From an uncultured Chlorobiota bacterium (lineage in GTDB: Bacteria > Bacteroidota > Ignavibacteria > UBA10030 > UBA6906), in assembly GCA_900696645.1 (NCBI GenBank), contig CAADGV010000032.1, forward strand, positions 1-64,000: a DNA stretch of 64,000 nucleotides, read 5' to 3'. Numbering within the stretch: the first letter of the stretch is position 1; each line of letters opens with the position of its first letter. Shown piece after piece: positions 1 to 64,000 of the stretch. The notes under the pieces are model-generated. The model ran no database searches. It saw only the letters and a list, made by a program, of their open reading frames with translations, and was not told where the DNA came from. Both the position numbers and the translations under genes were made by a program.

Positions 1-201
1 CACGTATCGTTGGTGGTTTACGATCTCTTGGGCCGGAAGGTCACCGAACTCGTTAGTGGCGGGAAGTCCGAAGGGTATCACTCTGCAATATGGGACGCTT
101 CGAACGTTGCAAGCGGTGTTTATTTTGCGCGGTGCACAGCGACGGATGGCAGCGGGAATGTTCGGCTGAACAAGGTGAGCAAGCTGGTTCTCATCAAGTG
201 A
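1..201 (+). CDS. 3' end of a secreted protein with a type IX secretion sorting domain
   Basis: The reading frame is open from base 1 to a TGA at 199-201, so this is the C-terminal end of a gene that starts outside the window. The 66 visible residues match the second half of the Por/T9SS C-terminal sorting domain: VYDLLGRKV, then a tryptophan strand (AIWDASNVASGVYFA) and a terminal basic/hydrophobic strand ending KLVLIK. In T9SS bacteria this module directs export across the outer membrane and is removed or anchored at the surface. The passenger domain is not visible. The end lies only 4 bases from a long inverted repeat at 206-296 that could act as a transcript 3' structure. Confidence 0.85.
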   Translation, partial: HVSLVVYDLLGRKVTELVSGGKSEGYHSAIWDASNVASGVYFARCTATDGSGNVRLNKVSKLVLIK

Positions 202-205
202 CAAC

Positions 206-296
206 ATGAACTGCGGTGAATTGTGCCTGTTTGACTGGGGCCGAAGGACGGAGTATATTGGTGCAAACACCAAACACACGATTCGCCGCAGTTCAT
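206..296. repeat. Long imperfect inverted repeat between two surface-protein genes
   Basis: Bases 206-225 pair with 277-296. The outer 16 bases match except for one pair, and four more pairs follow after a G:T position (18 of 20 in all). The 51-base centre contains a plausible promoter (231-261). It begins 5 bases after the stop codon of the upstream gene. It could be a terminator-like RNA hairpin for that gene, an operator around the promoter, or a copy of a dispersed palindromic repeat. There is no T-run after the right arm, so a classic Rho-independent terminator is unlikely. Confidence 0.6.
231..261 (+). promoter_or_regulatory. Candidate Bacteroidota-type promoter for the lipoprotein gene
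   Basis: A TTG at 231-233 is followed after 20 bases by TATATTGG at 254-261. This resembles the Bacteroidota primary sigma consensus (TTG, about 19-21 bases, TAnnTTTG) with one mismatch in the -7 element. It lies about 70 bases upstream of the ATG at 331 and sits inside the inverted repeat at 206-296. Assigned by eye from the sequence only. Confidence 0.35.
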
Positions 297-330
297 CAAC
301 ACCTGCGGCCGCACATTCGAGGAGATGACG

Positions 331-1416
331 ATGAAAAAAACCACACTGCTGTTGCTCATTCTTGCCATTGGTTTCAACTGCAAAAAAGACCCCCCCGTAG
401 TGCCCCCCAACGGCGGGCCGGATACCACCAGCCATAACTGGACATTTAGGACAGACTCGCTCGGCGAGTTTGGGAGCTATCTGAGGGACGTTGCATTGTT
501 GGAGGATGGAACGGCATGGGCCGTGGGTGCAGTGTTTGGCGTTGACACGACGGGTCCGTTCGGACAGCAGGCAGTAGGTGCGATGATGTGGAATGGAACG
601 ATGTGGATACCCAGGAGGGTCATAACTCAGTTCACAGGATCTCCCACGAATGTGGCGCCAATACGCGGGGTGCTGGCACTTGGGCCTAGTAACATCTGGT
701 TTGCTGCCGGAAGCGTGGTTCACTGGAATGGAACAAGCTACGTTGGATATCCACTTCGCGGAACAATCCTCTCAGGAAACGAGACGGTTGAGAAACTCTG
801 GGGGACATCCTCAAATCTGATTCTCGGTGTTGGTAACGAAGGTACGGTGGTCCGGTGGAATGGCTCTACATGGTCGAAACTCGTAAGCAACACGACGGTT
901 GATTTGCTGGATGTGTGGGGCGGCCCCGATGGCAGTGTGGTGTGGGCATGCGGGTACAAGGATTTTGTGGGGACGGTGCTGCTGAAGATTACCGGCACAA
1001 CCGTGGAGAAGGTCTACGATGACCTCGATACTTGGTTCCGCATCAGGCAGGATAGCCTGTCGGGCGTGCTGACGAGTGTGTGGACAAATTCAAATGACAA
1101 ACTCTACGTCATCACACCTGCCGGCTTATACGAGTGTCCCGCAACAACGCGAGGCGAAGCGCGTCGCATCTGGTTCAACGATACCTACGTGCCGGGATTC
1201 CCGAATGCACTGCGAGGACAGGCAAGGAACGATGCCATCACTGTTGGCGACTATCACATGATATCTCACTACAACGGAAATACCGTGAAGTACTTTGTTG
1301 ACCTTCGACGTATTGCCCGTTTGTGGTCTGTGTCAATCAAAGGTAACGGGATGGTTGCGGTGGGTGACGATATCGAACGTGAGAAGGCTCTTGTCGTTGG
1401 GGGGAGAAGAAACTAA
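331..1416 (+). CDS. Surface lipoprotein with propeller-like repeats (function unknown)
   Basis: A 361-residue protein. I chose the ATG at 331 because GGAG at 321-324 sits 6 bases upstream; an ATG at 325 is in frame but badly placed. The N-terminus is a hydrophobic signal ending in a lipobox-like GFN before Cys17, followed by KKD and a proline-rich linker, typical of Bacteroidota lipoproteins. The body contains repeated W-N-G/W-x-W segments (MMWNGTMWIP, VVHWNGTSYV, VVRWNGSTWSK) spaced like propeller blades. It is paralogous to the lipoprotein at 32628-33686, sharing the CKKD start and the same WNG and YNGN blade motifs. Nothing identifies an enzymatic role. A tiny ORF and a hairpin follow. Confidence 0.85.
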   Translation: MKKTTLLLLILAIGFNCKKDPPVVPPNGGPDTTSHNWTFRTDSLGEFGSYLRDVALLEDGTAWAVGAVFGVDTTGPFGQQAVGAMMWNGTMWIPRRVITQFTGSPTNVAPIRGVLALGPSNIWFAAGSVVHWNGTSYVGYPLRGTILSGNETVEKLWGTSSNLILGVGNEGTVVRWNGSTWSKLVSNTTVDLLDVWGGPDGSVVWACGYKDFVGTVLLKITGTTVEKVYDDLDTWFRIRQDSLSGVLTSVWTNSNDKLYVITPAGLYECPATTRGEARRIWFNDTYVPGFPNALRGQARNDAITVGDYHMISHYNGNTVKYFVDLRRIARLWSVSIKGNGMVAVGDDIEREKALVVGGRRN

Positions 1417-1442
1417 ACTTGTTCAACAATGTGGAGGTCACC

Positions 1443-1526
1443 ATGAAATGTTACATGCTCTTGATCGTAATTGCCATTGGCGTTAAGCTTGTCGTCACGG
1501 TACATGACAAACCAAGGGAACCGTGA
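1443..1526 (+). CDS. Possible 27-residue hydrophobic peptide
   Basis: An ATG at 1443 preceded by GGAGG (1433-1437, 5-base spacing) opens a 27-codon frame ending in TGA at 1524-1526. The peptide begins MKCYMLLIVIAIGVKLVV and has one hydrophobic stretch, so it could be a single-span membrane peptide. Its start resembles that of the preceding lipoprotein, and it lies 26 bases downstream in the same direction, so it may instead be the broken start of a duplicated lipoprotein gene. Its 3' part is the perfect inverted repeat at 1491-1530, which argues for caution: the coding appearance could be chance upstream of a hairpin. Confidence 0.25.
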   Translation: MKCYMLLIVIAIGVKLVVTVHDKPREP

Positions 1527-1530
1527 CGAC
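1491..1530. terminator. Perfect 11-bp inverted repeat between convergent genes
   Basis: GTCGTCACGGT at 1491-1501 is exactly complementary to ACCGTGACGAC at 1520-1530, with an 18-base loop. It lies between the plus-strand lipoprotein and the minus-strand dpaL-like gene, where a bidirectional transcription stop is expected. There is no T-run on either side, so it is not a textbook intrinsic terminator. It could slow polymerase, protect the 3' end, or bind a protein. Confidence 0.4.
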
Positions 1531-1584
1531 CGGGAAAGAAACCTTCGGATGAAGGGAAGAAGATGCGCAATTGTAAGGCAGATC

Positions 1585-2727
1585 TCATGACTCGCCCCTT
1601 TTCCCAATCACTTGCAAGTACAAGTCCGAATTCGTTGCCCCTTCCGTGGAAATAACGAGAATCGCGCTTGTTGAGGAGATTTCAAGTTCTTCACGGGAAG
1701 CAGTGTTCTCTTTCGAAACTATCTCCAGCAACGCCCCCATCCCTGCAGCCCCTGTTTCTCCGCTTTCTATGTCCAACTGCGCAAGCAACCGCATCGCTTC
1801 CATCGCCCTCTCATCAGAAATCGAAACGAAACAACGAATCCCCTTTTGCATCACCGGAAACGAAACCAGCGACGGCGAGTCGCAGTTCATCCCTACCATA
1901 ATCGATTGATGCGGACCGGGAATGCTGATGATCTTTCCTGCCTTTACTGATTCCAACGCACATGCCGCAGAGTCCGGCTCTACTCCAATGACTGACGTTG
2001 AGAGACTTCCCGAGCGAAAATGCCGGACAACAGCCTCGGCAAACGAGCCGTTGCCAATCTGTACAAAAACATGCGTCGGTCGAGGCTGGCTCATCGCGGC
2101 AAGCGAATCATCAATCTCGTGCAACATGGTTGAATAGCCCTCAATAACGTAACGCGGAACCTGCTCGTACCCCTCCCAACCATTATCCTGAATAAGCAAG
2201 CCATCTGCATCGTTTGCTTCACGCTCCGCCCGTTCAACAGTCTCATCGTACGTTCCGTCAACAATCGTGACTGAAGCTCCCTCGCTTTCAATCGCTGAGA
2301 TGCGGACATTGGCTGTATCTTTCGGGACGAAGATACTTGCTTTCAACCCGAACAGTTTCGCAACGCGGGCCACTGCCCTGCCGTGGTTCCCGTCAGTCGC
2401 CGAATAGAGAACAATTGGCCCGCATGATTTCACTTTTTCTTTCAGATCGTCAACATTCTGCCAACCCTCCTGCAGATCGGGAAAACGATCTAGCAAGACT
2501 CGATATGTTGCCCACGAGGCTCCGAGAATCTTAAATGCAGGAAGTCCGAGTCGGGAGGATTCATCTTTCACGTATACGCCAGAGACGCCAAGTTGCGCAG
2601 CAAGCGAAGGTATTGAATGAAGCGGGGTCGGCTTGTACTCCGGCAGCTTCTTGTGAAATTCAATCGGTGTTCGATCCGGCTTCTTGAATGAAAAGCCCGG
2701 CTCGAATGACGGATTCACAAAGATCAT
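1585..2727 (-). CDS. dpaL: Diaminopropionate ammonia-lyase family PLP enzyme
   Basis: A 380-residue fold-type II PLP enzyme. The order of motifs follows E. coli YgeX/DpaL: YKPTPL near residue 31, VKDES-R-GL-AFK-LG with the likely Schiff-base Lys66, the TDGNHGR phosphate/substrate loop, VPKDTA, a WEGY block (NGWEGYEQVP) and a terminal VISTEGATN. The family converts 2,3-diaminopropionate to pyruvate and ammonia; related threonine/serine dehydratases are the main alternative. Its ATG overlaps the stop of the upstream sorting-domain gene by four bases (ATGA at 2727-2724), so translation is probably coupled to a secreted protein, which is an odd pairing. No other diaminopropionate gene is visible nearby. 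Confidence 0.85.
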   Translation of the reverse strand: MIFVNPSFEPGFSFKKPDRTPIEFHKKLPEYKPTPLHSIPSLAAQLGVSGVYVKDESSRLGLPAFKILGASWATYRVLLDRFPDLQEGWQNVDDLKEKVKSCGPIVLYSATDGNHGRAVARVAKLFGLKASIFVPKDTANVRISAIESEGASVTIVDGTYDETVERAEREANDADGLLIQDNGWEGYEQVPRYVIEGYSTMLHEIDDSLAAMSQPRPTHVFVQIGNGSFAEAVVRHFRSGSLSTSVIGVEPDSAACALESVKAGKIISIPGPHQSIMVGMNCDSPSLVSFPVMQKGIRCFVSISDERAMEAMRLLAQLDIESGETGAAGMGALLEIVSKENTASREELEISSTSAILVISTEGATNSDLYLQVIGKRGES

Positions 2728-4454
2728 TTGGCGACAATCATCTTCTTCGAGTCAACGAAAGCTCCGGCCCTCAATCGGTAGAAATAGACGCCGCTTGCAA
2801 GATTGGATGCGTCAACCGTCAGTTGATGAGTGCCGGCTTCTTTCAATTCGTTCAGCAATACCGCCACTTCTCTGCCCAATACATCATAGACGTTGAGACT
2901 TACGTGATTCATCGTTGATAGCTGAAAGGTGATTGTCGTTATCGGATTGAACGGGTTTGGATAATTTTGGCGAAGTTCAAAACTCTTCGGTAACTCTGAT
3001 ACCGACCGCCGTACAGCCGTTATAACACCAAGCTCTCCGTTGAAATTCAACTCCTGGGCATACACGCCGTTGTCGTCAGACCGGTTATCCGACCAGACAA
3101 GAATCGAGTTGCCTGTCTGCGTCATCACGCCGCCCAGTCTTCCTTTGCTGCTCACAACAGAACTTACATCCTTTATCGTTCCGCCCCAGAGTAAATTGCC
3201 ATTCCGATCAACTCTGAATCCTCTCACAAGATTCGTCGTAACAGTCAAGCCATCAAGAAAGTACACAACCGCCGATGAGTCTTTACCGAACGATCGAATG
3301 AACGAAGGCTGGCCTCCGCCAAAAGGCCTCAACGCTTTTCCAGAGTCTGCCCAAAGACGTGCGCCGTTGGAAGAGAATTTTTGTCCGTACACTCCGTACG
3401 AACTCTGCAAAGCTGCATCAGTTTCATACCAGAACATGTAGGTCTCGCCGGTGAGCGGAGTGTGAGCCACCCAGGCATCATTATGCAGTCGGCCCGGAAG
3501 TGTCGAGCCCGCCGCTCCGTTGGCAGGAAACAGCTTTGTTCCGGCTGCCGTGATATGTTGAACGTGAGAGAACGAACTTCCCGTGTTGTTCCTGTCATCG
3601 TGCCAGACGAAGAAAGCGCCGTTGTTCCCGTCGGAGATCAGCCTCGGGACGAAGAAACCGGAAACACGGCCAAGCCCGTACGCGGTGTCGGGGTTTGTGT
3701 TCCAAACGGACACGCCGTTGCGCGAGAGTTTTCGTGCATAGATTCTGTAGTTGGCGGGATTGATGAAAGTTCCCGTATATCCTGAGTTCATGAGAATAAC
3801 ACTTCCCGTATCTGATCCGACAACTGCCGGATAGTCGAGAGTCTCCGTGCCTGTACCCGACAACAATATCGGATCTATCCCCCATTGCTTCTGGCCTGCA
3901 GCATTGAGTTTCTGCAAGGCAATTTTTCTCGGGCTTGAACTGAATATCCACGTAAACACATAATCGCCGTCCGACGTTACAGCGACCCTCGGGTTCGGCT
4001 GAAATGTTGCGGGAGAAGTTGAAAGCGCGACCCCGTTTGCGCCCCACACGAAATCCCCGGCCGGACTGATACGATACGCAAACGGCTCGATTTGTCCGCC
4101 ATTACGGATATCCGTGAACGCAACCACAGCATAGTTGCTGTCATCAGCAGCCAAGTCATAATCAACAAGTGATGTGTTCTGAGGATTTGCACTGACCAGC
4201 AGTCCATTTTCCCCCCATTGCTTGATGCCTTGCGCGTTAAGCCTCTGCATGTACACCCGGTAGGCACCGGCACGCGTATCGAACCATGAAACGTAACAAC
4301 CGCCGTCAGATGTTACGGCAATTTTGGGCAGTTCCTGCCTTCCCGACGTATCGGAAACAGTCAGATTGATGTTGGGGTTAGACGACCATTGAGCGAACAG
4401 AGAAGCCGGGGTTACAATAATACACAAGACCAGAAATCGTGACATGACATGCAT
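2724..4454 (-). CDS. Secreted propeller-like protein with T9SS sorting domain
   Basis: A 576-residue protein. The ATG at 4454 is chosen because GGAAGG lies 8 bases upstream; a GTG at 4463 is also in frame. A signal peptide (SRFLVLCIIVTPASLFAQ) is followed by repeats whose core is (Y/F)xx(R/K)(L/I/F)xxxGxxxW, seen about seven times (for example YMQRLNAQGIKQWG, FAYRISPAGDFVWG, ALQKLNAAGQKQWG, YGQKFSSNGARLWA). This is the number expected for a seven-bladed propeller. The C-terminus carries the sorting module: QNYPNPFNP, LNVYDVLGREV, LASGVYFYRL and a terminal KKMIVAK. The ligand and role are unknown. It is the first gene of a two-gene unit with the overlapping dpaL-like gene. Confidence 0.9.
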   Translation of the reverse strand: MHVMSRFLVLCIIVTPASLFAQWSSNPNINLTVSDTSGRQELPKIAVTSDGGCYVSWFDTRAGAYRVYMQRLNAQGIKQWGENGLLVSANPQNTSLVDYDLAADDSNYAVVAFTDIRNGGQIEPFAYRISPAGDFVWGANGVALSTSPATFQPNPRVAVTSDGDYVFTWIFSSSPRKIALQKLNAAGQKQWGIDPILLSGTGTETLDYPAVVGSDTGSVILMNSGYTGTFINPANYRIYARKLSRNGVSVWNTNPDTAYGLGRVSGFFVPRLISDGNNGAFFVWHDDRNNTGSSFSHVQHITAAGTKLFPANGAAGSTLPGRLHNDAWVAHTPLTGETYMFWYETDAALQSSYGVYGQKFSSNGARLWADSGKALRPFGGGQPSFIRSFGKDSSAVVYFLDGLTVTTNLVRGFRVDRNGNLLWGGTIKDVSSVVSSKGRLGGVMTQTGNSILVWSDNRSDDNGVYAQELNFNGELGVITAVRRSVSELPKSFELRQNYPNPFNPITTITFQLSTMNHVSLNVYDVLGREVAVLLNELKEAGTHQLTVDASNLASGVYFYRLRAGAFVDSKKMIVAK

Positions 4455-4498
4455 GGCGAACACCTTCCGGGTAAGTTGATAATGAGCGATAGAATGCG

Positions 4499-5275
4499 TC
4501 AGGAAAGTAAGAACTTTAGAACCGCAATTCCAAACTCTTCAGGCTTATCCGCGTGAACCCAATGCCCTGTATCGGCAATGGTCGCTATAATGGATCGGGG
4601 AAAGAGGCGCTTGATGCGTTGCTTGTCTTCGTTCATTATGTATCCGGATTTTGCGCCCTTGATGAACAACGTTGGCCTTGAGAACACACCCTCGGCAGTG
4701 ATATCGTCGGCGATGTCAGGATAGTGTTTCTTGATGATGGAGAGATTGACTTTCCACTTCAACTTCCCGTCCTCAGTACGCGTGAGGTTTTTCAGAATGA
4801 ACTGCCGCAGAGCAAAGCCGGGAATTCGTTTTGCTAATTCAGCATCTGCTTCATGTCGGGTTGAGAGTTGGCTGAGCTTGAGGGAACACATCGCGTCCAG
4901 GATTTCATCATGCGCACTGGCATATTTGCGCGGAGCAACGTCTACAATGATTAATCTATCGACAAGCCCCGGATACGTCAGCGCAAACTGCATTGCCGTC
5001 TTCCCTCCCATCGAATGCCCAAGTACGTGCGCAGAAGAAAGATGATGCAGGTTCATGAAATCACGGACATCGTTTGCCATTGCCTCGTAGTTAAACGTGT
5101 CGCTATGCGGGGATTTCCCGTGATTGCGCTGGTCAACGGCGTAGACCTTGAATCCCGCCTCCGCGAACTTCCTCGATTGCGTTTGCCAGTTATCGAGCAT
5201 GCCGAGCAGGCCGTGCAGGATAATCAGCGGATGGCCACTGTGACCGTAAGATTTGTGGTTGAGGTGGAGCATCAT
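4499..5275 (-). CDS. Alpha/beta hydrolase (YbfF-type esterase family)
   Basis: A 259-residue cytoplasmic-looking hydrolase. I start it at the ATG at 5275 (MMLHLNHKSYG), because a longer frame would run into the toxin gene and adds unrelated sequence. Visible motifs are the oxyanion HGLLG, VDQRNHGKS, the nucleophile elbow GHSMGG with Ser88, and a late TGHWVHADKP with the catalytic His. This set and length match the YbfF/ybfF esterase group acting on acyl esters or thioesters; haloperoxidase- and MenH-like relatives are alternatives. It follows the toxin gene by 25 bases in the same direction, so it may be transcribed with the toxin-antitoxin pair. Confidence 0.8.
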   Translation of the reverse strand: MMLHLNHKSYGHSGHPLIILHGLLGMLDNWQTQSRKFAEAGFKVYAVDQRNHGKSPHSDTFNYEAMANDVRDFMNLHHLSSAHVLGHSMGGKTAMQFALTYPGLVDRLIIVDVAPRKYASAHDEILDAMCSLKLSQLSTRHEADAELAKRIPGFALRQFILKNLTRTEDGKLKWKVNLSIIKKHYPDIADDITAEGVFSRPTLFIKGAKSGYIMNEDKQRIKRLFPRSIIATIADTGHWVHADKPEEFGIAVLKFLLS

Positions 5276-5300
5276 TGATTGCTGCAAAGGGGAGAGTCCG

Positions 5301-5597
5301 TTACCGCCTGCTGCGCCAATAAAATGGCCGGCGCTTCTGGTTGGCAATGGCGAGAATTCTGATCTCTTGCGAAGAGGATGAATACAAAATCGAATAAGGA
5401 AATCTGGTAACGATCTTACGTCGCACCGTTTTGCTCAGCAGAGTATTTGCCTTTGGGAAGCGAAGGATGGAGGCAATCGCTCGCTCGACCTCATCGAGAA
5501 ACGCCGTCCCAAGACCGGAGCTTGCCTCTTCATAGAACTCAACCGCTTCAGCAAGTTCCCGTTCTGCTTCCTCATTGAATGAAAAGGCGCGAATCAT
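5301..5597 (-). CDS. RelE/ParE-family toxin
   Basis: A 98-residue basic protein with the ParE/RelE layout: an N-terminal helix pair (EEAERELAEAVEFYEEASSG) with LGTAFLDEVERAI, then the strand RRKIVTRFPYSILY and a C-terminal IRILAIANQKRRPFYW. This last block is the AHxxRxPxYW motif of ParE-like plasmid-stabilisation toxins. Such toxins act as mRNA interferases or gyrase inhibitors; the sequence does not decide which. Its ATG overlaps the stop of the antitoxin gene by four bases (ATGA at 5597-5594). Confidence 0.88.
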   Translation of the reverse strand: MIRAFSFNEEAERELAEAVEFYEEASSGLGTAFLDEVERAIASILRFPKANTLLSKTVRRKIVTRFPYSILYSSSSQEIRILAIANQKRRPFYWRSRR

Positions 5598-5818
5598 CGG
5601 AGACGTGATCGAATCGCCTTCAGAACTTTCTCTCCGGACTTACGCTTTGCCCGCTTTGTATTCCATTCATCGTCACGGCGCTGAGCCTCTTCAATCCACA
5701 ACCTATCAATCTCTTCCTGAGAGGGTACTTCAAGACTCTTGAGTAATTTGTGGGCAAGCCTCGCTCGCGCACGCGGAGCCATTGATAGTGCCCGCCTTTC
5801 AAGTTCTTGTACGCTCAT
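5594..5818 (-). CDS. Antitoxin of the addiction-module (Unstab_antitox) family
   Basis: A 74-residue protein starting at the ATG at 5818, with AGGAG just upstream; an in-frame start at 5842 is less well placed. The sequence is helical and charged: MSVQELERRALSMAPRAR, then LAHKLLKSLE and EEIDRLWIEEAQRR. This matches the short addiction-module antitoxins (PF09720 type) that pair with ParE/RelE toxins. It precedes the toxin with a four-base overlap, the usual order. A TATATT box lies about 30 bases upstream of the ATG and GCAT/ATGC half-sites flank it, a possible autoregulated promoter. Confidence 0.85.
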   Translation of the reverse strand: MSVQELERRALSMAPRARARLAHKLLKSLEVPSQEEIDRLWIEEAQRRDDEWNTKRAKRKSGEKVLKAIRSRLR

Positions 5819-5884
5819 GGATGCTCCTATCTGTTTGCTCAAAATATACTGTTTTGCATGTTGTTATGCGAGCATCACTGCAAT

Positions 5885-6712
5885 TCAAATTGAATGTTCC
5901 TTCACAATCGTCTTCCCGCCAGTCAGCGTCACGAAATTGAAGCATGGCGGGTGGTGAAGATCAGCTTGCATCTTGCCATCATTAGGCCAAGCGAAAAACT
6001 GCCTGCCGGTACTGGCAACACTGGAATAGAGAATTCCATCCCTCAGAACCTGAATCCCCCGATGAACATGGCCATAAAACACTCCTCTGACTCTCTCCCG
6101 GAATGGGACAAGCTCTTCATGAAGCTTTTCACCGTTCAGTAGCAGCATATCGGTATCAAGCCAGAGCGAATCAAGCTTGAGAGGTGGGAAGTGGAGGACA
6201 ATCACAACTGATGCCTCGTCCCGACTAAGTCCTGTCCTCAGAAAATCAAACTGATGAGCCTCAAGAATGCCATGCGGGTCGATCTCGTCCATCCCGCGTG
6301 CATCAAGCACGATGAATCGTATTCCTTTCCTCTCGAATGAATATGAAAGAACATCTGTATCAATGCAGTAATCCGCCTTCTCCCCTATTGTCAGAAAGGC
6401 ATGAATGTCCTTCGACGCATCATGATTTCCTACAACATAGTATATCGGAACATGCAAGGCGGAAAAAACCGATTCCGCAAGTCTGTAAGCCGCTTCATCC
6501 GGATGAGCCACGATATCGCCTGTATGTATCACAAAGTCCGGCTGCGTGGGCAAGGCGTTTAGTGTTTCCACAATGCGTTTTGCGTTGTTGTATGAATTGC
6601 AGCCGTATAGCTCAAACGACCTCGTTGGGCCTATATGTGTATCGCTGATGTGAACGAAGTAGAGAGGTGTCGAAGACAGTGTTGGCATCATGTCGGCTGT
6701 GAAGGATGTCAT
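5885..6712 (-). CDS. Calcineurin-like metallophosphoesterase (CpdA/Icc type)
   Basis: A 275-residue metallophosphoesterase with all metal-binding blocks in order: ISDTHIG (Asp24, His26), TGDIV (Asp66), VGNHD (Asn96, His97), LHFPP (His174) and YGHVHRG (His215, His217). This set belongs to the class III cyclic-nucleotide phosphodiesterase-like branch (CpdA/Icc) and to related 3',5'-cAMP or phospholipid phosphodiesterases. The substrate cannot be read from sequence. Its ATG overlaps the stop of a 19-codon epimerase remnant (ATGA at 6712-6709), so ribosomes leaving that micro-ORF could re-initiate here. No good Shine-Dalgarno sequence is visible for this start. Confidence 0.88.
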   Translation of the reverse strand: MTSFTADMMPTLSSTPLYFVHISDTHIGPTRSFELYGCNSYNNAKRIVETLNALPTQPDFVIHTGDIVAHPDEAAYRLAESVFSALHVPIYYVVGNHDASKDIHAFLTIGEKADYCIDTDVLSYSFERKGIRFIVLDARGMDEIDPHGILEAHQFDFLRTGLSRDEASVVIVLHFPPLKLDSLWLDTDMLLLNGEKLHEELVPFRERVRGVFYGHVHRGIQVLRDGILYSSVASTGRQFFAWPNDGKMQADLHHPPCFNFVTLTGGKTIVKEHSI

Positions 6713-6768
6713 TGCTGTGCAATCTTGCTACCGATGAATCCGGTTGCTCCGGTGAGAAAGAATTTCAT
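6709..6768 (-). pseudogene. 19-codon remnant of an NAD-dependent epimerase (extended SDR) gene
   Basis: One base after the stop of the Na/Pi transporter gene, an ATG at 6768 opens a frame encoding MKFFLTGATGFIGSKIAQQ and then TGA. This is the first beta strand and the glycine-rich NAD(P)-binding loop (TGATGFIG) of extended short-chain dehydrogenases/epimerases, which normally continue for about 300 residues. Nothing of the rest remains in any frame; the metallophosphoesterase gene begins at the stop codon. It is either a deletion relic or a retained leader peptide coupling the transporter to the phosphoesterase. The match to the loop is specific, but the fragment is short. Confidence 0.6.
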
Positions 6769-6769
6769 G

Positions 6770-8368
6770 TCACGCCTCACCATCTGAAGCTGATTCGACC
6801 ATCGCCTGCGGCTCACCCTTTTCCTGCAGGTGAACCACAATGCGCCATACATGATACGTCAGGCGGTCAAGCCAACGCATCGCTTCAAGAAGTTGACCCG
6901 ATTGAAAAGGAGTGAGTTTCCCTTCAGCAGTTTGTTCCAACGTCACCTGCCGGTGTTTGCGACGGTGCTCTGCCGTTGTTCGGGATAATTCCCCGGCGGC
7001 GTCCAAGGCTCGCCCTTCCGGCAAAAGTCGCTCCAGCTTCTCAAGTTCCTCACACACCAACAGCGCAGCAGGTTCGAGTTGCCCGGACTGACGAAAAGCA
7101 GCAGACTTCTCTCTCTTGACGGCCGCTATCAACCGCTCAAGGTGGTCAAGGGCATGCAGCGCCGATAAGTGCCTGTCATGTTCGCCGGCACTTTCGGGAT
7201 TTGAACGAAACATCCCAAGAAATGAGCGTACCTCATCGGCGGCGGCGGCGGCTTCATTCATGATTGAGGCATTCTCTCCATCTGCTTTCCCGTTCCGAAT
7301 TCTCCCCACAGCAACCCGGATGACTTCCACGAGAATTTCACGGATGGCCCTTTGCGCTGTTTCGACCGCAACAGATGGAAGCCGCGCAACGGATGGATCG
7401 AGATGCACTGTCAGTTTCGATCCTTTTTGCGGGACAAGACGCGTAATGAGTTTTGCAAAGAGGCCCAGGAAAGGAAGGAACAGGATAACACCGAGCATAT
7501 TGAACAATGTGTGAAACGCTGCAATCTGAATTGCAGGCGATGTATCGCCTGCGAGGTCAGCAAACCAAAAGGCGGCCATGGTAAACTGCCGCAGGAAGCA
7601 GAGGGCTATGGCGGCGGTGGTCACATTGAAGAGGATGTGCCCGACTGCAGCACGGCGGGCAGGCGCCGATGCACCGATGCACACCAACGCTGCCTTTACC
7701 GTTGTCCCGACATTCTGTCCGACAACAAGCAGAGCAGCCTGTTCAATAACAATCACGCCGCTATACAATGCCGTAAGCGTGGTAGCAACGGCCGCACTCG
7801 AAGATTGCATCACAACAGTCATGACAATGCCGGTTATTACCAGCATGAGCCTTCCCCCGAATGATTCACCGGAAATTCCGGACAGGTCGATTTGCAGGGC
7901 AAGATCCTTCATTCCCGTCTGCAACGTCGCGATTCCGATGAACACAAGGCCGAACCCGGCAAGTGCCAAGCCGCTCGCGGCAATACGTTCCTTACCCAAC
8001 AATTTCATTAACGCGCCGATGCCTACAAGCGGAAGGGCGACTGTGCCAAGACTGAACTTGAGTCCGAGCAGCGATACAAGCCAGCCGGTGCTTGTCGTTC
8101 CGATATTGGATCCGAGAATAACTCCCAACGCCTGCTTGAAGGTCAGCAATCCGGCGCTCACAAACCCGATAGTCATTACAGTCGTGGCGCTTGACGATTG
8201 GACAACAGCGGCAACCACCGCGCCGGATGCGATGGCACGGAATGTTCCTCCCGTGAACCGCGACAGAATTCTCCGGAGGGCGTTACCTGCAAGGGACCGT
8301 AGCGCCTCCGTCATAAGAATCATGCCGAGGAGAAAAAGACCTATCCCTCCGAGGACAGTAGCAATCAT
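6770..8368 (-). CDS. Na+/phosphate cotransporter family protein with C-terminal PhoU-like domain
   Basis: A 532-residue membrane protein. The N-terminal 310 residues hold hydrophobic segments with the two signature repeats of the type II Na/Pi cotransporter family, VVQSSSATT (Gln57-Ser60) and, in the second half, VMQSSSAAV. Each is followed by a glycine-rich GxNxGTT loop (GSNIGTTSTGW, GQNVGTTVKAA). Residues from about 335 on are soluble, helical and charged, as in the PhoU-like domain of NptA/YjbB relatives. The likely role is sodium-coupled phosphate transport or phosphate export. It lies 35 bases downstream of an MscS-type channel gene and continues into the epimerase remnant and metallophosphoesterase. 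Confidence 0.88.
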   Translation of the reverse strand: MIATVLGGIGLFLLGMILMTEALRSLAGNALRRILSRFTGGTFRAIASGAVVAAVVQSSSATTVMTIGFVSAGLLTFKQALGVILGSNIGTTSTGWLVSLLGLKFSLGTVALPLVGIGALMKLLGKERIAASGLALAGFGLVFIGIATLQTGMKDLALQIDLSGISGESFGGRLMLVITGIVMTVVMQSSSAAVATTLTALYSGVIVIEQAALLVVGQNVGTTVKAALVCIGASAPARRAAVGHILFNVTTAAIALCFLRQFTMAAFWFADLAGDTSPAIQIAAFHTLFNMLGVILFLPFLGLFAKLITRLVPQKGSKLTVHLDPSVARLPSVAVETAQRAIREILVEVIRVAVGRIRNGKADGENASIMNEAAAAADEVRSFLGMFRSNPESAGEHDRHLSALHALDHLERLIAAVKREKSAAFRQSGQLEPAALLVCEELEKLERLLPEGRALDAAGELSRTTAEHRRKHRQVTLEQTAEGKLTPFQSGQLLEAMRWLDRLTYHVWRIVVHLQEKGEPQAMVESASDGEA

Positions 8369-8403
8369 CCGAATGTCAGCCGTGATGTATCATCCACAAT
8401 CGA

Positions 8404-9318
8404 TTACTTCATGCGATTCTTTCCGGATTGCTTTCTTCGTCCTTTGCCGGGCAGATCGGAAGGCATTGTCCGGATATGCACATCGCGTTGGGGGAAAGGA
8501 ACCTGCACGCCAGCCGACCGAAGTTTGTTGTGTATAGCAAAGTTCAGATCGCTGATGAGTTTTCCCTTTCTATGCAACAAGGATGACGTCCATGCCCGTA
8601 GTTCAAAGTCAAGGCTGCTGTCGCCGAAACTCAGGAACCGTACGGCGGGCGCCGGATCGTCGAGAACGTCGGGATTCTCCTTCGCAACATCGAGAAGCAA
8701 TTGTTCCACTTGTCGCGGATCAGAGCCGTAGGCGACGCCGATCGGAATCCGGAAGCGGATCTTTCGATCCATGTATCCCCAATTGATGACATTCTCGGAT
8801 ACAAATTTGGAGTTTGGAACGATGATGGCAATATTGTCATTCGTCACCACAGTCGTACTGCGTGCATTGATGGCGACGACGTCACCTTCAACCTCTCCGA
8901 CTTCAATTCTATCTCCAATCTTTATTGGTCGCTCAAAAAGAATAATCACGCCGCTGATGAAGTTACTTGCAATGTTCTGCAAACCGAATCCCACACCGAT
9001 ACCGATGGCACCGGCGAGAACGTTCAGCGTCGTCAGGTCTATGCCAGCCGTTTGAACGATAACAAGAAAGCCGATCACGACAACAATGTAGCGGATGATT
9101 GTACCAACCGATTGGCGGACACTTACCTCCAATGTGCTTCGTCGCAGGACTGTGTTGGTGAGCCAGGTCTTGAGTTTTCCGGAGAGATAAACGAGAAGTA
9201 CAATTGATACTGTCATGTAGACGACAGTCCATAACGATACCTCAAAATCACCGAGACGGAAGATCGGAATATCGAGAGTTTGTTTCATCGAAGAGAAGAA
9301 CTGTAGCATTCTTTCCAT
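8404..9318 (-). CDS. MscS-family mechanosensitive channel
   Basis: A 304-residue protein with three N-terminal membrane segments followed by the conserved pore helix and beta domain. The pore helix region reads LNVLAGAIGIGVGFGLQNIASNF, the typical Gly/Ala-rich TM3 of MscS. It continues into ISGVIILFERPIKIGDRIEV and the beta-domain motif (NARSTTVVTNDNIAIIVPNSKF). The C-terminal alpha/beta domain and a basic tail (GKGRRKQSGKNRMK) complete the fold. The role is release of solutes on hypo-osmotic shock. It starts 20 bases after the SLC13 permease gene, suggesting one transcript. Confidence 0.92.
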   Translation of the reverse strand: MERMLQFFSSMKQTLDIPIFRLGDFEVSLWTVVYMTVSIVLLVYLSGKLKTWLTNTVLRRSTLEVSVRQSVGTIIRYIVVVIGFLVIVQTAGIDLTTLNVLAGAIGIGVGFGLQNIASNFISGVIILFERPIKIGDRIEVGEVEGDVVAINARSTTVVTNDNIAIIVPNSKFVSENVINWGYMDRKIRFRIPIGVAYGSDPRQVEQLLLDVAKENPDVLDDPAPAVRFLSFGDSSLDFELRAWTSSLLHRKGKLISDLNFAIHNKLRSAGVQVPFPQRDVHIRTMPSDLPGKGRRKQSGKNRMK

Positions 9319-9337
9319 GAATGGATTCCTTTCGGGG

Positions 9338-11116
9338 TCAGAATGGCCAGAACTGCGGGATCAGGAGCGTAGCAAGAACCCAGAAAATCAGGTTTAACGG
9401 TCCGCCAACCTTGATGAAGTCTGAGAACCGATACCGGCCAACGCCGTAGATCATCGTGTTTGTCTGGTATCCGACGGGTGTCATGAAGCTCGCCGATGCG
9501 GCAAACGCCACAGCCATCAGCAACGGTCGCGCATCAATTCCCATCGCTTGCGCCGACCCGATGGCAATCGGTGCAAGTAATACAGCCGTTGCGTTGTTAG
9601 ACATCGTTTCAGTGAGCAGCGACGTCAGGAGGTAGAATGCGGCGACAAGAGCCACAGGCCCCAAATCTCCAACAAGTGATATGAGATGTGTAGAGATGAA
9701 CGCCGCTGTTCCTGTTTTCTCCAACGCAAGGCCAAGCGAGAGTGTTCCTGCCAGAAGGAAGATCACCTTCCAGTCAATCGCCCTGTATGCCTCCTCCATT
9801 GTGATGCAGCGGAACACTACGAGCAAGACGCTTCCTGTGATCGCTCCGACAACAATATCGACGAGGCCGAGCGCCGCCGTCGAAACAACGCCGGCAACAA
9901 TCAGCAGCGCGGGGACTATTTTTCTGTTTCGGAACTTCGGTAATCCGACTTCGGACACAAACACAAATTCGTTGCTCGCCCTGAGATCATCGACCTGATC
10001 CTTGGCAATCTCCATCAACAGCGAATCCCCTGAACGCAAGCGGGTGTTCCCCAAATTTTCCCGCATCAATGTCCCCCGATGACGGATGGCGAGAACCGTT
10101 GCATTGAATCTGGTTCGAAATTGTGATTGTTTGAGCGATCTCCCGGCAAGATTCGAAATCGGCGCAACGATTGCTTCAACGAGAAGCATATCCTCCGATT
10201 CGAGATCGGCATCCGTGAATTTCATGGACGGTTTGATTTTGATTCCCACCCGCTCTTGAAGGGCTTTGATTTTCTTCACATCTCCAACTACGCGAAGCAG
10301 GTCACCTGCAGCAAGCGTCGTTGAGGCCGGGGTCAAGTGTAGCCGATTTCCATCTCTAAAGACCTCAAGAACCTGTACGCCCAGTTCCTCGACAAGCGGG
10401 CAGTTTATCAACTGCGTGCCGATGGATTTTGCTTCGGGTTGCAGAATGATCTCTGTAATGTAGTCGCCAAGTCCGAACTTGTCTGTCAGTGCCGTCTCCG
10501 ATTTTCTTTCGGGAATGAGCCGGATGCCAATCACCATCATATAGACTGTACCCGCTGCAAAGAAAATCAAGCCCAATGCGGAAAACTCGAACATCCCGAA
10601 CGGCGCTTGATCGTACCGAACCGCAATGGAACTGATAAGAATGTTGGTAGAGGTTCCGATAAGTGTACACACTCCGCCGAACATGGACGCAAACGAGAGA
10701 GGCATCAACAGCTTCGAAGCAGGGGTTCCGATATCCCGCGAAACACTCAACATGATCGGAAGAAAGATCGCCACGACAGGCGTGTTGTTGACAAATGCAG
10801 AAAGTCCGCCCACTATAACCATCGTGGCAAGAAGCGCAATCCACAAATTATACTTGAACAACTTCACAACCAGAGCGCCGAGATAGTTGACCACTCCCGT
10901 CCGGAACAATCCCGCACTGAGCACAAACATCGCCCCGACCGTTACTGTTGCCATATTGCTGAAGCCGGATATTCCCTCTTGCGGAGTGATAATTCCGCTG
11001 AGCAACAGAATGGCCATGATCGTCAGGGCGACTTGATCAACGGGAAAGCGCTCGGTCGCAAAAAGAACAATTGCGAGCAGAACAACAGCAAGCACAACAA
11101 TCATCTCAACTGTCAT
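9338..11116 (-). CDS. SLC13/DASS-family permease with two TrkA-C domains
   Basis: A 592-residue permease. Membrane segments at both ends enclose two soluble RCK-C/TrkA-C-like domains near residues 210-295 and 300-390 ([40 protein letters not shown]). The family-specific motifs [11 protein letters not shown] with GTSTNIL in the first half and [14 protein letters not shown] with TPVGYQTN in the second mark the inverted-repeat substrate/sodium sites of the divalent anion:Na+ symporters. Proteins of this architecture are linked to sulfate, dicarboxylate or other anions. The substrate cannot be fixed from sequence. It is transcribed with the MscS gene downstream. Confidence 0.88.
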
Positions 11117-11158
11117 GAGGCAGATTCGGTTGAAGTGGGTTCGATAGTAGGGGAGAAA

Positions 11159-11383
11159 TCAAACATCCGGCTGCGTGATTTCGGGTTTCTTCTTGCTGAG
11201 AATCGAGCCCGCGACCATTCCCACCGCCGCCCCGATTAATGCCGAAATGAATATCAGGAGAGCACGAGGCATGCTTATCGTCACAAACAGAATTCGTGTG
11301 TCAACATCCTCGGTGTTCTGCAGGATAACGATGATGAGGAGAACCACTCCGATGAGTGCACCTATGAGCCGAAGTTTTTCCAT
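11159..11383 (-). CDS. LapA-domain (DUF1049) small membrane protein
   Basis: A 74-residue protein starting MEKLRLIGALIG at 11383, with AAGGA nine bases upstream. Two membrane segments surround ILQNTEDVDTRILFVTISMP, the LapA/DUF1049 hallmark (N-x-x-V-x-x-x-F). A KKKP tail follows the second helix. LapA-type proteins are linked to lipopolysaccharide assembly in Escherichia coli and are widespread otherwise. An alternative start at 11440 would overlap the mqnC stop as ATGA but adds 19 hydrophilic residues not typical of the family. Confidence 0.75.
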   Translation of the reverse strand: MEKLRLIGALIGVVLLIIVILQNTEDVDTRILFVTISMPRALLIFISALIGAAVGMVAGSILSKKKPEITQPDV

Positions 11384-11436
11384 GACAAGTATCCTTCCGT
11401 CATTGTGTGAATGGAAAACAGTCGTTCGAAGAATCA

Positions 11437-12552
11437 TCAAGCGGCGGCGGCTTCCTGCAGCGGGTATTCCTGAAGAATATCGTATAGCGTGTTTCGCTGC
11501 GCCGCTGCAAAGCCGGCTCCGTGAATCAGTTCAATACACTCTTCTGTATTTGTCTTATTCACAAAATTCGCCGCTGCGTGAACATTCTCTTCGAGGATCG
11601 TTCCGCCGAAATCATCGGCGCCGAAATGCAAGGCGATTTGCCCCGCCTTCTTCCCTTCCGAAAACCACGACGCCTGAATGTGATCGAAGTTGTCGAGATA
11701 GATCCGGGAAAGAGCAATAATCTGATAGTAACGATTTGCCGTTGCATAATGCGGAATAATCTTCTCCAACGGCGTATTGCCCGGCTTGAAACTCCACGGA
11801 ATAAACGCCGTGAAACCGTGATATTCATCCTGCAGTTGACGGATTACTTCAAGGTGTTCGATGATGTCTTCATCCTTCTCGATGTGGCCATACATCATCG
11901 TCGCAGTCGTTTTGAATCCGATCTTGTGAGCTTCACGCATCACGTTGAGCCAGTCAGCACTTGTTCCTTTTTTGTTGCTGATTTTCTTCTTCACTCGATC
12001 GGAGAGAATTTCCGCACCGCCGCCCGGAATGGATCGCTGTCCCGCATCCCAGAGTCGCTGCAACACTTGAGGAACAGTCCGACCAGAAATCTCCGCCATG
12101 CCGATAATTTCGGAAGTCGAGTAGAAATGGGGAGTAACGCCGGGGATTTCTTTCACGGTTCGTTCGACCATCTCAACATAGTAGTCAAATGGAACCGCCG
12201 GGTTCACGCCACCCTGCAAAAGAATCGTCGTAACACCCTGCTCCGCCGATTCCTTGAATTTGCGGATCATGTGATCGACGCTGTACGTATATTCGCCTTC
12301 TTCGCCGGAATGCCGGTAGAATGCGCAAAAGATGCAATCGATGTTGCAGATGTTCGTGTAGTTGGGATTGGTATCGACGACGAACGTTACGCGAGGCTCA
12401 GGGTTCTTCTTCAAGCGGATGTCGTTGGCAAGACTCCCGAGTTCGAGGAGGTCGATGTTTTGAAGGAGAAACAATCCCTCCTCCGGGGTGAGTCGAATTG
12501 AAGATCTCACCTTAGAATAGATATCGGCACTTTGTTCCCGCACCCTACGCAT
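11437..12552 (-). CDS. mqnC: Cyclic dehypoxanthinyl futalosine synthase (radical SAM)
   Basis: A 371-residue radical SAM enzyme of the futalosine menaquinone pathway. The cluster motif CNIDCIFC supplies Cys69, Cys73 and Cys76 (CxxxCxxC). It is followed by AFYR, ILLQGGVNP, YGHIEKDEDIIEHL and SFKPGNTPLE, which distinguish MqnC from MqnE and from FbiC/CofH relatives. It cyclises dehypoxanthine futalosine to the cyclic form. It starts 8 bases after the mqnE-mqnA fusion gene, so two consecutive radical SAM steps are made from one transcript; the intermediate MqnB hydrolase is not encoded here. Confidence 0.95.
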   Translation of the reverse strand: MRRVREQSADIYSKVRSSIRLTPEEGLFLLQNIDLLELGSLANDIRLKKNPEPRVTFVVDTNPNYTNICNIDCIFCAFYRHSGEEGEYTYSVDHMIRKFKESAEQGVTTILLQGGVNPAVPFDYYVEMVERTVKEIPGVTPHFYSTSEIIGMAEISGRTVPQVLQRLWDAGQRSIPGGGAEILSDRVKKKISNKKGTSADWLNVMREAHKIGFKTTATMMYGHIEKDEDIIEHLEVIRQLQDEYHGFTAFIPWSFKPGNTPLEKIIPHYATANRYYQIIALSRIYLDNFDHIQASWFSEGKKAGQIALHFGADDFGGTILEENVHAAANFVNKTNTEECIELIHGAGFAAAQRNTLYDILQEYPLQEAAAA

Positions 12553-12560
12553 TTGCTCTC

Positions 12561-14423
12561 CTATGTTCTCACTGATTCAACACGCGCCAACTCTCTAAAC
12601 TTCATCATCCCTTCACGTTCCCGCTCACCGAGATTGAAATTGAATCCTGCTAAGTATTCCTGCGTTTCGGCATCGGTTAACCCGACCGACTTTCCGTATA
12701 CGCCGGCAGCTGCAACGAAATCGCCGGCAGTCTTATCAAGAGAATATGCAATCATCTCCTTCAACTCCGCTTTGCGCTCTTCAGGCAACGATTTCTTCAT
12801 CGCCCACACGGCAAAAACAAACGGCAGCTTCTCCCAATCGTACCACTCGCGGGCGAGATCGAAGACCAACTCAAAACCATCGAGACCTGTTTTGTTGGCT
12901 CGTAACGCTTCATCGCCAATAAGCAACACGGCATCGTATTTCGAGTAGTCGTTCACGCCGGCATGCAGTCGCTCGAACTTCGCCGAAACCCCGTACTTCT
13001 TCTCCAATAACACCTTCAGCAGTTTTACGGACGTCGCAGTATCGTCAGTAATCCCGATCGTCTTGCCGTTCAAATCCAACCAGCCCTCGTTCGAGAAGAG
13101 CATAACGCTTTTCACCTGATCTCGCGTAGCAATACACCAGCCCATCAACTCTAACTTCTCGTGTTGATTGAAATAGTCCATCAGAGAGAACAGTCCGGCA
13201 TCAATCTGATTCTGCTCGCTGAGAACTCCCATTCGTCGAGGCGCAACGGGCAGAATGCGATACTGCCCCTTCTCGAAGTTTGCGTAGAATGGCACCGAGT
13301 TGAGATACGGTATCTTGCCGATGATATTGTCTGTGTACAGCTTCAGCGGATTGTAGTACACATCCCGCTCGACCGGAATCTTTCCCGCATCTTTAATGAT
13401 GCGAATGATCTGATCCTTCGCAAGCGTCATCGGACTGATTGCGCCGGCGTTGTGGGCAATCTTCTCGCCACCGACTGTGCCGTCCATATCGTCCGCGCCG
13501 AAGTTGAGTGCCATTGCCGCAACCTCCTCCGTCAGCATCACCCAGTAAGCCTTGATGTGCGGGAAGTTGTCCAACATGAGCCGCGAGATTGCGATTGTCT
13601 TCAGGTCGTCGATTGCAGAGGTGAACTGATTCTTCGGCTTGATGCCGGTGTCGCCAGGCTGAAACGCAAGCGGAATGAACGTCAGGAATCCGCCAGTCTC
13701 ATCTTGCGCCTCGCGCAGTTTCATCATGTGGATGAGACGTTCTTCAAGAGTCTCGATGTGTCCGTACAGAAGCGTCGAGTTTGTCGGAATGCCTAACTTG
13801 TGTGCCGCCTTGTGTACTTGGAACCAGCCCTTCGCGCCGATCTTTTGTGGGAAGAGAAGCTTCCGAACTCGCTCGGAGAACACTTCCGCTCCGCCCCCCG
13901 GCATGGTTCGCATACCTGCATCGTACAGTTGACGCAAGACTTCCTCGACTGGCATCTTGAATTTCTTGTGAAAGAAGTCGATTTCCACGGCGGTGAATGC
14001 CTTGACGTCCGTATTCGGGAATTTGTCGTGAATCGATCTGACGATGTCGAGGTACCGTTCCCACGGCCAATCCGCCGGCATGCCGCCGGTGATGTGGACT
14101 TCGTGAATATCCGGCGTGATCTTGGAGAGAATCTCCTCCGTCGTCATCTCGTACGCATCGGGTCTGCCCTTCTTTGTGGCAAAGTCGCAAAACTTGCAAG
14201 AGAGAACACAAACGTTCGTGTGTTCGATTTTTTGATTGAGAACGAAGTACACCGCGTCGCCGCTTTTCTGCTGCTGAACGAAATGCGCCATTTTGCCTAA
14301 CGAAAGCAGGTCGGGAGTTCTGTACATCGTCAGGCCGTCTTCGAGGGTCAGGCGTTCGCCGCGTTGGACTTTCTGCCAGATGCGAATGAGTTGATCGTCT
14401 CTAAAGTGGATTTCCGTGGTCAT
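12561..14423 (-). CDS. mqnE-mqnA: Fusion of aminodeoxyfutalosine synthase (MqnE) and chorismate dehydratase (MqnA)
   Basis: A 620-residue protein with two complete domains. Residues 1 to about 362 are MqnE: a radical SAM core with Cys72, Cys76 and Cys79 in CVLSCKFC, then ITGGMPAD, MPGGGAE, YGHIETLEER and AFQPGDTG. From about residue 367 the sequence switches to MqnA, beginning IIGKIPYLNSVPFY and continuing through IDAGLFSLMDYF and IGITDDTATSVKLLKVLLE, the periplasmic-binding-protein-like fold of chorismate dehydratase. MqnA makes 3-enolpyruvylbenzoate from chorismate, and MqnE joins it to SAM-derived adenosine. The fusion therefore unites steps one and two of the pathway and could channel the product. 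The frame is continuous across the junction. Confidence 0.93.
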   Translation of the reverse strand: MTTEIHFRDDQLIRIWQKVQRGERLTLEDGLTMYRTPDLLSLGKMAHFVQQQKSGDAVYFVLNQKIEHTNVCVLSCKFCDFATKKGRPDAYEMTTEEILSKITPDIHEVHITGGMPADWPWERYLDIVRSIHDKFPNTDVKAFTAVEIDFFHKKFKMPVEEVLRQLYDAGMRTMPGGGAEVFSERVRKLLFPQKIGAKGWFQVHKAAHKLGIPTNSTLLYGHIETLEERLIHMMKLREAQDETGGFLTFIPLAFQPGDTGIKPKNQFTSAIDDLKTIAISRLMLDNFPHIKAYWVMLTEEVAAMALNFGADDMDGTVGGEKIAHNAGAISPMTLAKDQIIRIIKDAGKIPVERDVYYNPLKLYTDNIIGKIPYLNSVPFYANFEKGQYRILPVAPRRMGVLSEQNQIDAGLFSLMDYFNQHEKLELMGWCIATRDQVKSVMLFSNEGWLDLNGKTIGITDDTATSVKLLKVLLEKKYGVSAKFERLHAGVNDYSKYDAVLLIGDEALRANKTGLDGFELVFDLAREWYDWEKLPFVFAVWAMKKSLPEERKAELKEMIAYSLDKTAGDFVAAAGVYGKSVGLTDAETQEYLAGFNFNLGEREREGMMKFRELARVESVRT

Positions 14424-14495
14424 ACTTCATGTAATTGAGTGGCACAAACTCATCAAATATATGAATGTTTCAGTGTTTGAACAATTCTCCATGCA

Positions 14496-15512
14496 TCAAC
14501 CCTCAATCTCGTACTTTCCGCGAAGAATCCAAGGATTGTATCGAGGATCAGCTTCATTTTTCTGATTGAGCTTTCGTTGAACAACGCTTGCATGTACCAC
14601 CGGCGTTCCGTGCGTCGCAGGCCACGAACGCTCGGCACGGCGGAACAACGAAGCGGGAAATTTCCCGCGCGAGTCGTGCATGACACCGTCGGGATCGGGC
14701 ACAATCTCTACCTTATGACGCGGATAAATTCTCAGCCCGTGCGATTGCGCATTCTTCACCATCCATTGCAACACGATGTCGGAGAGTTGTTGCTCCCGAT
14801 ATCCACCGCCAACATCGGTGTGCATGCCGCTGAACCAGACTTGATGCATGTTCTGATATTCCTTCACTACCGGATCCCAGAGTGTGGGGTGGAACGTCAG
14901 ACGTTCGTCATCAATGGCAAGCGCATGATACGCATTCTCCACGCTTTCACTCAGGCGCAAGTTGTGAAAGCGATGCTTGAACCAGGGAATCAGTTCGACA
15001 ACATTATCCATCCACTTGAAAGGCAATCCTAACGCTGCCACCGTATCCCAGACACCGAGGAACTTGATGCGGCACCACATCGTACGGTTTTTTGAAATCA
15101 GCTCTTCAGCTTTCTCTTTACGCCTCTCCTGATCCTTGATCCGGTAGATGGAATATGCACGTTTGATGAGTTCCGGTCTTGATTGGGGCAGAATCCCGAA
15201 CAGATGAATGAACCCCGAAAGGCTGCGTACCGTCGTTGCCCCCCGACTGAACCCGAACAGATAAATGTTGTCGTCTGCTTCGAAGTTCTCAAAAATGAAC
15301 CGGTAACAATCACGGATGTTTCTTGAAATTCCCATGCCCGCCATATTGCCGGTGATTTTCCTCCATCCCGTTCCGAGACCCCGATCATAGTAGGCAACCT
15401 GATTCTTCGTCCGGTCTTCAATCATATTGAAGAGCTTGTACACATTCGTATTGTACGCCTTGCCCCCTTCCTGACCCGTACCGTCGGAGAACACGACAAT
15501 GTTTTTGCTCAT
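14496..15512 (-). CDS. DUF2235 alpha/beta-hydrolase-like protein
   Basis: A 338-residue protein of the DUF2235 family, related to type VI lipase effectors (Tle1-like) and to uncharacterised hydrolases. It opens with KNIVVFSDGTGQ, then has YYDRGLGT and the nucleophile elbow FGFSRGA with Ser89. Later come FLGVWDTVAALG, whose Asp is a candidate catalytic acid, and WFSGMHTDVGGGY, whose His-Thr-Asp-Val-Gly-Gly block is conserved in the family. There is no signal peptide, so it is probably cytoplasmic. It lies between the ubiD-like gene and the mqnE-mqnA gene within a menaquinone run, but nothing in its sequence connects it to quinones. Confidence 0.85.
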   Translation of the reverse strand: MSKNIVVFSDGTGQEGGKAYNTNVYKLFNMIEDRTKNQVAYYDRGLGTGWRKITGNMAGMGISRNIRDCYRFIFENFEADDNIYLFGFSRGATTVRSLSGFIHLFGILPQSRPELIKRAYSIYRIKDQERRKEKAEELISKNRTMWCRIKFLGVWDTVAALGLPFKWMDNVVELIPWFKHRFHNLRLSESVENAYHALAIDDERLTFHPTLWDPVVKEYQNMHQVWFSGMHTDVGGGYREQQLSDIVLQWMVKNAQSHGLRIYPRHKVEIVPDPDGVMHDSRGKFPASLFRRAERSWPATHGTPVVHASVVQRKLNQKNEADPRYNPWILRGKYEIEG

Positions 15513-15552
15513 GGGTTACCTTTGAAAATGTAATTGTGATGGATGTTCGCTG

Positions 15553-17322
15553 TTATTTCCAATACGCGTCCCATCGTTCCTCTACCCTCTTCTTCACTTC
15601 GTCCGTCATCCTGAGCGGATTCGGATAGCCGGGCTTCCACGTTGCATCAATGCCCATCACGCCTTTGTAGATCGGGCTGATGCCGTGGAGTTTTTGTTCC
15701 GTGAAGATGATGTCCCGCTCGCAATCGAAACGTGTAAATACGCCCCAAATGTAGTTCTCTTTATCACGGAGATCGACGTCCTCACTCACCGCGGCGATTA
15801 TTTTGATGCCGCCAAGCTCTGTTTGCGCAACAAGCTTCTCAATGACTTTTCTTCCACCTTCGTTCACTTTGACGAGAAGAAGAGTTTCGTGAACTACATT
15901 CAGATCGGAAATTCTCTTGTCTGCGTCTCGTACCCTCTCAATATTCACTTTACGCGATTCCGTCACCGGCTTCTTGTCTCGCTGTTTCTTCGTCGCATCC
16001 AAAATCATTTTACTGCCGAGATTCATCTTGAAGCTCGTGAAGTCCAGCGTATCGAGCGGCACTTTGGGAATCATCACAAAATCAAAATGCGGATTGAAAT
16101 TGTCACGCACGTTTTTCATGACTTCATCGAAGTTCCTGACGTTTACGCCTTCAGAGACGAGGATGATGCATTTCGTGAGAGAGAGTTGCGACATTCCCAT
16201 CAAGCCCAACGCCGTCTTCATCGCTTCCTTCTGATAGCGCTGATCGACAGCAACGACGAGCAGGTTGTGAAATCCCGCTTCGTAGTACGCCCACATAGCG
16301 GCAATTTCCGAGTGAATCAACTTTGCCAGCGGTCCGAGAATCTGTTGCGTTGCATCGCCCAACCATTTATCCTCCATCGGCGGAATGCCGACAACTGTTG
16401 CAGGATACACTGGATTGAGGCGGTGCGTGATTTTCCTGACATGAAAGACGGGAAACTCCGAGGCATGTGAATAGTGTCCGAAGTGATCGCCGAACGGCCC
16501 TTCCATCCTTCTTTCGCGTGCAGGCACGATGCCCTCAAGAATAAATTCAGCATTTGCCGGAACTTGAATGGAAAGGGACTTCGCTTTGACGAACTCCGTT
16601 CGTTGACCTCTTAGAAATCCTGCAAACATCGCCTCGTCAATATTCTCGGGCAATGCCGCTATCGTCGCCATCAACAGCGCCGGATCGGTTCCCAACGCGA
16701 CTGCAAGCTCGAAATCCTGTCCGAGCCGTTCTGCTTCGTAATAATGGAAGCCTCCACCCTTCTGAATCTGCCAGTGCATGCCCGTCGTTTGCTTGTCGAA
16801 CACGTGCATGCGGTACATGCCGATGTTCCGTTTTCCGTTGCGGGGATCGTACGTCACGACCTGTGGAAGCGTGACAAAACGTCCGCCATCTTCCGGCCAG
16901 CATGTGAGAATCGGGAGTTCATCGAGATTTGGTTCTTCAACAACTTCCTGTACAAGTGCCGAAGAAACGGATTTGTTCCGCGTCTTGAGAAACCTGCCAA
17001 CGATTGGCTTGTGTTTCCACAACACCGACGGCTTCGGAGGCATGGCATCCATCATAAACCGGATCAGTTCTTCCCCGAGTTGTTCGGGATGTTTGTTAAG
17101 GGCAAGCTCACAGCGATGCTCGCTTGCCATCGTGTTAATAACAAGCGGATACTTCGAGCCTTTCACGTTCTCGAAGAGCAGCGCCGGCCTTCGTTCTTTG
17201 ATGGCTCGCGTCGCTATTTCCGTTATTTCGAGATAGGAATCGACTTCAACTGTAACTTTGTGCAACTCGCCTGCCGATTCCAGATAGCGGGCGAAGTCGC
17301 CGATGGTGCGAACGCTTGTCAT
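15553..17322 (-). CDS. ubiD: UbiD-family decarboxylase, probably for the late menaquinone steps
   Basis: A 589-residue UbiD-type decarboxylase. It contains the prenylated-FMN site blocks IGMYRMHVFDKQTTGMHW, EGPFGDHFGHYS (with the catalytic Glu of the Arg-Glu-Glu set), and the metal-binding region around GGGFHYYEAE. The C-terminal half ends with a typical IGIDATWKPGYPNPLRM block. In organisms with the futalosine route, a UbiD homologue removes the carboxylate of the dihydroxynaphthoate intermediate, and the neighbouring UbiX-type gene would make its cofactor. Placement in the same gene run as mqnE-mqnA and mqnC supports this reading over ubiquinone synthesis or aromatic degradation. Confidence 0.88.
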   Translation of the reverse strand: MTSVRTIGDFARYLESAGELHKVTVEVDSYLEITEIATRAIKERRPALLFENVKGSKYPLVINTMASEHRCELALNKHPEQLGEELIRFMMDAMPPKPSVLWKHKPIVGRFLKTRNKSVSSALVQEVVEEPNLDELPILTCWPEDGGRFVTLPQVVTYDPRNGKRNIGMYRMHVFDKQTTGMHWQIQKGGGFHYYEAERLGQDFELAVALGTDPALLMATIAALPENIDEAMFAGFLRGQRTEFVKAKSLSIQVPANAEFILEGIVPARERRMEGPFGDHFGHYSHASEFPVFHVRKITHRLNPVYPATVVGIPPMEDKWLGDATQQILGPLAKLIHSEIAAMWAYYEAGFHNLLVVAVDQRYQKEAMKTALGLMGMSQLSLTKCIILVSEGVNVRNFDEVMKNVRDNFNPHFDFVMIPKVPLDTLDFTSFKMNLGSKMILDATKKQRDKKPVTESRKVNIERVRDADKRISDLNVVHETLLLVKVNEGGRKVIEKLVAQTELGGIKIIAAVSEDVDLRDKENYIWGVFTRFDCERDIIFTEQKLHGISPIYKGVMGIDATWKPGYPNPLRMTDEVKKRVEERWDAYWK

Positions 17323-17384
17323 TGGTCAGTGTTCAGGTAGAGATTTGGGATAGCGAATGTCAGGCAACAAGATAGCCAATTACT

Positions 17385-17396
17385 TGACAATTGTCA
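17385..17396. promoter_or_regulatory. 12-bp perfect palindrome upstream of the ubiD-like gene
   Basis: TGACAATTGTCA is a perfect 12-base palindrome in the 88-base gap between the small membrane protein stop (17411) and the ubiD-like ATG (17322). It lies 62 bases before that start. The shape suits a dimeric regulator site, but no regulator is indicated, and one palindrome of this length can occur by chance. Confidence 0.25.
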
Positions 17397-17410
17397 GAAA
17401 GGAAACAAAC

Positions 17411-17917
17411 TCACAGCGACTCAACAAGCGCAAGTGACATCTTCTCGGCCACAGGCTGGTCGGCAGCGAGCCAGTACAAACGATCCTTGTACACAAAGAA
17501 GTAATGATCCTGCTCCTGGCCGTAACAGAACGATGCTTCCACTCCGCCGAGCTGTGTAACCCGATAGTCAGTAAAGAGAGGATTTCCCTTTTCGATGCTA
17601 CGTGCCATTTTTGTGTACGCCTTCTGCGCATCGCGACGCGAGCGGTAGACGGAGAGATACACTACCGTGTTCCCCGATGTGTACACGCCGATGAGGTTTG
17701 TCGCGGGAGTAACTTCCTTGTCGTGCATGCGATTGAGAATCTCGTTCGCCCTCTCGCCGTCAATCAACTGCACAAGCTGCCCATCACCAAGCTGTTGCGG
17801 GAGATTGGCCGATGCGGAACTCAGGAAATAGAAGTACACTGAAATCGCAGCAATGACAGCTACGACAATAGCAGACTTCCAGACTAACGGCGGGATTTTA
17901 GGGGATTCGTCGCTCAC
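17411..17917 (-). CDS. Membrane-anchored protein of unknown function
   Basis: A 168-residue protein with a short cytoplasmic N-terminus (MSDESPKIPPLVWK), one membrane helix (SAIVVAVIAAISVYFYFL) and about 130 periplasmic residues. The soluble part has an alpha/beta look with INRSRRDAQKAYTKMARSIE-like spacing (YRSRRDAQKAYTKM) and a late VYKDRLYWLAADQP. I do not recognise a domain with a known role. It sits between the DMT exporter and the ubiD-like gene in the minus-strand menaquinone run, which is the only hint of context. Confidence 0.75.
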   Translation of the reverse strand: MSDESPKIPPLVWKSAIVVAVIAAISVYFYFLSSASANLPQQLGDGQLVQLIDGERANEILNRMHDKEVTPATNLIGVYTSGNTVVYLSVYRSRRDAQKAYTKMARSIEKGNPLFTDYRVTQLGGVEASFCYGQEQDHYFFVYKDRLYWLAADQPVAEKMSLALVESL

Positions 17918-18051
17918 GAAACAGTAGTTCTTTCTGCAAGGTATTGTATTTCAAGAAACGCGCTCGGCAGCGGCAGACCAGTGAGCCGATATCACTTCGC
18001 CGAGACGCGGAAGAAATATACAAAGGGGAAGCAACGAATCCTACCGGAAAG

Positions 18052-18915
18052 TCATACGGTTCTTGCGGTCTTCAGAATTGCGAAGACTACTCCCGTAAAG
18101 ATCAGAAGCCCGCAAATAACAAGGCGCAAGGATATCGATTCTTCAAGGAAAACAACGCCGCCGTAGGCAGCAAGAACCGGAACCAGCAACTGCACAATGC
18201 CGGCCTGCGTTGCAGTAAGCCCCCGCAACGCCGTGTACCAGATGGCGTATCCAACGCCGGATGCAATCGCGCCCGATGCGACTGCGAGCAGAACTCCATC
18301 CCGCGTAATCACTTGTTCTCCGGTGCTTAGTGCCGCAACCGGCGCAGCAAGCACAAGACTGAGTGTAAAGTTGTTCGCCGTGGCGCGCAACGGATCAGCA
18401 ACACACGTTCCTTTCAACGAGTACACGCCCCAGGCAATTCCGGCGATTGCCATCAAACCGGCGCCAATCAAATCGGGGGCCCCGGCTCCCGGCAGCGTAA
18501 GTCCTGCAAGTCCGGCCAATGCGAGCAGAAGTCCAGCCAGTTCGCGTACATGCAGCCGGTTGCCATCCATTAGATGACTTCCGATCATGGTTGATTGAAC
18601 TGCACCGAAGAGAATCAAGGCTCCGACTCCTGCAGGAATGCGAAGGTAGGCAAAGGAAAACGGAATCGCATACGCAAAAAGAGCAAAAGCCGAAATCCAC
18701 GTGAACTGTAGCCGAGGAAGATGCTTGTCTCGCGAAATCAGAATAAATGTGAGGGCTATCGTCCCGCTAAGTAATCGAATGAATGTGAACGAAGCGGCAT
18801 CAATGAGTTGCGGCGCAAGGGCAAGCCGGCATAAAATCGAATTTGAAGCGAAGGCAACAAGGGTAACGGACGTGAGGAGAACAGTTCGCGGGGAAATGTG
18901 TTGTGAGGAAGACAT
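18052..18915 (-). CDS. EamA/DMT-family transporter
   Basis: A 287-residue protein with ten predicted hydrophobic segments arranged as two EamA repeats of five. I start it at the ATG at 18915 (MSSSQHISPRTV); the frame continues upstream to 18939 without a better site. The first repeat includes NSILCRLAL and FIRLLSGTIAL. The second includes GAIASGVGYAIWYTALRGL and VFLEESISLRL, the usual DMT closing motif. Members export small metabolites such as amino acids or purines; the substrate is not inferable. It lies between ubiX and the small membrane protein genes, 34 bases after the ubiX stop. Confidence 0.88.
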   Translation of the reverse strand: MSSSQHISPRTVLLTSVTLVAFASNSILCRLALAPQLIDAASFTFIRLLSGTIALTFILISRDKHLPRLQFTWISAFALFAYAIPFSFAYLRIPAGVGALILFGAVQSTMIGSHLMDGNRLHVRELAGLLLALAGLAGLTLPGAGAPDLIGAGLMAIAGIAWGVYSLKGTCVADPLRATANNFTLSLVLAAPVAALSTGEQVITRDGVLLAVASGAIASGVGYAIWYTALRGLTATQAGIVQLLVPVLAAYGGVVFLEESISLRLVICGLLIFTGVVFAILKTARTV

Positions 18916-18949
18916 TAAAAAAAGAACGGATGAAAACACATGAAGCGTA

Positions 18950-19501
18950 CTACTCGAACTCTTCAGCCCGCCAGCCCTTTGCAGTTCGAATACCGAGTTG
19001 CCCCATCACCTTGTCCGTAAAGGCGCCGACATACTCATCAACACTCTTCGGCACAAAATACAACGGTGATGAAATCGGCATGATGATAGCGCCGTAGCCC
19101 GAAAGTCTCGTACACTGCTCAAGTGATAGCGTTGAGAGCGGCGTCTCTCTGACACAGATAATGAGCTTGTAGCGTTCCTTCAAACAGACTTGCGCAGTCC
19201 GGGTAATCAACGTATCGCCGAGTCCCGAAGCAATCTTCCCGATTGTTGACGTCGAAGCCGGAAGAATCACAAACGCATCGAAGTAATTGGAGCCGGATGC
19301 CATCGGGGCAGTTAAATCGTCGTCGGAGAATTGCTTCTTGATGTACGGCTTCAAGTCCTTCTCGCTCATATTCAACTCATCGCGCAGTAATACCTTCCCC
19401 CACGAACTGACGACAAGATATTTGTCCGCCTGACATTTCTTAAGAAAATCCAATGCGTACACAGCGCCCGATGAGCCGGTGATGCCGACGATGAGTTTCA
19501 T
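18950..19501 (-). CDS. ubiX: UbiX flavin prenyltransferase
   Basis: A 183-residue protein starting MKLIVGITGSSGAVYA, the FMN-binding start of UbiX, with the ATG at 19501. Other family blocks are PASTSTIGKIASGLGDTLITR and VRETPLSTLSLEQ, which hold the dimethylallyl-phosphate and FMN sites. UbiX makes prenylated FMN, the cofactor that UbiD-type decarboxylases need, and a ubiD-like gene lies in the same run at 15553-17322. It acts in the cytoplasm. The intergenic gap to the ubiA-like gene upstream (153 bases) contains a weak inverted repeat. Confidence 0.93.
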   Translation of the reverse strand: MKLIVGITGSSGAVYALDFLKKCQADKYLVVSSWGKVLLRDELNMSEKDLKPYIKKQFSDDDLTAPMASGSNYFDAFVILPASTSTIGKIASGLGDTLITRTAQVCLKERYKLIICVRETPLSTLSLEQCTRLSGYGAIIMPISSPLYFVPKSVDEYVGAFTDKVMGQLGIRTAKGWRAEEFE

Positions 19502-19520
19502 GCCTGATGAATGCCTTTTG

Positions 19521-19646
19521 TGGAACACTGAGGACACAGATGGAACTGATTCTCACTGACTGCTCACTTACAGTCTGTGGTCACCCTCTTGGCTGCAGTT
19601 CTGTGCGCTTTCTTCCTATCTTTGGTGAATATCTGTCTGTGTTCCA
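19521..19646. repeat. Weak inverted repeat between ubiA and ubiX genes
   Basis: TGGAACAC at 19521-19528 is the exact complement of GTGTTCCA at 19639-19646, and ACAGAT/ATCTGT follows inside both arms with a small offset. The arms resemble the AC/GA-rich palindromic repeats elsewhere in the window. The pairing is short, so this may be a decayed element or chance. No gene was seen in this gap. Confidence 0.25.
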
Positions 19647-19654
19647 TCGCAAAG

Positions 19655-20491
19655 TCAGACGGATACTCCGACGAGGACCATGGCAAAGACTGCAAATCCC
19701 GCGACCGCATTGATCTTGAAAAACGCCAGCTCGACATCTTCCGCTTTCTTCTGCTCAAGATACAGGAGATAACCCGTCATAACAAGAAGCGGCAATGCGA
19801 GAAGTGAGAACGGCGAATAGAAAAACAACGCCGTCAGAAATCCGAACGCAATGAAATGGAAAAGCGCGGAAAACTGCAGCGCCCGTGCCCTCCCGAAGCG
19901 GGCAGGAAACGAATACAGCGATTCCTTCTTATCAAATTCCTCGTCAAGCGTTGCGTAGATGATATCGAAGCCGGCAACCCAAAAGAGCGTGAACAGTGAA
20001 AGAAGTGCCGGCGGAATCAGATTCTCGAACGATGGTGAGATGGCGAACCACCCGCCTAACGGCCCCATCGCCAACCCCATGCCGACTCCGAAATGCGCGA
20101 GCGGCGTGTAGCGCTTCATGGTCGGGTAGATAATGAACACGGCAAGCGGAATCGGCGACATATAGAAACAGAATTCGGAAATGAAATACGCCGACCCGAA
20201 ATACAGCGCAAGCCCCGCAACCATCACCCAGCTTGCCTCCCAGATCGTCATCCGTCCGCTGGGCAAATCACGTGTTGCGGTGCGGGGATTCCGGGAATCG
20301 ATATGCCGGTCAATAATCCGGTTGAGAGCAAACGCAACAGTGCGTGCACCGGTTGCGGCTGTCAGAACAAGAATGAGAATCTTCAGCGGCGGTAGCGTGT
20401 TACGCGAGGCGAGCATCACGCCACTGTAGATAAGGGGAAGCGAGAACAGCGTATGCTCGATCTTGACAAAGGAGAAGAACTTCTTCACAAG
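19655..20491 (-). CDS. ubiA: UbiA-family prenyltransferase, likely the menaquinone prenyltransferase
   Basis: About 278 residues from a GTG start at 20491 (VKKFFSFVKIEHTLFSLP), which matches where UbiA/MqnP proteins begin. The frame extends to a GTG at 20575, but that part is not family-like. Both aspartate motifs are present: NRIIDRHIDSRNPRT (NxxxDxxxD) and DIIYATLDEEFD (DxxxD with YA). Eight or so membrane segments surround them. The enzyme attaches the polyprenyl tail to an aromatic acid. Next to ubiX, ubiD and mqn genes it is best read as the MqnP-type enzyme of the futalosine route. It starts the minus-strand run of the first 20 kb. Confidence 0.9.
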   Translation of the reverse strand, partial: LVKKFFSFVKIEHTLFSLPLIYSGVMLASRNTLPPLKILILVLTAATGARTVAFALNRIIDRHIDSRNPRTATRDLPSGRMTIWEASWVMVAGLALYFGSAYFISEFCFYMSPIPLAVFIIYPTMKRYTPLAHFGVGMGLAMGPLGGWFAISPSFENLIPPALLSLFTLFWVAGFDIIYATLDEEFDKKESLYSFPARFGRARALQFSALFHFIAFGFLTALFFYSPFSLLALPLLVMTGYLLYLEQKKAEDVELAFFKINAVAGFAVFAMVLVGVSV

Positions 20492-20801
20492 TTGGGTTTC
20501 CGGGATTTTGAGGGATTTCGTGCGTCCAATATAGAAATTTCCCACATCTCGTCCAACCTCGGGCTTGCGAAGCACAGTCCGCTGAATCGAGTGCCCTCAC
20601 AAGGATATATGCACTACATGATACGGCGGACAAACAGCGTATGAAGGCCAACACCGAGGCAGCTGCGAAACCCCAACGAATTAAAACCGGGCCCGGACTC
20701 ATGCAACTTTCCGGTTCCGCTACTTGTTGAGATCGGTAGTAGCTCATCCGGTTTCTCACGGTAATTGCAACTGTTCTTTCACACAATACAAGGTGGACTT
20801 T
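20492..20801. other. Divergent intergenic region, no gene seen
   Basis: This 310-base gap separates the minus-strand ubiA-like gene from the plus-strand lipoprotein gene, so promoters for both directions must lie here. If the ubiA-like protein starts at 20575, the gap shrinks accordingly. AAGGTGG upstream of 20802 is the ribosome site of the lipoprotein gene. I found no convincing promoter, RNA or repeat. Confidence 0.5.
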
Positions 20802-21479
20802 ATGGGAACGAGCCGAATTCTCAGTGCCGCTTTTTTCGCGGCAACAATCGGATTACTGATCGGAAGTTGTTCGAAGGATGAGGGAGGAACCACTCCGCCT
20901 CCAAGCCCGACGGGTATTTCCATCAGTCAGGCTATTCCCACCTTGTCTGTCGGCGACTCCGTGTCAAGAACACTCTCCGGCGGAACACCCCCTTACTCGC
21001 TCGTTTCATCAGGTACAACAACTGTTGCGGCGCCGACGCTCAGCGGAACAACCTTGACAGTCCGGGCTGTCGGCAACGGCAATTCCACCATCATTATCGG
21101 GGATGCCGGATCGCCGCAACGAACGCTTTCCATCAATGTCCAGGTGGGAACACCGGCGGTTTCTTTTTCAGGGCAGGTGCAGCCGATCTTTACCACGAAT
21201 TGCGCGGTTTCAGGATGTCACGTTACAGGAGGGGTTGCGCCGTTTTCGTTGGCCGCAGGCACAAGCCATGACAATCTCGTTAATCAGGCTGCAACAAGCT
21301 CGCCTGCGTGCAGCCTGCCATTGCGCGTGAAGCCGTTCTCGGCGGATTCGAGTGTGTTGTACAGAAGAATCTCGGGGCCGGACTGCGGCCAGCAAATGCC
21401 GCAAGGCGCGTCGCCGCTTTCTTCAACCAATCAACAACTCATCAGAAACTGGATTATTCAGGGCGCCGCGGCAAACTAA
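20802..21479 (+). CDS. Lipoprotein with an Ig-like region and a CX4CH cytochrome-like motif
   Basis: A 225-residue lipoprotein; the ATG at 20802 follows AAGGTGG. The signal ends in LLIGSC with the lipid Cys followed by SKDEGG and a proline linker. Residues of about 40-115 look like a bacterial Ig/BIG-type strand domain (LSVGDSVSRTLSGGTPPYSL). The C-terminal 100 residues begin FSGQVQPIFTTNCAVSGCHV, like the cytochrome-c-type domain of many Bacteroidota surface proteins (Q-x-IF-x-x-NC...CH). The spacing is C-x4-C-H rather than C-x2-C-H. A late QQMPQGASPLS supplies a possible Met ligand. It could be an extracytoplasmic haem protein, or the motif may be vestigial. Confidence 0.8.
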   Translation: MGTSRILSAAFFAATIGLLIGSCSKDEGGTTPPPSPTGISISQAIPTLSVGDSVSRTLSGGTPPYSLVSSGTTTVAAPTLSGTTLTVRAVGNGNSTIIIGDAGSPQRTLSINVQVGTPAVSFSGQVQPIFTTNCAVSGCHVTGGVAPFSLAAGTSHDNLVNQAATSSPACSLPLRVKPFSADSSVLYRRISGPDCGQQMPQGASPLSSTNQQLIRNWIIQGAAAN

Positions 21480-21487
21480 GTCGCCTG

Positions 21488-23038
21488 CTACTCCCACTCG
21501 ATTGTGGCGGGGGGCTTAGAACTCACGTCGTACACGACACGGTTGATGCCGCGTACTTCGTTGGTTATGCGCGAGGATATGTTGGCGAGAACTTCGTGCG
21601 GCATGCGGAACCAATCTGCCGTCATGCCGTCAACGCTGGTGACTGCACGAATTGCGACTGTGTACTCGTAGGTTCTTCCATCCCCCATCACTCCGACACT
21701 TCTGACGGGCAGGAGAACGACAAACCCCTGCCAGATGTCACGATAGAGGCCTGCCTTTTTCACTTCTTCTACAAAGATTGCATCTGCCTCACGCAAGAGA
21801 TCGAGACGTTCCCGGGTAATTTCGCCCAACACACGTACTGCAAGTCCGGGCCCGGGGAAAGGATGCCGCCAGATGAGTTCATCCGATAAGCCGAGTTCGT
21901 GGCCGACTGCCCGCACTTCATCTTTGAACAATTCCCTGAACGGTTCGATCAACTTGAGGTTCATCTTCTCCGGCAAGCCGCCAACGTTGTGGTGGGTTTT
22001 GATTGTGACGGACGGGCCTTTGAATGACACGGATTCGATAACGTCAGGATACAGTGTTCCCTGGCAAAGGAAATCAACCTGCCCGATCTTCTTTGCTTCC
22101 TGTTCAAAGACATCAATGAACAGCTTGCCGATGATTTTTCGTTTCTTTTCCGGATCGGTCACTCCGTCAAGTTCCTTCAGAAACAGATCGCTCGCATCGA
22201 CATAGTCAAGATTCATGTGGAAGTTGTCACGGAACGTCTGCACAACCTGCCCGCTCTCCCCTTTCCGCATCAGGCCGTTATTGATGTGAATGCAATACAA
22301 CTGGTCGCCGATGGCCTTGTGGAGAAGAACTGCCGCAACCGACGAATCGACGCCACCGCTTAATGCGCAGATAACTCGGCCGTTACCGACTCTATGACGA
22401 ATATCATCAATCGAATTCTGGATGAACGAAACTGAACTCCACCCTCCCTTACATTCACAAATCTTGTAGAGGAAATTCTTCAGTATCTCCTTTCCGTTCG
22501 CCGTGTGAACGACTTCAGGATGAAACTGAATTCCGTATATCTTCCGCCGAACATCCTTGATGGCACAGATAGGCGAGTTACTTGTATGCGCCATCGGTTG
22601 GAAGCCGGAAGGCATTCGTGTCAAATGGTCGCCGTGGCTCATCCAGACTTTCGTTGTTGTTCTATTCCCTGCAAATCCAGCAAACAAATCCGACGTATCG
22701 TCTATCAACAAATCCGCGTGGCCGTATTCACGTTTTGCCGCTTTATCAACCTCGCCGCCGAGTTGATAGGCCATCAATTGCAGGCCGAAACAAATTCCCA
22801 GCACGGGAATTCCCAGCTCGAATATCTGCGGTGCGGAAATCGGAGCCCCTTCCTCGTACGCGCTATGCGGACTGCCGGAGAGAATAATTCCTTTGGGATT
22901 GAGAGATCGGATTTTTTCGACTGAGATGTTGAAGGGATGGAGTTCGGAATACACGCCCGACTCGCGCACGCGACGGGCAATCAGTTGCGTATATTGGGAA
23001 CCGTAGTCAAGTATGAGGATGAGTTCTTCGTGGGTCAT
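21488..23038 (-). CDS. guaA: GMP synthase (glutamine-hydrolysing)
   Basis: A 516-residue GMP synthase. I use the ATG at 23038 ([15 protein letters not shown]); the 24 extra upstream residues are hydrophobic and not family-like. The class I glutaminase domain has [15 protein letters not shown] with Cys83 and the His/Glu pair in FHPEVVHT. The ATP-pyrophosphatase domain has the P-loop [10 protein letters not shown], and the dimerisation domain ends with [17 protein letters not shown] and the final PPATIEWE. It converts XMP to GMP in the cytoplasm. It is convergent with the lipoprotein gene, with only 8 bases between them, and lacks an obvious terminator there. Confidence 0.97.
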
Positions 23039-23218
23039 GATGATGTGAAAAATGTTGCAGAAATATAGGAAAAGAAGGCATTTCCTCCAACATTCGATTG
23101 CGGGCAGCATCCGCTGTCTCCCAGATTAATTTGTTCGAAGAGAAGTATCACTGCAACCTCTGTAGAGTAGTATCGTATCGAAGAATGCAAGTCAACATAT
23201 CCATTCATGGAGGTCATT

Positions 23219-23722
23219 ATGAAAACCATACACGCTCTGTGTGTGGCACTGGTCATAATGATACCCGCCCTGGTCAGGGCTTCAGATCCACCCGCCGCAC
23301 CGCGATTTACCAATGCGACGATCGAACAAACCGAGCAAAGCATGGTGCAGGGTATTGCCTACAACAATCCCTACATGACCGCAACAATCGCCTTTACCGT
23401 TCGTGACCTGAAGGGGTTGTATCCCGAACATTCCTTCACACCGCTGATCATCCCGTTGATGGGAGCGTTGAAGGATGAGGATGCCCCGGCATTTGCCCGA
23501 ACGGCGGCGGCAATTGCATTGCATGAATTGCGTTCGGCACGCGGCGATTACGCCATTTCGCAAACGGCAATCTTCACTTCGTCGGAGAAAGTGAAAAATG
23601 TCTGCTCGTGGCTCCGGTACTACCGGCTGATTGAGAAGCATCCTGAACTGGCAGCAGTGTCGTCACCAGACCTGTTCAGCCACGTTGTTCCCGTTCCATT
23701 GCCGGAGAACACGATCGAGTAG
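23219..23722 (+). CDS. Secreted HEAT-like repeat protein of unknown function
   Basis: A 167-residue protein starting at the ATG at 23219, with GGAGG at 23209-23213. A signal peptide (MKTIHALCVALVIMIPALVRA) precedes a helical body. The part around LIIPLMGALKDEDAPAFARTAAAIALHEL and RGDYAISQTAIFTSSEKV has the alternation of two helices per 30-40 residues seen in HEAT-like repeats of Ignavibacteria-type proteins. No catalytic motif is visible. Gaps on both sides (180 and 164 bases) suggest it is transcribed alone. Confidence 0.75.
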   Translation: MKTIHALCVALVIMIPALVRASDPPAAPRFTNATIEQTEQSMVQGIAYNNPYMTATIAFTVRDLKGLYPEHSFTPLIIPLMGALKDEDAPAFARTAAAIALHELRSARGDYAISQTAIFTSSEKVKNVCSWLRYYRLIEKHPELAAVSSPDLFSHVVPVPLPENTIE

Positions 23723-23886
23723 CTTCTCGCACATATTCACTCATCGTCTCAGGCTGATTGATTCTTGTCAAAAGATGGCGTACTTTTCAGCCGACGAAAT
23801 GATGAGTTCTTTGTCAACCCGCGCAACTACCATTCTGGAAGCGTGGGTTTTTGTTTTCCCCACGGTGAACGACGAGAGGAGCCAAC

Positions 23887-25092
23887 ATGGCGAATATCAA
23901 GACCAAACAAGGAGTTATCGGAATTCTTACGGGCGGAGGCGATGTGCCCGGATTGAACCCGGCCATTCGTGCGGTTACGATTCGTGCTTTGCGTGAAGGG
24001 TATCAGGTTATCGGAATACGCAGAGGGTGGGCTGGCGCCATTGAGATTCTTCGCGACAAGAATGCCGACAACAGTGACAACTATCAGGTGCTGACCGAAG
24101 AGATTGTGAACAAGGCGGGACGCACGGGCGGAACATTCCTTCACACATCGCGCACGCGTCCGAGCCACGTCAAGAAATCGCAAGTTCCCCCTCATCTCAA
24201 GGATACCTACACGGCCGACACCAATGACCTGACACCCGAGGTCCTTAAGAATCTCGACTTCCTGGGCATTGATTATCTTATCCCGATCGGGGGTGACGAT
24301 ACGCTCAGCTACGGTGTACAATTGTACAAGCAGGGCGTCAAAGTGATCGCCATTCCCAAAACAATGGATAATGATGTACCCGGAACCGATTATTGCATCG
24401 GTTTCAGTACTTGTGTCACGAGAACAATTCGGATGACTAACAGTCTTCGAACTTCCGCAGGGTCGCACGAGCGGCTTCTGGTGATGGAGGTATTCGGCCG
24501 ATACGCAGGATACACGGCGATGGTCCCTACAATGGCAGGGGCCGCAAATCGCTGTGTGATTCCCGAATACAAATTCAACATCGAGCGGTTGGCCGAGTTG
24601 ATGGTGCATGATCGGAACAGGAATCCGAGTAAATACGCCGTCGTCCTTGTTTCCGAGGGGGCGATGTTTGAAGGAGGAGAGATGGTATTTAAGGATGCGC
24701 GCACGGATGCATACGGCCACGCAAAGTTGGGGGGGATTGGCGATCTCGTTTCCCAGCAGCTCGAGGAGCTTTCTCCGAAATTCAACAACGGAAAGACGAT
24801 TCACATCATCAACCAGAAGCTCGGGTATCTGGTTCGAGGCGGAGACCCGGACGCGATTGATTCGATTGTCCCGATGGCATACGGCAATCTTGCACTCGAC
24901 CTGGCTCTCAAAGGCGTGCACGGGCGGCTTGTTGTTCTGAAGAACGGCCGCTACGACAACATGCCGCTTGACGTTGTAACCAGTACGAAAAAGGTTGTGA
25001 ACGTGAAGGAACACTACAACACCGAACGACTTCGTCCGCACTACAAGAGCTTCGAAATGAAGCCTCTGTTTCTGACTACAAGTGAATGGTAG
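23887..25092 (+). CDS. pfp: 6-phosphofructokinase with pyrophosphate-type active-site residues
   Basis: A 401-residue phosphofructokinase; GAGGAG precedes the ATG at 23887. The phosphoryl-donor loop reads GGDDT (Asp138), and the catalytic block reads PKTMDND (Lys158, Asp161, Asp163). In ATP-dependent enzymes these positions are Gly (GGDGS) and Gly (PGTIDND). Asp and Lys there are the signature of pyrophosphate-dependent enzymes. The sugar-phosphate block GRYAGYTAM and the SAGSHERLLVMEVFGRYAG region are intact. It likely catalyses reversible fructose-6-phosphate phosphorylation in glycolysis/gluconeogenesis. The donor is inferred from two residues and should be tested; some enzymes with this signature deviate. 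Confidence 0.9.
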   Translation: MANIKTKQGVIGILTGGGDVPGLNPAIRAVTIRALREGYQVIGIRRGWAGAIEILRDKNADNSDNYQVLTEEIVNKAGRTGGTFLHTSRTRPSHVKKSQVPPHLKDTYTADTNDLTPEVLKNLDFLGIDYLIPIGGDDTLSYGVQLYKQGVKVIAIPKTMDNDVPGTDYCIGFSTCVTRTIRMTNSLRTSAGSHERLLVMEVFGRYAGYTAMVPTMAGAANRCVIPEYKFNIERLAELMVHDRNRNPSKYAVVLVSEGAMFEGGEMVFKDARTDAYGHAKLGGIGDLVSQQLEELSPKFNNGKTIHIINQKLGYLVRGGDPDAIDSIVPMAYGNLALDLALKGVHGRLVVLKNGRYDNMPLDVVTSTKKVVNVKEHYNTERLRPHYKSFEMKPLFLTTSEW

Positions 25093-25312
25093 GCCGAACT
25101 TGACGGGAGGAGCGGAACAACAAACCCTCCCCCCGAAGTTCCGTCCGATCATCCCTCCAACAGAAAAAATCCCTCCAAGAATTTCGTAACGTTCACAGAC
25201 CAACGGAACTTGACCCTCTGATGTGTTGTTCAAGTCTCGTGCTGCACAACGTACAAAACGTACATAGTGCAAGAGACGATAGTTCTTTCACATACTAATC
25301 ATGGAGGGTTTG

Positions 25313-26614
25313 ATGTTTCACAAGAAGTTTCTTCTGCCTACCGTCGCCGTCATGGCAACGATGCTGGTCGTTGCCGGCTGTAAGAAGGACGATGACACTA
25401 TTACGCCAACGCCCGCAGGCTCGGCCCAGATAAAGGCCGTACATGCCTCACCAAATGCGCCTGCAGTTGATATTCTGGTTGATGGCAATGTTGTCCGGTC
25501 AGGGCTTTCATTTCCGGCTAATACCGGGTATGCGCAGGTAACATCAGGCACACGCAACATCAAGGTTCGCGTTAGCGGAACCTCGACGATTGCGATTGAT
25601 GCAAACGTTCCATTCTCCGAGAACAGCTTCACGACCATCTTTGCTGTTGACTCGGTTTCTAAGATTTCAACTGTCGTTCTGAACGACAATCTCGCATCTC
25701 CCGCTGCAGGAAAGGCACATGTTCGCTTTGTGCATCTCTCCCCCAATGCACCGGCTGTTGATATTGCGCTGCAGGGAGGCGCTGTAGTGTTTGCAAATAC
25801 TTCGTTCAAAGGCTTCAAGGATTTCACTCCGCTCGATGCGGGCACATACGATCTTGAAGTCCGAGTCGCAGGAACGCAAACCGTAGTTCTGCCGCTGAAC
25901 GGAATTGTGCTGAAGGCAGGTGAAATCTATACAGTATTTGCACGTGGATTTGTGGGAGGAACGGGAGCTCAGGCCCTCGGTGCTGAAATTATTGTGAACA
26001 AGGCCGTTCCCGGCGCCCCGACAGTAGGCAACGGACGGGTCTTGGTCACACACGCATCTCCTGATGCACCGGGAGTTGACCTACTTGTTGCAAATAGCAT
26101 CGCCGGAAGCAATCTGACATTCCCCAACAGCACCGGATATCTGAATGTCGGGGGCGGCGCAAGGGGTGTGAAGGTAAACGTCACCGGTACATCAACCACC
26201 GTCATCAATGCCAACTTGCCGATTGCCGCAAATGCGAACTACTCTGTGTTTGCCGTTGACTCGGTTGCAAAGCTCTCAACGCTCGTGCTGACCGATGACC
26301 TGACAGCGCCCGCGGCAGGAAAGGCTCATGTCCGGTTCGTGCATCTTTCGCCGAATGCGCCAGCAGTTGACGTTGCAGTGACAGGCGGTGCGGTTGTGTT
26401 CGGAAACCGGGCATTCAAGCAGTTCACCAACTTCACACCACTTGATGCAGGAACGTACAATCTGGAAGTCCGGGTGGCAGGAACAGCAACAGTTGTGTTG
26501 CCTCTGCCGGGAATTGCGTTGCAAGCAGGGAAGATTTACACAGTGTTTGCGAGAGGATTTGTCGGTGGGACGGGGGCGCAGGCTCTCGGTGCACAGATCA
26601 TCGTGAACAACTGA
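25313..26614 (+). CDS. Lipoprotein with two DUF4397 domains
   Basis: A 433-residue lipoprotein starting at the ATG at 25313, with GGAGG at 25303-25307 (an upstream in-frame ATG at 25301 is part of that site). The signal ends VVAGCKKDD. The rest is a tandem duplication of about 190 residues. Each copy has two DUF4397-type units beginning AHVRFVHLSPNAPAVD or similar (VHASPNAPAVDILVDG, THASPDAPGVDLLVAN) and ending ARGFVGGTGAQALGA(E/Q)IIVN. The copies are also similar at the DNA level, so the duplication is fairly recent. DUF4397 proteins are secreted or cell-surface in many bacteria; the role is unknown. A strong terminator follows. Confidence 0.9.
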   Translation: MFHKKFLLPTVAVMATMLVVAGCKKDDDTITPTPAGSAQIKAVHASPNAPAVDILVDGNVVRSGLSFPANTGYAQVTSGTRNIKVRVSGTSTIAIDANVPFSENSFTTIFAVDSVSKISTVVLNDNLASPAAGKAHVRFVHLSPNAPAVDIALQGGAVVFANTSFKGFKDFTPLDAGTYDLEVRVAGTQTVVLPLNGIVLKAGEIYTVFARGFVGGTGAQALGAEIIVNKAVPGAPTVGNGRVLVTHASPDAPGVDLLVANSIAGSNLTFPNSTGYLNVGGGARGVKVNVTGTSTTVINANLPIAANANYSVFAVDSVAKLSTLVLTDDLTAPAAGKAHVRFVHLSPNAPAVDVAVTGGAVVFGNRAFKQFTNFTPLDAGTYNLEVRVAGTATVVLPLPGIALQAGKIYTVFARGFVGGTGAQALGAQIIVNN

Positions 26615-26630
26615 TGCAAATCGCAGGAAG

Positions 26631-26658
26631 GCCGCCGTTCGCGATTGCGGCGGCTTTT
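26631..26658 (+). terminator. Rho-independent terminator
   Basis: GCCGCCG at 26631-26637 pairs with CGGCGGC at 26648-26654 over a 10-base loop, followed by TTTT at 26655-26658. It lies 17 bases after the DUF4397 lipoprotein stop and just before the convergent aminotransferase gene end. Confidence 0.8.
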
Positions 26659-26663
26659 CTGCG

Positions 26664-27839
26664 TTAGTTTTGTTCGGTTATTCGTTTCAGAATCACCGCT
26701 ATCCCCTCTACAAATACAGCGTGCGGCGTCTGCAAGCTGACGACAAGATGCCCTTCCTGCTGAAAGTCCAAGAAGTAGCCCGGAAATACATACACGCCCG
26801 ATTCCATCAACAACTCAACCGCCCATTCTTCATCCGATTTCGTCGTTGGAATCCTGAGAATTGCGTACCATCCCCCTTCAGTCGAAAGAAGCGATATGGG
26901 CGGATTGGCTGGAAGGGATTGTTTGAGGAAATTCAGGTTTTGCTCGACACGCCCGACAATCTGCTTTCTGACCTTCTCCCCTGCCAGGAACAGCTTCGGC
27001 AACGCAACTTGAACGGGTGTGTTGACAGAAAGAAACGTGTCGCTGATGATTTCGAGGCGATGCAATGCTTCTGTTTTCACATCATCCCTGCCGCTCACAA
27101 CAATCCACCCCAATTTCAATTGCGGAAGTCCGCACGACTTGGAAATTCCGTTCAGCGTGAACGTCAACACATCTGTGTTTGCGGCAGTCGAGCTAATCCT
27201 TCTCTCATCTTCTTCAAAACCGTAATCGGAAAACACTTCATCGACAATAAGGGCAAGATGATGTTGCCGGGCGATTTCGTTCAAGGCTTTGAGTTCATTC
27301 TTCTTCAGGAACATCCCTGTCGGGTTATGCGGACTAACAACGACGATAGCTTTCGTAGATGAAGCAACAGCCCTTCTCACAGAATCAATATCAATATGCC
27401 ATTCACCATCATAACGCAAATTGTAGCTGTTGATCCGGACACTGCTCAACTGAGCAAGAAACTCGAACAACGGATACGACGGCATCGGAACGAGAATGTC
27501 ATCTCCTGCTTCACACAAGAGTGTGAAGAGAAATGAATACGCCTCGCTGGTTCCTGCAGTCAGAATAACATCCGAAGGAGAAACGTGAATTCCTTTTGTC
27601 GAGTAGTATGCCGAAACCGCATTGCGGGCGGCAGGAATGCCGAAGGGATCCGGGTCGTAGCGCAACGACGAGTCTTGCGAAAGCGACGCGAGAATCTCCT
27701 TCGCCGGATACTCGAAGCCGGCTTCAGTCGGATTGGAGACCGTCAAATCTATAATCGGCTTGCCGCTTCTGCGACGTTCGTGGAGAAGTTGCGATAACCG
27801 GTTAGGTTGGCGATGCCACTCTGTTCGGGATGAGTACAT
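26664..27839 (-). CDS. Class I/II PLP-dependent aminotransferase
   Basis: A 391-residue fold-type I aminotransferase from the ATG at 27839 (MYSSRTEWHRQPN); an in-frame start at 27854 is possible. Seen in order are IIDLTVSNPTE, the substrate/PLP block YDPDPFGIPAARNAV, TAGTSEAYSFLF, SPHNPTG, VDEVFSDYGF and the Schiff-base region GISKSCGLPQLKLGW with the PLP lysine. The C-terminus has LLSTEGGWYAILR in place of the usual Arg-rich substrate block. It resembles aspartate/alanine-type or HisC-like enzymes, but no specificity can be given. It is convergent with the DUF4397 gene. Confidence 0.88.
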   Translation of the reverse strand: MYSSRTEWHRQPNRLSQLLHERRRSGKPIIDLTVSNPTEAGFEYPAKEILASLSQDSSLRYDPDPFGIPAARNAVSAYYSTKGIHVSPSDVILTAGTSEAYSFLFTLLCEAGDDILVPMPSYPLFEFLAQLSSVRINSYNLRYDGEWHIDIDSVRRAVASSTKAIVVVSPHNPTGMFLKKNELKALNEIARQHHLALIVDEVFSDYGFEEDERRISSTAANTDVLTFTLNGISKSCGLPQLKLGWIVVSGRDDVKTEALHRLEIISDTFLSVNTPVQVALPKLFLAGEKVRKQIVGRVEQNLNFLKQSLPANPPISLLSTEGGWYAILRIPTTKSDEEWAVELLMESGVYVFPGYFLDFQQEGHLVVSLQTPHAVFVEGIAVILKRITEQN

Positions 27840-28051
27840 AAAACAGAATAGCAAAATCCCCCAACAGAATCATCTTTGAGCAGTTTTGCCGACAGCGAAA
27901 CCCCTGCCCGGCGGTTTTTCTTGCATTTCGCGATGAACGAACGTATCTTTTTGTCAGGCAGTACATACAATCCCCATAAACCCTGCCTCCTTTCACACCA
28001 TCAAAAAGGCCGGCAGCAGTAACGCATCGCCAATTTCTGACGGAGGTTTCC

Positions 28052-30778
28052 ATGGCATGCAAACTGTTTTCTTTCCCGCTTGTTCTTCTCTTCTCAGTTC
28101 TTTCATTCCCGATAGTACCCGACGCATTCGGCCAGGAGCAGGCAAACAGTCCGCCCGCTGAAACGAATCCAGACACTTCACTTTCCGTTTTTCCGGGAAT
28201 CGCTCACTCGTACACATCGAAGCAGTTGATGCGATATCCGTTTCGAGGGCTGCAGAATTATCTCGCCCTTGTGCCGGGAGTTGTGTTGCAGGACGGGGCG
28301 TTGCATGTACGAGGCAATCGACGAAACGACCTCGGCTATTCGCTCAACGGCACATCGGTAACGAATCGCTTCACGGGACTCGAAGGCGTGCAGGTGATTC
28401 CCGAAGCGATGGCACGCATTGATTTGTATTCGGGGGGCGGATTGTTATCCGACGGATTTTCGGGTGCGGGCATTCTTCACACAACGATGAAAACGGGAGG
28501 AGATGAATTCCGCATTGCGGCAAAATATCTAACGGACGATTTCGCCAAACCGGGCAAGCAGTTTCTCGGCACATCATCGTACGGATTCCGGACAGGCGTG
28601 CTCAGCGCTGAAGGACCGGTTCCGGGCCTTGATGATCTTCGCTTTTTTGTTGCGGGCGAGCATCGCTACATGCGCAATCGGAGCCCAATGTGGCTGACGC
28701 CATTCTCGTTTCAACTCAAGACTGATCAGTTTCATTTCAATGGCCCCGATATCGACTTGCCGAGTCCGGTGGCTTTCTCAACCAACTATGTTCCGAACAG
28801 TTGGACGGAAAGCAACACCGTGCAGGGAACGTTGACTTACGAATGGGAGCCGCTCACGTTCCATTTTACAGGCAGTTATCAGAAACAGTCACAAACCCAG
28901 GGTGGCGAATGGCCTGCGGCGCTTACCCGCTACTTCAACCAGAAGCGAACGCCCACGCTTGAGAATGAGACGTCGTTCTTCCGGCTGCAAGCAACCCACG
29001 AAGTCTCTGATGATTTCTCATACGAGTTGACTGCCGCTTACCAACGATACTCAAGCGAAACCCTCGACCCTGACTTCGGCTCGGACTGGAAGTCGTACAC
29101 AGACAGTCTGAAGAATGCGGAGAAGGGCTACAGCGGATTCCGGTCTTATTGGCAAGGACCGATTTCGTACATGGTAATTTCCGGGTTCGAACTCAACCAC
29201 CCCAACGCACCAAATAATACCTACAGCAAGAACAGCCAGCACGCATGGACGTTTTCCGGCAAAGCCGTCTACTCGCCATTTGATAACTTCACCCTGCAAG
29301 TCGGTGGAGACGTCGAACAATGGACAATGCGTTTGTTCAACATCAGGTTTATCAATTCGACGATGTCCTATCTCTTCGGATGGTATGGTAACCAACCTCA
29401 CACATTTGCCTCAGAGATGGAACGACGAATATTTGTCGCGAGAAGTGGATCAATCAACCATTACGGATTCGACGTTGACGGCAACAGCACAGACGACGGC
29501 TTTGATGCGCCGCGTAAGCCCGTGTTTGCTTCGGGCTTTGCTCAAGGGACGTTGCGTTATGAAGACTTGATTATTGACCTGGGACTACGCGTCGAGCATT
29601 TCGACATCAAGCAGAAGACGTTTGAGAAGTTCTCGTGGGAATTGTTCGATCCTCAGCTCGACGTTCTCGATGAGAACAAGCTCGTCGATATGCCAACCTC
29701 AACTGTCGTTCTCCCGCGGATCGGGCTGTCGTATCCGGCGTCATCATCAACCGTTCTATTCGGATCGTACAAGGAAACTGCGCAATTGCCTCCGCTAAGT
29801 TTGATCTATGCAGGCAATACATACATCAGCAGAACTGTTTCTGTTACGTCACGTGGCAACGCATTCATGCCGCCATACACAACGTCACTGAAACCGGAGC
29901 AAACTGCGCACGTCGAGGCTGGCCTGCGACAGCGGCTACCCCACGGCATGCTGTTGAACGTCACGGTTTTCCTTAAGTCGATCCGGGATCAGCTCACGTA
30001 TGCCAGGTCCGAAGCCGACGGTAGCGGATTCACAACGTGGAAAAACACAGACGAGGCCTCGGTACGAGGGCTTGAGTTTCTGTTGGCGCTGCAGCCGCGG
30101 GGCGGATTCGCAGCACAATTGCAATACACCCTCTCCTCGGCCAAGGGAACAGGCTCCAATCCCAACTCAAGTCGGGGAACTGTTGAGCAACGGATACAAC
30201 GCGAACTCCTTCTCACTCCGCTCGATTTCAATCAGACACACAAGGCAACCCTGTTTCTCGATTATATCGTGCCGGAAGAAACGCATCCGGTTCTCGACGG
30301 ACTCGGGCTGCATTGCATTCTCAACTACAGCAGCGGGCACAACTACACGGGAATGTTACCCGTGAATTATGCGGGGCTGACAACCTGGTGGAACGTCGGT
30401 GTAGCGGAACTCGTTGATCCCCGCGTGGCTTCTCCCGCAGAGCCGCTGAACAACTCCACGACTCCTGCAGTATTCAACGTGGATGCCCGCATTAGTAAAC
30501 AGGTTCGCTTCGGCAGCATTGACATGACACTGTTTGTGAATATCCTCAATCTTTTCAATACCAAACACGTGCTCAACGTGTACCCGAAAACTGGAAGCAC
30601 GCAAGATGACGGTTGGTTCAACACCCCATATGCAGAGCAATTTCGGAGCAGATCCGGTTATGAAGCATTCTATCAAGCAATCAATCTCGAGAACCGCTGG
30701 GCGTACATGGGCGCAACGGGAAACGACCTGTACGGCACGCCGCGGCAAATACGTGTGGGGGTTAACGTGAGTTATTAG
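28052..30778 (+). CDS. TonB-dependent receptor-like outer-membrane protein
   Basis: A 908-residue protein; CGGAGG sits 6 bases before the ATG. A signal peptide (ending DAFGQ) is followed directly by a plug domain, with no carboxypeptidase-like domain before it: NYLALVPGVVLQDGALHVRGNR, SLNGTSVTNRFTG and IDLYSGG. The remaining 750 residues have the amphipathic strand pattern of a 22-strand barrel. They end with strands such as IRVGVNVSY, an aromatic-terminal beta strand suited to BAM insertion. It would import a siderophore, glycan or other ligand. No ligand or SusD partner is next to it; the following genes encode a sorting-domain protein and a lipoprotein in the same direction. Confidence 0.85.
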   Translation: MACKLFSFPLVLLFSVLSFPIVPDAFGQEQANSPPAETNPDTSLSVFPGIAHSYTSKQLMRYPFRGLQNYLALVPGVVLQDGALHVRGNRRNDLGYSLNGTSVTNRFTGLEGVQVIPEAMARIDLYSGGGLLSDGFSGAGILHTTMKTGGDEFRIAAKYLTDDFAKPGKQFLGTSSYGFRTGVLSAEGPVPGLDDLRFFVAGEHRYMRNRSPMWLTPFSFQLKTDQFHFNGPDIDLPSPVAFSTNYVPNSWTESNTVQGTLTYEWEPLTFHFTGSYQKQSQTQGGEWPAALTRYFNQKRTPTLENETSFFRLQATHEVSDDFSYELTAAYQRYSSETLDPDFGSDWKSYTDSLKNAEKGYSGFRSYWQGPISYMVISGFELNHPNAPNNTYSKNSQHAWTFSGKAVYSPFDNFTLQVGGDVEQWTMRLFNIRFINSTMSYLFGWYGNQPHTFASEMERRIFVARSGSINHYGFDVDGNSTDDGFDAPRKPVFASGFAQGTLRYEDLIIDLGLRVEHFDIKQKTFEKFSWELFDPQLDVLDENKLVDMPTSTVVLPRIGLSYPASSSTVLFGSYKETAQLPPLSLIYAGNTYISRTVSVTSRGNAFMPPYTTSLKPEQTAHVEAGLRQRLPHGMLLNVTVFLKSIRDQLTYARSEADGSGFTTWKNTDEASVRGLEFLLALQPRGGFAAQLQYTLSSAKGTGSNPNSSRGTVEQRIQRELLLTPLDFNQTHKATLFLDYIVPEETHPVLDGLGLHCILNYSSGHNYTGMLPVNYAGLTTWWNVGVAELVDPRVASPAEPLNNSTTPAVFNVDARISKQVRFGSIDMTLFVNILNLFNTKHVLNVYPKTGSTQDDGWFNTPYAEQFRSRSGYEAFYQAINLENRWAYMGATGNDLYGTPRQIRVGVNVSY

Positions 30779-30798
30779 GTTCGGCAGAATGACATTTT

Positions 30799-30828
30799 TA
30801 GCCACAGAGACACGGAGGCACAGAGATG
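30799..30828. repeat. Copy of a dispersed GA-rich palindromic repeat (left arm)
   Basis: A 30-base segment here matches 33785-33814 at 29 of 30 positions (core GCCACAGAGACACGGAGGCA). The similarity continues more loosely for about 40 bases (AATGCC, then CAATCCAAA in both). Unlike the other copy, a matching right arm is not clear here, so this is probably a decayed element. It lies in the leader between the receptor gene and the next gene. Confidence 0.75.
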
Positions 30829-30894
30829 TATGTTAAGCGCAATGCCCCACAATCCAAAAATCAACTAACAACGACTGGAAGGAGCTATGTAGAA

Positions 30895-32616
30895 ATGAGA
30901 CGAAGAAACTCTATCGCCATCGGCTTCTGCCTGAGTGTGACAATCCTCCTAATGTGTAGCGCGGAGAAAGTCGCGGCACAATCAGGTTATCCACACCATC
31001 CGCTCTGCAATAATCAACATACTCAAACGACGGCAACCATATGCTATAGCTACGCTACATCGAGAGCATTCGGCAGGGGTTGGAACGATACTCGCTGCCC
31101 AGCCAACAAATTCAATGCTGTCCAGAGCATGATCGAAGAGTATTTTGAGCGCGACGGCTTCATCCTGAGTAACGTAAGGCAGGGTGATATTATCGGCTTC
31201 GGTTCGAGTCAATCACAACCGGATCACGTATGCTATGTAGAATACCTCACGGGTCAACCAGTGACAAGCACAGACCACGTTCATATTGCCCAGGTAGACG
31301 GACCAACCAGCATCTCTGATTTTACCGGAACGCTCACGAATGTTATCAATGGAGCACAAGGTGTTACGGCGCAGGGTTACCCGACTTCAATTTGGCGGAA
31401 GCGACCCCTTTGGAGTATCAAGCTCCAGAACTCGTTTACCGGCGGGAAGGTTGGCATTGATGACGGCCAGAGCGTTGAGGAAGAGGGCGAAGGATCACCG
31501 CCTACGGAATACGACTCCCCGCATCCCGTAAGCAACCTGCACTGGGAGAGCTCTGTCATCGGTGTTGCGGTTATGGATGGGAGACTGCATGATGGGTATG
31601 TTAGAAGGTTCTGGAAGTGGTCGAGCCCATATTCCGAGGCATTTACTGTCAGCGTTTCTCATCAAGTGCGTGCGCTTAGTTACACCTCGACGACCGAGTT
31701 TACAGCCAACCTTGACAGGGAATTCAACGTCACATTTCAGAACTCACTCCCCGGGGCAACTGGCGGCCAGATTAAAGTCAACCAAGTCACCTACTCGGTT
31801 CCCCATGCAACAACTGTAACCGATAGCTTCCCAGAGGTTACTGCTGACGCGATCTACAACGCCATTAACCGAATTGAGTACACGTTTGCGCAGTGGAATG
31901 ATGCAAGTACCGTGAACCCGCGTGTGTTTACCGTCCTCGATAATAACACCACCTACACTGCATCTTACAATGCGAAGCCTCTTCCTCCAGCGAATGTTAC
32001 CGCAGGCGGTCCAGTGGGTGCCAATGTATGCGTCTCATGGCAGATCCATCCCCATGATAGCGTAACGCAGTATCAAATCTGGCGGCAGGTGAAGCACCAA
32101 CATCAGGGCACGATAGGCCCTCCCCAACTGCTTACCACTGTTCCTCGCACGACGACACAGTACATCGACTATGATTACGTTGTCACTGAGGGATACACGC
32201 ATGACCTTGTGTGGTACGACGTTCGCTCCTACTTCTCCTTGAACCAAACGTACTCCGATCCCAACTGGGTTGCTATTTTCGCCCAGATCGCCCCGAAGAT
32301 CGCAACTCCACCATTCGTACCGACTGTCTGGACTCTCGGCAACAGTCCGAATCCATTCAATCCTTCGACGCGCATCGTGTATTCGCTTGTTGAGGACGGG
32401 GGTATGTCACTCACGATCTACGACATCCAAGGGCGTGAGGTAGCTTCCCTTGACAAGTCCTATCGTGAAGCCGGATACTACAGTGCAACATGGGACGGTA
32501 GAAACGCTCAGGGATCTCCGGTGGGCAGTGGAGTCTACTTTGCGAGACTCAATGTCACAGGAGCTTCGGGCAAGGTACTCTACTCGCACACGATCAAACT
32601 CCTTCTTGCAAAGTAG
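30895..32616 (+). CDS. Sorting-domain secreted protein with a CHAP/NlpC-like cysteine-peptidase region
   Basis: A 573-residue protein from the ATG at 30895 (GGAAGGAG at 30877-30884); the frame upstream of it is repeat sequence. After the signal peptide, CYSYATSRAF (Cys50) and GDIIGFG...DHVCYVEYL (His111) give the Cys/His arrangement of CHAP- or NlpC-type peptidases/amidases. The middle has an RRF-W-S/strand region and a fibronectin-like stretch (PPANVTAGGPVGANVCVSW). The C-terminus is the T9SS sorting module: SPNPFNPST, LTIYDIQGREVAS, GSGVYFARLN, IKLLLAK. The enzymatic reading is an inference from one Cys and one His. It is followed after 11 bases by a lipoprotein gene. Confidence 0.85.
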   Translation: MRRRNSIAIGFCLSVTILLMCSAEKVAAQSGYPHHPLCNNQHTQTTATICYSYATSRAFGRGWNDTRCPANKFNAVQSMIEEYFERDGFILSNVRQGDIIGFGSSQSQPDHVCYVEYLTGQPVTSTDHVHIAQVDGPTSISDFTGTLTNVINGAQGVTAQGYPTSIWRKRPLWSIKLQNSFTGGKVGIDDGQSVEEEGEGSPPTEYDSPHPVSNLHWESSVIGVAVMDGRLHDGYVRRFWKWSSPYSEAFTVSVSHQVRALSYTSTTEFTANLDREFNVTFQNSLPGATGGQIKVNQVTYSVPHATTVTDSFPEVTADAIYNAINRIEYTFAQWNDASTVNPRVFTVLDNNTTYTASYNAKPLPPANVTAGGPVGANVCVSWQIHPHDSVTQYQIWRQVKHQHQGTIGPPQLLTTVPRTTTQYIDYDYVVTEGYTHDLVWYDVRSYFSLNQTYSDPNWVAIFAQIAPKIATPPFVPTVWTLGNSPNPFNPSTRIVYSLVEDGGMSLTIYDIQGREVASLDKSYREAGYYSATWDGRNAQGSPVGSGVYFARLNVTGASGKVLYSHTIKLLLAK

Positions 32617-32627
32617 CAGGAGGGCAT

Positions 32628-33686
32628 ATGAAGGGACTTGGTGTGATGGCTGGGGCCATCCTTACGTTGCTGGTGCACCTTGGAGGATGCAAGAAAGACT
32701 CGGTGGGACCCCCACCATCGAAGAATCCGAGGGAGTATTCTTGGACTGTTGACACCTTGGCCTATCCGGGAAGTCTGCAGACCTTGATGAGACATGCTTG
32801 GGGGTCATCCAGCAGTAACATCTATATTTGCGGACACAATGATACGAGGTATGGAAACATGTATCATTGGAACGGCCAAAGTTGGACAAATGTTCGACTG
32901 CACGTTTCAGAAGGTGGAACCCTCACTTCCATAGGTTATTTCGAGGGAATCGTTGGCTTCTCAAGTGAGACTATCTACGCGGCTGGAATAGGGCAAGATT
33001 TCAGGTCATTCCTGATACAATTCAATGGCAGCCAATGGCGTGAGATCAATGTGCTGAATGGAAGGGGGTTGTTGTCGATTTGGGGACGGTCACCAAATGA
33101 CATCTTGATCGGTGGATTGGACGGATATCTGGCTCGCTACAACGGGAATCAATTTGCGCGAGACTCGCTCCCGTACAGCTTCGATAGCACCGGCATGAAT
33201 ATCCAGGTGAATCAGATTACGGGAGACAATTCCGCTATGCATCTTGTCTTGTCTGTTGCACCCGATACGCTCTTTAATCCAATTTTCTACTTCTACGAGC
33301 GGTCTGGACCCCAATGGGAGATCCGCGACAGCAGCTATGAGTTTGCAAGGATATTCATCGATCCTGCTGGAACATTGTATCGCTACGGATATGAGGGCGT
33401 TCAGCGCCGACAAGGACCTAACTGGGTGAGCACGCTGACCGGGCTTACTGTTGGACGAAACGGGATGGCTGCATCAAGCTCAAGCAACATGTTTGTTGCG
33501 GGCAGTGCAGGCCCTTCACCTGCTGGCCGCGTCTATCATTACGATGGGACCGACTGGTATGAGTACGCACAACTTCGTCTTGCCGATGTCAGCTTCCAAG
33601 CAGTCTGGACCGACGGAAGAGAGGCATTTGTCATTGGATGGACTTCAGGGTCACCGATGAAGACAGTTGTGCTTCATGGCAAATGA
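32628..33686 (+). CDS. Surface lipoprotein, paralogue of the protein at 331-1416
   Basis: A 352-residue protein; GGAGG lies just upstream of the ATG. The signal ends LVHLGGCKKDSVGPPP, the same CKKD-plus-proline pattern as the protein at 331-1416. The body has propeller-like W-N-G-QxW and W-x-x-YNG motifs (MYHWNGQSWTNV, LIQFNGSQWREI, LARYNGNQFARD, VYHYDGTDWYEY). The protein is probably anchored in the outer membrane. Its role is unknown. It is part of a closely spaced plus-strand unit with the sorting-domain protein 11 bases upstream, and ends before the palindromic repeat at 33785. Confidence 0.85.
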   Translation: MKGLGVMAGAILTLLVHLGGCKKDSVGPPPSKNPREYSWTVDTLAYPGSLQTLMRHAWGSSSSNIYICGHNDTRYGNMYHWNGQSWTNVRLHVSEGGTLTSIGYFEGIVGFSSETIYAAGIGQDFRSFLIQFNGSQWREINVLNGRGLLSIWGRSPNDILIGGLDGYLARYNGNQFARDSLPYSFDSTGMNIQVNQITGDNSAMHLVLSVAPDTLFNPIFYFYERSGPQWEIRDSSYEFARIFIDPAGTLYRYGYEGVQRRQGPNWVSTLTGLTVGRNGMAASSSSNMFVAGSAGPSPAGRVYHYDGTDWYEYAQLRLADVSFQAVWTDGREAFVIGWTSGSPMKTVVLHGK

Positions 33687-33784
33687 GTGGGGTACTGCGC
33701 TTAACAATGGCAAGCACGTCGCGCACGAATTTGTAAAGGTCCACGGTATGGACCGCGACACCGCAGAACGCAAGTTATTAAACA

Positions 33785-33880
33785 TAGCCACAGAGACACG
33801 GAGGCACGGAGATGAAAGAAAGACAAAATGCCATCTTGAACAATCCAAAGAACCTCTCTGTGTCTCTGCGTCTCTGTGGC
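33785..33880. repeat. 96-base palindromic element, full copy of a dispersed repeat
   Basis: The left arm begins at 33785 and reads GCCACAGAGACACGGAGGCA from 33787. The right arm (33853-33880) is its complement at 23 of 28 positions, and 4 of the 5 differences are purine transitions on the same strand. The left arm is a near-identical copy of 30799-30828, and a diverged relative is at 47719-47888. The centre is AT-richer, with AATGCC and CAATCCAAA. It lies in the 216-base gap before the 33902 gene. It shares the profile of REP/MITE-like palindromes. Confidence 0.8.
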
Positions 33881-33901
33881 CAACAAAAGGAGAGCACGCC
33901 T

Positions 33902-36900
33902 ATGAAACAATTGCTACTACTACTCGCAATGACATATTCCCTCTTCCTTTCGGCGACAGCTCAGCCTCCGGGCAAGGAGTTGCCGCAGGGAATAGTCTCG
34001 CCGCAGCTAACGGCTGCCGGACCTAACTATCAGCTTCTCAACATCAACAACATCACAACTTGGATGCGGCGTGATGGGCAGTCAAACCACTCACCGACCG
34101 GCTGGGATGGGTCAATCTACCCACGCTCAACCGCACCCGTCGTGTATCAGGACGGTATTCTCTGGGGGTGCAAGGTGTTTCTTGATTCGGCGCATACCAT
34201 CCCGGCTGCCATCCATCCCATCAGAGTTGGCGGGCAGACCTACAATGTCGGCACACAGGCTGGCTGGGTCACGGGACTTGGCGCCAATGCTGTAGCAGTC
34301 AGCCCCACCGATCCGGCGGTACGCATCTACCGGATTCGACGCGACTTTATGCAAATGGCCTTTGGCGAGATTACTCAGGATGCCGCGGAGTTCTTTGAGA
34401 AACCTTTCAATGATGTCACAGCGGCAAACATGACTGCAATCATTGAGCAGTACCGGTCGGATTGGCTTGAATGGCCTGTTGACCGCGGGGCACCCTACAT
34501 CGAGCGAAACGGCATTCCCGGCTTTCAAAGGCCGCCCTTGGGCCTATACCCGGAAGAGCTCATAGCAGGCAATTACGATGAACCCGGCATTGCCGGCGGA
34601 CCCGGCGCGCAACCTGCCGATCAGGTTATCTGGACTGTGTTCAACGATCTGAACCCGGCAATCACGATAGGACTGTACGGGTCAAACCCTGTCGGACTTG
34701 AAGTGCAGACAACAATCTGGGGCTTCAAACGAACCGATGCGCTGGGGAGTGTCTATTTCAAGCGTTATCGGTTGATCAACAAAGGCGGAGTTCTTGTTGA
34801 CAGCGTGTCGAAAGGATCGTTTTGGATTGACAGCCTGTTCATTGGTCAGTGGAGTGATACCGATCTTGGCAACTTCGGTGATGACTTGCTCGGCTGCGCT
34901 CCGGAATTGAATCTCGCGTATTCCTACAATTCAAAAGCCATCGATCAAACGTTTCAGCCGTTTAACATCCCGGCCCCTGCCATCGGGTACAGCATAGTTC
35001 AAGGGCCGATCGTTCAGGGTGGCGCGGTTGACTCTGCCCTGTTTGACTTCCGATGGCTTCGTGGAAAAGTTAACCTTGGAATGACATCTTTCTCGCCGAA
35101 GGGGACAGGTACAGGTTTTGGCGATCCGCAATTCGGATACGAGGGGGCGTTGCGTTGGTGGCGCTGGATACAGGGATATCTTCCAGATTCGCCTACTATG
35201 CCTTGGAGACTCTACCCATTCCCGCCGGGAATGTCGCAGACAAAATTCCCGTTCTCAGGCGATCCTGTTGCGAGAACGGGCTTTATTGATGGAAAATGGA
35301 CAGAATACTCCTGGGGTCCCGGAGACCGCCGGTTTACAGCAAGCACGGGTCCAATAAGGCTTGCCCCTGCCGACACTCAGGAGATCATTATCGCAACCGT
35401 CGGTGGCTTGGGGGCAGACCATCTTACCAGCATAACAGCAATGAAATATAACCTGCGATCAGTACGGGCGGCGGCAAGTCAGATGTTTGCAATCCCCTCC
35501 CCTCCTCCCCAACCAAAAGTGAAGGTGGTCGAATTGGATGAGGAAATTATTCTTGATTGGGGATCGAACATTCAAGACGTAAAGAATGTCGAAGAGTTTG
35601 CAGGAAGAGGCGGATACTTGTTCGAGGGATACAACGCCTATCAACTCCCTTCTGCAACATCAACACTAAGCGACGGCGTCCGGATTGCGACGTTCGATGT
35701 TGTGAACGGCGTCGCCAACATCCTTGATGAAGTGTTTGATTACAATTCCGGCCTCGTCATTCCTACGGTCGTTCAGCACGGCACCGACTCTGGCGTGCAG
35801 CGGTATCTTAGCGTGAAGCGGAACATGCTGAAAGAACAGTATAACCGGCCACCTCTTCGGAACGGAACGGCGTACTATTTTGCCGTAACGGCATACAACT
35901 ACTCGAGCAGGCCCGACGCAGCGCCGAAGTCGCTCGAATCTGCCCCAATCATTCTGACGGCAAAGCCGCGAAAGCCATTCGGTACGGCGCTGCAAACGCA
36001 GCACGGCGATACGCTCAACGTCACGCATTCCGGCGGCAACAGCGACGGGAAAGTCATCCCGATAGTTGTGAACCCGCTTGCGGGAACGGGCCACACGTAT
36101 GAAGTACGGTTTGACTATGCGACAAACGGTGTAGTCTGGAAACTACGCAACACAACAAAAGACACGATTCTGTTGAGCGGACAAACCAATCAGAGCGGGG
36201 ACAAGAACTACCCTCTGGTTGAGGGGGGAATTTTCCTTCAGGTTATCAGCACGCCGGATGGAATGAGAGATTGGGCAGTACCGAACGGCGAACGCCGATT
36301 TACGTGGGCGGATGGATACGTCTGGTTCGAGGGTTTTGAACACACAATCGGTTGGGACGACCCGGCACATTTCTTTGGCGTGACTAGCCAAAAGACTGTC
36401 AGGGCAGATCAACTGAAGAATGTTCTCCTCAAGCTCGCATCAGCATCATCCGGGACGACAGGAAATCCCGGTGCAGGTGACAACCCCTACGGAGGTTGGA
36501 ATGAAAACAACCCCGGCAGCGACCAGAATTTCTCTTACGGATACAGATATCTACGCGCTGCCGCAGCGCCACCAGCCCGACCGGAATTCGCTCCCTATAT
36601 TGTCAATCCAACAAGCGGTTTTGCCTACCAAGATTACAAGCGCGGCGTTCCATTATCGGCTTGGAATGTTGATGTGAATCCTCCCGTTCGTCTTGCAGTT
36701 GGTCACCTTGAAAATAATGCAGCCACTGGCTTGGTGGACGGTAAATGGTGGCCGGGAGCAAACAGCACAGGGACAAATGGTAACTCAGGCAGCACACGTG
36801 AGTGGTTGTTTATCTTTGATAGACCGTACACAGGTGCAACACCTGACCCTGAGTTGCAGCGGGATATTCTCAACAACGGACTTCCCGTCATGTGGTGGCT

Positions 36901-37360
36901 GGGTGTCCAGCGCCGCGGCGGAAATAACTTCTTTACGGGCGATGAATTCCTCATCTACGCCAATCACCCGAACAGCCCGAACGACGTGTTTGAGTACACC
37001 ATCCCCGCCCCCGAATCAAGCCCGGAAAATATAAAGGAAAGCGCACGGCGTGTCGGCGTCTTCCCGAATCCCTACTACGCAGGACAATCAGACGGGGCTG
37101 TTATGTCGGGTCAATTCGTCACGTTCAATAATCTGCCGAAGAAGGCAACCATTCGCATCTTCAATCTTGCGGGACATGCCGTTCGGACATTGAGGAAGGA
37201 GAATGAGTCGCAATTTCTGGAATGGGATCTGACGAACGAACACTCCTACCTCGTCGGCAGCGGGATGTATTTGTGTTATGTCGAGATGCCGGAAATTGGC
37301 GAGACGAAAATTCTGAAGCTTGCGGTGATTCAGGGTAATATTATTCCGGGCGTGAAGTAG
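33902..37360 (+). CDS. Large secreted protein with a variant T9SS sorting domain
   Basis: A 1152-residue protein. I start it at the ATG at 33902 (MKQLLLLLAMTYSLFLSATAQ), a clear signal peptide with AAGGAG upstream; the frame open from 33812 is palindromic-repeat sequence. The body is rich in Trp, Gly and Pro with no domain I recognise, and includes long loops such as TTWMRRDG and EFAPYIVNPTSGFAY. The C-terminal 85 residues form a sorting domain of a different subtype: VFPNPYYAG, FNNLPKKATIRIFNLAGHAV, GSGMYLCYVEM and TKILKLAVIQG. Proteins of this form are common as large surface adhesion or hydrolytic proteins in Ignavibacteria-like genomes. The function is unknown. Confidence 0.85.
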   Translation: MKQLLLLLAMTYSLFLSATAQPPGKELPQGIVSPQLTAAGPNYQLLNINNITTWMRRDGQSNHSPTGWDGSIYPRSTAPVVYQDGILWGCKVFLDSAHTIPAAIHPIRVGGQTYNVGTQAGWVTGLGANAVAVSPTDPAVRIYRIRRDFMQMAFGEITQDAAEFFEKPFNDVTAANMTAIIEQYRSDWLEWPVDRGAPYIERNGIPGFQRPPLGLYPEELIAGNYDEPGIAGGPGAQPADQVIWTVFNDLNPAITIGLYGSNPVGLEVQTTIWGFKRTDALGSVYFKRYRLINKGGVLVDSVSKGSFWIDSLFIGQWSDTDLGNFGDDLLGCAPELNLAYSYNSKAIDQTFQPFNIPAPAIGYSIVQGPIVQGGAVDSALFDFRWLRGKVNLGMTSFSPKGTGTGFGDPQFGYEGALRWWRWIQGYLPDSPTMPWRLYPFPPGMSQTKFPFSGDPVARTGFIDGKWTEYSWGPGDRRFTASTGPIRLAPADTQEIIIATVGGLGADHLTSITAMKYNLRSVRAAASQMFAIPSPPPQPKVKVVELDEEIILDWGSNIQDVKNVEEFAGRGGYLFEGYNAYQLPSATSTLSDGVRIATFDVVNGVANILDEVFDYNSGLVIPTVVQHGTDSGVQRYLSVKRNMLKEQYNRPPLRNGTAYYFAVTAYNYSSRPDAAPKSLESAPIILTAKPRKPFGTALQTQHGDTLNVTHSGGNSDGKVIPIVVNPLAGTGHTYEVRFDYATNGVVWKLRNTTKDTILLSGQTNQSGDKNYPLVEGGIFLQVISTPDGMRDWAVPNGERRFTWADGYVWFEGFEHTIGWDDPAHFFGVTSQKTVRADQLKNVLLKLASASSGTTGNPGAGDNPYGGWNENNPGSDQNFSYGYRYLRAAAAPPARPEFAPYIVNPTSGFAYQDYKRGVPLSAWNVDVNPPVRLAVGHLENNAATGLVDGKWWPGANSTGTNGNSGSTREWLFIFDRPYTGATPDPELQRDILNNGLPVMWWLGVQRRGGNNFFTGDEFLIYANHPNSPNDVFEYTIPAPESSPENIKESARRVGVFPNPYYAGQSDGAVMSGQFVTFNNLPKKATIRIFNLAGHAVRTLRKENESQFLEWDLTNEHSYLVGSGMYLCYVEMPEIGETKILKLAVIQGNIIPGVK

Positions 37361-37387
37361 GTTTGCGGGAGATGTATTTGTCAGGAT

Positions 37388-37442
37388 AGACAGGATTTGC
37401 AGGATTATCTTATGATTTTCTTCTTCATCCTGTAAATCCTGT
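37388..37442. repeat. Palindromic CAGGAT-type repeat
   Basis: GACAGGATTTGCAGGAT at 37388-37404 pairs with ATCCTGTAAATCCTGTC at 37426-37442, 16 of 17 positions, over a 21-base loop. It is a typical dispersed palindrome of many bacterial genomes. It sits just after the 33902 gene stop. It is not followed by a T-run on either strand, so a terminator role is unlikely; a true terminator lies at 37470-37500. Confidence 0.8.
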
Positions 37443-37469
37443 CAAAAAGAATCAAGGTCTTGAAGAAAC

Positions 37470-37500
37470 AAAAGGTCGGTGAGTTGCTGTCACCGACCTT
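37470..37500. terminator. Bidirectional intrinsic terminator
   Basis: AAAGGTCGGTGA at 37470-37481 pairs perfectly with TCACCGACCTTT at 37489-37500 over a 7-base loop. T-rich sequence follows on the plus strand (GTGTTTGTTG), and on the minus strand the equivalent run is TTTGTTTCTTC. It terminates both the large sorting-domain gene and the convergent GTPase gene. Confidence 0.9.
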
Positions 37501-37519
37501 TGTGTTTGTTGAAGTCCGG

Positions 37520-38866
37520 CTACCTTCGATGGAAAGCGTGCCCGCGTTCTTTGTGCAAGAATTTGTGCAGCACATCTTCCAAATCGGGCTTTGTCTTCTC
37601 GTCGAGAGAGTACGCCACCCGCGTGCTCGGCTTCTTGATCTTGATGATGCGTCGCAAATCTATCGGCGTCCCGATAATCACGGAATCACACGGCACCTGA
37701 TTGATGGTCGTTTCAAGGTCCTTCACTTGTTTATCCCCATAACCCATTGCAGGCAAAAGGGTTCCGGTTTTCGGGTACTTCTCGTATGTTGCCGCAATCG
37801 ACTTTACAGCATACGGCCTCGGATCGATAATCTCGCGAGCCCCAAAACGCTTCGCAGCAAGCATGCCGGCACCGTACACCATTTCGCCGTGAGTCAGAGT
37901 CGGGCCGTCTTCAACTACAAGGACTCTCTTTCCGCGGATCACTTCTTCATCCTCCACATCAATCCTTGAGTTTGCCTGAATAACTGTTGCGTGCGGATTG
38001 ACGGAGGCCACGTTCTTGAGAACCGTCGCAATATTCTCCGGCTCGGCTGAATCGACTTTGTTCACGACAATCACGTCGGCGAGACGAACATTGGCGGCGC
38101 CCGGATAGTAGGTCAACTCATGTCCCGGACGATGCGGATCAACGACGGTGATGGTCAGGTCAGGTTTGTAGAACGGCATGTCGTTGTTCCCTCCATCCCA
38201 CACGATGATGTCGGCTTCTTTTTCCGCCTGCCGCAGAATCGCCTCGTAATCCACTCCGGCGTAGATGATACCGCCTTCGACTATGTGCGGCTCGTATTCC
38301 TCCATCTCCTCGACCGTACATTTGTATTTTTTCAAATCGGCAATCGACGCGTAGCGCTGTACTTTCTGCTTCACCAAATCGCCGTACGGCATCGGGTGAC
38401 GAACAGCAACAACCCGTTTACCTTGCGAGCGAAGGTACGTGCAGACTTTGCGGGATGTTTGGCTCTTTCCCGATCCTGTACGCACAGCAACAACGGCTAC
38501 GACCGGCACTTTTGACTTGAGCATCGTTTCACGAGCGCCAAGCACCTTGAAATGCGCCCCGCAGGCCATCACCAGCGAGGCTTTCTCCATCACATAATTG
38601 TGCGAGACATCTGAATACGAGAACACTACTTCGTCAATCTTATACTTTTCGATGAGGCGGGCGAGTTCCTCTTCGGCAAAGATGGGGATTCCTTTCGGAT
38701 ACAGCTTCCCCGCAAGAGCCGCCGGATATTTGCGTCCGTCGATGTTGGGTATTTGTGTTGCGGTAAATGCTACGACTTCGAATGTCTTGTTATCCCGGAA
38801 GACGGTGTTGAAGTTATGAAAATCCCTTCCCGCCGCTCCCATGATGATAACTTTCGTTCTTGGCAT
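37520..38866 (-). CDS. Cyclic 2,3-diphosphoglycerate synthase-family GTPase
   Basis: A 448-residue protein. It opens with KVIIMGAAGRDFHNFN, has a P-loop AVRTGSGKSQTSRKV (Lys134) after about 120 residues, and then IVWDGGNND, VVNKVDSAEPENIATV and GTPIDLRR. This layout is the family of the archaeal cyclic 2,3-diphosphoglycerate synthetase, which is a NAD(P)-like N-terminal domain plus a Ras-like nucleotide-binding core. In bacteria the family is often annotated only by similarity and its product is untested. Here it precedes carbamate kinase in a tight minus-strand unit (23-base gap), a context that suggests a role in nucleotide/phosphate handling around carbamoyl phosphate. Confidence 0.75.
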   Translation of the reverse strand: MPRTKVIIMGAAGRDFHNFNTVFRDNKTFEVVAFTATQIPNIDGRKYPAALAGKLYPKGIPIFAEEELARLIEKYKIDEVVFSYSDVSHNYVMEKASLVMACGAHFKVLGARETMLKSKVPVVAVVAVRTGSGKSQTSRKVCTYLRSQGKRVVAVRHPMPYGDLVKQKVQRYASIADLKKYKCTVEEMEEYEPHIVEGGIIYAGVDYEAILRQAEKEADIIVWDGGNNDMPFYKPDLTITVVDPHRPGHELTYYPGAANVRLADVIVVNKVDSAEPENIATVLKNVASVNPHATVIQANSRIDVEDEEVIRGKRVLVVEDGPTLTHGEMVYGAGMLAAKRFGAREIIDPRPYAVKSIAATYEKYPKTGTLLPAMGYGDKQVKDLETTINQVPCDSVIIGTPIDLRRIIKIKKPSTRVAYSLDEKTKPDLEDVLHKFLHKERGHAFHRR

Positions 38867-38889
38867 GTCCCCTCCGATTGTTCTTGGAA

Positions 38890-39882
38890 TTAGAATAGTT
38901 CAGTTTGTTTTTCACTCATTGCGTGCTGACTCACCACATCCTCTTCGGCAGGAAAAATGTGTGTGCCCGACTTCCCTTCAATTGCATCGTACAAATGTTC
39001 GATATCGCTGATAACCGCCTGTTTGCCGCCGCGTTCGAGGTAGAGTAGCGCCGCTTTTACTTTCGGGCCCATGTTCCCTTCCGGAAACTGCCCTTCCTTG
39101 TAATAGTTTCTGCATTCCTCCGCAGTAATTGCTTCGAGCCTGCGCTGCGTCGGCTTCTGATAATCAACGTACACGTACTCCACTTCCGTCGCTATCGCAA
39201 ACACATCGGCATTGAGATGTGTTGCAAGAAGCGAAGAAGTCAAATCCTTGTCTATGACGGCCTCCACACCTTTTTCGGTAACATGATCATTGAGAACGGG
39301 AATTCCGCCGCCGCCCCCCGCAATCACCACTAAACCTCTGTTCACACATGCCCGAATGGCGTCGAGTTCGATGATTTCTTTAGGTTCGGGAGATGATACA
39401 ACACGCCGATATCCGTGGGAATCCTCAATCATCTCCCATTTCATTTGATGTTGGTAGCGCTCGGCGATTTCCTTTGTGTAGAACGGCCCGATGGGTTTTG
39501 TATGATGACTGAATGCAGGGTCGTGCTTATCAACACGGACCTGTGTAATAAGCGAGACAACGGGCACGTACACGTGCATCTTCTGCATCATCTGCCACAT
39601 GGCATATTGCAGATAGTAGCCGATTTCGCCTTGTGTAGCAGCCACACAGACATCAAGAGGCATTCGGTACGAATGATGCGCCGCGAGTTCCGAGCGTGTA
39701 AGCGCCGCGCCAACCTGCGGACCGTTGCCGTGCGTCAGCACAACGCGATGCCCTGCTTTGATCAGCCGTACAACCGTCGTTGCCGTATCAATGGCGTTCT
39801 GGAACTGCAACTCGGCAGTTCCGGTTTCATTCGCCTTGATCAGCGCATTCCCCCCGACCGCTAACAACACCAACTTCGACAT
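38890..39882 (-). CDS. arcC: Carbamate kinase
   Basis: A 330-residue carbamate kinase of the amino-acid-kinase fold. It has AVGGNALIKANE at the start, THGNGPQVGAAL with the conserved substrate loop, VSLITQVRVDKHDPAF, IAGGGGGIPV and DKDLTSSLLA. It converts ADP and carbamoyl phosphate to ATP and carbamate, or runs backwards. Three bases separate it from the ornithine carbamoyltransferase upstream, indicating co-expression. An arginine deiminase gene (arcA) is not visible in the window, so the classic arginine deiminase operon is not complete here. Confidence 0.95.
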   Translation of the reverse strand: MSKLVLLAVGGNALIKANETGTAELQFQNAIDTATTVVRLIKAGHRVVLTHGNGPQVGAALTRSELAAHHSYRMPLDVCVAATQGEIGYYLQYAMWQMMQKMHVYVPVVSLITQVRVDKHDPAFSHHTKPIGPFYTKEIAERYQHQMKWEMIEDSHGYRRVVSSPEPKEIIELDAIRACVNRGLVVIAGGGGGIPVLNDHVTEKGVEAVIDKDLTSSLLATHLNADVFAIATEVEYVYVDYQKPTQRRLEAITAEECRNYYKEGQFPEGNMGPKVKAALLYLERGGKQAVISDIEHLYDAIEGKSGTHIFPAEEDVVSQHAMSEKQTELF

Positions 39883-39885
39883 TCG

Positions 39886-40839
39886 CTACCTCATTAACGC
39901 ATACAGAATGGCCTTCTGCGCATGCAGCCGGTTCTCGGCCTCCTGAAACACGACGGAATTCGGAGAATCAATAATCTCGTCCGTCACTTCCTCGTTGCGG
40001 TGGGCAGGCAGACAGTGCATGAACAACGCATCGGGCTTTGCGTGAGAGAAAAGCTCACGATTCACCTGATACGGCTTGAAGATATTTCTGCGGATGATGG
40101 CTTCCGCTTCCTGCCCCATGCTGGTCCACGTGTCGGTATAAATCACGTCGGCGTCGCGGGCCGCTTCAATCGGATCATTGGTGATGATGATCGAGCCGCT
40201 GCTTTTTGCTGCCAGTTCCTTTGCCCGCTGCACCACTTCATCCCTTGCCGCGTAGCCCGGCGGGGTGGCGACGCAGAATGTCGTTCCCCACTTTCCTCCC
40301 ATCAGCAAAAGCGAGTGTGTCACGTTGTTGCCGTCGCCGATGTAGGAGATTTTGAGATTCTTGAGGTTCTTCTTGTATTCCGTAATCGTGAAGAAATCCG
40401 CCATTGCCTGGCAGGGGTGTTCGTAATCCGTCAGTCCGTTGATAACGGGAATCGACGCATGCTCGGCAAACGAGGTGACAACATCCTGCCCGAACGTCCG
40501 GATCATTACACCGTCAACCATTCGCTCGAGATTCTTGGCAACGTCAAACACCGACTCGCGTTTGCCGAGAATATTGTCGCCGGGCGGATAGTCAATGCTG
40601 CTGCCGCCGAGCGTGTGAATGCCGACTGTAAATGTTGTACGTGTACGAAGCGACGGTTTCTCGAAAATCAGCGCCAGCATTTTTCCTTCCAGAGCCTTGC
40701 TATACTTCTTCGGCTTTTTCTTCATGTCAGCCGCAAGTTCGAACAACGATTTGATTTCCTGAATGGAAAGATCATCCACCGAAAGGAAATCCTTTCCTTT
40801 CAACTTGGCGTACGCCGGTTTCTTGGAGTTCTTTTTCAA
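39886..40839 (-). CDS. argF: Ornithine carbamoyltransferase
   Basis: A 317-residue carbamoyltransferase with the carbamoyl-phosphate loop FEKPSLRTRTTF, the TDYEHPCQAMADF block, the ornithine-side DTWTSMGQE and the HCLPAHRNEEVTDEI motif. These fix ornithine rather than aspartate or knotted acetylornithine substrates. It makes citrulline in arginine synthesis, or carbamoyl phosphate in the reverse. It leads the unit with carbamate kinase and the cyclic-diphosphoglycerate-type GTPase. The 452-base region upstream holds palindromic sequences at 40889-40954. Confidence 0.95.
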   Translation of the reverse strand: MKKNSKKPAYAKLKGKDFLSVDDLSIQEIKSLFELAADMKKKPKKYSKALEGKMLALIFEKPSLRTRTTFTVGIHTLGGSSIDYPPGDNILGKRESVFDVAKNLERMVDGVMIRTFGQDVVTSFAEHASIPVINGLTDYEHPCQAMADFFTITEYKKNLKNLKISYIGDGNNVTHSLLLMGGKWGTTFCVATPPGYAARDEVVQRAKELAAKSSGSIIITNDPIEAARDADVIYTDTWTSMGQEAEAIIRRNIFKPYQVNRELFSHAKPDALFMHCLPAHRNEEVTDEIIDSPNSVVFQEAENRLHAQKAILYALMR

Positions 40840-40888
40840 GCGTGATTCCTTTTGATTGTTGTTGAAGTATTCAACCGCGAATTTGTCT

Positions 40889-40906
40889 TGCCTGACGGCA
40901 GGCAGG
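40889..40906. repeat. TGCCTG/CAGGCA palindromic motif
   Basis: TGCCTG at 40889-40894 pairs with CAGGCA at 40899-40904 around ACGG, followed by GG. This GCCTGACGGCAGGC-type palindrome recurs in many environmental genomes as a short dispersed repeat. It lies 50 bases upstream of the argF start, where it might also act as a leader hairpin. Confidence 0.5.
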
Positions 40907-40954
40907 CGCGAATGGAACGCGCATCACTGGCTTACAGAATGGCGTGCATTCGCG
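40907..40954. repeat. 8-bp inverted repeat in the argF upstream region
   Basis: CGCGAATG at 40907-40914 is the exact complement of CATTCGCG at 40947-40954, enclosing 32 bases. It abuts the preceding palindrome. It could be a part of the same mobile-like element or a regulatory hairpin for the argF unit; no ARG-box-type site was recognised. Confidence 0.35.
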
Positions 40955-41180
40955 ACAATTTCCAGCGTTGTGCAGTTCTTTCCACTCAATGTGGCAACTT
41001 GTGTGCCCACACAATCCGCCGAAAACTCCTGAAAAACAAACAACTTACAGGACATGTTTGTGTGTTCTTTCTCATCTTTGGGAAAATAAGCCGTGTAAGC
41101 GAGACGATTAACGGCATCAAACCCTCGTCATCTAAATTAATGGAAGTGCGGAAAGAAGCAATAAAATCAAGTTGTTTGGG

Positions 41181-41211
41181 TTGATTTCCGCAATGCTTCT
41201 CGGTACATTTC
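41181..41211 (+). promoter_or_regulatory. Candidate Bacteroidota-type promoter for the sorting-domain cluster
   Basis: TTG at 41181-41183 is followed after 20 bases by TACATTTC at 41204-41211. This resembles the -33/-7 pattern (TTG, spacer of about 19-21, TAnnTTTG) with one mismatch, using the same 20-base spacer as the candidate at 231-261. It is about 80 bases upstream of the ATG at 41292. Confidence 0.3.
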
Positions 41212-41291
41212 ATCGGCGAGAAGACCTGAGTGTAGGCATAATCAGGGATGCTTACACCCCTTTGATATGTGATTATTCCAAAGGAGGCACT

Positions 41292-42650
41292 ATGTCTACT
41301 CGGTTCATTCCCCTTGCATTCCTGCTCTTTTCTTTCACCCTCACCACATTTTCACAAGGTTGGCAATCTTTCGGACCTGACTCGACGAACTGGCAGAACG
41401 TTCGGCGCGTGTCGGGGAAGTGGCTTTCGCCGACTGAATACAAACTTGCGGCAGCGTCGGCATACTACGGGATTACCCTCTACTCCCCGTCCACTCAATG
41501 GGATTACAAATTCAAATCCTGGTACGATCCGTTTTGGGGAACGGGAACCTCGTATTTCTATTTCGACTTCTCTCCTTGGGAGCCGAATTTTGCGTTCGGG
41601 TTTACAGGCTATGCGCAAGCATTTACTGAACCCGCGTTTTACATACAACGTGTTTCACTTGCGCCGAACCCTCTCTTTTCAGAGTTGCCTGCAGCAGGAT
41701 GCTGGGTCACTCCGCTTGGGTTGCTCTTTCCGCCTCAATCCGATTCACTTGTCTTCGCTTCAGTATGCGGTTTGCATCGCAGCAGCAACCGCGGAATGAC
41801 GTGGGATACAGTCGCCGGTTACTCTTGGGGTGTATCGTTCGCAAAACTTCTTGGGATGAACAAAACGCTCGGTCATATTCTCTACAAAAGCGACATGACG
41901 CAGACATACCAAGCGCATGTGTATCGATCAACGAACCGGGGAAGGAATTGGGATTCCATCTTTACAGCAAACGTACCACACATGCAGTATCCCGAAGAGT
42001 CGCCGTACAGCGTGATCGCAACCGGAGATACTATTCTTGTTGCAGTCCAGACTACGGTGTTCGACACCTCGCGCAACATCGGCATATTCAGGTCAACCAA
42101 CGGAGGGAGTTCATGGACACATGTGTACGCAAACAAACGCGTCGTCGGGATTGCAGAATCGAACGTCTCCCCCAACACACTCTTCGCCGCGTCGGAGGCG
42201 GGAATACTCAAGTCAACCGACTGGGGCGCGACGTGGTTTGCGTACAACAACGGCCTGCCGACAACGAGACTGACTAGCCTCCTGCTCAGCCCGTATTCAG
42301 ACACAATGTTCGTCTCGACCGAAACCCACGGCGTGCTGAAGGTGTGGGGTTTCCTGACGGATGTTGCGGAGAAAAATGTTGTGCCTGCAAGATTTGAGTT
42401 GATGCAGAATTATCCAAACCCGTTTAATCCTGCAACAATTATCAGATTCCAAATCCCAAATTCCAATCACGTAACTCTCAAAGTCTACGACCTGCTCGGC
42501 AGAGAAGTGGAGACGTTGGTGGATGAGGAAAAACACGCCGGGAATCACGAAGTGACTTGGAATGCGGCTGAATTTGCCAGTGGCATTTACTTCTATCAAT
42601 TGAAAGCCGGAGGCTATAATGCGACAAGAAAGATGTTTCTCATCCGGTAG
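41292..42650 (+). CDS. Secreted BNR/sialidase-type propeller protein with T9SS sorting domain
   Basis: A 452-residue protein; AAGGAGG at 41281-41287 supports the ATG at 41292, although the frame is open from 41172. After the signal peptide (TLTTFSQ) the body has BNR-type repeats: YRSTNRGRNWDSI, FRSTNGGSSWTHV and LKSTDWGATWFAYNNGLP. The C-terminus is a full sorting module: QNYPNPFNPAT, then IIRFQIPNSNHV, LKVYDLLGREVETLVDEEK and ASGIYFYQLKAGG. It is the first of three adjacent plus-strand sorting-domain genes, and the next one overlaps its last 32 bases. The module DNA is nearly the same as in the third gene of the set. Confidence 0.9.
   Translation: MSTRFIPLAFLLFSFTLTTFSQGWQSFGPDSTNWQNVRRVSGKWLSPTEYKLAAASAYYGITLYSPSTQWDYKFKSWYDPFWGTGTSYFYFDFSPWEPNFAFGFTGYAQAFTEPAFYIQRVSLAPNPLFSELPAAGCWVTPLGLLFPPQSDSLVFASVCGLHRSSNRGMTWDTVAGYSWGVSFAKLLGMNKTLGHILYKSDMTQTYQAHVYRSTNRGRNWDSIFTANVPHMQYPEESPYSVIATGDTILVAVQTTVFDTSRNIGIFRSTNGGSSWTHVYANKRVVGIAESNVSPNTLFAASEAGILKSTDWGATWFAYNNGLPTTRLTSLLLSPYSDTMFVSTETHGVLKVWGFLTDVAEKNVVPARFELMQNYPNPFNPATIIRFQIPNSNHVTLKVYDLLGREVETLVDEEKHAGNHEVTWNAAEFASGIYFYQLKAGGYNATRKMFLIR
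42446..42466 (+). repeat. 21-base sequence shared exactly with 45207-45227
   Basis: The DNA coding for the FQIPNSN stretch of the sorting module (core TTCCAAATCCCAAATTCCAA) is identical in the first and third genes of the cluster. The flanking codons are also close, so this reflects recent duplication or gene conversion of the sorting cassette. The wording of the repeat resembles AAATTCC-type dispersed repeats. Confidence 0.7.
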
Positions 42651-44157
42651 AGCAGCCTCCATTGTTTGCTCTTTGTGCTGCACATTGTTTGTTTTCAGCG
42701 GCGGGTACGCGCAAAACGGTTGGACAATCCCCGTTGTGATCAGCCGGGATTCCATCAGTGAGCGGCACCCGACATTTGCCAACTATAGGTTCAACTACGG
42801 TATCATGCAGCCCGCGGAGGAGGCTCTGGCGTTTGTCCGTAACAACAGGAATATCTGCGTGCGCCGGACACGCAACAATGCGACAGAGTGGTCGGATACA
42901 CTTTTCTGCGTGCCGAATGATTCTGCCGCCTATGCCAACCCGACCATCACCTACACTAAAGTTCCCGGCACACAACGTTGGATGCTTATTCTCGCTTGGG
43001 AAAGCGACGAGTACCCGATGCCCGGCGCAATTCTCATGTTTACCACATGGGATAATGGAGTGTGGAATCAACAGTCGCCTATCACGCTCGACTTTGCAGG
43101 CGATCGCAATCCGCATCTTGCGCCGCATGATAGCGGTGCCGGAATTGTCTGGGAACGCCGTGGACGAATTATGTACTCTCGTTATGCCGCAGGCGTCTGG
43201 TCATGGCCCGAATACGTCACGCCAGCCGGCGATTCGCTCAATTCAAATCCCAAACTCACATACGATAATGCACGCCCGGTTGTCGTCTGGACAAAGCGGA
43301 AGACTCCTGACACCACCTATGCAATCTACTGTTCAACAAAACTCGGAAGTGCTTGGCGGCAGCCGGACACGCTTGTCTATTCCGGCGATAACAGGCAGCC
43401 GTCCTTCTTCAAACCACAAACTCCATGGAGTACCCTCGCAGTCTGCTGGAGCAGGGCTTACGGAACGTACAGGGTTGCCGTATCGAGGGAGCTTAGTTTT
43501 GTTAACGATTCACTCCGACTCGGAGGGATTGAGACACTTTCGCCCTATCAGGCTCAAGGAGTTAATTCATCGCCTGCAGTAAACAACACGCCGATTCCCA
43601 TTACCACTCAATCCACTCCGCTGACCTGGAATATTGCCAGCACGTGGCAAACCGACTCACCGACTTTGGGCAATGGAATAGCCGTTTCATCTTGGGCAGG
43701 GGTGGTAACATCAACATTCAGTCCGCCAGCTCTCACAACATACCATAATCCGGATATCTCTCCCGGAGTATGGTCATATCCCTACGTTCGGTTTTGGGTA
43801 GCGTGGGAAGGTGTTGCCAACAACGTATGGAAACTCTACGGATCAGTCTTGTCTGTGATGATCACTGAGGTTCAGGAACATGAAGAAAAGCCTACTACGT
43901 ACGGATTGTACCAAAACTATCCAAACCCGTTCAACCCGAGTACAACAATCGGATTCCAGATTACTGATTACGGATTTGTGACGCTCAAGGTGTATGACCT
44001 GCTCGGCAGAGAAGTGGCGATGCTGGTGAATGAGGAGATGGGGCCGGGAAGGTATGAGAGAATCTTCTATGCGGAAGGGTTGGCGAGCGGAATATACATC
44101 TATCGACTGCAAGCAGGGCATTTAACGATCTCTCGAAAAATGATCCTCCTTCAATAA
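42619..44157 (+). CDS. Secreted protein with T9SS sorting domain
   Basis: A 512-residue protein; GGAGG lies 6 bases upstream of the ATG at 42619, inside the preceding gene's last 32 bases. A signal peptide (ending FSGGYAQ) is followed by a body of strand-rich repeats, including PTFANYRFNYGIM, AGDRNPHLAPHDSG and DTTYAIYCSTKLGSAWRQPD. This resembles exo-alpha-sialidase-like propellers without an intact catalytic set. The C-terminus is a complete sorting module: QNYPNPFNPSTTI, LKVYDLLGREVAMLVN, LASGIYIYRLQAGH, KMILLQ. The ligand is unknown. The overlap with the upstream gene indicates coupled translation. Confidence 0.88.
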   Translation: MRQERCFSSGRAASIVCSLCCTLFVFSGGYAQNGWTIPVVISRDSISERHPTFANYRFNYGIMQPAEEALAFVRNNRNICVRRTRNNATEWSDTLFCVPNDSAAYANPTITYTKVPGTQRWMLILAWESDEYPMPGAILMFTTWDNGVWNQQSPITLDFAGDRNPHLAPHDSGAGIVWERRGRIMYSRYAAGVWSWPEYVTPAGDSLNSNPKLTYDNARPVVVWTKRKTPDTTYAIYCSTKLGSAWRQPDTLVYSGDNRQPSFFKPQTPWSTLAVCWSRAYGTYRVAVSRELSFVNDSLRLGGIETLSPYQAQGVNSSPAVNNTPIPITTQSTPLTWNIASTWQTDSPTLGNGIAVSSWAGVVTSTFSPPALTTYHNPDISPGVWSYPYVRFWVAWEGVANNVWKLYGSVLSVMITEVQEHEEKPTTYGLYQNYPNPFNPSTTIGFQITDYGFVTLKVYDLLGREVAMLVNEEMGPGRYERIFYAEGLASGIYIYRLQAGHLTISRKMILLQ

Positions 44158-44175
44158 AATGAGAAGGGAATAGGT

Positions 44176-45411
44176 ATGATCAAGTTTGCTATAGTCGCTT
44201 TATCGAGCTTGATGATTCTGGACAACGCATCAGCCCAAACCGGTTGGGTACGGCAAACAAGCGGAACATCAAACTACCTGTATTCCGTCTATTTCGTCTC
44301 CCCCACCACCGGTTGGGTTGTGGGGCAAGCGGGGACGATTCTCAAAACAACCAACTCGGGAATCATCTGGTCGCCCCAGTCAAGCGGCACAACGAACTTC
44401 CTTTACTCTGTTTTCTTCATCGACGCCAACACAGGCTGGACTGTCGGGCAGAACGGCACAATACGCAAAACAACAAACGCCGGAGCGGTATGGTCTCCGC
44501 AGTCCAGCGGCTCCAGTGAGTATCTCTATTCCGTAACATTCACTGATATGTCGAATGGCGTAATCGTCGGCAGCAACGGGCTTGTCCTGCGAACTGCCGA
44601 CGGCGGCGCGCAATGGAGTCCTGTACACACGGGCATATCAAACACGCTCAGCACAGTAAACTTCCCCATCTCCGCAACATCGCTTGTTGGGTATGCCGTA
44701 GGCGGCAGCGTATCGGAAAGTACTGTGTTGCGAACCACCGACGCGGGAGTTACCTGGACTCCGCAGGATGCAGGGACAAGCAACTGGCTGTTCGGCGTTC
44801 ATTTCACCGACCTGCAAACCGGCTGGGCGGTGGGCGTTAACGGGGCTATCAGGCATACAACGGACGGCGGACAAATGTGGTTGCCGCAGTCAAGTGGTAC
44901 GGTCGAGCGTCTCGTCGGGACTCACTTCCCTGCTCCCAATACAGGATGGGCGGTCGGGTTTGCGGGCACAATTCTGAAGACGGAAAATGGAGGGAACGAA
45001 TGGATTCCGCAGACGAGCGGCGTCACGAACAACCTCTGGTCTGTTTTCTTCTTGGATTCAAACACAGGGTGGGCCGCAGGATGGAACGGAACAATCCTGC
45101 ACACGCGAACGGGCGGAACGACGTCGGTTGCCGAGAAGAGTCAACCTGCGGAGTTTGTGTTGGAGCAGAACTATCCCAACCCGTTTAATCCGAGTACAAA
45201 TATCAAATTCCAAATCCCAAATTCCAACCATGTGTCTCTCAAGGTCTTCGACCTGCTCGGCAGAGAAGTGGCGACGTTGGTGAATGAGGAAAAGCACCCA
45301 GGCACTTACACCGTACAATGGGAGGCATCGGAACTTGCAGGTGGCGTTTACGTTTACCGATTGACTGCAATCGGATTTCAGCAAGCAAGAAAACTTTTAC
45401 TGCTTCGATAA
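44176..45411 (+). CDS. Seven-bladed YCF48/HCF136-like propeller with T9SS sorting domain
   Basis: A 411-residue protein. After the signal peptide (ending NASAQ) come seven repeats of about 41 residues, each of the form Q-S-G-T-x-N-x-L-x-S-V-x-F-x-D-x-N-T-G-W-x-V-G-x-N-G-T-I-x-x-T-T-x-x-G-x-x-W. Examples are SGTSNYLYSVYF, SGTTNFLYSVFF, SGVTNNLWSVFF and GWTVGQNGTIRKTT. Seven such units match the propeller of photosystem II assembly factor-like proteins. The sorting module follows: QNYPNPFNPSTNIKF, LKVFDLLGREVATLVNEEK and LAGGVYVYRLTA. A strong terminator ends the cluster of three. Confidence 0.92.
   Translation: MIKFAIVALSSLMILDNASAQTGWVRQTSGTSNYLYSVYFVSPTTGWVVGQAGTILKTTNSGIIWSPQSSGTTNFLYSVFFIDANTGWTVGQNGTIRKTTNAGAVWSPQSSGSSEYLYSVTFTDMSNGVIVGSNGLVLRTADGGAQWSPVHTGISNTLSTVNFPISATSLVGYAVGGSVSESTVLRTTDAGVTWTPQDAGTSNWLFGVHFTDLQTGWAVGVNGAIRHTTDGGQMWLPQSSGTVERLVGTHFPAPNTGWAVGFAGTILKTENGGNEWIPQTSGVTNNLWSVFFLDSNTGWAAGWNGTILHTRTGGTTSVAEKSQPAEFVLEQNYPNPFNPSTNIKFQIPNSNHVSLKVFDLLGREVATLVNEEKHPGTYTVQWEASELAGGVYVYRLTAIGFQQARKLLLLR
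45207..45227 (+). repeat. Second copy of the 21-base sorting-cassette sequence
   Basis: Identical to 42446-42466. Together the two indicate recent exchange or duplication of the sorting cassette between the outer genes of the cluster. Confidence 0.7.
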
Positions 45412-45433
45412 TCGTCATTCAATCCTCAACCAT

Positions 45434-45474
45434 AAAGAGTCCGTGCCCTCAACACGGACTCTTTTTCTTTTCCC
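45434..45474 (+). terminator. Rho-independent terminator after the propeller cluster
   Basis: AAAGAGTCCGTG at 45434-45445 pairs perfectly with CACGGACTCTTT at 45453-45464 over a 7-base loop, followed by TTTTT, C and TTTT to about 45471. It ends the transcript of the three sorting-domain genes. Confidence 0.92.
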
Positions 45475-45560
45475 CCTTTGCATCTTCCCCCCTAAAATCC
45501 GACCTTAATACTGCTCGCAATTGCTTATCTATACTAACCCCAATAAACAACGAGGTTATG

Positions 45561-47642
45561 ATGCCTGTACGCCAATGCCTGCTTATGCTACTAATTGTAT
45601 GTCTTTTTCTCATTCCCGCCATTTCCTCTTCTCAATCCGACACAACAACGCCTCTGTTTACACACGAGGATTTGTGGCTGATGAAGCGTGTCGGAAATCC
45701 CATGCCGAGTCCGGATGGAAAGTGGGTGTTGTTTTCATTGACTGAGCCTTCGTACGACGAGAAAGACCAACGGTCGGATCTCTGGATTGTCGCATCCGAC
45801 GGCAAATCGAAACCTCGCCAGATCACATTCAGTCTCGCCGGAGAAGGTGGCATGGCATGGAGTCCGGATAGCAGAAAGATTGCTTTCACGGCAAAACGTG
45901 AGGGGGATGAAGTTGCGCAGGTGTATATTCTGAATTTCGCCGAAGGAGGCGAAGCGATGCGGTTTACGAATCTCTCAACCGGTGCCGGATCGCCTCAATG
46001 GCGACCCGACGGCAAAGCTATTCTCTTCACGAGCAGCGTTTATCCCGGCGGGGACAATGACAGTCTAAACAAGAAAATCGCCGCCGACCGGAAGGCACGC
46101 AAGTACAAGGCGCGAGTGTACGAAGGCTTCCCGATCCGCAATTGGGATAGATGGTTGGAGGATACAAAGACCCACCTGTTTGTCCAATCGCTTGATGAGG
46201 GCGCAAAAGCGAAGGATATTCTTGCAGGAACGAAGCTCTCAAACGAGCCCGGCTACGCAGGTGGAAGCGCCATTTGGTCGCCGGACGGCTCGAGCATCAT
46301 ATTTTCAGCAACAACAAAGAGACACACTGCCGCGTACGCTGAAGTGAATTATCATTTGTGGATGATGCCTGCGACGGGCGGCGAGCCGAAACAACTCACT
46401 CCCGATAACGGCAGTTATGGCAATCCCGCCTTCTCTCCGGACGGGAAGACACTTTACTGCCTTTTCAGTCCCGCAAACAACTGGGTCTACAATCATACGC
46501 GCATAGCAAAACTCACGTGGCCTGCAGTCGGCCAGCCCGCTGTATTGACGGAGAAATTCGACCGATCGGTTGGCAGCTACGCCATCTCCCCAGATAACAG
46601 AACCATTTACTTTCTTGCGGAAGAAGCGGGACACGAAAAGCTGTTCACAATTCCGGCTTCGGGTGGAGATGTAAAGCTGGCTTTCGACATGACTGCGGGC
46701 GTGTACACAGGACTCGCAATCCCGGAAAAGACATCAAACACGATGTTGTTCGGTAAATGGGAAAGTGCAACGTCACCCGCCGAGATCGTCGCCATCGATC
46801 TCAAAAACAAAACACACCGGTTTCTGACATCATTCACAACTGCAAAAACAAAGGAATTGAATCTGCCGCCGCTTCGGCATTTCTGGTTTACCAACAAAGA
46901 GGGAATGAGGGTTCACAGTATGCTCGTCGTGCCGCCGGGATTTGATGAATCGAAGAAGTATCCGTTGGTGGTGATGGTGCATGGCGGGCCGCATAATATG
47001 TGGCGTGATTATTTCTTTTTGAGATGGAATTACCATTTGCTCGCAACTCCGGGGTATGTATTGCTGTTAACCGACTATCGCGGCTCAACCGGTTACGACG
47101 AGAAGTTTGCGCAGGCTATTCAAGGCGATCCTTTTGTAGGCCCGGCGGCTGATATTCATCAGGGAATTGACGAGGCATTGCGCCTCTACAAATTCCTCGA
47201 CTCGACAAAAATCGCTGCAATGGGCGCCAGTTACGGCGGCCACATGGTGAACTGGTTTCAAGGAACAACCGATCGTTTCAAATGCTTCGTGAGTCATGCC
47301 GGTCTCATCAATCTCGAATCGCAATGGGGAACAAGCGACGTGATCTACCATCGTGAAGTCGGCAGCGGCGGACCGGTGTGGGAACAAGGCGAAGTCTGGC
47401 GAAAGCAGAATCCTGCCCGTTATGCAGCAAACTTCAAAACGCCTGTGTTGGTGAGTGTTGGAGAAAATGACTTTCGCGTTCCCCTCAACCAGTCGTTGGA
47501 ATACTGGAGCTATTTGCAGCGCCTTCAGGTGCCGAGCAAGCTGGTTGTATTCCCGGAGGAGAACCACTGGATCATGAAGGGCGAGAACAGCAAGTTCTAC
47601 TACAGCGAGCTGAAAGATTGGCTGGGCAAGCATCTTAAGTAA
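45561..47642 (+). CDS. S9-family prolyl-oligopeptidase-type serine peptidase
   Basis: A 693-residue secreted peptidase. I start it at the ATG at 45561, which GAGG precedes by 5 bases; an adjacent ATG at 45558 is in frame. The signal peptide ends around ISSSQ. Next come PD40/WD-type propeller repeats (SPDGKWVLFS, WSPDSRKIAF, FSPDGKTLYC, SPDNRTIYF), then an alpha/beta hydrolase domain. The catalytic Ser557 lies in GASYGGHM, the Asp in VGENDFRVP and the His in EENHWIM. The set matches DPP IV/acylaminoacyl-peptidase-type S9 enzymes that trim peptides outside the cytoplasm. No sorting module is present, so it is probably periplasmic. Confidence 0.92.
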   Translation: MPVRQCLLMLLIVCLFLIPAISSSQSDTTTPLFTHEDLWLMKRVGNPMPSPDGKWVLFSLTEPSYDEKDQRSDLWIVASDGKSKPRQITFSLAGEGGMAWSPDSRKIAFTAKREGDEVAQVYILNFAEGGEAMRFTNLSTGAGSPQWRPDGKAILFTSSVYPGGDNDSLNKKIAADRKARKYKARVYEGFPIRNWDRWLEDTKTHLFVQSLDEGAKAKDILAGTKLSNEPGYAGGSAIWSPDGSSIIFSATTKRHTAAYAEVNYHLWMMPATGGEPKQLTPDNGSYGNPAFSPDGKTLYCLFSPANNWVYNHTRIAKLTWPAVGQPAVLTEKFDRSVGSYAISPDNRTIYFLAEEAGHEKLFTIPASGGDVKLAFDMTAGVYTGLAIPEKTSNTMLFGKWESATSPAEIVAIDLKNKTHRFLTSFTTAKTKELNLPPLRHFWFTNKEGMRVHSMLVVPPGFDESKKYPLVVMVHGGPHNMWRDYFFLRWNYHLLATPGYVLLLTDYRGSTGYDEKFAQAIQGDPFVGPAADIHQGIDEALRLYKFLDSTKIAAMGASYGGHMVNWFQGTTDRFKCFVSHAGLINLESQWGTSDVIYHREVGSGGPVWEQGEVWRKQNPARYAANFKTPVLVSVGENDFRVPLNQSLEYWSYLQRLQVPSKLVVFPEENHWIMKGENSKFYYSELKDWLGKHLK

Positions 47643-47974
47643 GCAGTCATAGGATGACAGTTCCTGCAGTTGGCGGGGACTGTTATTTGAAGATTCCCAA
47701 AGACGAAAAGATAAAGAATAGCCACAAAGGCTCGAAGACACCAAGAATTAACGAAGAAAACCATTCCTGATTGATCGAAGAACTTTCTCGTACCTCGGGA
47801 TCGGCACGCACAAAACCGAAAAGAGCTTTGCGAAACCTTAGAGTCTTGGCGACTTCGGGCAAGCCTTTTTAGGTTTTTGATTTGTGGCATCTCCATGGAC
47901 TGTTATCCTTTGCATTTCTCCCCTCTCATGGCTATTTTACATCATGCTCACGAACAACCTTCTCCCTGATATAA
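47643..47974. other. 332-base region without a gene
   Basis: It lies between the S9 peptidase and the DUF2752 gene. The middle is the degenerate palindromic element at 47719-47888. I see no coding frame with a ribosome site and no RNA gene; the promoter for the DUF2752-TM2 pair should be near its end. Confidence 0.55.
47719..47888. repeat. Degenerate copy of the dispersed palindromic repeat
   Basis: TAGCCACAAAGG begins a left arm that resembles the repeats at 30799 and 33785 (shared GCCACA, then GA/AC-rich units). GCCACAAA at 47721-47728 pairs with TTTGTGGC at 47881-47888. Inside, CGAAGACACCAAGA at 47733-47746 pairs with TCTTGGCGACTTCG at 47843-47856, 12 of 14. The larger loop and the mismatches suggest an old copy. 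Confidence 0.55.
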
Positions 47975-48304
47975 ATGCCACATCTCCGTCGCATTCTGGG
48001 TCAATTGCCTCTTGAGTTGATGTTTTGGGTTGCGGCACTTGTCTATCTCGCCGCAATCAATCCTGATGGCAACGGGCTACCGACGTTTTGTGTTCTCAAG
48101 GCGCTCGGAATTACGTTCTGTCCGGGTTGCGGCCTCGGGTCATCTATTTCGCATGCCCTTCACGGCGAGTATATTATTTCACTGCGACACCACCCGCTTG
48201 GCCTTTTTGCGCTGATTGTGATCATCCATCGCGTATTCACTCTCACAACGTTGTTGCTCAAATCAATTCCCCACCAACCAATGAAAGGATACACCAATGC
48301 CTAA
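47975..48304 (+). CDS. DUF2752 membrane protein
   Basis: A 109-residue protein with three hydrophobic segments. The hallmark is FCPGCGLGSSISHALHG, the CPxCGxxSxx block of DUF2752, preceded by INPDGNGLPTFCVLKALG. Members occur with TM2-domain proteins in Bacteroidota, as here; the next gene overlaps by 8 bases. The conserved cysteines might bind a metal or form a disulfide. The function is not known. Confidence 0.88.
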   Translation: MPHLRRILGQLPLELMFWVAALVYLAAINPDGNGLPTFCVLKALGITFCPGCGLGSSISHALHGEYIISLRHHPLGLFALIVIIHRVFTLTTLLLKSIPHQPMKGYTNA

Positions 48305-48650
48305 CATAATGCAGTTACTTCCCGAAATCGACGGCGAAGAAATGATGTACCTGCAGAACATGATGAAAGACTACACTGACCAGCAGGCACAACAGTTTGC
48401 GATGATGTATCGCACCCGGCGGCGTGATCCGCAGACAATCCTGCTTGTCACCATCGTCGGGTTTCTTGGGATTGCAGGAATCCAACGCTTCATGACGGAT
48501 CAGATCGGCATGGGGATTCTCTATTTCTTTACCGTCGGACTCTGTTTCATCGGAACGATTGTTGACCTCATCAACCACAAGAAGATTGCAATCGAGTACA
48601 ATCAGACCCAGGCCCAGCAGATTGCGATGATGGTGAAATCGAGTACCTGA
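48297..48650 (+). CDS. TM2-domain protein
   Basis: A 117-residue protein; AAGGA lies upstream, within the preceding gene. A cytoplasmic helical N-terminus (MMKDYTDQQAQQFAMMYRTRR) is followed by the TM2 pair. The first helix is ILLVTIVGFLGIAGIQRF, and the second is MGILYFFTVGLCFIGTIVDLI, with the conserved G-x-QRFMTDQIGMGILYF bridge. A short charged tail repeats the N-terminal QAQQ(F/I)AMM motif. The TM2 family has no settled role. Co-expressed with the DUF2752 gene. Confidence 0.9.
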   Translation: MPNIMQLLPEIDGEEMMYLQNMMKDYTDQQAQQFAMMYRTRRRDPQTILLVTIVGFLGIAGIQRFMTDQIGMGILYFFTVGLCFIGTIVDLINHKKIAIEYNQTQAQQIAMMVKSST

Positions 48651-48732
48651 TGTTTCTTTCTACACATTCAAAGTCAAGAATCTGCAGATCCCCTCTGCAG
48701 ATTTTTGATTTTATGCAAGGTGTATCCTGGTT

Positions 48733-49176
48733 TTGAACTACCATAGTGAGCTTTCACGGATACACTGGCACGAGCTTGCGACCGTGATCGAGAGAGCGCC
48801 TCTGGGCAAACGGGATCCGGACTTTGTCGAGAAGACGTACCGAGGAAGCTACGTATACTGCTTTGTTGAGGATAACGGGAAACTGATTGGCGCGGGCAGA
48901 GCCATTTCTGACGGCGTGTCGAACTCGGCAATCTACGATGTTGTCGTTCTTCCGGAATACCAGGGCAAGGGCATCGGCAAATCGATTGTACAGTACTTAT
49001 TAGATCGATTGCCCCGCCGTTCCGTTCTACTTGTCAGCGCACCAAAACAGGAGGATTTTTACCGGAAACTCGGGTTTCACAAACTAAAGACTGCATATCT
49101 GCGTCATGAAGAAATCGAGCGGTGGATAAGCGAAGGGTACATTGAGGAGAAGCCATCCCGCCATCATATCGAATGA
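48733..49176 (+). CDS. GNAT-family N-acetyltransferase
   Basis: A 147-residue acetyltransferase. The frame starts with TTG at 48733 (NYHSELSRIHW), as no ATG is available near it. The acetyl-CoA loop is VVLPEYQGKGIGKSIVQYLL, with QGKGIG as the pyrophosphate-binding motif, and the fold ends with FYRKLGFHKL. The substrate is unknown. Its stop overlaps the next gene's ATG as ATGA at 49173-49176. Confidence 0.85.
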   Translation: MNYHSELSRIHWHELATVIERAPLGKRDPDFVEKTYRGSYVYCFVEDNGKLIGAGRAISDGVSNSAIYDVVVLPEYQGKGIGKSIVQYLLDRLPRRSVLLVSAPKQEDFYRKLGFHKLKTAYLRHEEIERWISEGYIEEKPSRHHIE

Positions 49177-49766
49177 ACGAGCTGCGGATACAGATCGCCC
49201 GATGGATTTCCGTCGTCGGCCATCCGTTTCTTTTGATGCCGGTTCTCACCGGGATTATCGCCTATCATGTTCTTCCGCCGCCACAGGCACTTGTTGCGAT
49301 AGTCGTTGCGCTTGGTGTTGTGATTGTGCCGGCTGCACTGTACACCATCTATCGGGTTCGCAAAGGAACCTGGGGTGATCTTGACGTCTCCGATCAACAA
49401 CAGCGGGGACAATTCTACAACATTCTTCTTCCGTTGCTTCTGATCATCACAGTTGTTGCAACGCTCGCCGATGTGCCTCCGGCTATTCCCCTTGGAGCCG
49501 GGGGAATCATTGCACTAGTAGGCTTGGCTCACTTCATCAATTCACGGGTGAAGGTTTCGTTACACACGGGCTTCGGGTTTTTCGTGGCACTGACTCTCTT
49601 TTTGATAAGATCTGATATCGCATTTGCGGTACTGATTCTCGCTTGTTTCATCGGGTGGTCACGGATCGTACTTGGCCGTCACTCAGTCCGTGAAGTACTG
49701 CTTGGCGGTGGACTCGGATTTGTTGTAGCAGGCGCATTGGTAGTCGCGCTGCGGATGTTGAATTAA
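49173..49766 (+). CDS. PAP2-like membrane phosphatase homologue
   Basis: A 197-residue protein with about six membrane segments. It shows a reduced PAP2 phosphatase signature: KVSLHTGFGFF in place of the usual PSGH block, and GWSRIVLGRHSVREVLLGG, which is the third motif (SRxxxxxHxxxD-like, with Glu in place of Asp). The first K/RP motif is not obvious, though DVSDQQQRGQFY precedes. It could act on a lipid phosphate, or be catalytically weak. The start overlaps the GNAT gene by four bases. Confidence 0.75.
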   Translation: MNELRIQIARWISVVGHPFLLMPVLTGIIAYHVLPPPQALVAIVVALGVVIVPAALYTIYRVRKGTWGDLDVSDQQQRGQFYNILLPLLLIITVVATLADVPPAIPLGAGGIIALVGLAHFINSRVKVSLHTGFGFFVALTLFLIRSDIAFAVLILACFIGWSRIVLGRHSVREVLLGGGLGFVVAGALVVALRMLN

Positions 49767-49891
49767 CCCGCAAGGATTTTCTTGCGGAGATATCGCAAAG
49801 ATGTATGAGGATGTGAACGATTTTCATTTGAAGTATCCGAAGCTGCCGGAATAATAGCAGCACCATCAAGACGATAACGAACAGATTCATC

Positions 49892-51481
49892 ATGAAACAG
49901 ACAGCACTTTTTGTCGTACTTATGCTTCTTCCCTGGTTGCTTGCCGCCCAGTACCAAAACGTCCGTGTGAGCAGCCCGACTGCAAGCCAGCCGGAAGAAG
50001 TGTGCATTGCTATCAACCCCGCCACCCCTATGCAAATGGCTGCGGGTTCGAACCTGAACTACGCGTACCGCTCAACCGATGGCGGCGCAAGCTGGATTCA
50101 ATCGACACTCACATCTTCGCTGGGAGTCTGGGGTGACCCGTGCGTAGTATTTGATGGAAATGGAAATCTGTACTATGCCCATCTATCCAATCCGCCTTCA
50201 CCGGGATATTGGATAGACAGGATTGTTGTTCAGAAATCGACAAATGCAGGAGTGAATTGGAGTACGGGCGTTGGCGTGGGCTACAATCCGCCAAGAAAGA
50301 ATCAGGATAAAGAATGGCTTGCCGTGGATTTAACAAACTCTCCGCATCACAACAATCTGTACATGGCGTGGACGGAATTTGATTCGTACGGTTCATCAAA
50401 CGCGGCCGACAGTTCGCGCATTCTCTTCTCACGTTCAACAGATGCAAGCGTCTCGTGGTCAACGCCTGTCCGCATCAGCGATAAGGGCGGAAATTGCATT
50501 GACAGCGATGAAACCGTTGAGGGAGCAGTCCCCGCCGTCGGCCCGAACGGAGAAGTGTATCTCAGTTGGTCCGGTCCGCTCGGCCTTATGTTCGACAAAT
50601 CCACCGATGGCGGAGTAACGTTCGGGGTTGACCGGTTTGTGGTGGATCAACCGGGTGGCTGGGATTTTGACATACCGGGAATCAATCGAACAAACGGATT
50701 TCCCATCACCTTGTGCGACGTCAGCACGTCTACCCACCGCGGCACAATCTACATCAACTGGAGCGACCAACGAAACGGATTGAATAACACCGACATCTTC
50801 CTCATCAAATCAACTGATGGCGGCACGACATGGAGTTCGATCAAGAAAGTGAATGACGATCTCACAACTACACATCAGTTCTTCACCTGGATGACCATTG
50901 ATCAGACTACAGGATACCTGTATGGTGTTTTCTACGACAGAAGGAACTACACGGGCACACAAACGGATGTTTACGTTGCCCGCTCAACTGATGGCGGAGA
51001 GACATTCGAGAACTTCAAAGTGAGTCAGACATCGTTTTCTCCCCAGGCCAGCATCTTTTTTGGCGACTATACAGGCATTGCAGCATTCAACAGAAAAGTC
51101 TATCCTATTTGGATGAGAATGGATGGAACGACCCTGAGCGTTTGGACTGCCATCATTAACGATACGTCGGGAGCTACGTCCGTGGCGAGCGGAGCGGAGC
51201 AGCCTGCCGACTTTCAATTGCTGCAGAATTATCCCAACCCGTTCAACCCAACCACAACTATTGATTTCTTTGTGGGTAAGGCGAGTCACGTTACGCTCGA
51301 CATGTTTGACATCACCGGCAGGAAAGTCACCAGCCTTGTGGACGAGATCCGCAATCAAGGGTGGCACTCTGTTCAGTGGAATGCACAACATCAGAATCTT
51401 GCCCATGCAACAGGCGTTTACTTCTCACAAATGAAATCCGGTTCATATATTGAACGTAAGAAGCTCATCTTACTGAAATAA
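49892..51481 (+). CDS. Secreted sialidase-like BNR protein with T9SS sorting domain
   Basis: A 529-residue protein. The signal (ending WLLAAQ) precedes multiple BNR/Asp-box-type repeats: YRSTDGGASWIQS, QKSTNAGVNWSTG, SRSTDASVSWSTP, DKSTDGGVTFGVD, IKSTDGGTTWSSI and ARSTDGGETFENF. Repeats with S-x-D-x-G-x-x-W are characteristic of exo-alpha-sialidase-type propellers. The catalytic set of a true sialidase is not evident, so a binding or other glycan-related role is also possible. The sorting module is QNYPNPFNPTTTIDF, LDMFDITGRKV, ATGVYFSQMKSG, KKLILLK. It is followed after 3 bases by a DUF423 gene. Confidence 0.9.
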   Translation: MKQTALFVVLMLLPWLLAAQYQNVRVSSPTASQPEEVCIAINPATPMQMAAGSNLNYAYRSTDGGASWIQSTLTSSLGVWGDPCVVFDGNGNLYYAHLSNPPSPGYWIDRIVVQKSTNAGVNWSTGVGVGYNPPRKNQDKEWLAVDLTNSPHHNNLYMAWTEFDSYGSSNAADSSRILFSRSTDASVSWSTPVRISDKGGNCIDSDETVEGAVPAVGPNGEVYLSWSGPLGLMFDKSTDGGVTFGVDRFVVDQPGGWDFDIPGINRTNGFPITLCDVSTSTHRGTIYINWSDQRNGLNNTDIFLIKSTDGGTTWSSIKKVNDDLTTTHQFFTWMTIDQTTGYLYGVFYDRRNYTGTQTDVYVARSTDGGETFENFKVSQTSFSPQASIFFGDYTGIAAFNRKVYPIWMRMDGTTLSVWTAIINDTSGATSVASGAEQPADFQLLQNYPNPFNPTTTIDFFVGKASHVTLDMFDITGRKVTSLVDEIRNQGWHSVQWNAQHQNLAHATGVYFSQMKSGSYIERKKLILLK

Positions 51482-51484
51482 GCT

Positions 51485-51901
51485 ATGACGTCATTGCCTT
51501 CGTCTTTTGGGAGAACATTCTTTGTCACAGGCGCCGTCTCTGCTGCAATCGGGGTTGCAGCAGGAGCGTTTGGCGCGCACGGCTTGAAGTCAATCCTCTC
51601 GCCCGATATGCTTGCGGTGTACGAAACCGCCGTTCGCTATCATATGTATCACGCGTTCGGATTGATTGCGGCGGGTTGGGCTGCACACTCTACGCAGAAC
51701 TCGAAAGCGAACATTGCGGGTTGGTGTTTCGTTGCCGGAACAGTTCTATTTTCAGGCTCGCTGTACATCCTCACTCTGACCGGATTGCGCTGGCTCGGCG
51801 CAATAACACCGTTCGGCGGCGTATTGTTTATTACCGGATGGATTGCGCTTGCACTTTCGTTCCTCCGCAATGCAGAGTCACCGCGGAGGAATAATGTTTG
51901 A
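51485..51901 (+). CDS. DUF423 (YgdD-type) membrane protein
   Basis: A 138-residue protein with four membrane segments. The DUF423 hallmarks are GAFGAHGLKSILSPDMLAVYETAVRYHMYHA near residues 27-57 and a later SGSLYILTLTG with LGAITPFGGVLFI. The family has no firmly assigned function. It overlaps the following gene by 8 bases (51894-51901). Confidence 0.9.
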   Translation: MTSLPSSFGRTFFVTGAVSAAIGVAAGAFGAHGLKSILSPDMLAVYETAVRYHMYHAFGLIAAGWAAHSTQNSKANIAGWCFVAGTVLFSGSLYILTLTGLRWLGAITPFGGVLFITGWIALALSFLRNAESPRRNNV

Positions 51902-52469
51902 GAAAGAAGTCAAGGCAATGCTGGCCTCCAAATCCATCAACTACAAGGATGGCACCCGTAGCACATCCGACCTTGACTTTTTTCTCCCCGATCACAACAT
52001 TTACTTCGATGCGAAAGAGAAGGCACAACGATTCTCAATGAAGAATTGGAACGAAGCCTCCATGCCGCAGGATTCGTTATTCATCATAGATGATCTCGCG
52101 GCCCGCAAACTTTTACTTTACGCCCCTCATAGCTTCTGTCTTGTCAAGGATTCATCTGTCTCGCCCCCCATGTACTACGCCTACTCAATTGTCGATTTGT
52201 TGTGCATTCCGAAGAAGCGGGTGAAACGTCCTATCGAACGTTCAGTGAGAGCTTACAAGGGAAAATGGCTCATCGATTTGCGTGATGCGGCGGCCTTCGA
52301 AACACTTGACGACGCGATCGGCTACCTCCTGAGCTATCGCAAGAAATTCTCCCTCATCTTCAACACACACATCGATTGTTGGGGAAAGTACCCGTCTGAG
52401 AATATCAAAACGTCAGGACGTTTGCGGACTGCCGGATATTGGGAAAAAGATTCGGAATCGCATTCCTGA
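51894..52469 (+). CDS. Possible PD-(D/E)XK nuclease-like protein
   Basis: A 191-residue protein; GGAGG lies just upstream of the ATG at 51894. Residues of about 22-42 read TSDLDFFLPDHNIYFDAKEK, which resembles the D...(D/E)xK core of PD-(D/E)XK nucleases with Asp, then Asp-Ala-Lys. The later part has DDLAARKLLLYAP and a long helical tail. The assignment is structural guesswork from one motif, so it could be something else. It overlaps the DUF423 gene and is followed by a 216-base gap before the exporter operon. Confidence 0.6.
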   Translation: MFEKEVKAMLASKSINYKDGTRSTSDLDFFLPDHNIYFDAKEKAQRFSMKNWNEASMPQDSLFIIDDLAARKLLLYAPHSFCLVKDSSVSPPMYYAYSIVDLLCIPKKRVKRPIERSVRAYKGKWLIDLRDAAAFETLDDAIGYLLSYRKKFSLIFNTHIDCWGKYPSENIKTSGRLRTAGYWEKDSESHS

Positions 52470-52685
52470 CTGAACTCTTGTGCATGTCACGGCGTTTCAG
52501 TATTAAACCGTCCGCCGTTCGCCGAGTTGCTGATGATGCTCGCCGAAAATGACATAACTTCCGCCCTGTACATTCGTATACTTGTCGAACATTGTGGAAG
52601 CCCCGGAAAGTGTTTGAGTGAAAGCGGGGAATTTGTATCTTATGGCGACTTTTTTCCAGTGTCTCTATCGAAATCCGGCAAAACC

Positions 52686-53876
52686 ATGAGTCTTTCAACA
52701 GAAAAAACCGACCTTTCCAAGTTGCGCATACACGACGAGAAGCGGGATGGTAATGCTTCTTCCAAATCAAAGAAACTCGTTATCACAATAACGTTGGCTG
52801 CCGTTTTGCTTGTGAGCATACTCATCTGGCTCGATGGATTTTTTTCATCAGCAGTTGAAGTTGAAGTTGCGACGGCTTCGCTCACGTATCCATCCTCCGC
52901 AAACGCCGTGCTGACTGCTTCGGGTTATGTGGTAGCACAACAGAAAGCCGCCATTGCGTCAAAAGCAACCGGCCGGCTTGTGTTTCTTGGTGTTGAGGAA
53001 GGCGACCGCGTGAAGAAAAATCAGATCATCGCCCGAATTGAAGATCAGGATGTGTTGGCTGCACTGGCGCAGGCCCGTGCAAACTTCGAGCTGGCAAAAG
53101 CCGACTTCGACGATGCAAGCCGATGGCTCGAACGGCAGAAATCTCTCTTTGGATCGGGTTCGACGTCGAAGGCGGAACTCGATGCAGCAGAAGCGCGACA
53201 CAGGCGGGTTGAAGCGTCAATCAAATCTGCCGAAGCGGCGGTTCGCTCTGCTGAAGTTGCGCTCGAGAACACACGGATTCGGGCTCCGTTCGATGGTACA
53301 GTCCTTAGCAAAAATGCGAATGTCGGAGAAGTTGTTGCGCCGTTTGCGGCCGCGGCGAGTTCCCGTGCCGCCGTTGTCACCATTGCAGATATGCTGTCAC
53401 TTGAAGTGGAAGCCGATGTGTCCGAATCTAACATTACCCGCGTAACAGCAGGCGGCCCCTGCGAGATCGTGCTTGATGCCTATCCCGACCGCCGCTATCC
53501 CGGATTCGTTCACAAGATTGTCCCGACAGCAGATCGTGCCAAGGCTACCGTGCTGACAAAAGTTCGATTCAAGGAGCGCGACGATCGCGTGCTACCTGAA
53601 ATGAGCGCAAAGGTAACGTTTCTTTCTCAAGCGCCGGAACCGGGAGATGCAAACCAGCCTCCGAAACTCACTGTGCCCTCAGGTGCAGTTGTTTCGCGGG
53701 ACGGACAAGACATCGTATTGGTTGTCAAGAATGGAACTGTAAACGAGACACCGGTTCGCTCCGGTGGCCGAATCGGTGACCGAACCATAGTAGAGGAAGG
53801 GATTCTTCAGGGAGATCAGGTCATCATCCGCCCCGAACCATCCCTGAAAACGGGGACACGAGTAAAGGCAAAATAG
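52686..53876 (+). CDS. Periplasmic adaptor (HlyD/RND-type) of an exporter
   Basis: A 396-residue membrane-fusion protein. The frame is open from 52527, but the ATG at 52686 (MSLSTEKTDLS) begins a normal cytoplasmic segment and membrane helix (LVITITLAAVLLVSILIWL). Then come a lipoyl-type half (GYVVAQQKAAIASKATGRL), a coiled-coil hairpin (ARANFELAKADFDDASRWL ... AEAAVRSAEVALENT) and the barrel domain (IRAPFDGTVLSKNANVGEVV). It bridges an inner-membrane pump and an outer-membrane channel. It heads the unit with an ATPase and two FtsX-type permeases. Confidence 0.9.
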   Translation: MSLSTEKTDLSKLRIHDEKRDGNASSKSKKLVITITLAAVLLVSILIWLDGFFSSAVEVEVATASLTYPSSANAVLTASGYVVAQQKAAIASKATGRLVFLGVEEGDRVKKNQIIARIEDQDVLAALAQARANFELAKADFDDASRWLERQKSLFGSGSTSKAELDAAEARHRRVEASIKSAEAAVRSAEVALENTRIRAPFDGTVLSKNANVGEVVAPFAAAASSRAAVVTIADMLSLEVEADVSESNITRVTAGGPCEIVLDAYPDRRYPGFVHKIVPTADRAKATVLTKVRFKERDDRVLPEMSAKVTFLSQAPEPGDANQPPKLTVPSGAVVSRDGQDIVLVVKNGTVNETPVRSGGRIGDRTIVEEGILQGDQVIIRPEPSLKTGTRVKAK

Positions 53877-53899
53877 CAGACACTACTACGGAGAGAAAT

Positions 53900-54583
53900 A
53901 TGGCAGGAACTAACGGCACTATCATTAGTGTCAACAAAGTGAGGAAATCGTACTATCGGGATACAATCGAAATCCCTGTCCTCAACAATATCTCGATCAA
54001 CGTCCCCGAAGGCGAATTCCTTGCGCTTATGGGGCCATCAGGGTCCGGCAAAACGACGTTGCTGAATCTGATTGCCGGAATCGATCGACCGGATGAAGGC
54101 GAAGTTGTTGTCGGCGGCGTAAACATTGCGGCGCTCAGCGAATCCGAACTTTCGAAATGGCGTGCCCGGCATGTTGGATTTGTGTTTCAGTTCTACAATC
54201 TCCTTCCTGTTCTTACTGCATACGAGAACGTTGAGCTGCCCTTGCTGCTCACCAATCTCTCAAAAAAGGAAAAACACGAACACGTGGAATTTGCGTTGAA
54301 GCTTGTTGGCTTGAGCGACAGAATGTATAACAAGCCGGGTCAACTTTCCGGAGGCCAGGAACAGCGCGTCGCAATTGCCAGAGCCGTTGTCACAGATCCG
54401 ACAATTCTCGTTGCGGATGAACCCACGGGCGATCTTGACAAAGTGTCCGCCGCCGAGATCATGGAATTACTCGACCGGCTGAACAAGGAGTACAAGAAAA
54501 CAATCGTGATGGTAACGCACGACCCGCGTGCGGCAGAAAAGGCTCACACCGTCCGTCATCTTGAGAAAGGAGAACTCACGTAG
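53900..54583 (+). CDS. ABC transporter ATP-binding protein (MacB/LolD type)
   Basis: A 227-residue ATPase. Walker A is [12 protein letters not shown], the Q-loop is in [10 protein letters not shown], the signature is [14 protein letters not shown], and Walker B is [12 protein letters not shown]. The size and the loop around [12 protein letters not shown] match the LolD/MacB class that powers FtsX-like permeases. It starts 23 bases after the adaptor gene. Confidence 0.95.
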
Positions 54584-54584
54584 C

Positions 54585-55739
54585 ATGTTTCGGATTGTCA
54601 TCAAAAATGCGCTCCGGCATGTACTGAGATCGTCTCTTACCATTCTCGGTATAGCGATTGCGGTTATTGCCTTCTGCCTGCTGCGCACGGTCGTTACCGT
54701 ATGGTACTCCGGCATTGAAGTCTCAGCCGCCAACCGATTGATCACACGTCAAGCCGTATCGTTTATCTTCCCGCTTCCCTATGCGTATCGTGATCAGATA
54801 GGGCGTGTGGATGGCGTTGAACAAGTGTCGTTTGCCAACTGGTTCGGAGGCACATACATCGACAAGAAGCAGTTCTTCGCACGGCTCGCCGTTGATCATG
54901 AGACTTTTTTCGACGTGTACCCGGAATTCCTAATCTCGCCCGAGGAGTTACAGGCGTTCAAGCGTGAGCGCAACGCCTGTGTGGTCGGTGAGGATCTGGT
55001 TAAGCGATACGGGTTCAAAATTGGAGATATCATTCAAATCGAAGGTGACATCTTCCCGGGCCAATGGCAGTTTGTCGTCCGCGGAGTTTACAAGCCGCGT
55101 GAGCCTGCAATCGATCCCTCGAATTTTCTGTTCCGATGGGATTACCTTGACGAGCGGTTGCGGCAAGACTCGCCCACCCGTGCAGGATATGTCGGTTGGT
55201 ATATTGTGAAAACGAAAGATGCCGCTGCAACAGCGCAAGTATCACAGAACATCGACAATTTGTTTGCTAATTCACGTGCCGAGACAAAGACGGAAACCGA
55301 GCGACAGTTCCAACAAGGCTTCATTGCAGCGTTCAGCGCGGTTATTGACGCAATGAATTTCATTTCATTCGTTATCATCGGCATTATCATGCTCGTTCTC
55401 GGAAACACGATGATTATGTCATCGCGTGAGCGAACACGGGAGTACGCCGTTCTTAAAACAATCGGGTTCTCCGGACGGCAATTGCTTATCATGATTGCGG
55501 GAGAATCGCTGCTTATTGCAGCCTTGGGCGGCTTGCTCGGGCTTCTTGCAACGTTTCCTTCGATTACTTTCTTCCAGGCGCTGATGCCGAAAGGGTTCTT
55601 CCCTGTCTTCTTCATTGAGCCCATTACAATCGTGTTGGCGGTGACAGCGGCTATTCTTGTCGGCGTCGTGGCCGCAATCTTCCCTGTTCACAGAACACTG
55701 CGGACGAAGATTGTTGAAGGCTTGCGCTTCATCGGATAA
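54585..55739 (+). CDS. FtsX-like ABC permease (first of two)
   Basis: A 384-residue permease from the ATG at 54585, one base after the ATPase stop (the frame is open further upstream inside the ATPase gene). There is an N-terminal membrane helix (SSLTILGIAIAVIAFCLL) and a MacB-like periplasmic domain of about 210 residues. Three more helices complete the FtsX topology: IGIIMLVLGNTMIMS, LLIAALGGLLGLL and ITIVLAVTAAILVGVVAAIFP. The cytoplasmic loop SRERTREYAVLKTIGF is the conserved coupling region. Paired with the next permease in a heterodimer. Confidence 0.92.
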   Translation: MFRIVIKNALRHVLRSSLTILGIAIAVIAFCLLRTVVTVWYSGIEVSAANRLITRQAVSFIFPLPYAYRDQIGRVDGVEQVSFANWFGGTYIDKKQFFARLAVDHETFFDVYPEFLISPEELQAFKRERNACVVGEDLVKRYGFKIGDIIQIEGDIFPGQWQFVVRGVYKPREPAIDPSNFLFRWDYLDERLRQDSPTRAGYVGWYIVKTKDAAATAQVSQNIDNLFANSRAETKTETERQFQQGFIAAFSAVIDAMNFISFVIIGIIMLVLGNTMIMSSRERTREYAVLKTIGFSGRQLLIMIAGESLLIAALGGLLGLLATFPSITFFQALMPKGFFPVFFIEPITIVLAVTAAILVGVVAAIFPVHRTLRTKIVEGLRFIG

Positions 55740-55755
55740 GTCAGAAAGGCATATA

Positions 55756-56928
55756 ATGAAGATTCCATTGAAATATACATTCCGCAACCTCCAGAGCCGC
55801 CGTCTGACAACAGCATTGACAATTCTTGGAATAACCCTCGTTGTGTTTGTCTTTGCGGCCGTGTTGATGATGGCACATGGTGTTGAGAAAACCCTTGTCG
55901 CAACCGGTTCCGAGGAGAATATCCTCATCAGTCGAAAAGCATCGAACGGAGAGATTTCGAGTATCATCGACGGCGAGACGGTCAACATCATTCTCGCTAT
56001 GAACCAGGTCGCCCGAACGCCGGCAGGTGCTCCGTTCGCAACGAAAGACGTGGCGACCGTTATCAATCTCCCGAAAACAGACTATGTCGGGATTACCAAT
56101 GTGACTGTGCGAGGTGTGTCGCCCGATGCATTTGCCCTGCGACCAATGGTGAAGATTGTGGAGGGAAGAGCCTTTCAATGGGGCGCACGTGAAATCATCA
56201 TCGGCAATTCGATTGCACGCAGAATCCTGAACGCACGCGTGGGCGGCACCATCAAGATAGGCGGAGATCAATGGACCATCGTCGGTAGGTTTGATGCGGA
56301 AGGATGCGGATTCGACTCCGAAATCTGGGGAGATGTCCTTCAGCTTACTGATGCCCTCGGGCGCAGTAATGCCTTTTCAACATTGACACTGAAACTCCGT
56401 TCACCGCAGGAGTTTGATTCGTTCAAAGAGGCGTTTGAATCGGATGCCCGCTTGCAACAATTCGTCCCCAAAACGGAGCGGCAATTCTTCGAGGAACAGT
56501 CCGAGACAATGGCACTTTTCATACGCGTTCTCGGAATCTTTATTACAGTAATTTTCAGTGCAGGTGCTGTTATTGGAGCGATGATAACCATGTACGGGGC
56601 GGTTGCTAATCGAACAGTGGAAATTGGCACGCTGCGGGCGCTCGGTTTCCGTCGCAGAAGCGTTCTTTCCGCTTACTTGATTGAATCACTAATGATTGCA
56701 CTCATCGGAGGCATTGTCGGTGTTGTGCTCGCATCATTCCTGCAGTTCTTCAGCATATCAACAATCAACTTCGACTCTTTTGCAGAAATCGAATTTTCTT
56801 TTGCCCTCTCAACCGGCATCATCATCTCGTCGCTAATGTTTGCTGTGGTCATGGGTTTTGTGGGAGGCTTTCTGCCTGCATTCCGAGCTGCGCGTCTGAA
56901 CATTGTTTCGGCCTTGCGCGCATCCTAA
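55756..56928 (+). CDS. FtsX-like ABC permease (second of two)
   Basis: A 390-residue permease from the ATG at 55756. Helix 1 is TTALTILGITLVVFVFAAVLM, a periplasmic domain follows, and the final helices include FITVIFSAGAVIGAMITMYG and IIISSLMFAVVMGFVGGFLP. The loop ANRTVEIGTLRALGFRRRSV is the coupling region, clearly related to that of the first permease but different in sequence, so the two form a heterodimer rather than a recent duplicate. No TolC-type outer-membrane channel gene is in the window. A terminator-like hairpin follows. Confidence 0.92.
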   Translation: MKIPLKYTFRNLQSRRLTTALTILGITLVVFVFAAVLMMAHGVEKTLVATGSEENILISRKASNGEISSIIDGETVNIILAMNQVARTPAGAPFATKDVATVINLPKTDYVGITNVTVRGVSPDAFALRPMVKIVEGRAFQWGAREIIIGNSIARRILNARVGGTIKIGGDQWTIVGRFDAEGCGFDSEIWGDVLQLTDALGRSNAFSTLTLKLRSPQEFDSFKEAFESDARLQQFVPKTERQFFEEQSETMALFIRVLGIFITVIFSAGAVIGAMITMYGAVANRTVEIGTLRALGFRRRSVLSAYLIESLMIALIGGIVGVVLASFLQFFSISTINFDSFAEIEFSFALSTGIIISSLMFAVVMGFVGGFLPAFRAARLNIVSALRAS

Positions 56929-56950
56929 GATCATCTCTTCTTTCCTGAGG

Positions 56951-56975
56951 GAGCCCGCCCGGAGCGGGCTTCGTC
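56951..56975 (+). terminator. Terminator-like hairpin after the exporter operon
   Basis: AGCCCGC at 56952-56958 pairs with GCGGGCT at 56964-56970 over a 5-base loop. The flanking G and T extend it weakly (G:U). Only a sparse T-rich stretch (TCGTCATT) follows, so it is a weak intrinsic terminator. Confidence 0.6.
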
Positions 56976-57130
56976 ATTCCTCCAATCTCACACCCATGTA
57001 TGTACATATTCCCTGCTTTCTGCAAACGTTTCAACCGATCCACGTTCATTCCTACATACACTCCCGCCCACTGCCTTCATCAATCTTCGGGCTGAGAAAA
57101 TCCACTTCCAAATGACAGTTAATTCCGGTT

Positions 57131-57148
57131 TACTTTGGCATCAAAGTA
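57131..57148 (+). repeat. Small hairpin in the leader of the 57265 gene
   Basis: TACTTTG at 57131-57137 pairs with CAAAGTA at 57142-57148 around a 4-base loop. It lies about 120 bases before the next start. Its function is unknown. Confidence 0.3.
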
Positions 57149-57264
57149 GTTTGTCTCTGCATTGAAGGAACACACATTGAGGCTGTGTCCTCCGAATCAC
57201 CGGAGCAATGAATGAGTTTTCAAACCCAAACCAGAATAGTCAGTCATGTAGGGAGATTTGCGAG

Positions 57265-58203
57265 ATGTTTCAGGTAATTGTAAGATGCTTGTTTGCCGGA
57301 ACCCTGTTTCTCGTTCCCGCACTGGTGTCTGCTCAGAGTGCATGGCAATCAACCAATGGGCCGTGTACAGGATTCGTATACTCACAAGCAGTTGACGCGA
57401 CGGGAACCATCTACGCCGGAACCGGCGGCCGTGGTGTCTATGTTGTCGAGAAGGTCAAAGGCAGCGCATGGCAACAACGCAACGCAGGATTGCAGACAAA
57501 TGCCGTCTATGCAATTGTTGTAGACCGGAATAACAAGGTGTTTGTCGGGACGGATGAAGGGGTCTATTCGTCAACCAATTCCGGGGCGCAATGGATACTT
57601 TCGAGTGATGGCTTGACAACAACATTTGTGAATGCGCTCGCTGTAGGCAAGAACGGTTCTCTGTTCGCAGCAACCGGCGGAGGAGGCATTTTCCGTTCCG
57701 ATGACAACGGCGAAAGCTGGAAACCTGTAAACGCAGGATTGACCTCCCTCATCGTGCTGTCCCTGGCAACCGACGATGGGGGCAACTTGTATGCCGGAAC
57801 AGATGGCAGCGGCATTTTCCGATCACACAACAATGGTGATACTTGGAACGATGCAAGCAAGGGCCTGACCAACTCAGCTGTGCTTACGTTGCTCGTCGAT
57901 CCAAAAGGCATAGTCTATGCAGGGACACGCGGCGGCGGAGTGTTTCGCTCAACCGACTACGCAGGGTCATGGAGCGAGGCAAATACCTCTCTTCGGGCCA
58001 GTTCGATCTACACATTAGTGACTGATAACAGCGGAAATATTTTTGCGGGAACCGATCAAGGCGCGTTTGCCTCTACGAATATGGCTTGGAGCTGGACTCC
58101 CATCAATACCGGCTTGACAAATCCTGTGGTGCTTTCGCTGGCGGTTACGTCTTCAGCGCTTCTCGCCGGAACAGGCGGGTCAGGGGTGTTCCGATTGCAG
58201 TAG
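57265..58203 (+). CDS. Secreted propeller protein lacking a sorting domain
   Basis: A 312-residue protein from the ATG at 57265 (GGGAGA upstream); the frame runs back to 57208. The signal peptide ends ALVSAQ. The body has repeats of about 42 residues, each with I-x-AGTxGGGVFRS and W motifs (GTIYAGTGGRGVYVV, KVFVGTDEGVYSSTNSGAQW, SLFAATGGGGIFRSDDNGESW, NLYAGTDGSGIFRSHNNGDTW, IVYAGTRGGGVFRSTDYAGSW). They resemble the two-component-regulator/sialidase-like propellers. Unlike most neighbours it stops at the last blade (GGSGVFRLQ) and has no sorting module, so it may stay periplasmic. Confidence 0.88.
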   Translation: MFQVIVRCLFAGTLFLVPALVSAQSAWQSTNGPCTGFVYSQAVDATGTIYAGTGGRGVYVVEKVKGSAWQQRNAGLQTNAVYAIVVDRNNKVFVGTDEGVYSSTNSGAQWILSSDGLTTTFVNALAVGKNGSLFAATGGGGIFRSDDNGESWKPVNAGLTSLIVLSLATDDGGNLYAGTDGSGIFRSHNNGDTWNDASKGLTNSAVLTLLVDPKGIVYAGTRGGGVFRSTDYAGSWSEANTSLRASSIYTLVTDNSGNIFAGTDQGAFASTNMAWSWTPINTGLTNPVVLSLAVTSSALLAGTGGSGVFRLQ

Positions 58204-58236
58204 ATTTTTACCAAACGCGTTGGTCGAGGGGGGGAC

Positions 58237-58278
58237 GCAAAGGGCCGGTGTTGGGGGAACACCGGCTCTTTGCATTTT
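58237..58278. terminator. Strong shared terminator between convergent genes
   Basis: GCAAAGGGCCGGTGTT at 58237-58252 pairs with AACACCGGCTCTTTGC at 58258-58273, 15 of 16 positions with a G:U in the remaining one, over a 5-base loop. TTTT follows at 58275-58278. It separates the propeller gene from the convergent hemL. Confidence 0.85.
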
Positions 58279-58289
58279 GAATCATTGTC

Positions 58290-59588
58290 CTATTCAGCCC
58301 GCAGTGTCCGTTCCAACGCCTTCCGATTCGCTCGAATAGTCTTCTCGATCATTTCATCCGTGTGTGCAGAGGAAACAAATCCTGCTTCAAATTGCGACGG
58401 CGCAAGATAGATGCCTTCTTCCAACATTGCATTGAAGTATGCAGCATAGCGTTTCGTATCGGATGTGAGAGCAGATTGATAGTCTCGAACATTGGAAGAC
58501 GTAAAGAACAGCGTTGACATTGACCCAATTCGATTCGAGGTCGCGGGTATTCCGAGACTTCTGACGTTTTCGGCAAATCCCACCTCAAGGGCTTGAGACT
58601 TTTTCTCAAGCTTCTGATAGAATTTTTCATCTTCAAGAATAACCGAGAGAGTTTCAAATCCAGCCGTCATCGCAAGAGGATTTCCCGATAACGTCCCCGC
58701 CTGATACATGGGACCACTTGGAGCGACGATCTGCATGATGTCCCCTCTTCCGCCATAAGCCCCAACGGGAAGCCCGCCCCCAATAATTTTGCCGAATGTT
58801 GTAAGGTCGGGTTGGATGTTATAGCGTTCTTGTGCTCCTCCGAGAGCCAGCCTGAATCCCGTCATTACTTCATCGAAAATGAGGATGATTCCTTCTTTCG
58901 TGCAAAGTGATCGGAGATTTTCCAGGAAGCCATCGACGGGGGGCACGCAACCCATATTCCCGACAACAGGTTCGACGATGATTGCTGCGATCTCATGCTT
59001 GTTCTGATCGACAATCTCCTTCACTGATTCTATCGAGTTGAACCTTGCCGTCAACGTCAGTCTCGCAATAGCGGACGGAACGCCGGGACTATCAGGAACG
59101 CCGAACGTCATGGCTCCCGAACCCGCTTTGATGAGAAACGAATCGCCATGTCCGTGATAGCATCCCTCACACTTGATGATTTTCTCTCTGCCTGTTAATG
59201 CGCGTGCCAAGCGAATAGCGCTCATCGTTGCCTCGGTGCCGGAATTGACCATCCGAACCATCTCCACCGATGGGACGAGTCGGCAAATCAACTCAGCCAT
59301 TTTCACTTCAAGTTCCGTTGGTGCCCCAAAGCTCGTACCGTCCATTGCAACTTTCCTGATCGCCTCAATCACCCGTGGGTGAGCATGACCGAGAATTGCA
59401 GGCCCCCACGTTCCGACGTAGTCGATATACTCGTTGCCATCCACATCCCACAGCTTTGCGCCGGCGGCTTTTGCAATGAACAATGGATTCCGTCCAACAG
59501 ATTTGAATGCGCGGACGGGTGAGTTCACACCGCCGGGAATCGATTGTTTTGCCCGTTCAAAAAGTGAATTTGACGTCTTCGTATTCAT
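58290..59588 (-). CDS. hemL: Glutamate-1-semialdehyde 2,1-aminomutase
   Basis: A 432-residue PLP enzyme. I start it at the ATG at 59588 ([15 protein letters not shown]); in-frame ATGs at 59600 and 59624 are also possible. Motifs are the family start [69 protein letters not shown], and the PLP-lysine block [18 protein letters not shown]. It makes 5-aminolevulinate in the C5 route. It is the last gene of the haem operon, 54 bases after hemB. Confidence 0.95.
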
Positions 59589-59642
59589 GAAAGACTTCAT
59601 AGGTTGAGAATGAGAAGGGCACAACTCGTGCCCCGGTGTTTT

Positions 59643-60662
59643 CTATTTCTGTTTGTCGAGAACGGCGGAAGCTTCCTTCGCAAAATATGTCAAAATCATA
59701 TCTGCCCCGGCGCGTTTGATCCCGGTCAGCATTTCCATCATGACCCGCTCGCCGTCAATCCAGCCATTCTGCGCCGCCGCTTTCACCATCGAGAACTCGC
59801 CACTTACGTTGTAGGCAGCAGTAGGCATCCCGAATCTATCCTTCACGCGCCTGATGATGTCGAGATACGGTGTTGCGGGTTTCACCATCACAATATCCGC
59901 CCCTTCAATGATGTCCTGCTCGACCTCACGCAGGGCCTCGTTGGAATTCGCGGGATCCATCTGATGCGAGCGGCGATCGCCGAAATGCGGTGTGCTTTCG
60001 GCGGCCTCACGAAACGGGCCGTAGAACCCGGAAGCGTACTTCGCCGCATACGACATGATGGGAATATTCTTGAAACCGTTCTCATCGAGAATGGAACGGA
60101 TGGCCTTGACGCGACCGTCAAACATATCCGAGGGGGCGACCATATCCGCACCCGCCTGCGTATGCGTCAGAGCTTCCTTTGCCAGAAGTTCGATGGATTC
60201 ATCATTCACGATCTCATTGCCACGAACAATGCCGCAATGTCCGTGGGATGTGTATTCGCAGAGGCAGACGTCGGTAATCACGACGAGTTCCGGCACTTCT
60301 TTCTTAATGGCCCTTGTCGCTTGTTGAACAATTCCGAGCTCATCATACGCCCCCGACCCGACCTCATCCTTTTCTTTTGGGATGCCGAACAAGATTACTG
60401 CCGGAATTCCCATCTTCTTCACATCAACACATTCCCGCACGATATGATCAACAGACATCTGATAGACGCCGGGCATTGACGAGACTTCTTTTTTGAAGTT
60501 CTTGCCCTCAACTACGAATAAAGGATAAATGAAATCGTTTTTCGAAAGCTCGGTTTCACGTACCATCGAGCGGAGCGGTTCCGTCATTCGTGTACGCCGC
60601 AATCGCTTGAACGGCTCGGTTTCTGTTCTTGAATACGTGCCCGGAACAAGTGGTGTTTGCAT
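59643..60662 (-). CDS. hemB: Porphobilinogen synthase
   Basis: A 339-residue enzyme. It has the zinc-cysteine block [14 protein letters not shown] (Cys133, Cys135, Cys143), [15 protein letters not shown] with Lys208 and [12 protein letters not shown] with the Schiff-base Lys261. The N-terminus includes [16 protein letters not shown], typical of bacterial HemB. It condenses two 5-aminolevulinate molecules to porphobilinogen. It has three zinc ligand cysteines, so the zinc-dependent type is expected. Confidence 0.97.
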
Positions 60663-60698
60663 TGTTATCTCCTCGTGATAATCACATTCGCTGGTTGC

Positions 60699-62081
60699 TC
60701 ATGCTGCAACAGCATTTGCACTTTGCATTGAAATAATCTTCTCAGCAACCTTCTTCCCGCTCATAACACAATCTCCGACAGCAATTCCTCCCTTGAAGTT
60801 GCTGCAGAAGTAGAGTCCGGGATTGTTGTGTTCACACCTCTCCAGTTCTTCAACAATCTTGCCGTAACCAAGATTGTACTGTGGAATCGCCTTCGGCCAG
60901 CGGATGAGTTTTGAGAATACAGGATTGCCGACAACATTCATCAACAACTGCAACTCCGTAGTCACCATTTTGACAATCTCTGTATCAGTCCGGTCACACA
61001 ATTCAGGCTGGCGAGAGCCGCCGACGAATGTTGTCAGTGCAACGTGGCCCTCCGGGGCACGTCCCGGGAAAAGGACAGACGACCAGATTGTGCCGAGAAT
61101 GCTCCGCTGTTCTTTCGCCGGAACAAGAAACCCGAATCCATCCAGTGATCGATTGATTTGTTCATGACGAAAACCCAAGAACACCTCTGCAACGGGCGGA
61201 TAATAGATTGTATCAAGAGAGGATGAAAGATGTCCTGCCAGTTGGCTGATGACTTTGCTTGCAACTGAAGCAGGCGTTGCAACAACGACCGCATCGGTAG
61301 AAATCGTGTACTCACGTCCGTTGTCACGCAGCGTAATTTTGAAACCATCGTCTCGTGAAACAGATAGCACCTCGCAACCAAACCGGAGACGATCACCGAG
61401 TCGTGTGGCAATTGCCAGCGGAAACGTCTCCATCCCCTTCAGAAACGAAAACATCCTTGCACGATCTTTTGCCTTCTCTGCCCGTTGTTTGCGTTCCTTC
61501 GCCCCCTTGATCATGCCCTTGATGAGTCCGCCATACTTTTCTTCCAAGGCGTAGAGTTTCGGAAATGCCGCACGCACACTCAACTGCTCGGGATTTCCTG
61601 CATAGACACCGGCAACGAAGGGATTGATAGCGTAGTCGAGAAACTCGCGGCCGAGTCTCCTCTCGACAAATTCTGCAATTGTTTCCTCTTTCTCAGCCCT
61701 GCCAATGAACGGTTCTTTCAAAAGCCGCAACTTCCCCCGAACACTCCACAACGATGTTCCCAGAAACGCCCCCGGTGACATTGGTAGCGCTTGCAGTTTA
61801 CCATCACGGAGAATGTAGCGGGTGTTCGCCCTCTCTTCTGCATACAACCGCTCGCTCAGAATTCCTAATCCCTCAAACATCTCGTTGAAAAGCGGTGTTG
61901 TTTCCAGAGCGCTGTTCGGTCCGGTTTCAATCAGCCAGCCCTCTTCCCTCAATGTACGCATCGTGCCACCGGCCGTATTGTTCTTCTCAAGAACAGTAAC
62001 ATCTGTTCCGGCTTTGTGAAGCCAGTATGCGGCCGTCAAACCGGATATGCCGGCACCAATGATAACCACATTGCGACTCAT
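60699..62081 (-). CDS. hemY: Oxygen-dependent protoporphyrinogen/coproporphyrinogen oxidase (HemY type)
   Basis: A 460-residue FAD protein. It begins MSRNVVIIGAGISGLTAAYWL with the GxGxxG FAD fold, then VLEKNNTAGGTMRT and WLIETGPNSAL, and closes with GLYFCSNFKGGIAVGDCVMSGKKVAE. This is the HemY/PPOX family (often also named HemG), distinct from the small quinone-dependent HemG of enterics. It oxidises protoporphyrinogen IX to protoporphyrin IX. The pairing with hemF, which makes protoporphyrinogen, favours the protoporphyrin route over the coproporphyrin one. Its ATG overlaps the hemH stop by four bases. Confidence 0.93.
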   Translation of the reverse strand: MSRNVVIIGAGISGLTAAYWLHKAGTDVTVLEKNNTAGGTMRTLREEGWLIETGPNSALETTPLFNEMFEGLGILSERLYAEERANTRYILRDGKLQALPMSPGAFLGTSLWSVRGKLRLLKEPFIGRAEKEETIAEFVERRLGREFLDYAINPFVAGVYAGNPEQLSVRAAFPKLYALEEKYGGLIKGMIKGAKERKQRAEKAKDRARMFSFLKGMETFPLAIATRLGDRLRFGCEVLSVSRDDGFKITLRDNGREYTISTDAVVVATPASVASKVISQLAGHLSSSLDTIYYPPVAEVFLGFRHEQINRSLDGFGFLVPAKEQRSILGTIWSSVLFPGRAPEGHVALTTFVGGSRQPELCDRTDTEIVKMVTTELQLLMNVVGNPVFSKLIRWPKAIPQYNLGYGKIVEELERCEHNNPGLYFCSNFKGGIAVGDCVMSGKKVAEKIISMQSANAVAA

Positions 62082-63061
62082 GTGTTCACTTTCTTCAAGA
62101 CAACATCCGCGAGCGCCCGAATGAACAGGCGGTTCGTATGCAACGCAGGCATCATGTCAAAGTACCGGATACCCAATTCCCTTGCTTCCTGCTTTCCTTC
62201 CATGTTAATTTCGGAAAGCGTCTCGATGTGATCGGATACAAAAGCGATGGGAATAACAACCATATGTGTCACCTTCTCGCGGGCAAGCCGCTCGATGGTT
62301 CCATCAAGCGACGGTTCGAGCCACTTCTGCGGACCGACCTTGCTTTGAAAGCACAAATGATGCGGCAAACCGAATTTCCCCTCCTCGACTACAGCCTCGT
62401 ACGTCTTTCGTATGTGATGCGAGTAGGGATCTCCCTCCTTCACCAACTTCATCGGAGTACCGTGTGCGCTGAACACAAGATGCACCTTTGAACGCTCGGC
62501 AGGCTTCACACGCTTCAACGCAATTGTGATATTGTTCACCAACGCCTTGATGTAGAGGGGATGGTCGCAATACTGCTCGATCAACTTCGTCTCTACCCCG
62601 TTATAGCGTACACGATTGAGAACCCTGTTCCACTCGTTGACGCTTGACCCCGTTGTTGATCTTGAATAGTGCGGATAAAGGGGTAGAAGGACGATTTTCT
62701 CAACACGATCACGGCGGATATGTTCAACCGCCTCCTCCGTCGTCGGATGCCAGTAGCGCATCGCGACATACACTTTTGCGTTGATCGATTTGCGCAGTTC
62801 CAGTTCTAATGCCCGTGCTTGCCTGTTTGTCAGTTTGAGGATCGGCGACTTGCCGCCGATATGTTTGTACAAGTCCTGAACTTTCGGGGCACGCTTCACG
62901 GAAATGAACTTCGCCAGCCGCTCACGAAACAGAAATGCAAGCGGAAGGTCGATAATATCGGGATCGCAGAAAAGGTTATAGAGAAACGGCTCTACGCTTT
63001 CGAGCGAGTCGGGCCCACCCAACTGCAGAAGAACTACTCCAACCGGTTTGTCATGATTCAT
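62078..63061 (-). CDS. hemH: Ferrochelatase
   Basis: A 327-residue enzyme. It opens with VGVVLLQLGGPDSLESVEPFLYNLFCDPDII, has the iron/porphyrin-site His in FSAHGTPMKLVKEGDPY, and ends with VVIPIAFVSDHIETLSEI, which carries the conserved Glu. It inserts Fe2+ into protoporphyrin (or coproporphyrin). It sits between hemF and hemY in the operon, with a four-base overlap downstream and 21 bases upstream. Confidence 0.95.
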   Translation of the reverse strand: MNHDKPVGVVLLQLGGPDSLESVEPFLYNLFCDPDIIDLPLAFLFRERLAKFISVKRAPKVQDLYKHIGGKSPILKLTNRQARALELELRKSINAKVYVAMRYWHPTTEEAVEHIRRDRVEKIVLLPLYPHYSRSTTGSSVNEWNRVLNRVRYNGVETKLIEQYCDHPLYIKALVNNITIALKRVKPAERSKVHLVFSAHGTPMKLVKEGDPYSHHIRKTYEAVVEEGKFGLPHHLCFQSKVGPQKWLEPSLDGTIERLAREKVTHMVVIPIAFVSDHIETLSEINMEGKQEARELGIRYFDMMPALHTNRLFIRALADVVLKKVNT

Positions 63062-63082
63062 ATGAGCACAAATTCCTCGGAA

Positions 63083-63991
63083 CTATTCCACCCAATTTCT
63101 TGGCAACTTCAACAATTCAACAAGCTTTGCCTCACGCGAGTTCGGAGCCGGGTGGAAGTTGTAATGCCATTCCACCTTCGGCGGAAGTGAGACGAGAATA
63201 GACTCTATTCTCCCTCTTGTTTCAAGGCCGAATGTCGTTCCCCTGTCATACACAAGATTGAACTCTACATACCTGCCGCGCCGAAGCGCCTGCCAGGCAC
63301 GCTCACGCTCTCCCCACGGCTCGTTCATCCTCTTCCTGACAATGGGAAGATATGCGTCAAGCAAGGCCTCGCCGACTGATCTCACAAAATCAAAATACTG
63401 TTCCGTATCGCCACGCAAGTAGTCGAAAAACAACCCGCCGACTCCGCGTGCCTCTTCCCGATGCTTGATGAAGAAGTATTCGTCGCACCATTTCTTAAAG
63501 CGCTGATAATACTCCGATCCGTTTGCATCGCAAGCCTTCTTTAACACTGAATGAAAATGCCTGATGTCTTCCTCGTAAGGATAGTAAGGTGTCAAATCTG
63601 TGCCGCCTCCAAACCAACAATCTCCATTAGCCTGTTCGAAGTAGCGAAAATTGGCATGTACTGTCGGCACCATGGGGCTAAGGGGATGAACGATAAGCGA
63701 AATACCGGTCGCATAGAACTCGGTGGGAGAGACATTCATCTTAAGCGCAAGTGATTCGGGCAATCCGCCGAACACCGTTGACGTCAAGACTCCGGCCTTC
63801 TCGAACACCTTTCCCCCTTCAAGAACGCGGGTCAACCCGCCGCCGCCTGATTGGTCGGGATGTCGCCCATCGGCTCGCTCCCAACGATCTTCAGTAAAAT
63901 ATTTCTCGTTCTCGAACGATTCAAGCCCGGCACAGATTGCCCGCTGGAGTTGCTCGAAGTACGCTCGTGCACGCTCTCCCAGCGGGGACAT
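63083..63991 (-). CDS. hemF: Oxygen-dependent coproporphyrinogen III oxidase
   Basis: A 302-residue protein whose ATG at 63991 is only 9 bases from the window edge. The start MSPLGERARAYFEQLQRAIC fits the family, so the gene is probably complete. Blocks include SGGGGLTRVLEGGKVFEKAG, GISLIVHPLSPMVPTVHANFRYFE, CWFGGGTDLTPYYPYEED and GRYVEFNLVYDRGTTFGLETRGR, all HemF-specific. It oxidises coproporphyrinogen III to protoporphyrinogen IX with O2. It is the first visible gene of the haem operon. Confidence 0.95.
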   Translation of the reverse strand: MSPLGERARAYFEQLQRAICAGLESFENEKYFTEDRWERADGRHPDQSGGGGLTRVLEGGKVFEKAGVLTSTVFGGLPESLALKMNVSPTEFYATGISLIVHPLSPMVPTVHANFRYFEQANGDCWFGGGTDLTPYYPYEEDIRHFHSVLKKACDANGSEYYQRFKKWCDEYFFIKHREEARGVGGLFFDYLRGDTEQYFDFVRSVGEALLDAYLPIVRKRMNEPWGERERAWQALRRGRYVEFNLVYDRGTTFGLETRGRIESILVSLPPKVEWHYNFHPAPNSREAKLVELLKLPRNWVE

Positions 63992-64000
63992 CGAACCCGA

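Follow-up and report, generated by a model that had tools for sequence, protein, structure and literature searches.

A conserved single-frame fusion of mqnE and mqnA in Ignavibacteria very likely encodes a bifunctional enzyme of the futalosine pathway

The 64,000-nucleotide stretch of DNA analysed here (the window) comes from a member of the Ignavibacteria, most of which have not been cultured, and contains a single 620-codon frame, mqnEA, which opens with ATG and reads from 14423 to 12561; the plus strand of the same interval is interrupted by stops. Its product holds complete counterparts of both MqnE and MqnA, which catalyse the opening two steps of futalosine-dependent menaquinone (vitamin K2) synthesis. 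MqnA converts chorismate to 3-enolpyruvylbenzoate, from which MqnE makes aminodeoxyfutalosine. An NCBIfam profile search matched residues 15–359 to the MqnE model TIGR03700 with 458.4 bits against a cut-off of 434.55, and Pfam places Radical_SAM and CofH_C domains across residues 66–360, with one Radical_SAM match only in the whole protein. Residues 368–613 matched the MqnA/MqnD family (PF02621, VitK2_biosynth) with 158.3 bits against a gathering score of 26. The domain matches of both halves are well past chance level. The first-pass annotation had read this frame as MqnE and MqnA in 620 residues, with the cysteines of a CVLSCKFC motif at 72, 76 and 79 and the MqnA half running from about residue 367. 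The profile scores of both halves agree with that reading, the cysteines lie where it put them, and the extent of the PF02621 match fits the proposed boundary; the strand, which had been left unstated, is minus.

Genes of related function surround the fusion (Table 1). Just 8 bp downstream of mqnEA begins mqnC, and genes for UbiD-, UbiX- and UbiA-type enzymes lie upstream on the same strand. We regard the region as a futalosine-pathway gene cluster because mqnC adjoins mqnEA and the upstream UbiD, UbiX and UbiA genes are of the menaquinone type. The decarboxylase gene is separated from mqnEA by a gene for a protein with a Tle1-like phospholipase catalytic domain.

Table 1 Coordinates of the fusion gene, its neighbours and related loci (positions refer to the window unless a contig or locus is named).
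Feature	Position	Strand	Description
mqnEA fusion gene	12561..14423	minus	620 aa: MqnE (1-360), ~6-residue linker, MqnA (367-616)
MqnE half, aminodeoxyfutalosine synthase	13344..14423	minus	residues 1-360; radical SAM, Cys72/76/79; TIGR03700 458 bits; 6xi9 Z 38.8 (predicted model)
MqnA half, chorismate dehydratase	12564..13325	minus	residues 367-620; Asn375 and Ser439; PF02621 158 bits; SCO4506 structures Z ~30 (predicted model)
mqnC, cyclic dehypoxanthinyl futalosine synthase	11437..12552	minus	TIGR03699 455.7 bits, cut-off 428.1
Tle1-like phospholipase catalytic domain protein	14496-15512	minus	PF09994, 257 bits
UbiD-type menaquinone biosynthesis decarboxylase (mqnL-like)	15553..17322	minus	TIGR03701 520.9 bits, above cut-off
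UbiX-type flavin prenyltransferase (mqnM-like)	18950..19537	minus	TIGR00421 154.6 bits, above cut-off
UbiA-type prenyltransferase (mqnP-like)	19655..20575	minus	TIGR01475 268 bits, above cut-off; MqnP models score weaker
Orphan PF02621 paralog	G000 C42:19480-20307 (L181:7481-8320)	minus (L181)	276 aa
MqnA-MqnC fusions, family f8	L169:817-2958, L170:1652-3865, L171:2068-4161, L172:1156-3222		~690-740 aa
MqnE-like proteins without CxxxCxxC	L169:2871-3974, L171:920-2140, L172:3400-4524		adjoin the MqnA-MqnC fusion

A whole-genome search of the host (4.2 Mb, 100% complete) returned no second MqnE, the closest match being mqnC. Three ORFs in this genome belong to PF02621, namely mqnEA, an MqnD-like ORF adjoining a ubiE-type gene on contig C24, and an orphan paralog on C42. 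The first-pass annotation had named separate mqnA and mqnE genes elsewhere in the genome as evidence that would speak against the fusion; no such pair was found, the other MqnA-like ORFs being MqnD and a paralog that lacks the catalytic Asn. The Men pathway was considered as an alternative route and is ruled out, since no menB above the cut-off was found in the genome and the best matches fall far under it (174.7 vs 342.7 bits). The futalosine pathway is therefore the evident route to menaquinone. The step after MqnEA, cleavage of aminodeoxyfutalosine, is a gap in the pathway of this genome: a profile search of it found no MqnB futalosine hydrolase (TIGR03664), nor any protein of the MqnB/MTAN type, and its only two PF01048 proteins are both purine nucleoside phosphorylases.

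Both halves of the protein retain the residues expected of working enzymes. In an alignment of 28 fusions with 59–91% identity to the window's protein, Cys72/76/79 (CxxxCxxC), Asn375 and Ser439 are invariant in 28/28. The last two align with the residues of Streptomyces coelicolor SCO4506 mutated in the crystal structures 7an7 (N to S) and 7an8 (S to A), as read from the PDB chain sequences, and which we take to be Asn17 and Ser86 in the active-site numbering of that enzyme. A check of these two MqnA active-site positions and the TS motif found all of them kept in every covered fusion. Within the genus, the E half has a dN/dS of 0.04 and the A half one of 0.12–0.15, indicating purifying selection on both. 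Amino-acid sites change about three times faster in the A half, though this half too is constrained. An AlphaFold2 model of the product (pLDDT 84.8, pTM 0.85) is consistent with these assignments. Modelled residues 1–366 superpose on MqnE 6xi9 with an rmsd of 2.8 over 352 residues (Z 38.8), and residues 364–616 on MqnA 7an7 with Z 30.3. The lower score of the latter half against MqnD (2czl, Z 23.5), below the ~30 obtained with MqnA, places it on the MqnA branch.

We infer both activities from homology, and on that footing MqnEA is very likely bifunctional. Its C-terminal half would dehydrate chorismate to 3-enolpyruvylbenzoate, to which the N-terminal radical-SAM half would add the SAM-derived 5'-deoxyadenosyl radical to give aminodeoxyfutalosine. 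Residues 1–360 share their fold, the CxxxCxxC motif and a score above the equivalog cut-off with MqnE (TIGR03700), represented by the Pedobacter heparinus enzyme (6xi9/6xig), which stands alone, whereas in MqnEA the MqnA domain follows on the same chain. Residues 367–616 likewise share their fold and the active-site Asn and Ser with MqnA of S. coelicolor (SCO4506, 7ahr) and Deinococcus (DR0370, 6o9a), but these too are stand-alone proteins and the MqnA half is just 22–29% identical to them over the aligned structure. CofGH, the bifunctional radical-SAM fusion of F420 biosynthesis, offers a parallel from the same radical-SAM branch, in that it also fuses consecutive pathway enzymes. It contains two radical-SAM domains, however, whereas MqnEA pairs one with a dehydratase of periplasmic-binding fold; the match of MqnEA to the CofGH model NF006687 lies far under the cut-off (233 vs 1018 bits) and the protein has a single radical-SAM domain where CofGH has two.

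The NCBIfam matches of the mqnEA product include no bifunctional MqnE-MqnA model. Because the models that matched name the protein as MqnE only, mqnA can be recorded as missing from a genome like that of the host. The limited literature collection searched, which included PMC4746308, PMC3914697, PMC3937554 and PMC13386864, yielded no mention of such a fusion.

Among 197 genomes sampled across the class, 65 gave a strong match, and about 45 of these, from nine families (f1–f6, f13, f15 and f16), hold a single ORF with both halves, a count that takes in one ORF cut by a contig end and one with a frameshift. In families f12 and f20, by contrast, MqnE stands alone. A sample of 395 genomes from the phylum yielded no fusion beyond this class, and whole-genome searches detected the fused frame across the order and outside it. 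Named relatives with the fusion are metagenome-assembled genomes (MAGs) labelled Ignavibacteria, Ignavibacteriota or Bacteroidota, together with one labelled Deltaproteobacteria (L075) and one labelled candidate division KSB1 (L077); in a further KSB1-labelled locus (L089) the frame is broken. Thus mqnEA may have been transferred to other phyla, but this is not proved, since the label of a MAG can stem from mis-binning or from how it was named.

Quick trees of each half, with some long branches, point to one origin. All fusions form one clade in the E-half tree (SH-aLRT 99) and again in the A-half tree, where support is only 86 and the fused state needs one change. Together with the genome samples, the two trees bear out the earlier suggestion of a lineage-specific fusion: the fused proteins fall into a single clade that has its centre in Ignavibacteria and takes in a few other MAGs. 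The nearest outside relatives in both trees belong to Omnitrophota, Latescibacterota and Dehalococcoidia. Beyond the clade, the two genes occupy distinct ORFs, which frequently adjoin in the order mqnE-mqnA-mqnC. That order in Omnitrophota, Latescibacterota, Dehalococcoidia and Syntrophomonadaceae is like the host's, but their mqnE and mqnA are two abutting or overlapping ORFs where the host has one, and in Omnitrophota loci the MqnA domain, read in another frame, starts before mqnE has reached its stop codon. In the fusions, 6–9 residues separate the domain edges (21 in one). Because the nearest relatives keep mqnE and mqnA separate, often abutting or overlapping, we conclude that neighbouring operon genes were joined once. 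A single event would have linked mqnE and mqnA in frame within an mqnE-mqnA-mqnC operon, and in the Ignavibacteria lineage the product would then have taken the place of the two individual genes. We hold with high confidence that MqnEA is a genuine bifunctional enzyme of this origin, and the join is both old and conserved and apparently works.

Such a frame could also arise through a sequencing or assembly frameshift that joined two genes separate in the organism, a concern already raised in the first-pass annotation. Single assemblies in our set do show such errors, including split frames (L082, L089) and an 898-aa frame (L033/L074). However, one unbroken frame with a 6–9 residue linker recurs in dozens of independent MAGs and purifying selection acts on both halves, leaving this explanation with a negligible probability; we consider it ruled out by the recurrence. 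The 898-aa frame (L074/L033, G007 C48) runs from MqnE through a truncated MqnA to MqnC, was seen once, and is probably a deletion or assembly frameshift. It is also very unlikely that an internal translation start yields an additional, separate MqnA polypeptide. GTG and TTG codons are scattered around the junction in some fusions, but no start-codon position is conserved there: across 26 codons spanning the junction, 5/28 fusions contain no ATG, GTG or TTG and only three contain an ATG. We reject this candidate for lack of a conserved start.

The MqnA half might instead be a dead or regulatory passenger, with the paralog on C42 as the working chorismate dehydratase. Two observations would fit this idea: many of these genomes contain the paralog, and evolution is faster in the A half than in the E half. 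Against it, all orthodox MqnAs examined and all covered fusions keep the Asn, whereas both the catalytic Asn and the TS motif are missing from the paralog and from related proteins in the order; the paralog has Tyr/Phe or other residues at the position of Asn17 and SE in place of TS. It occurs widely across the class, whether or not mqnE is there, and has conserved motifs of its own (SEI.LAKII and LPFVHA). Fusion families f15 and f16 yielded no copy of it, and some genomes that gave no strong MqnE match do carry it, from which we conclude that it is not tied to the futalosine pathway. We reject it as the true MqnA on its missing Asn and its distribution, and a passenger role for the MqnA half is improbable.

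Having both active sites on one chain may help to hand over the intermediate, or may just hold the two enzymes at 1:1. We advance only tentatively the idea that MqnEA channels, its MqnA half releasing 3-enolpyruvylbenzoate straight towards the MqnE active site. If true, the fusion would reveal a transient MqnA-MqnE complex that exists also in bacteria with separate genes. We think it somewhat probable that MqnEA has both activities but does not channel, the joining of operon neighbours being either neutral or a means of fixing their stoichiometry; this refines the bifunctional reading and is compatible with it. The adjacent, often overlapping mqnE and mqnA of the closest relatives would make such a fusion mutationally easy. 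Another family of the same class (f8) has fused MqnA to MqnC, whose genes are neighbours but whose pathway steps are not consecutive, and operon fusions can thus track gene adjacency over pathway order. On the other side, the fusion is intact across nine families and the pTM of the model suggests a fixed domain arrangement, although neither is proof of channelling. Either way, the conserved fusion is a natural construct with which to test channelling of 3-enolpyruvylbenzoate and how both enzymes dock. Because the futalosine pathway has been put forward as an antibacterial target where the classical menaquinone route is lacking, an MqnA-MqnE interaction would be worth knowing about.

In the f8 fusions MqnA is N-terminal and an MqnC-like radical-SAM domain, which scores under the TIGR03699 cut-off, is C-terminal. 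MqnE-like proteins without the CxxxCxxC motif adjoin three of these fusions (Table 1); another MqnE-like candidate (L214, G042) was left out of the sequence reading. No complete MqnE was found in the genomes with a cysteine-less protein, which is either a relative put to another use or a radical-SAM enzyme now without its cluster.
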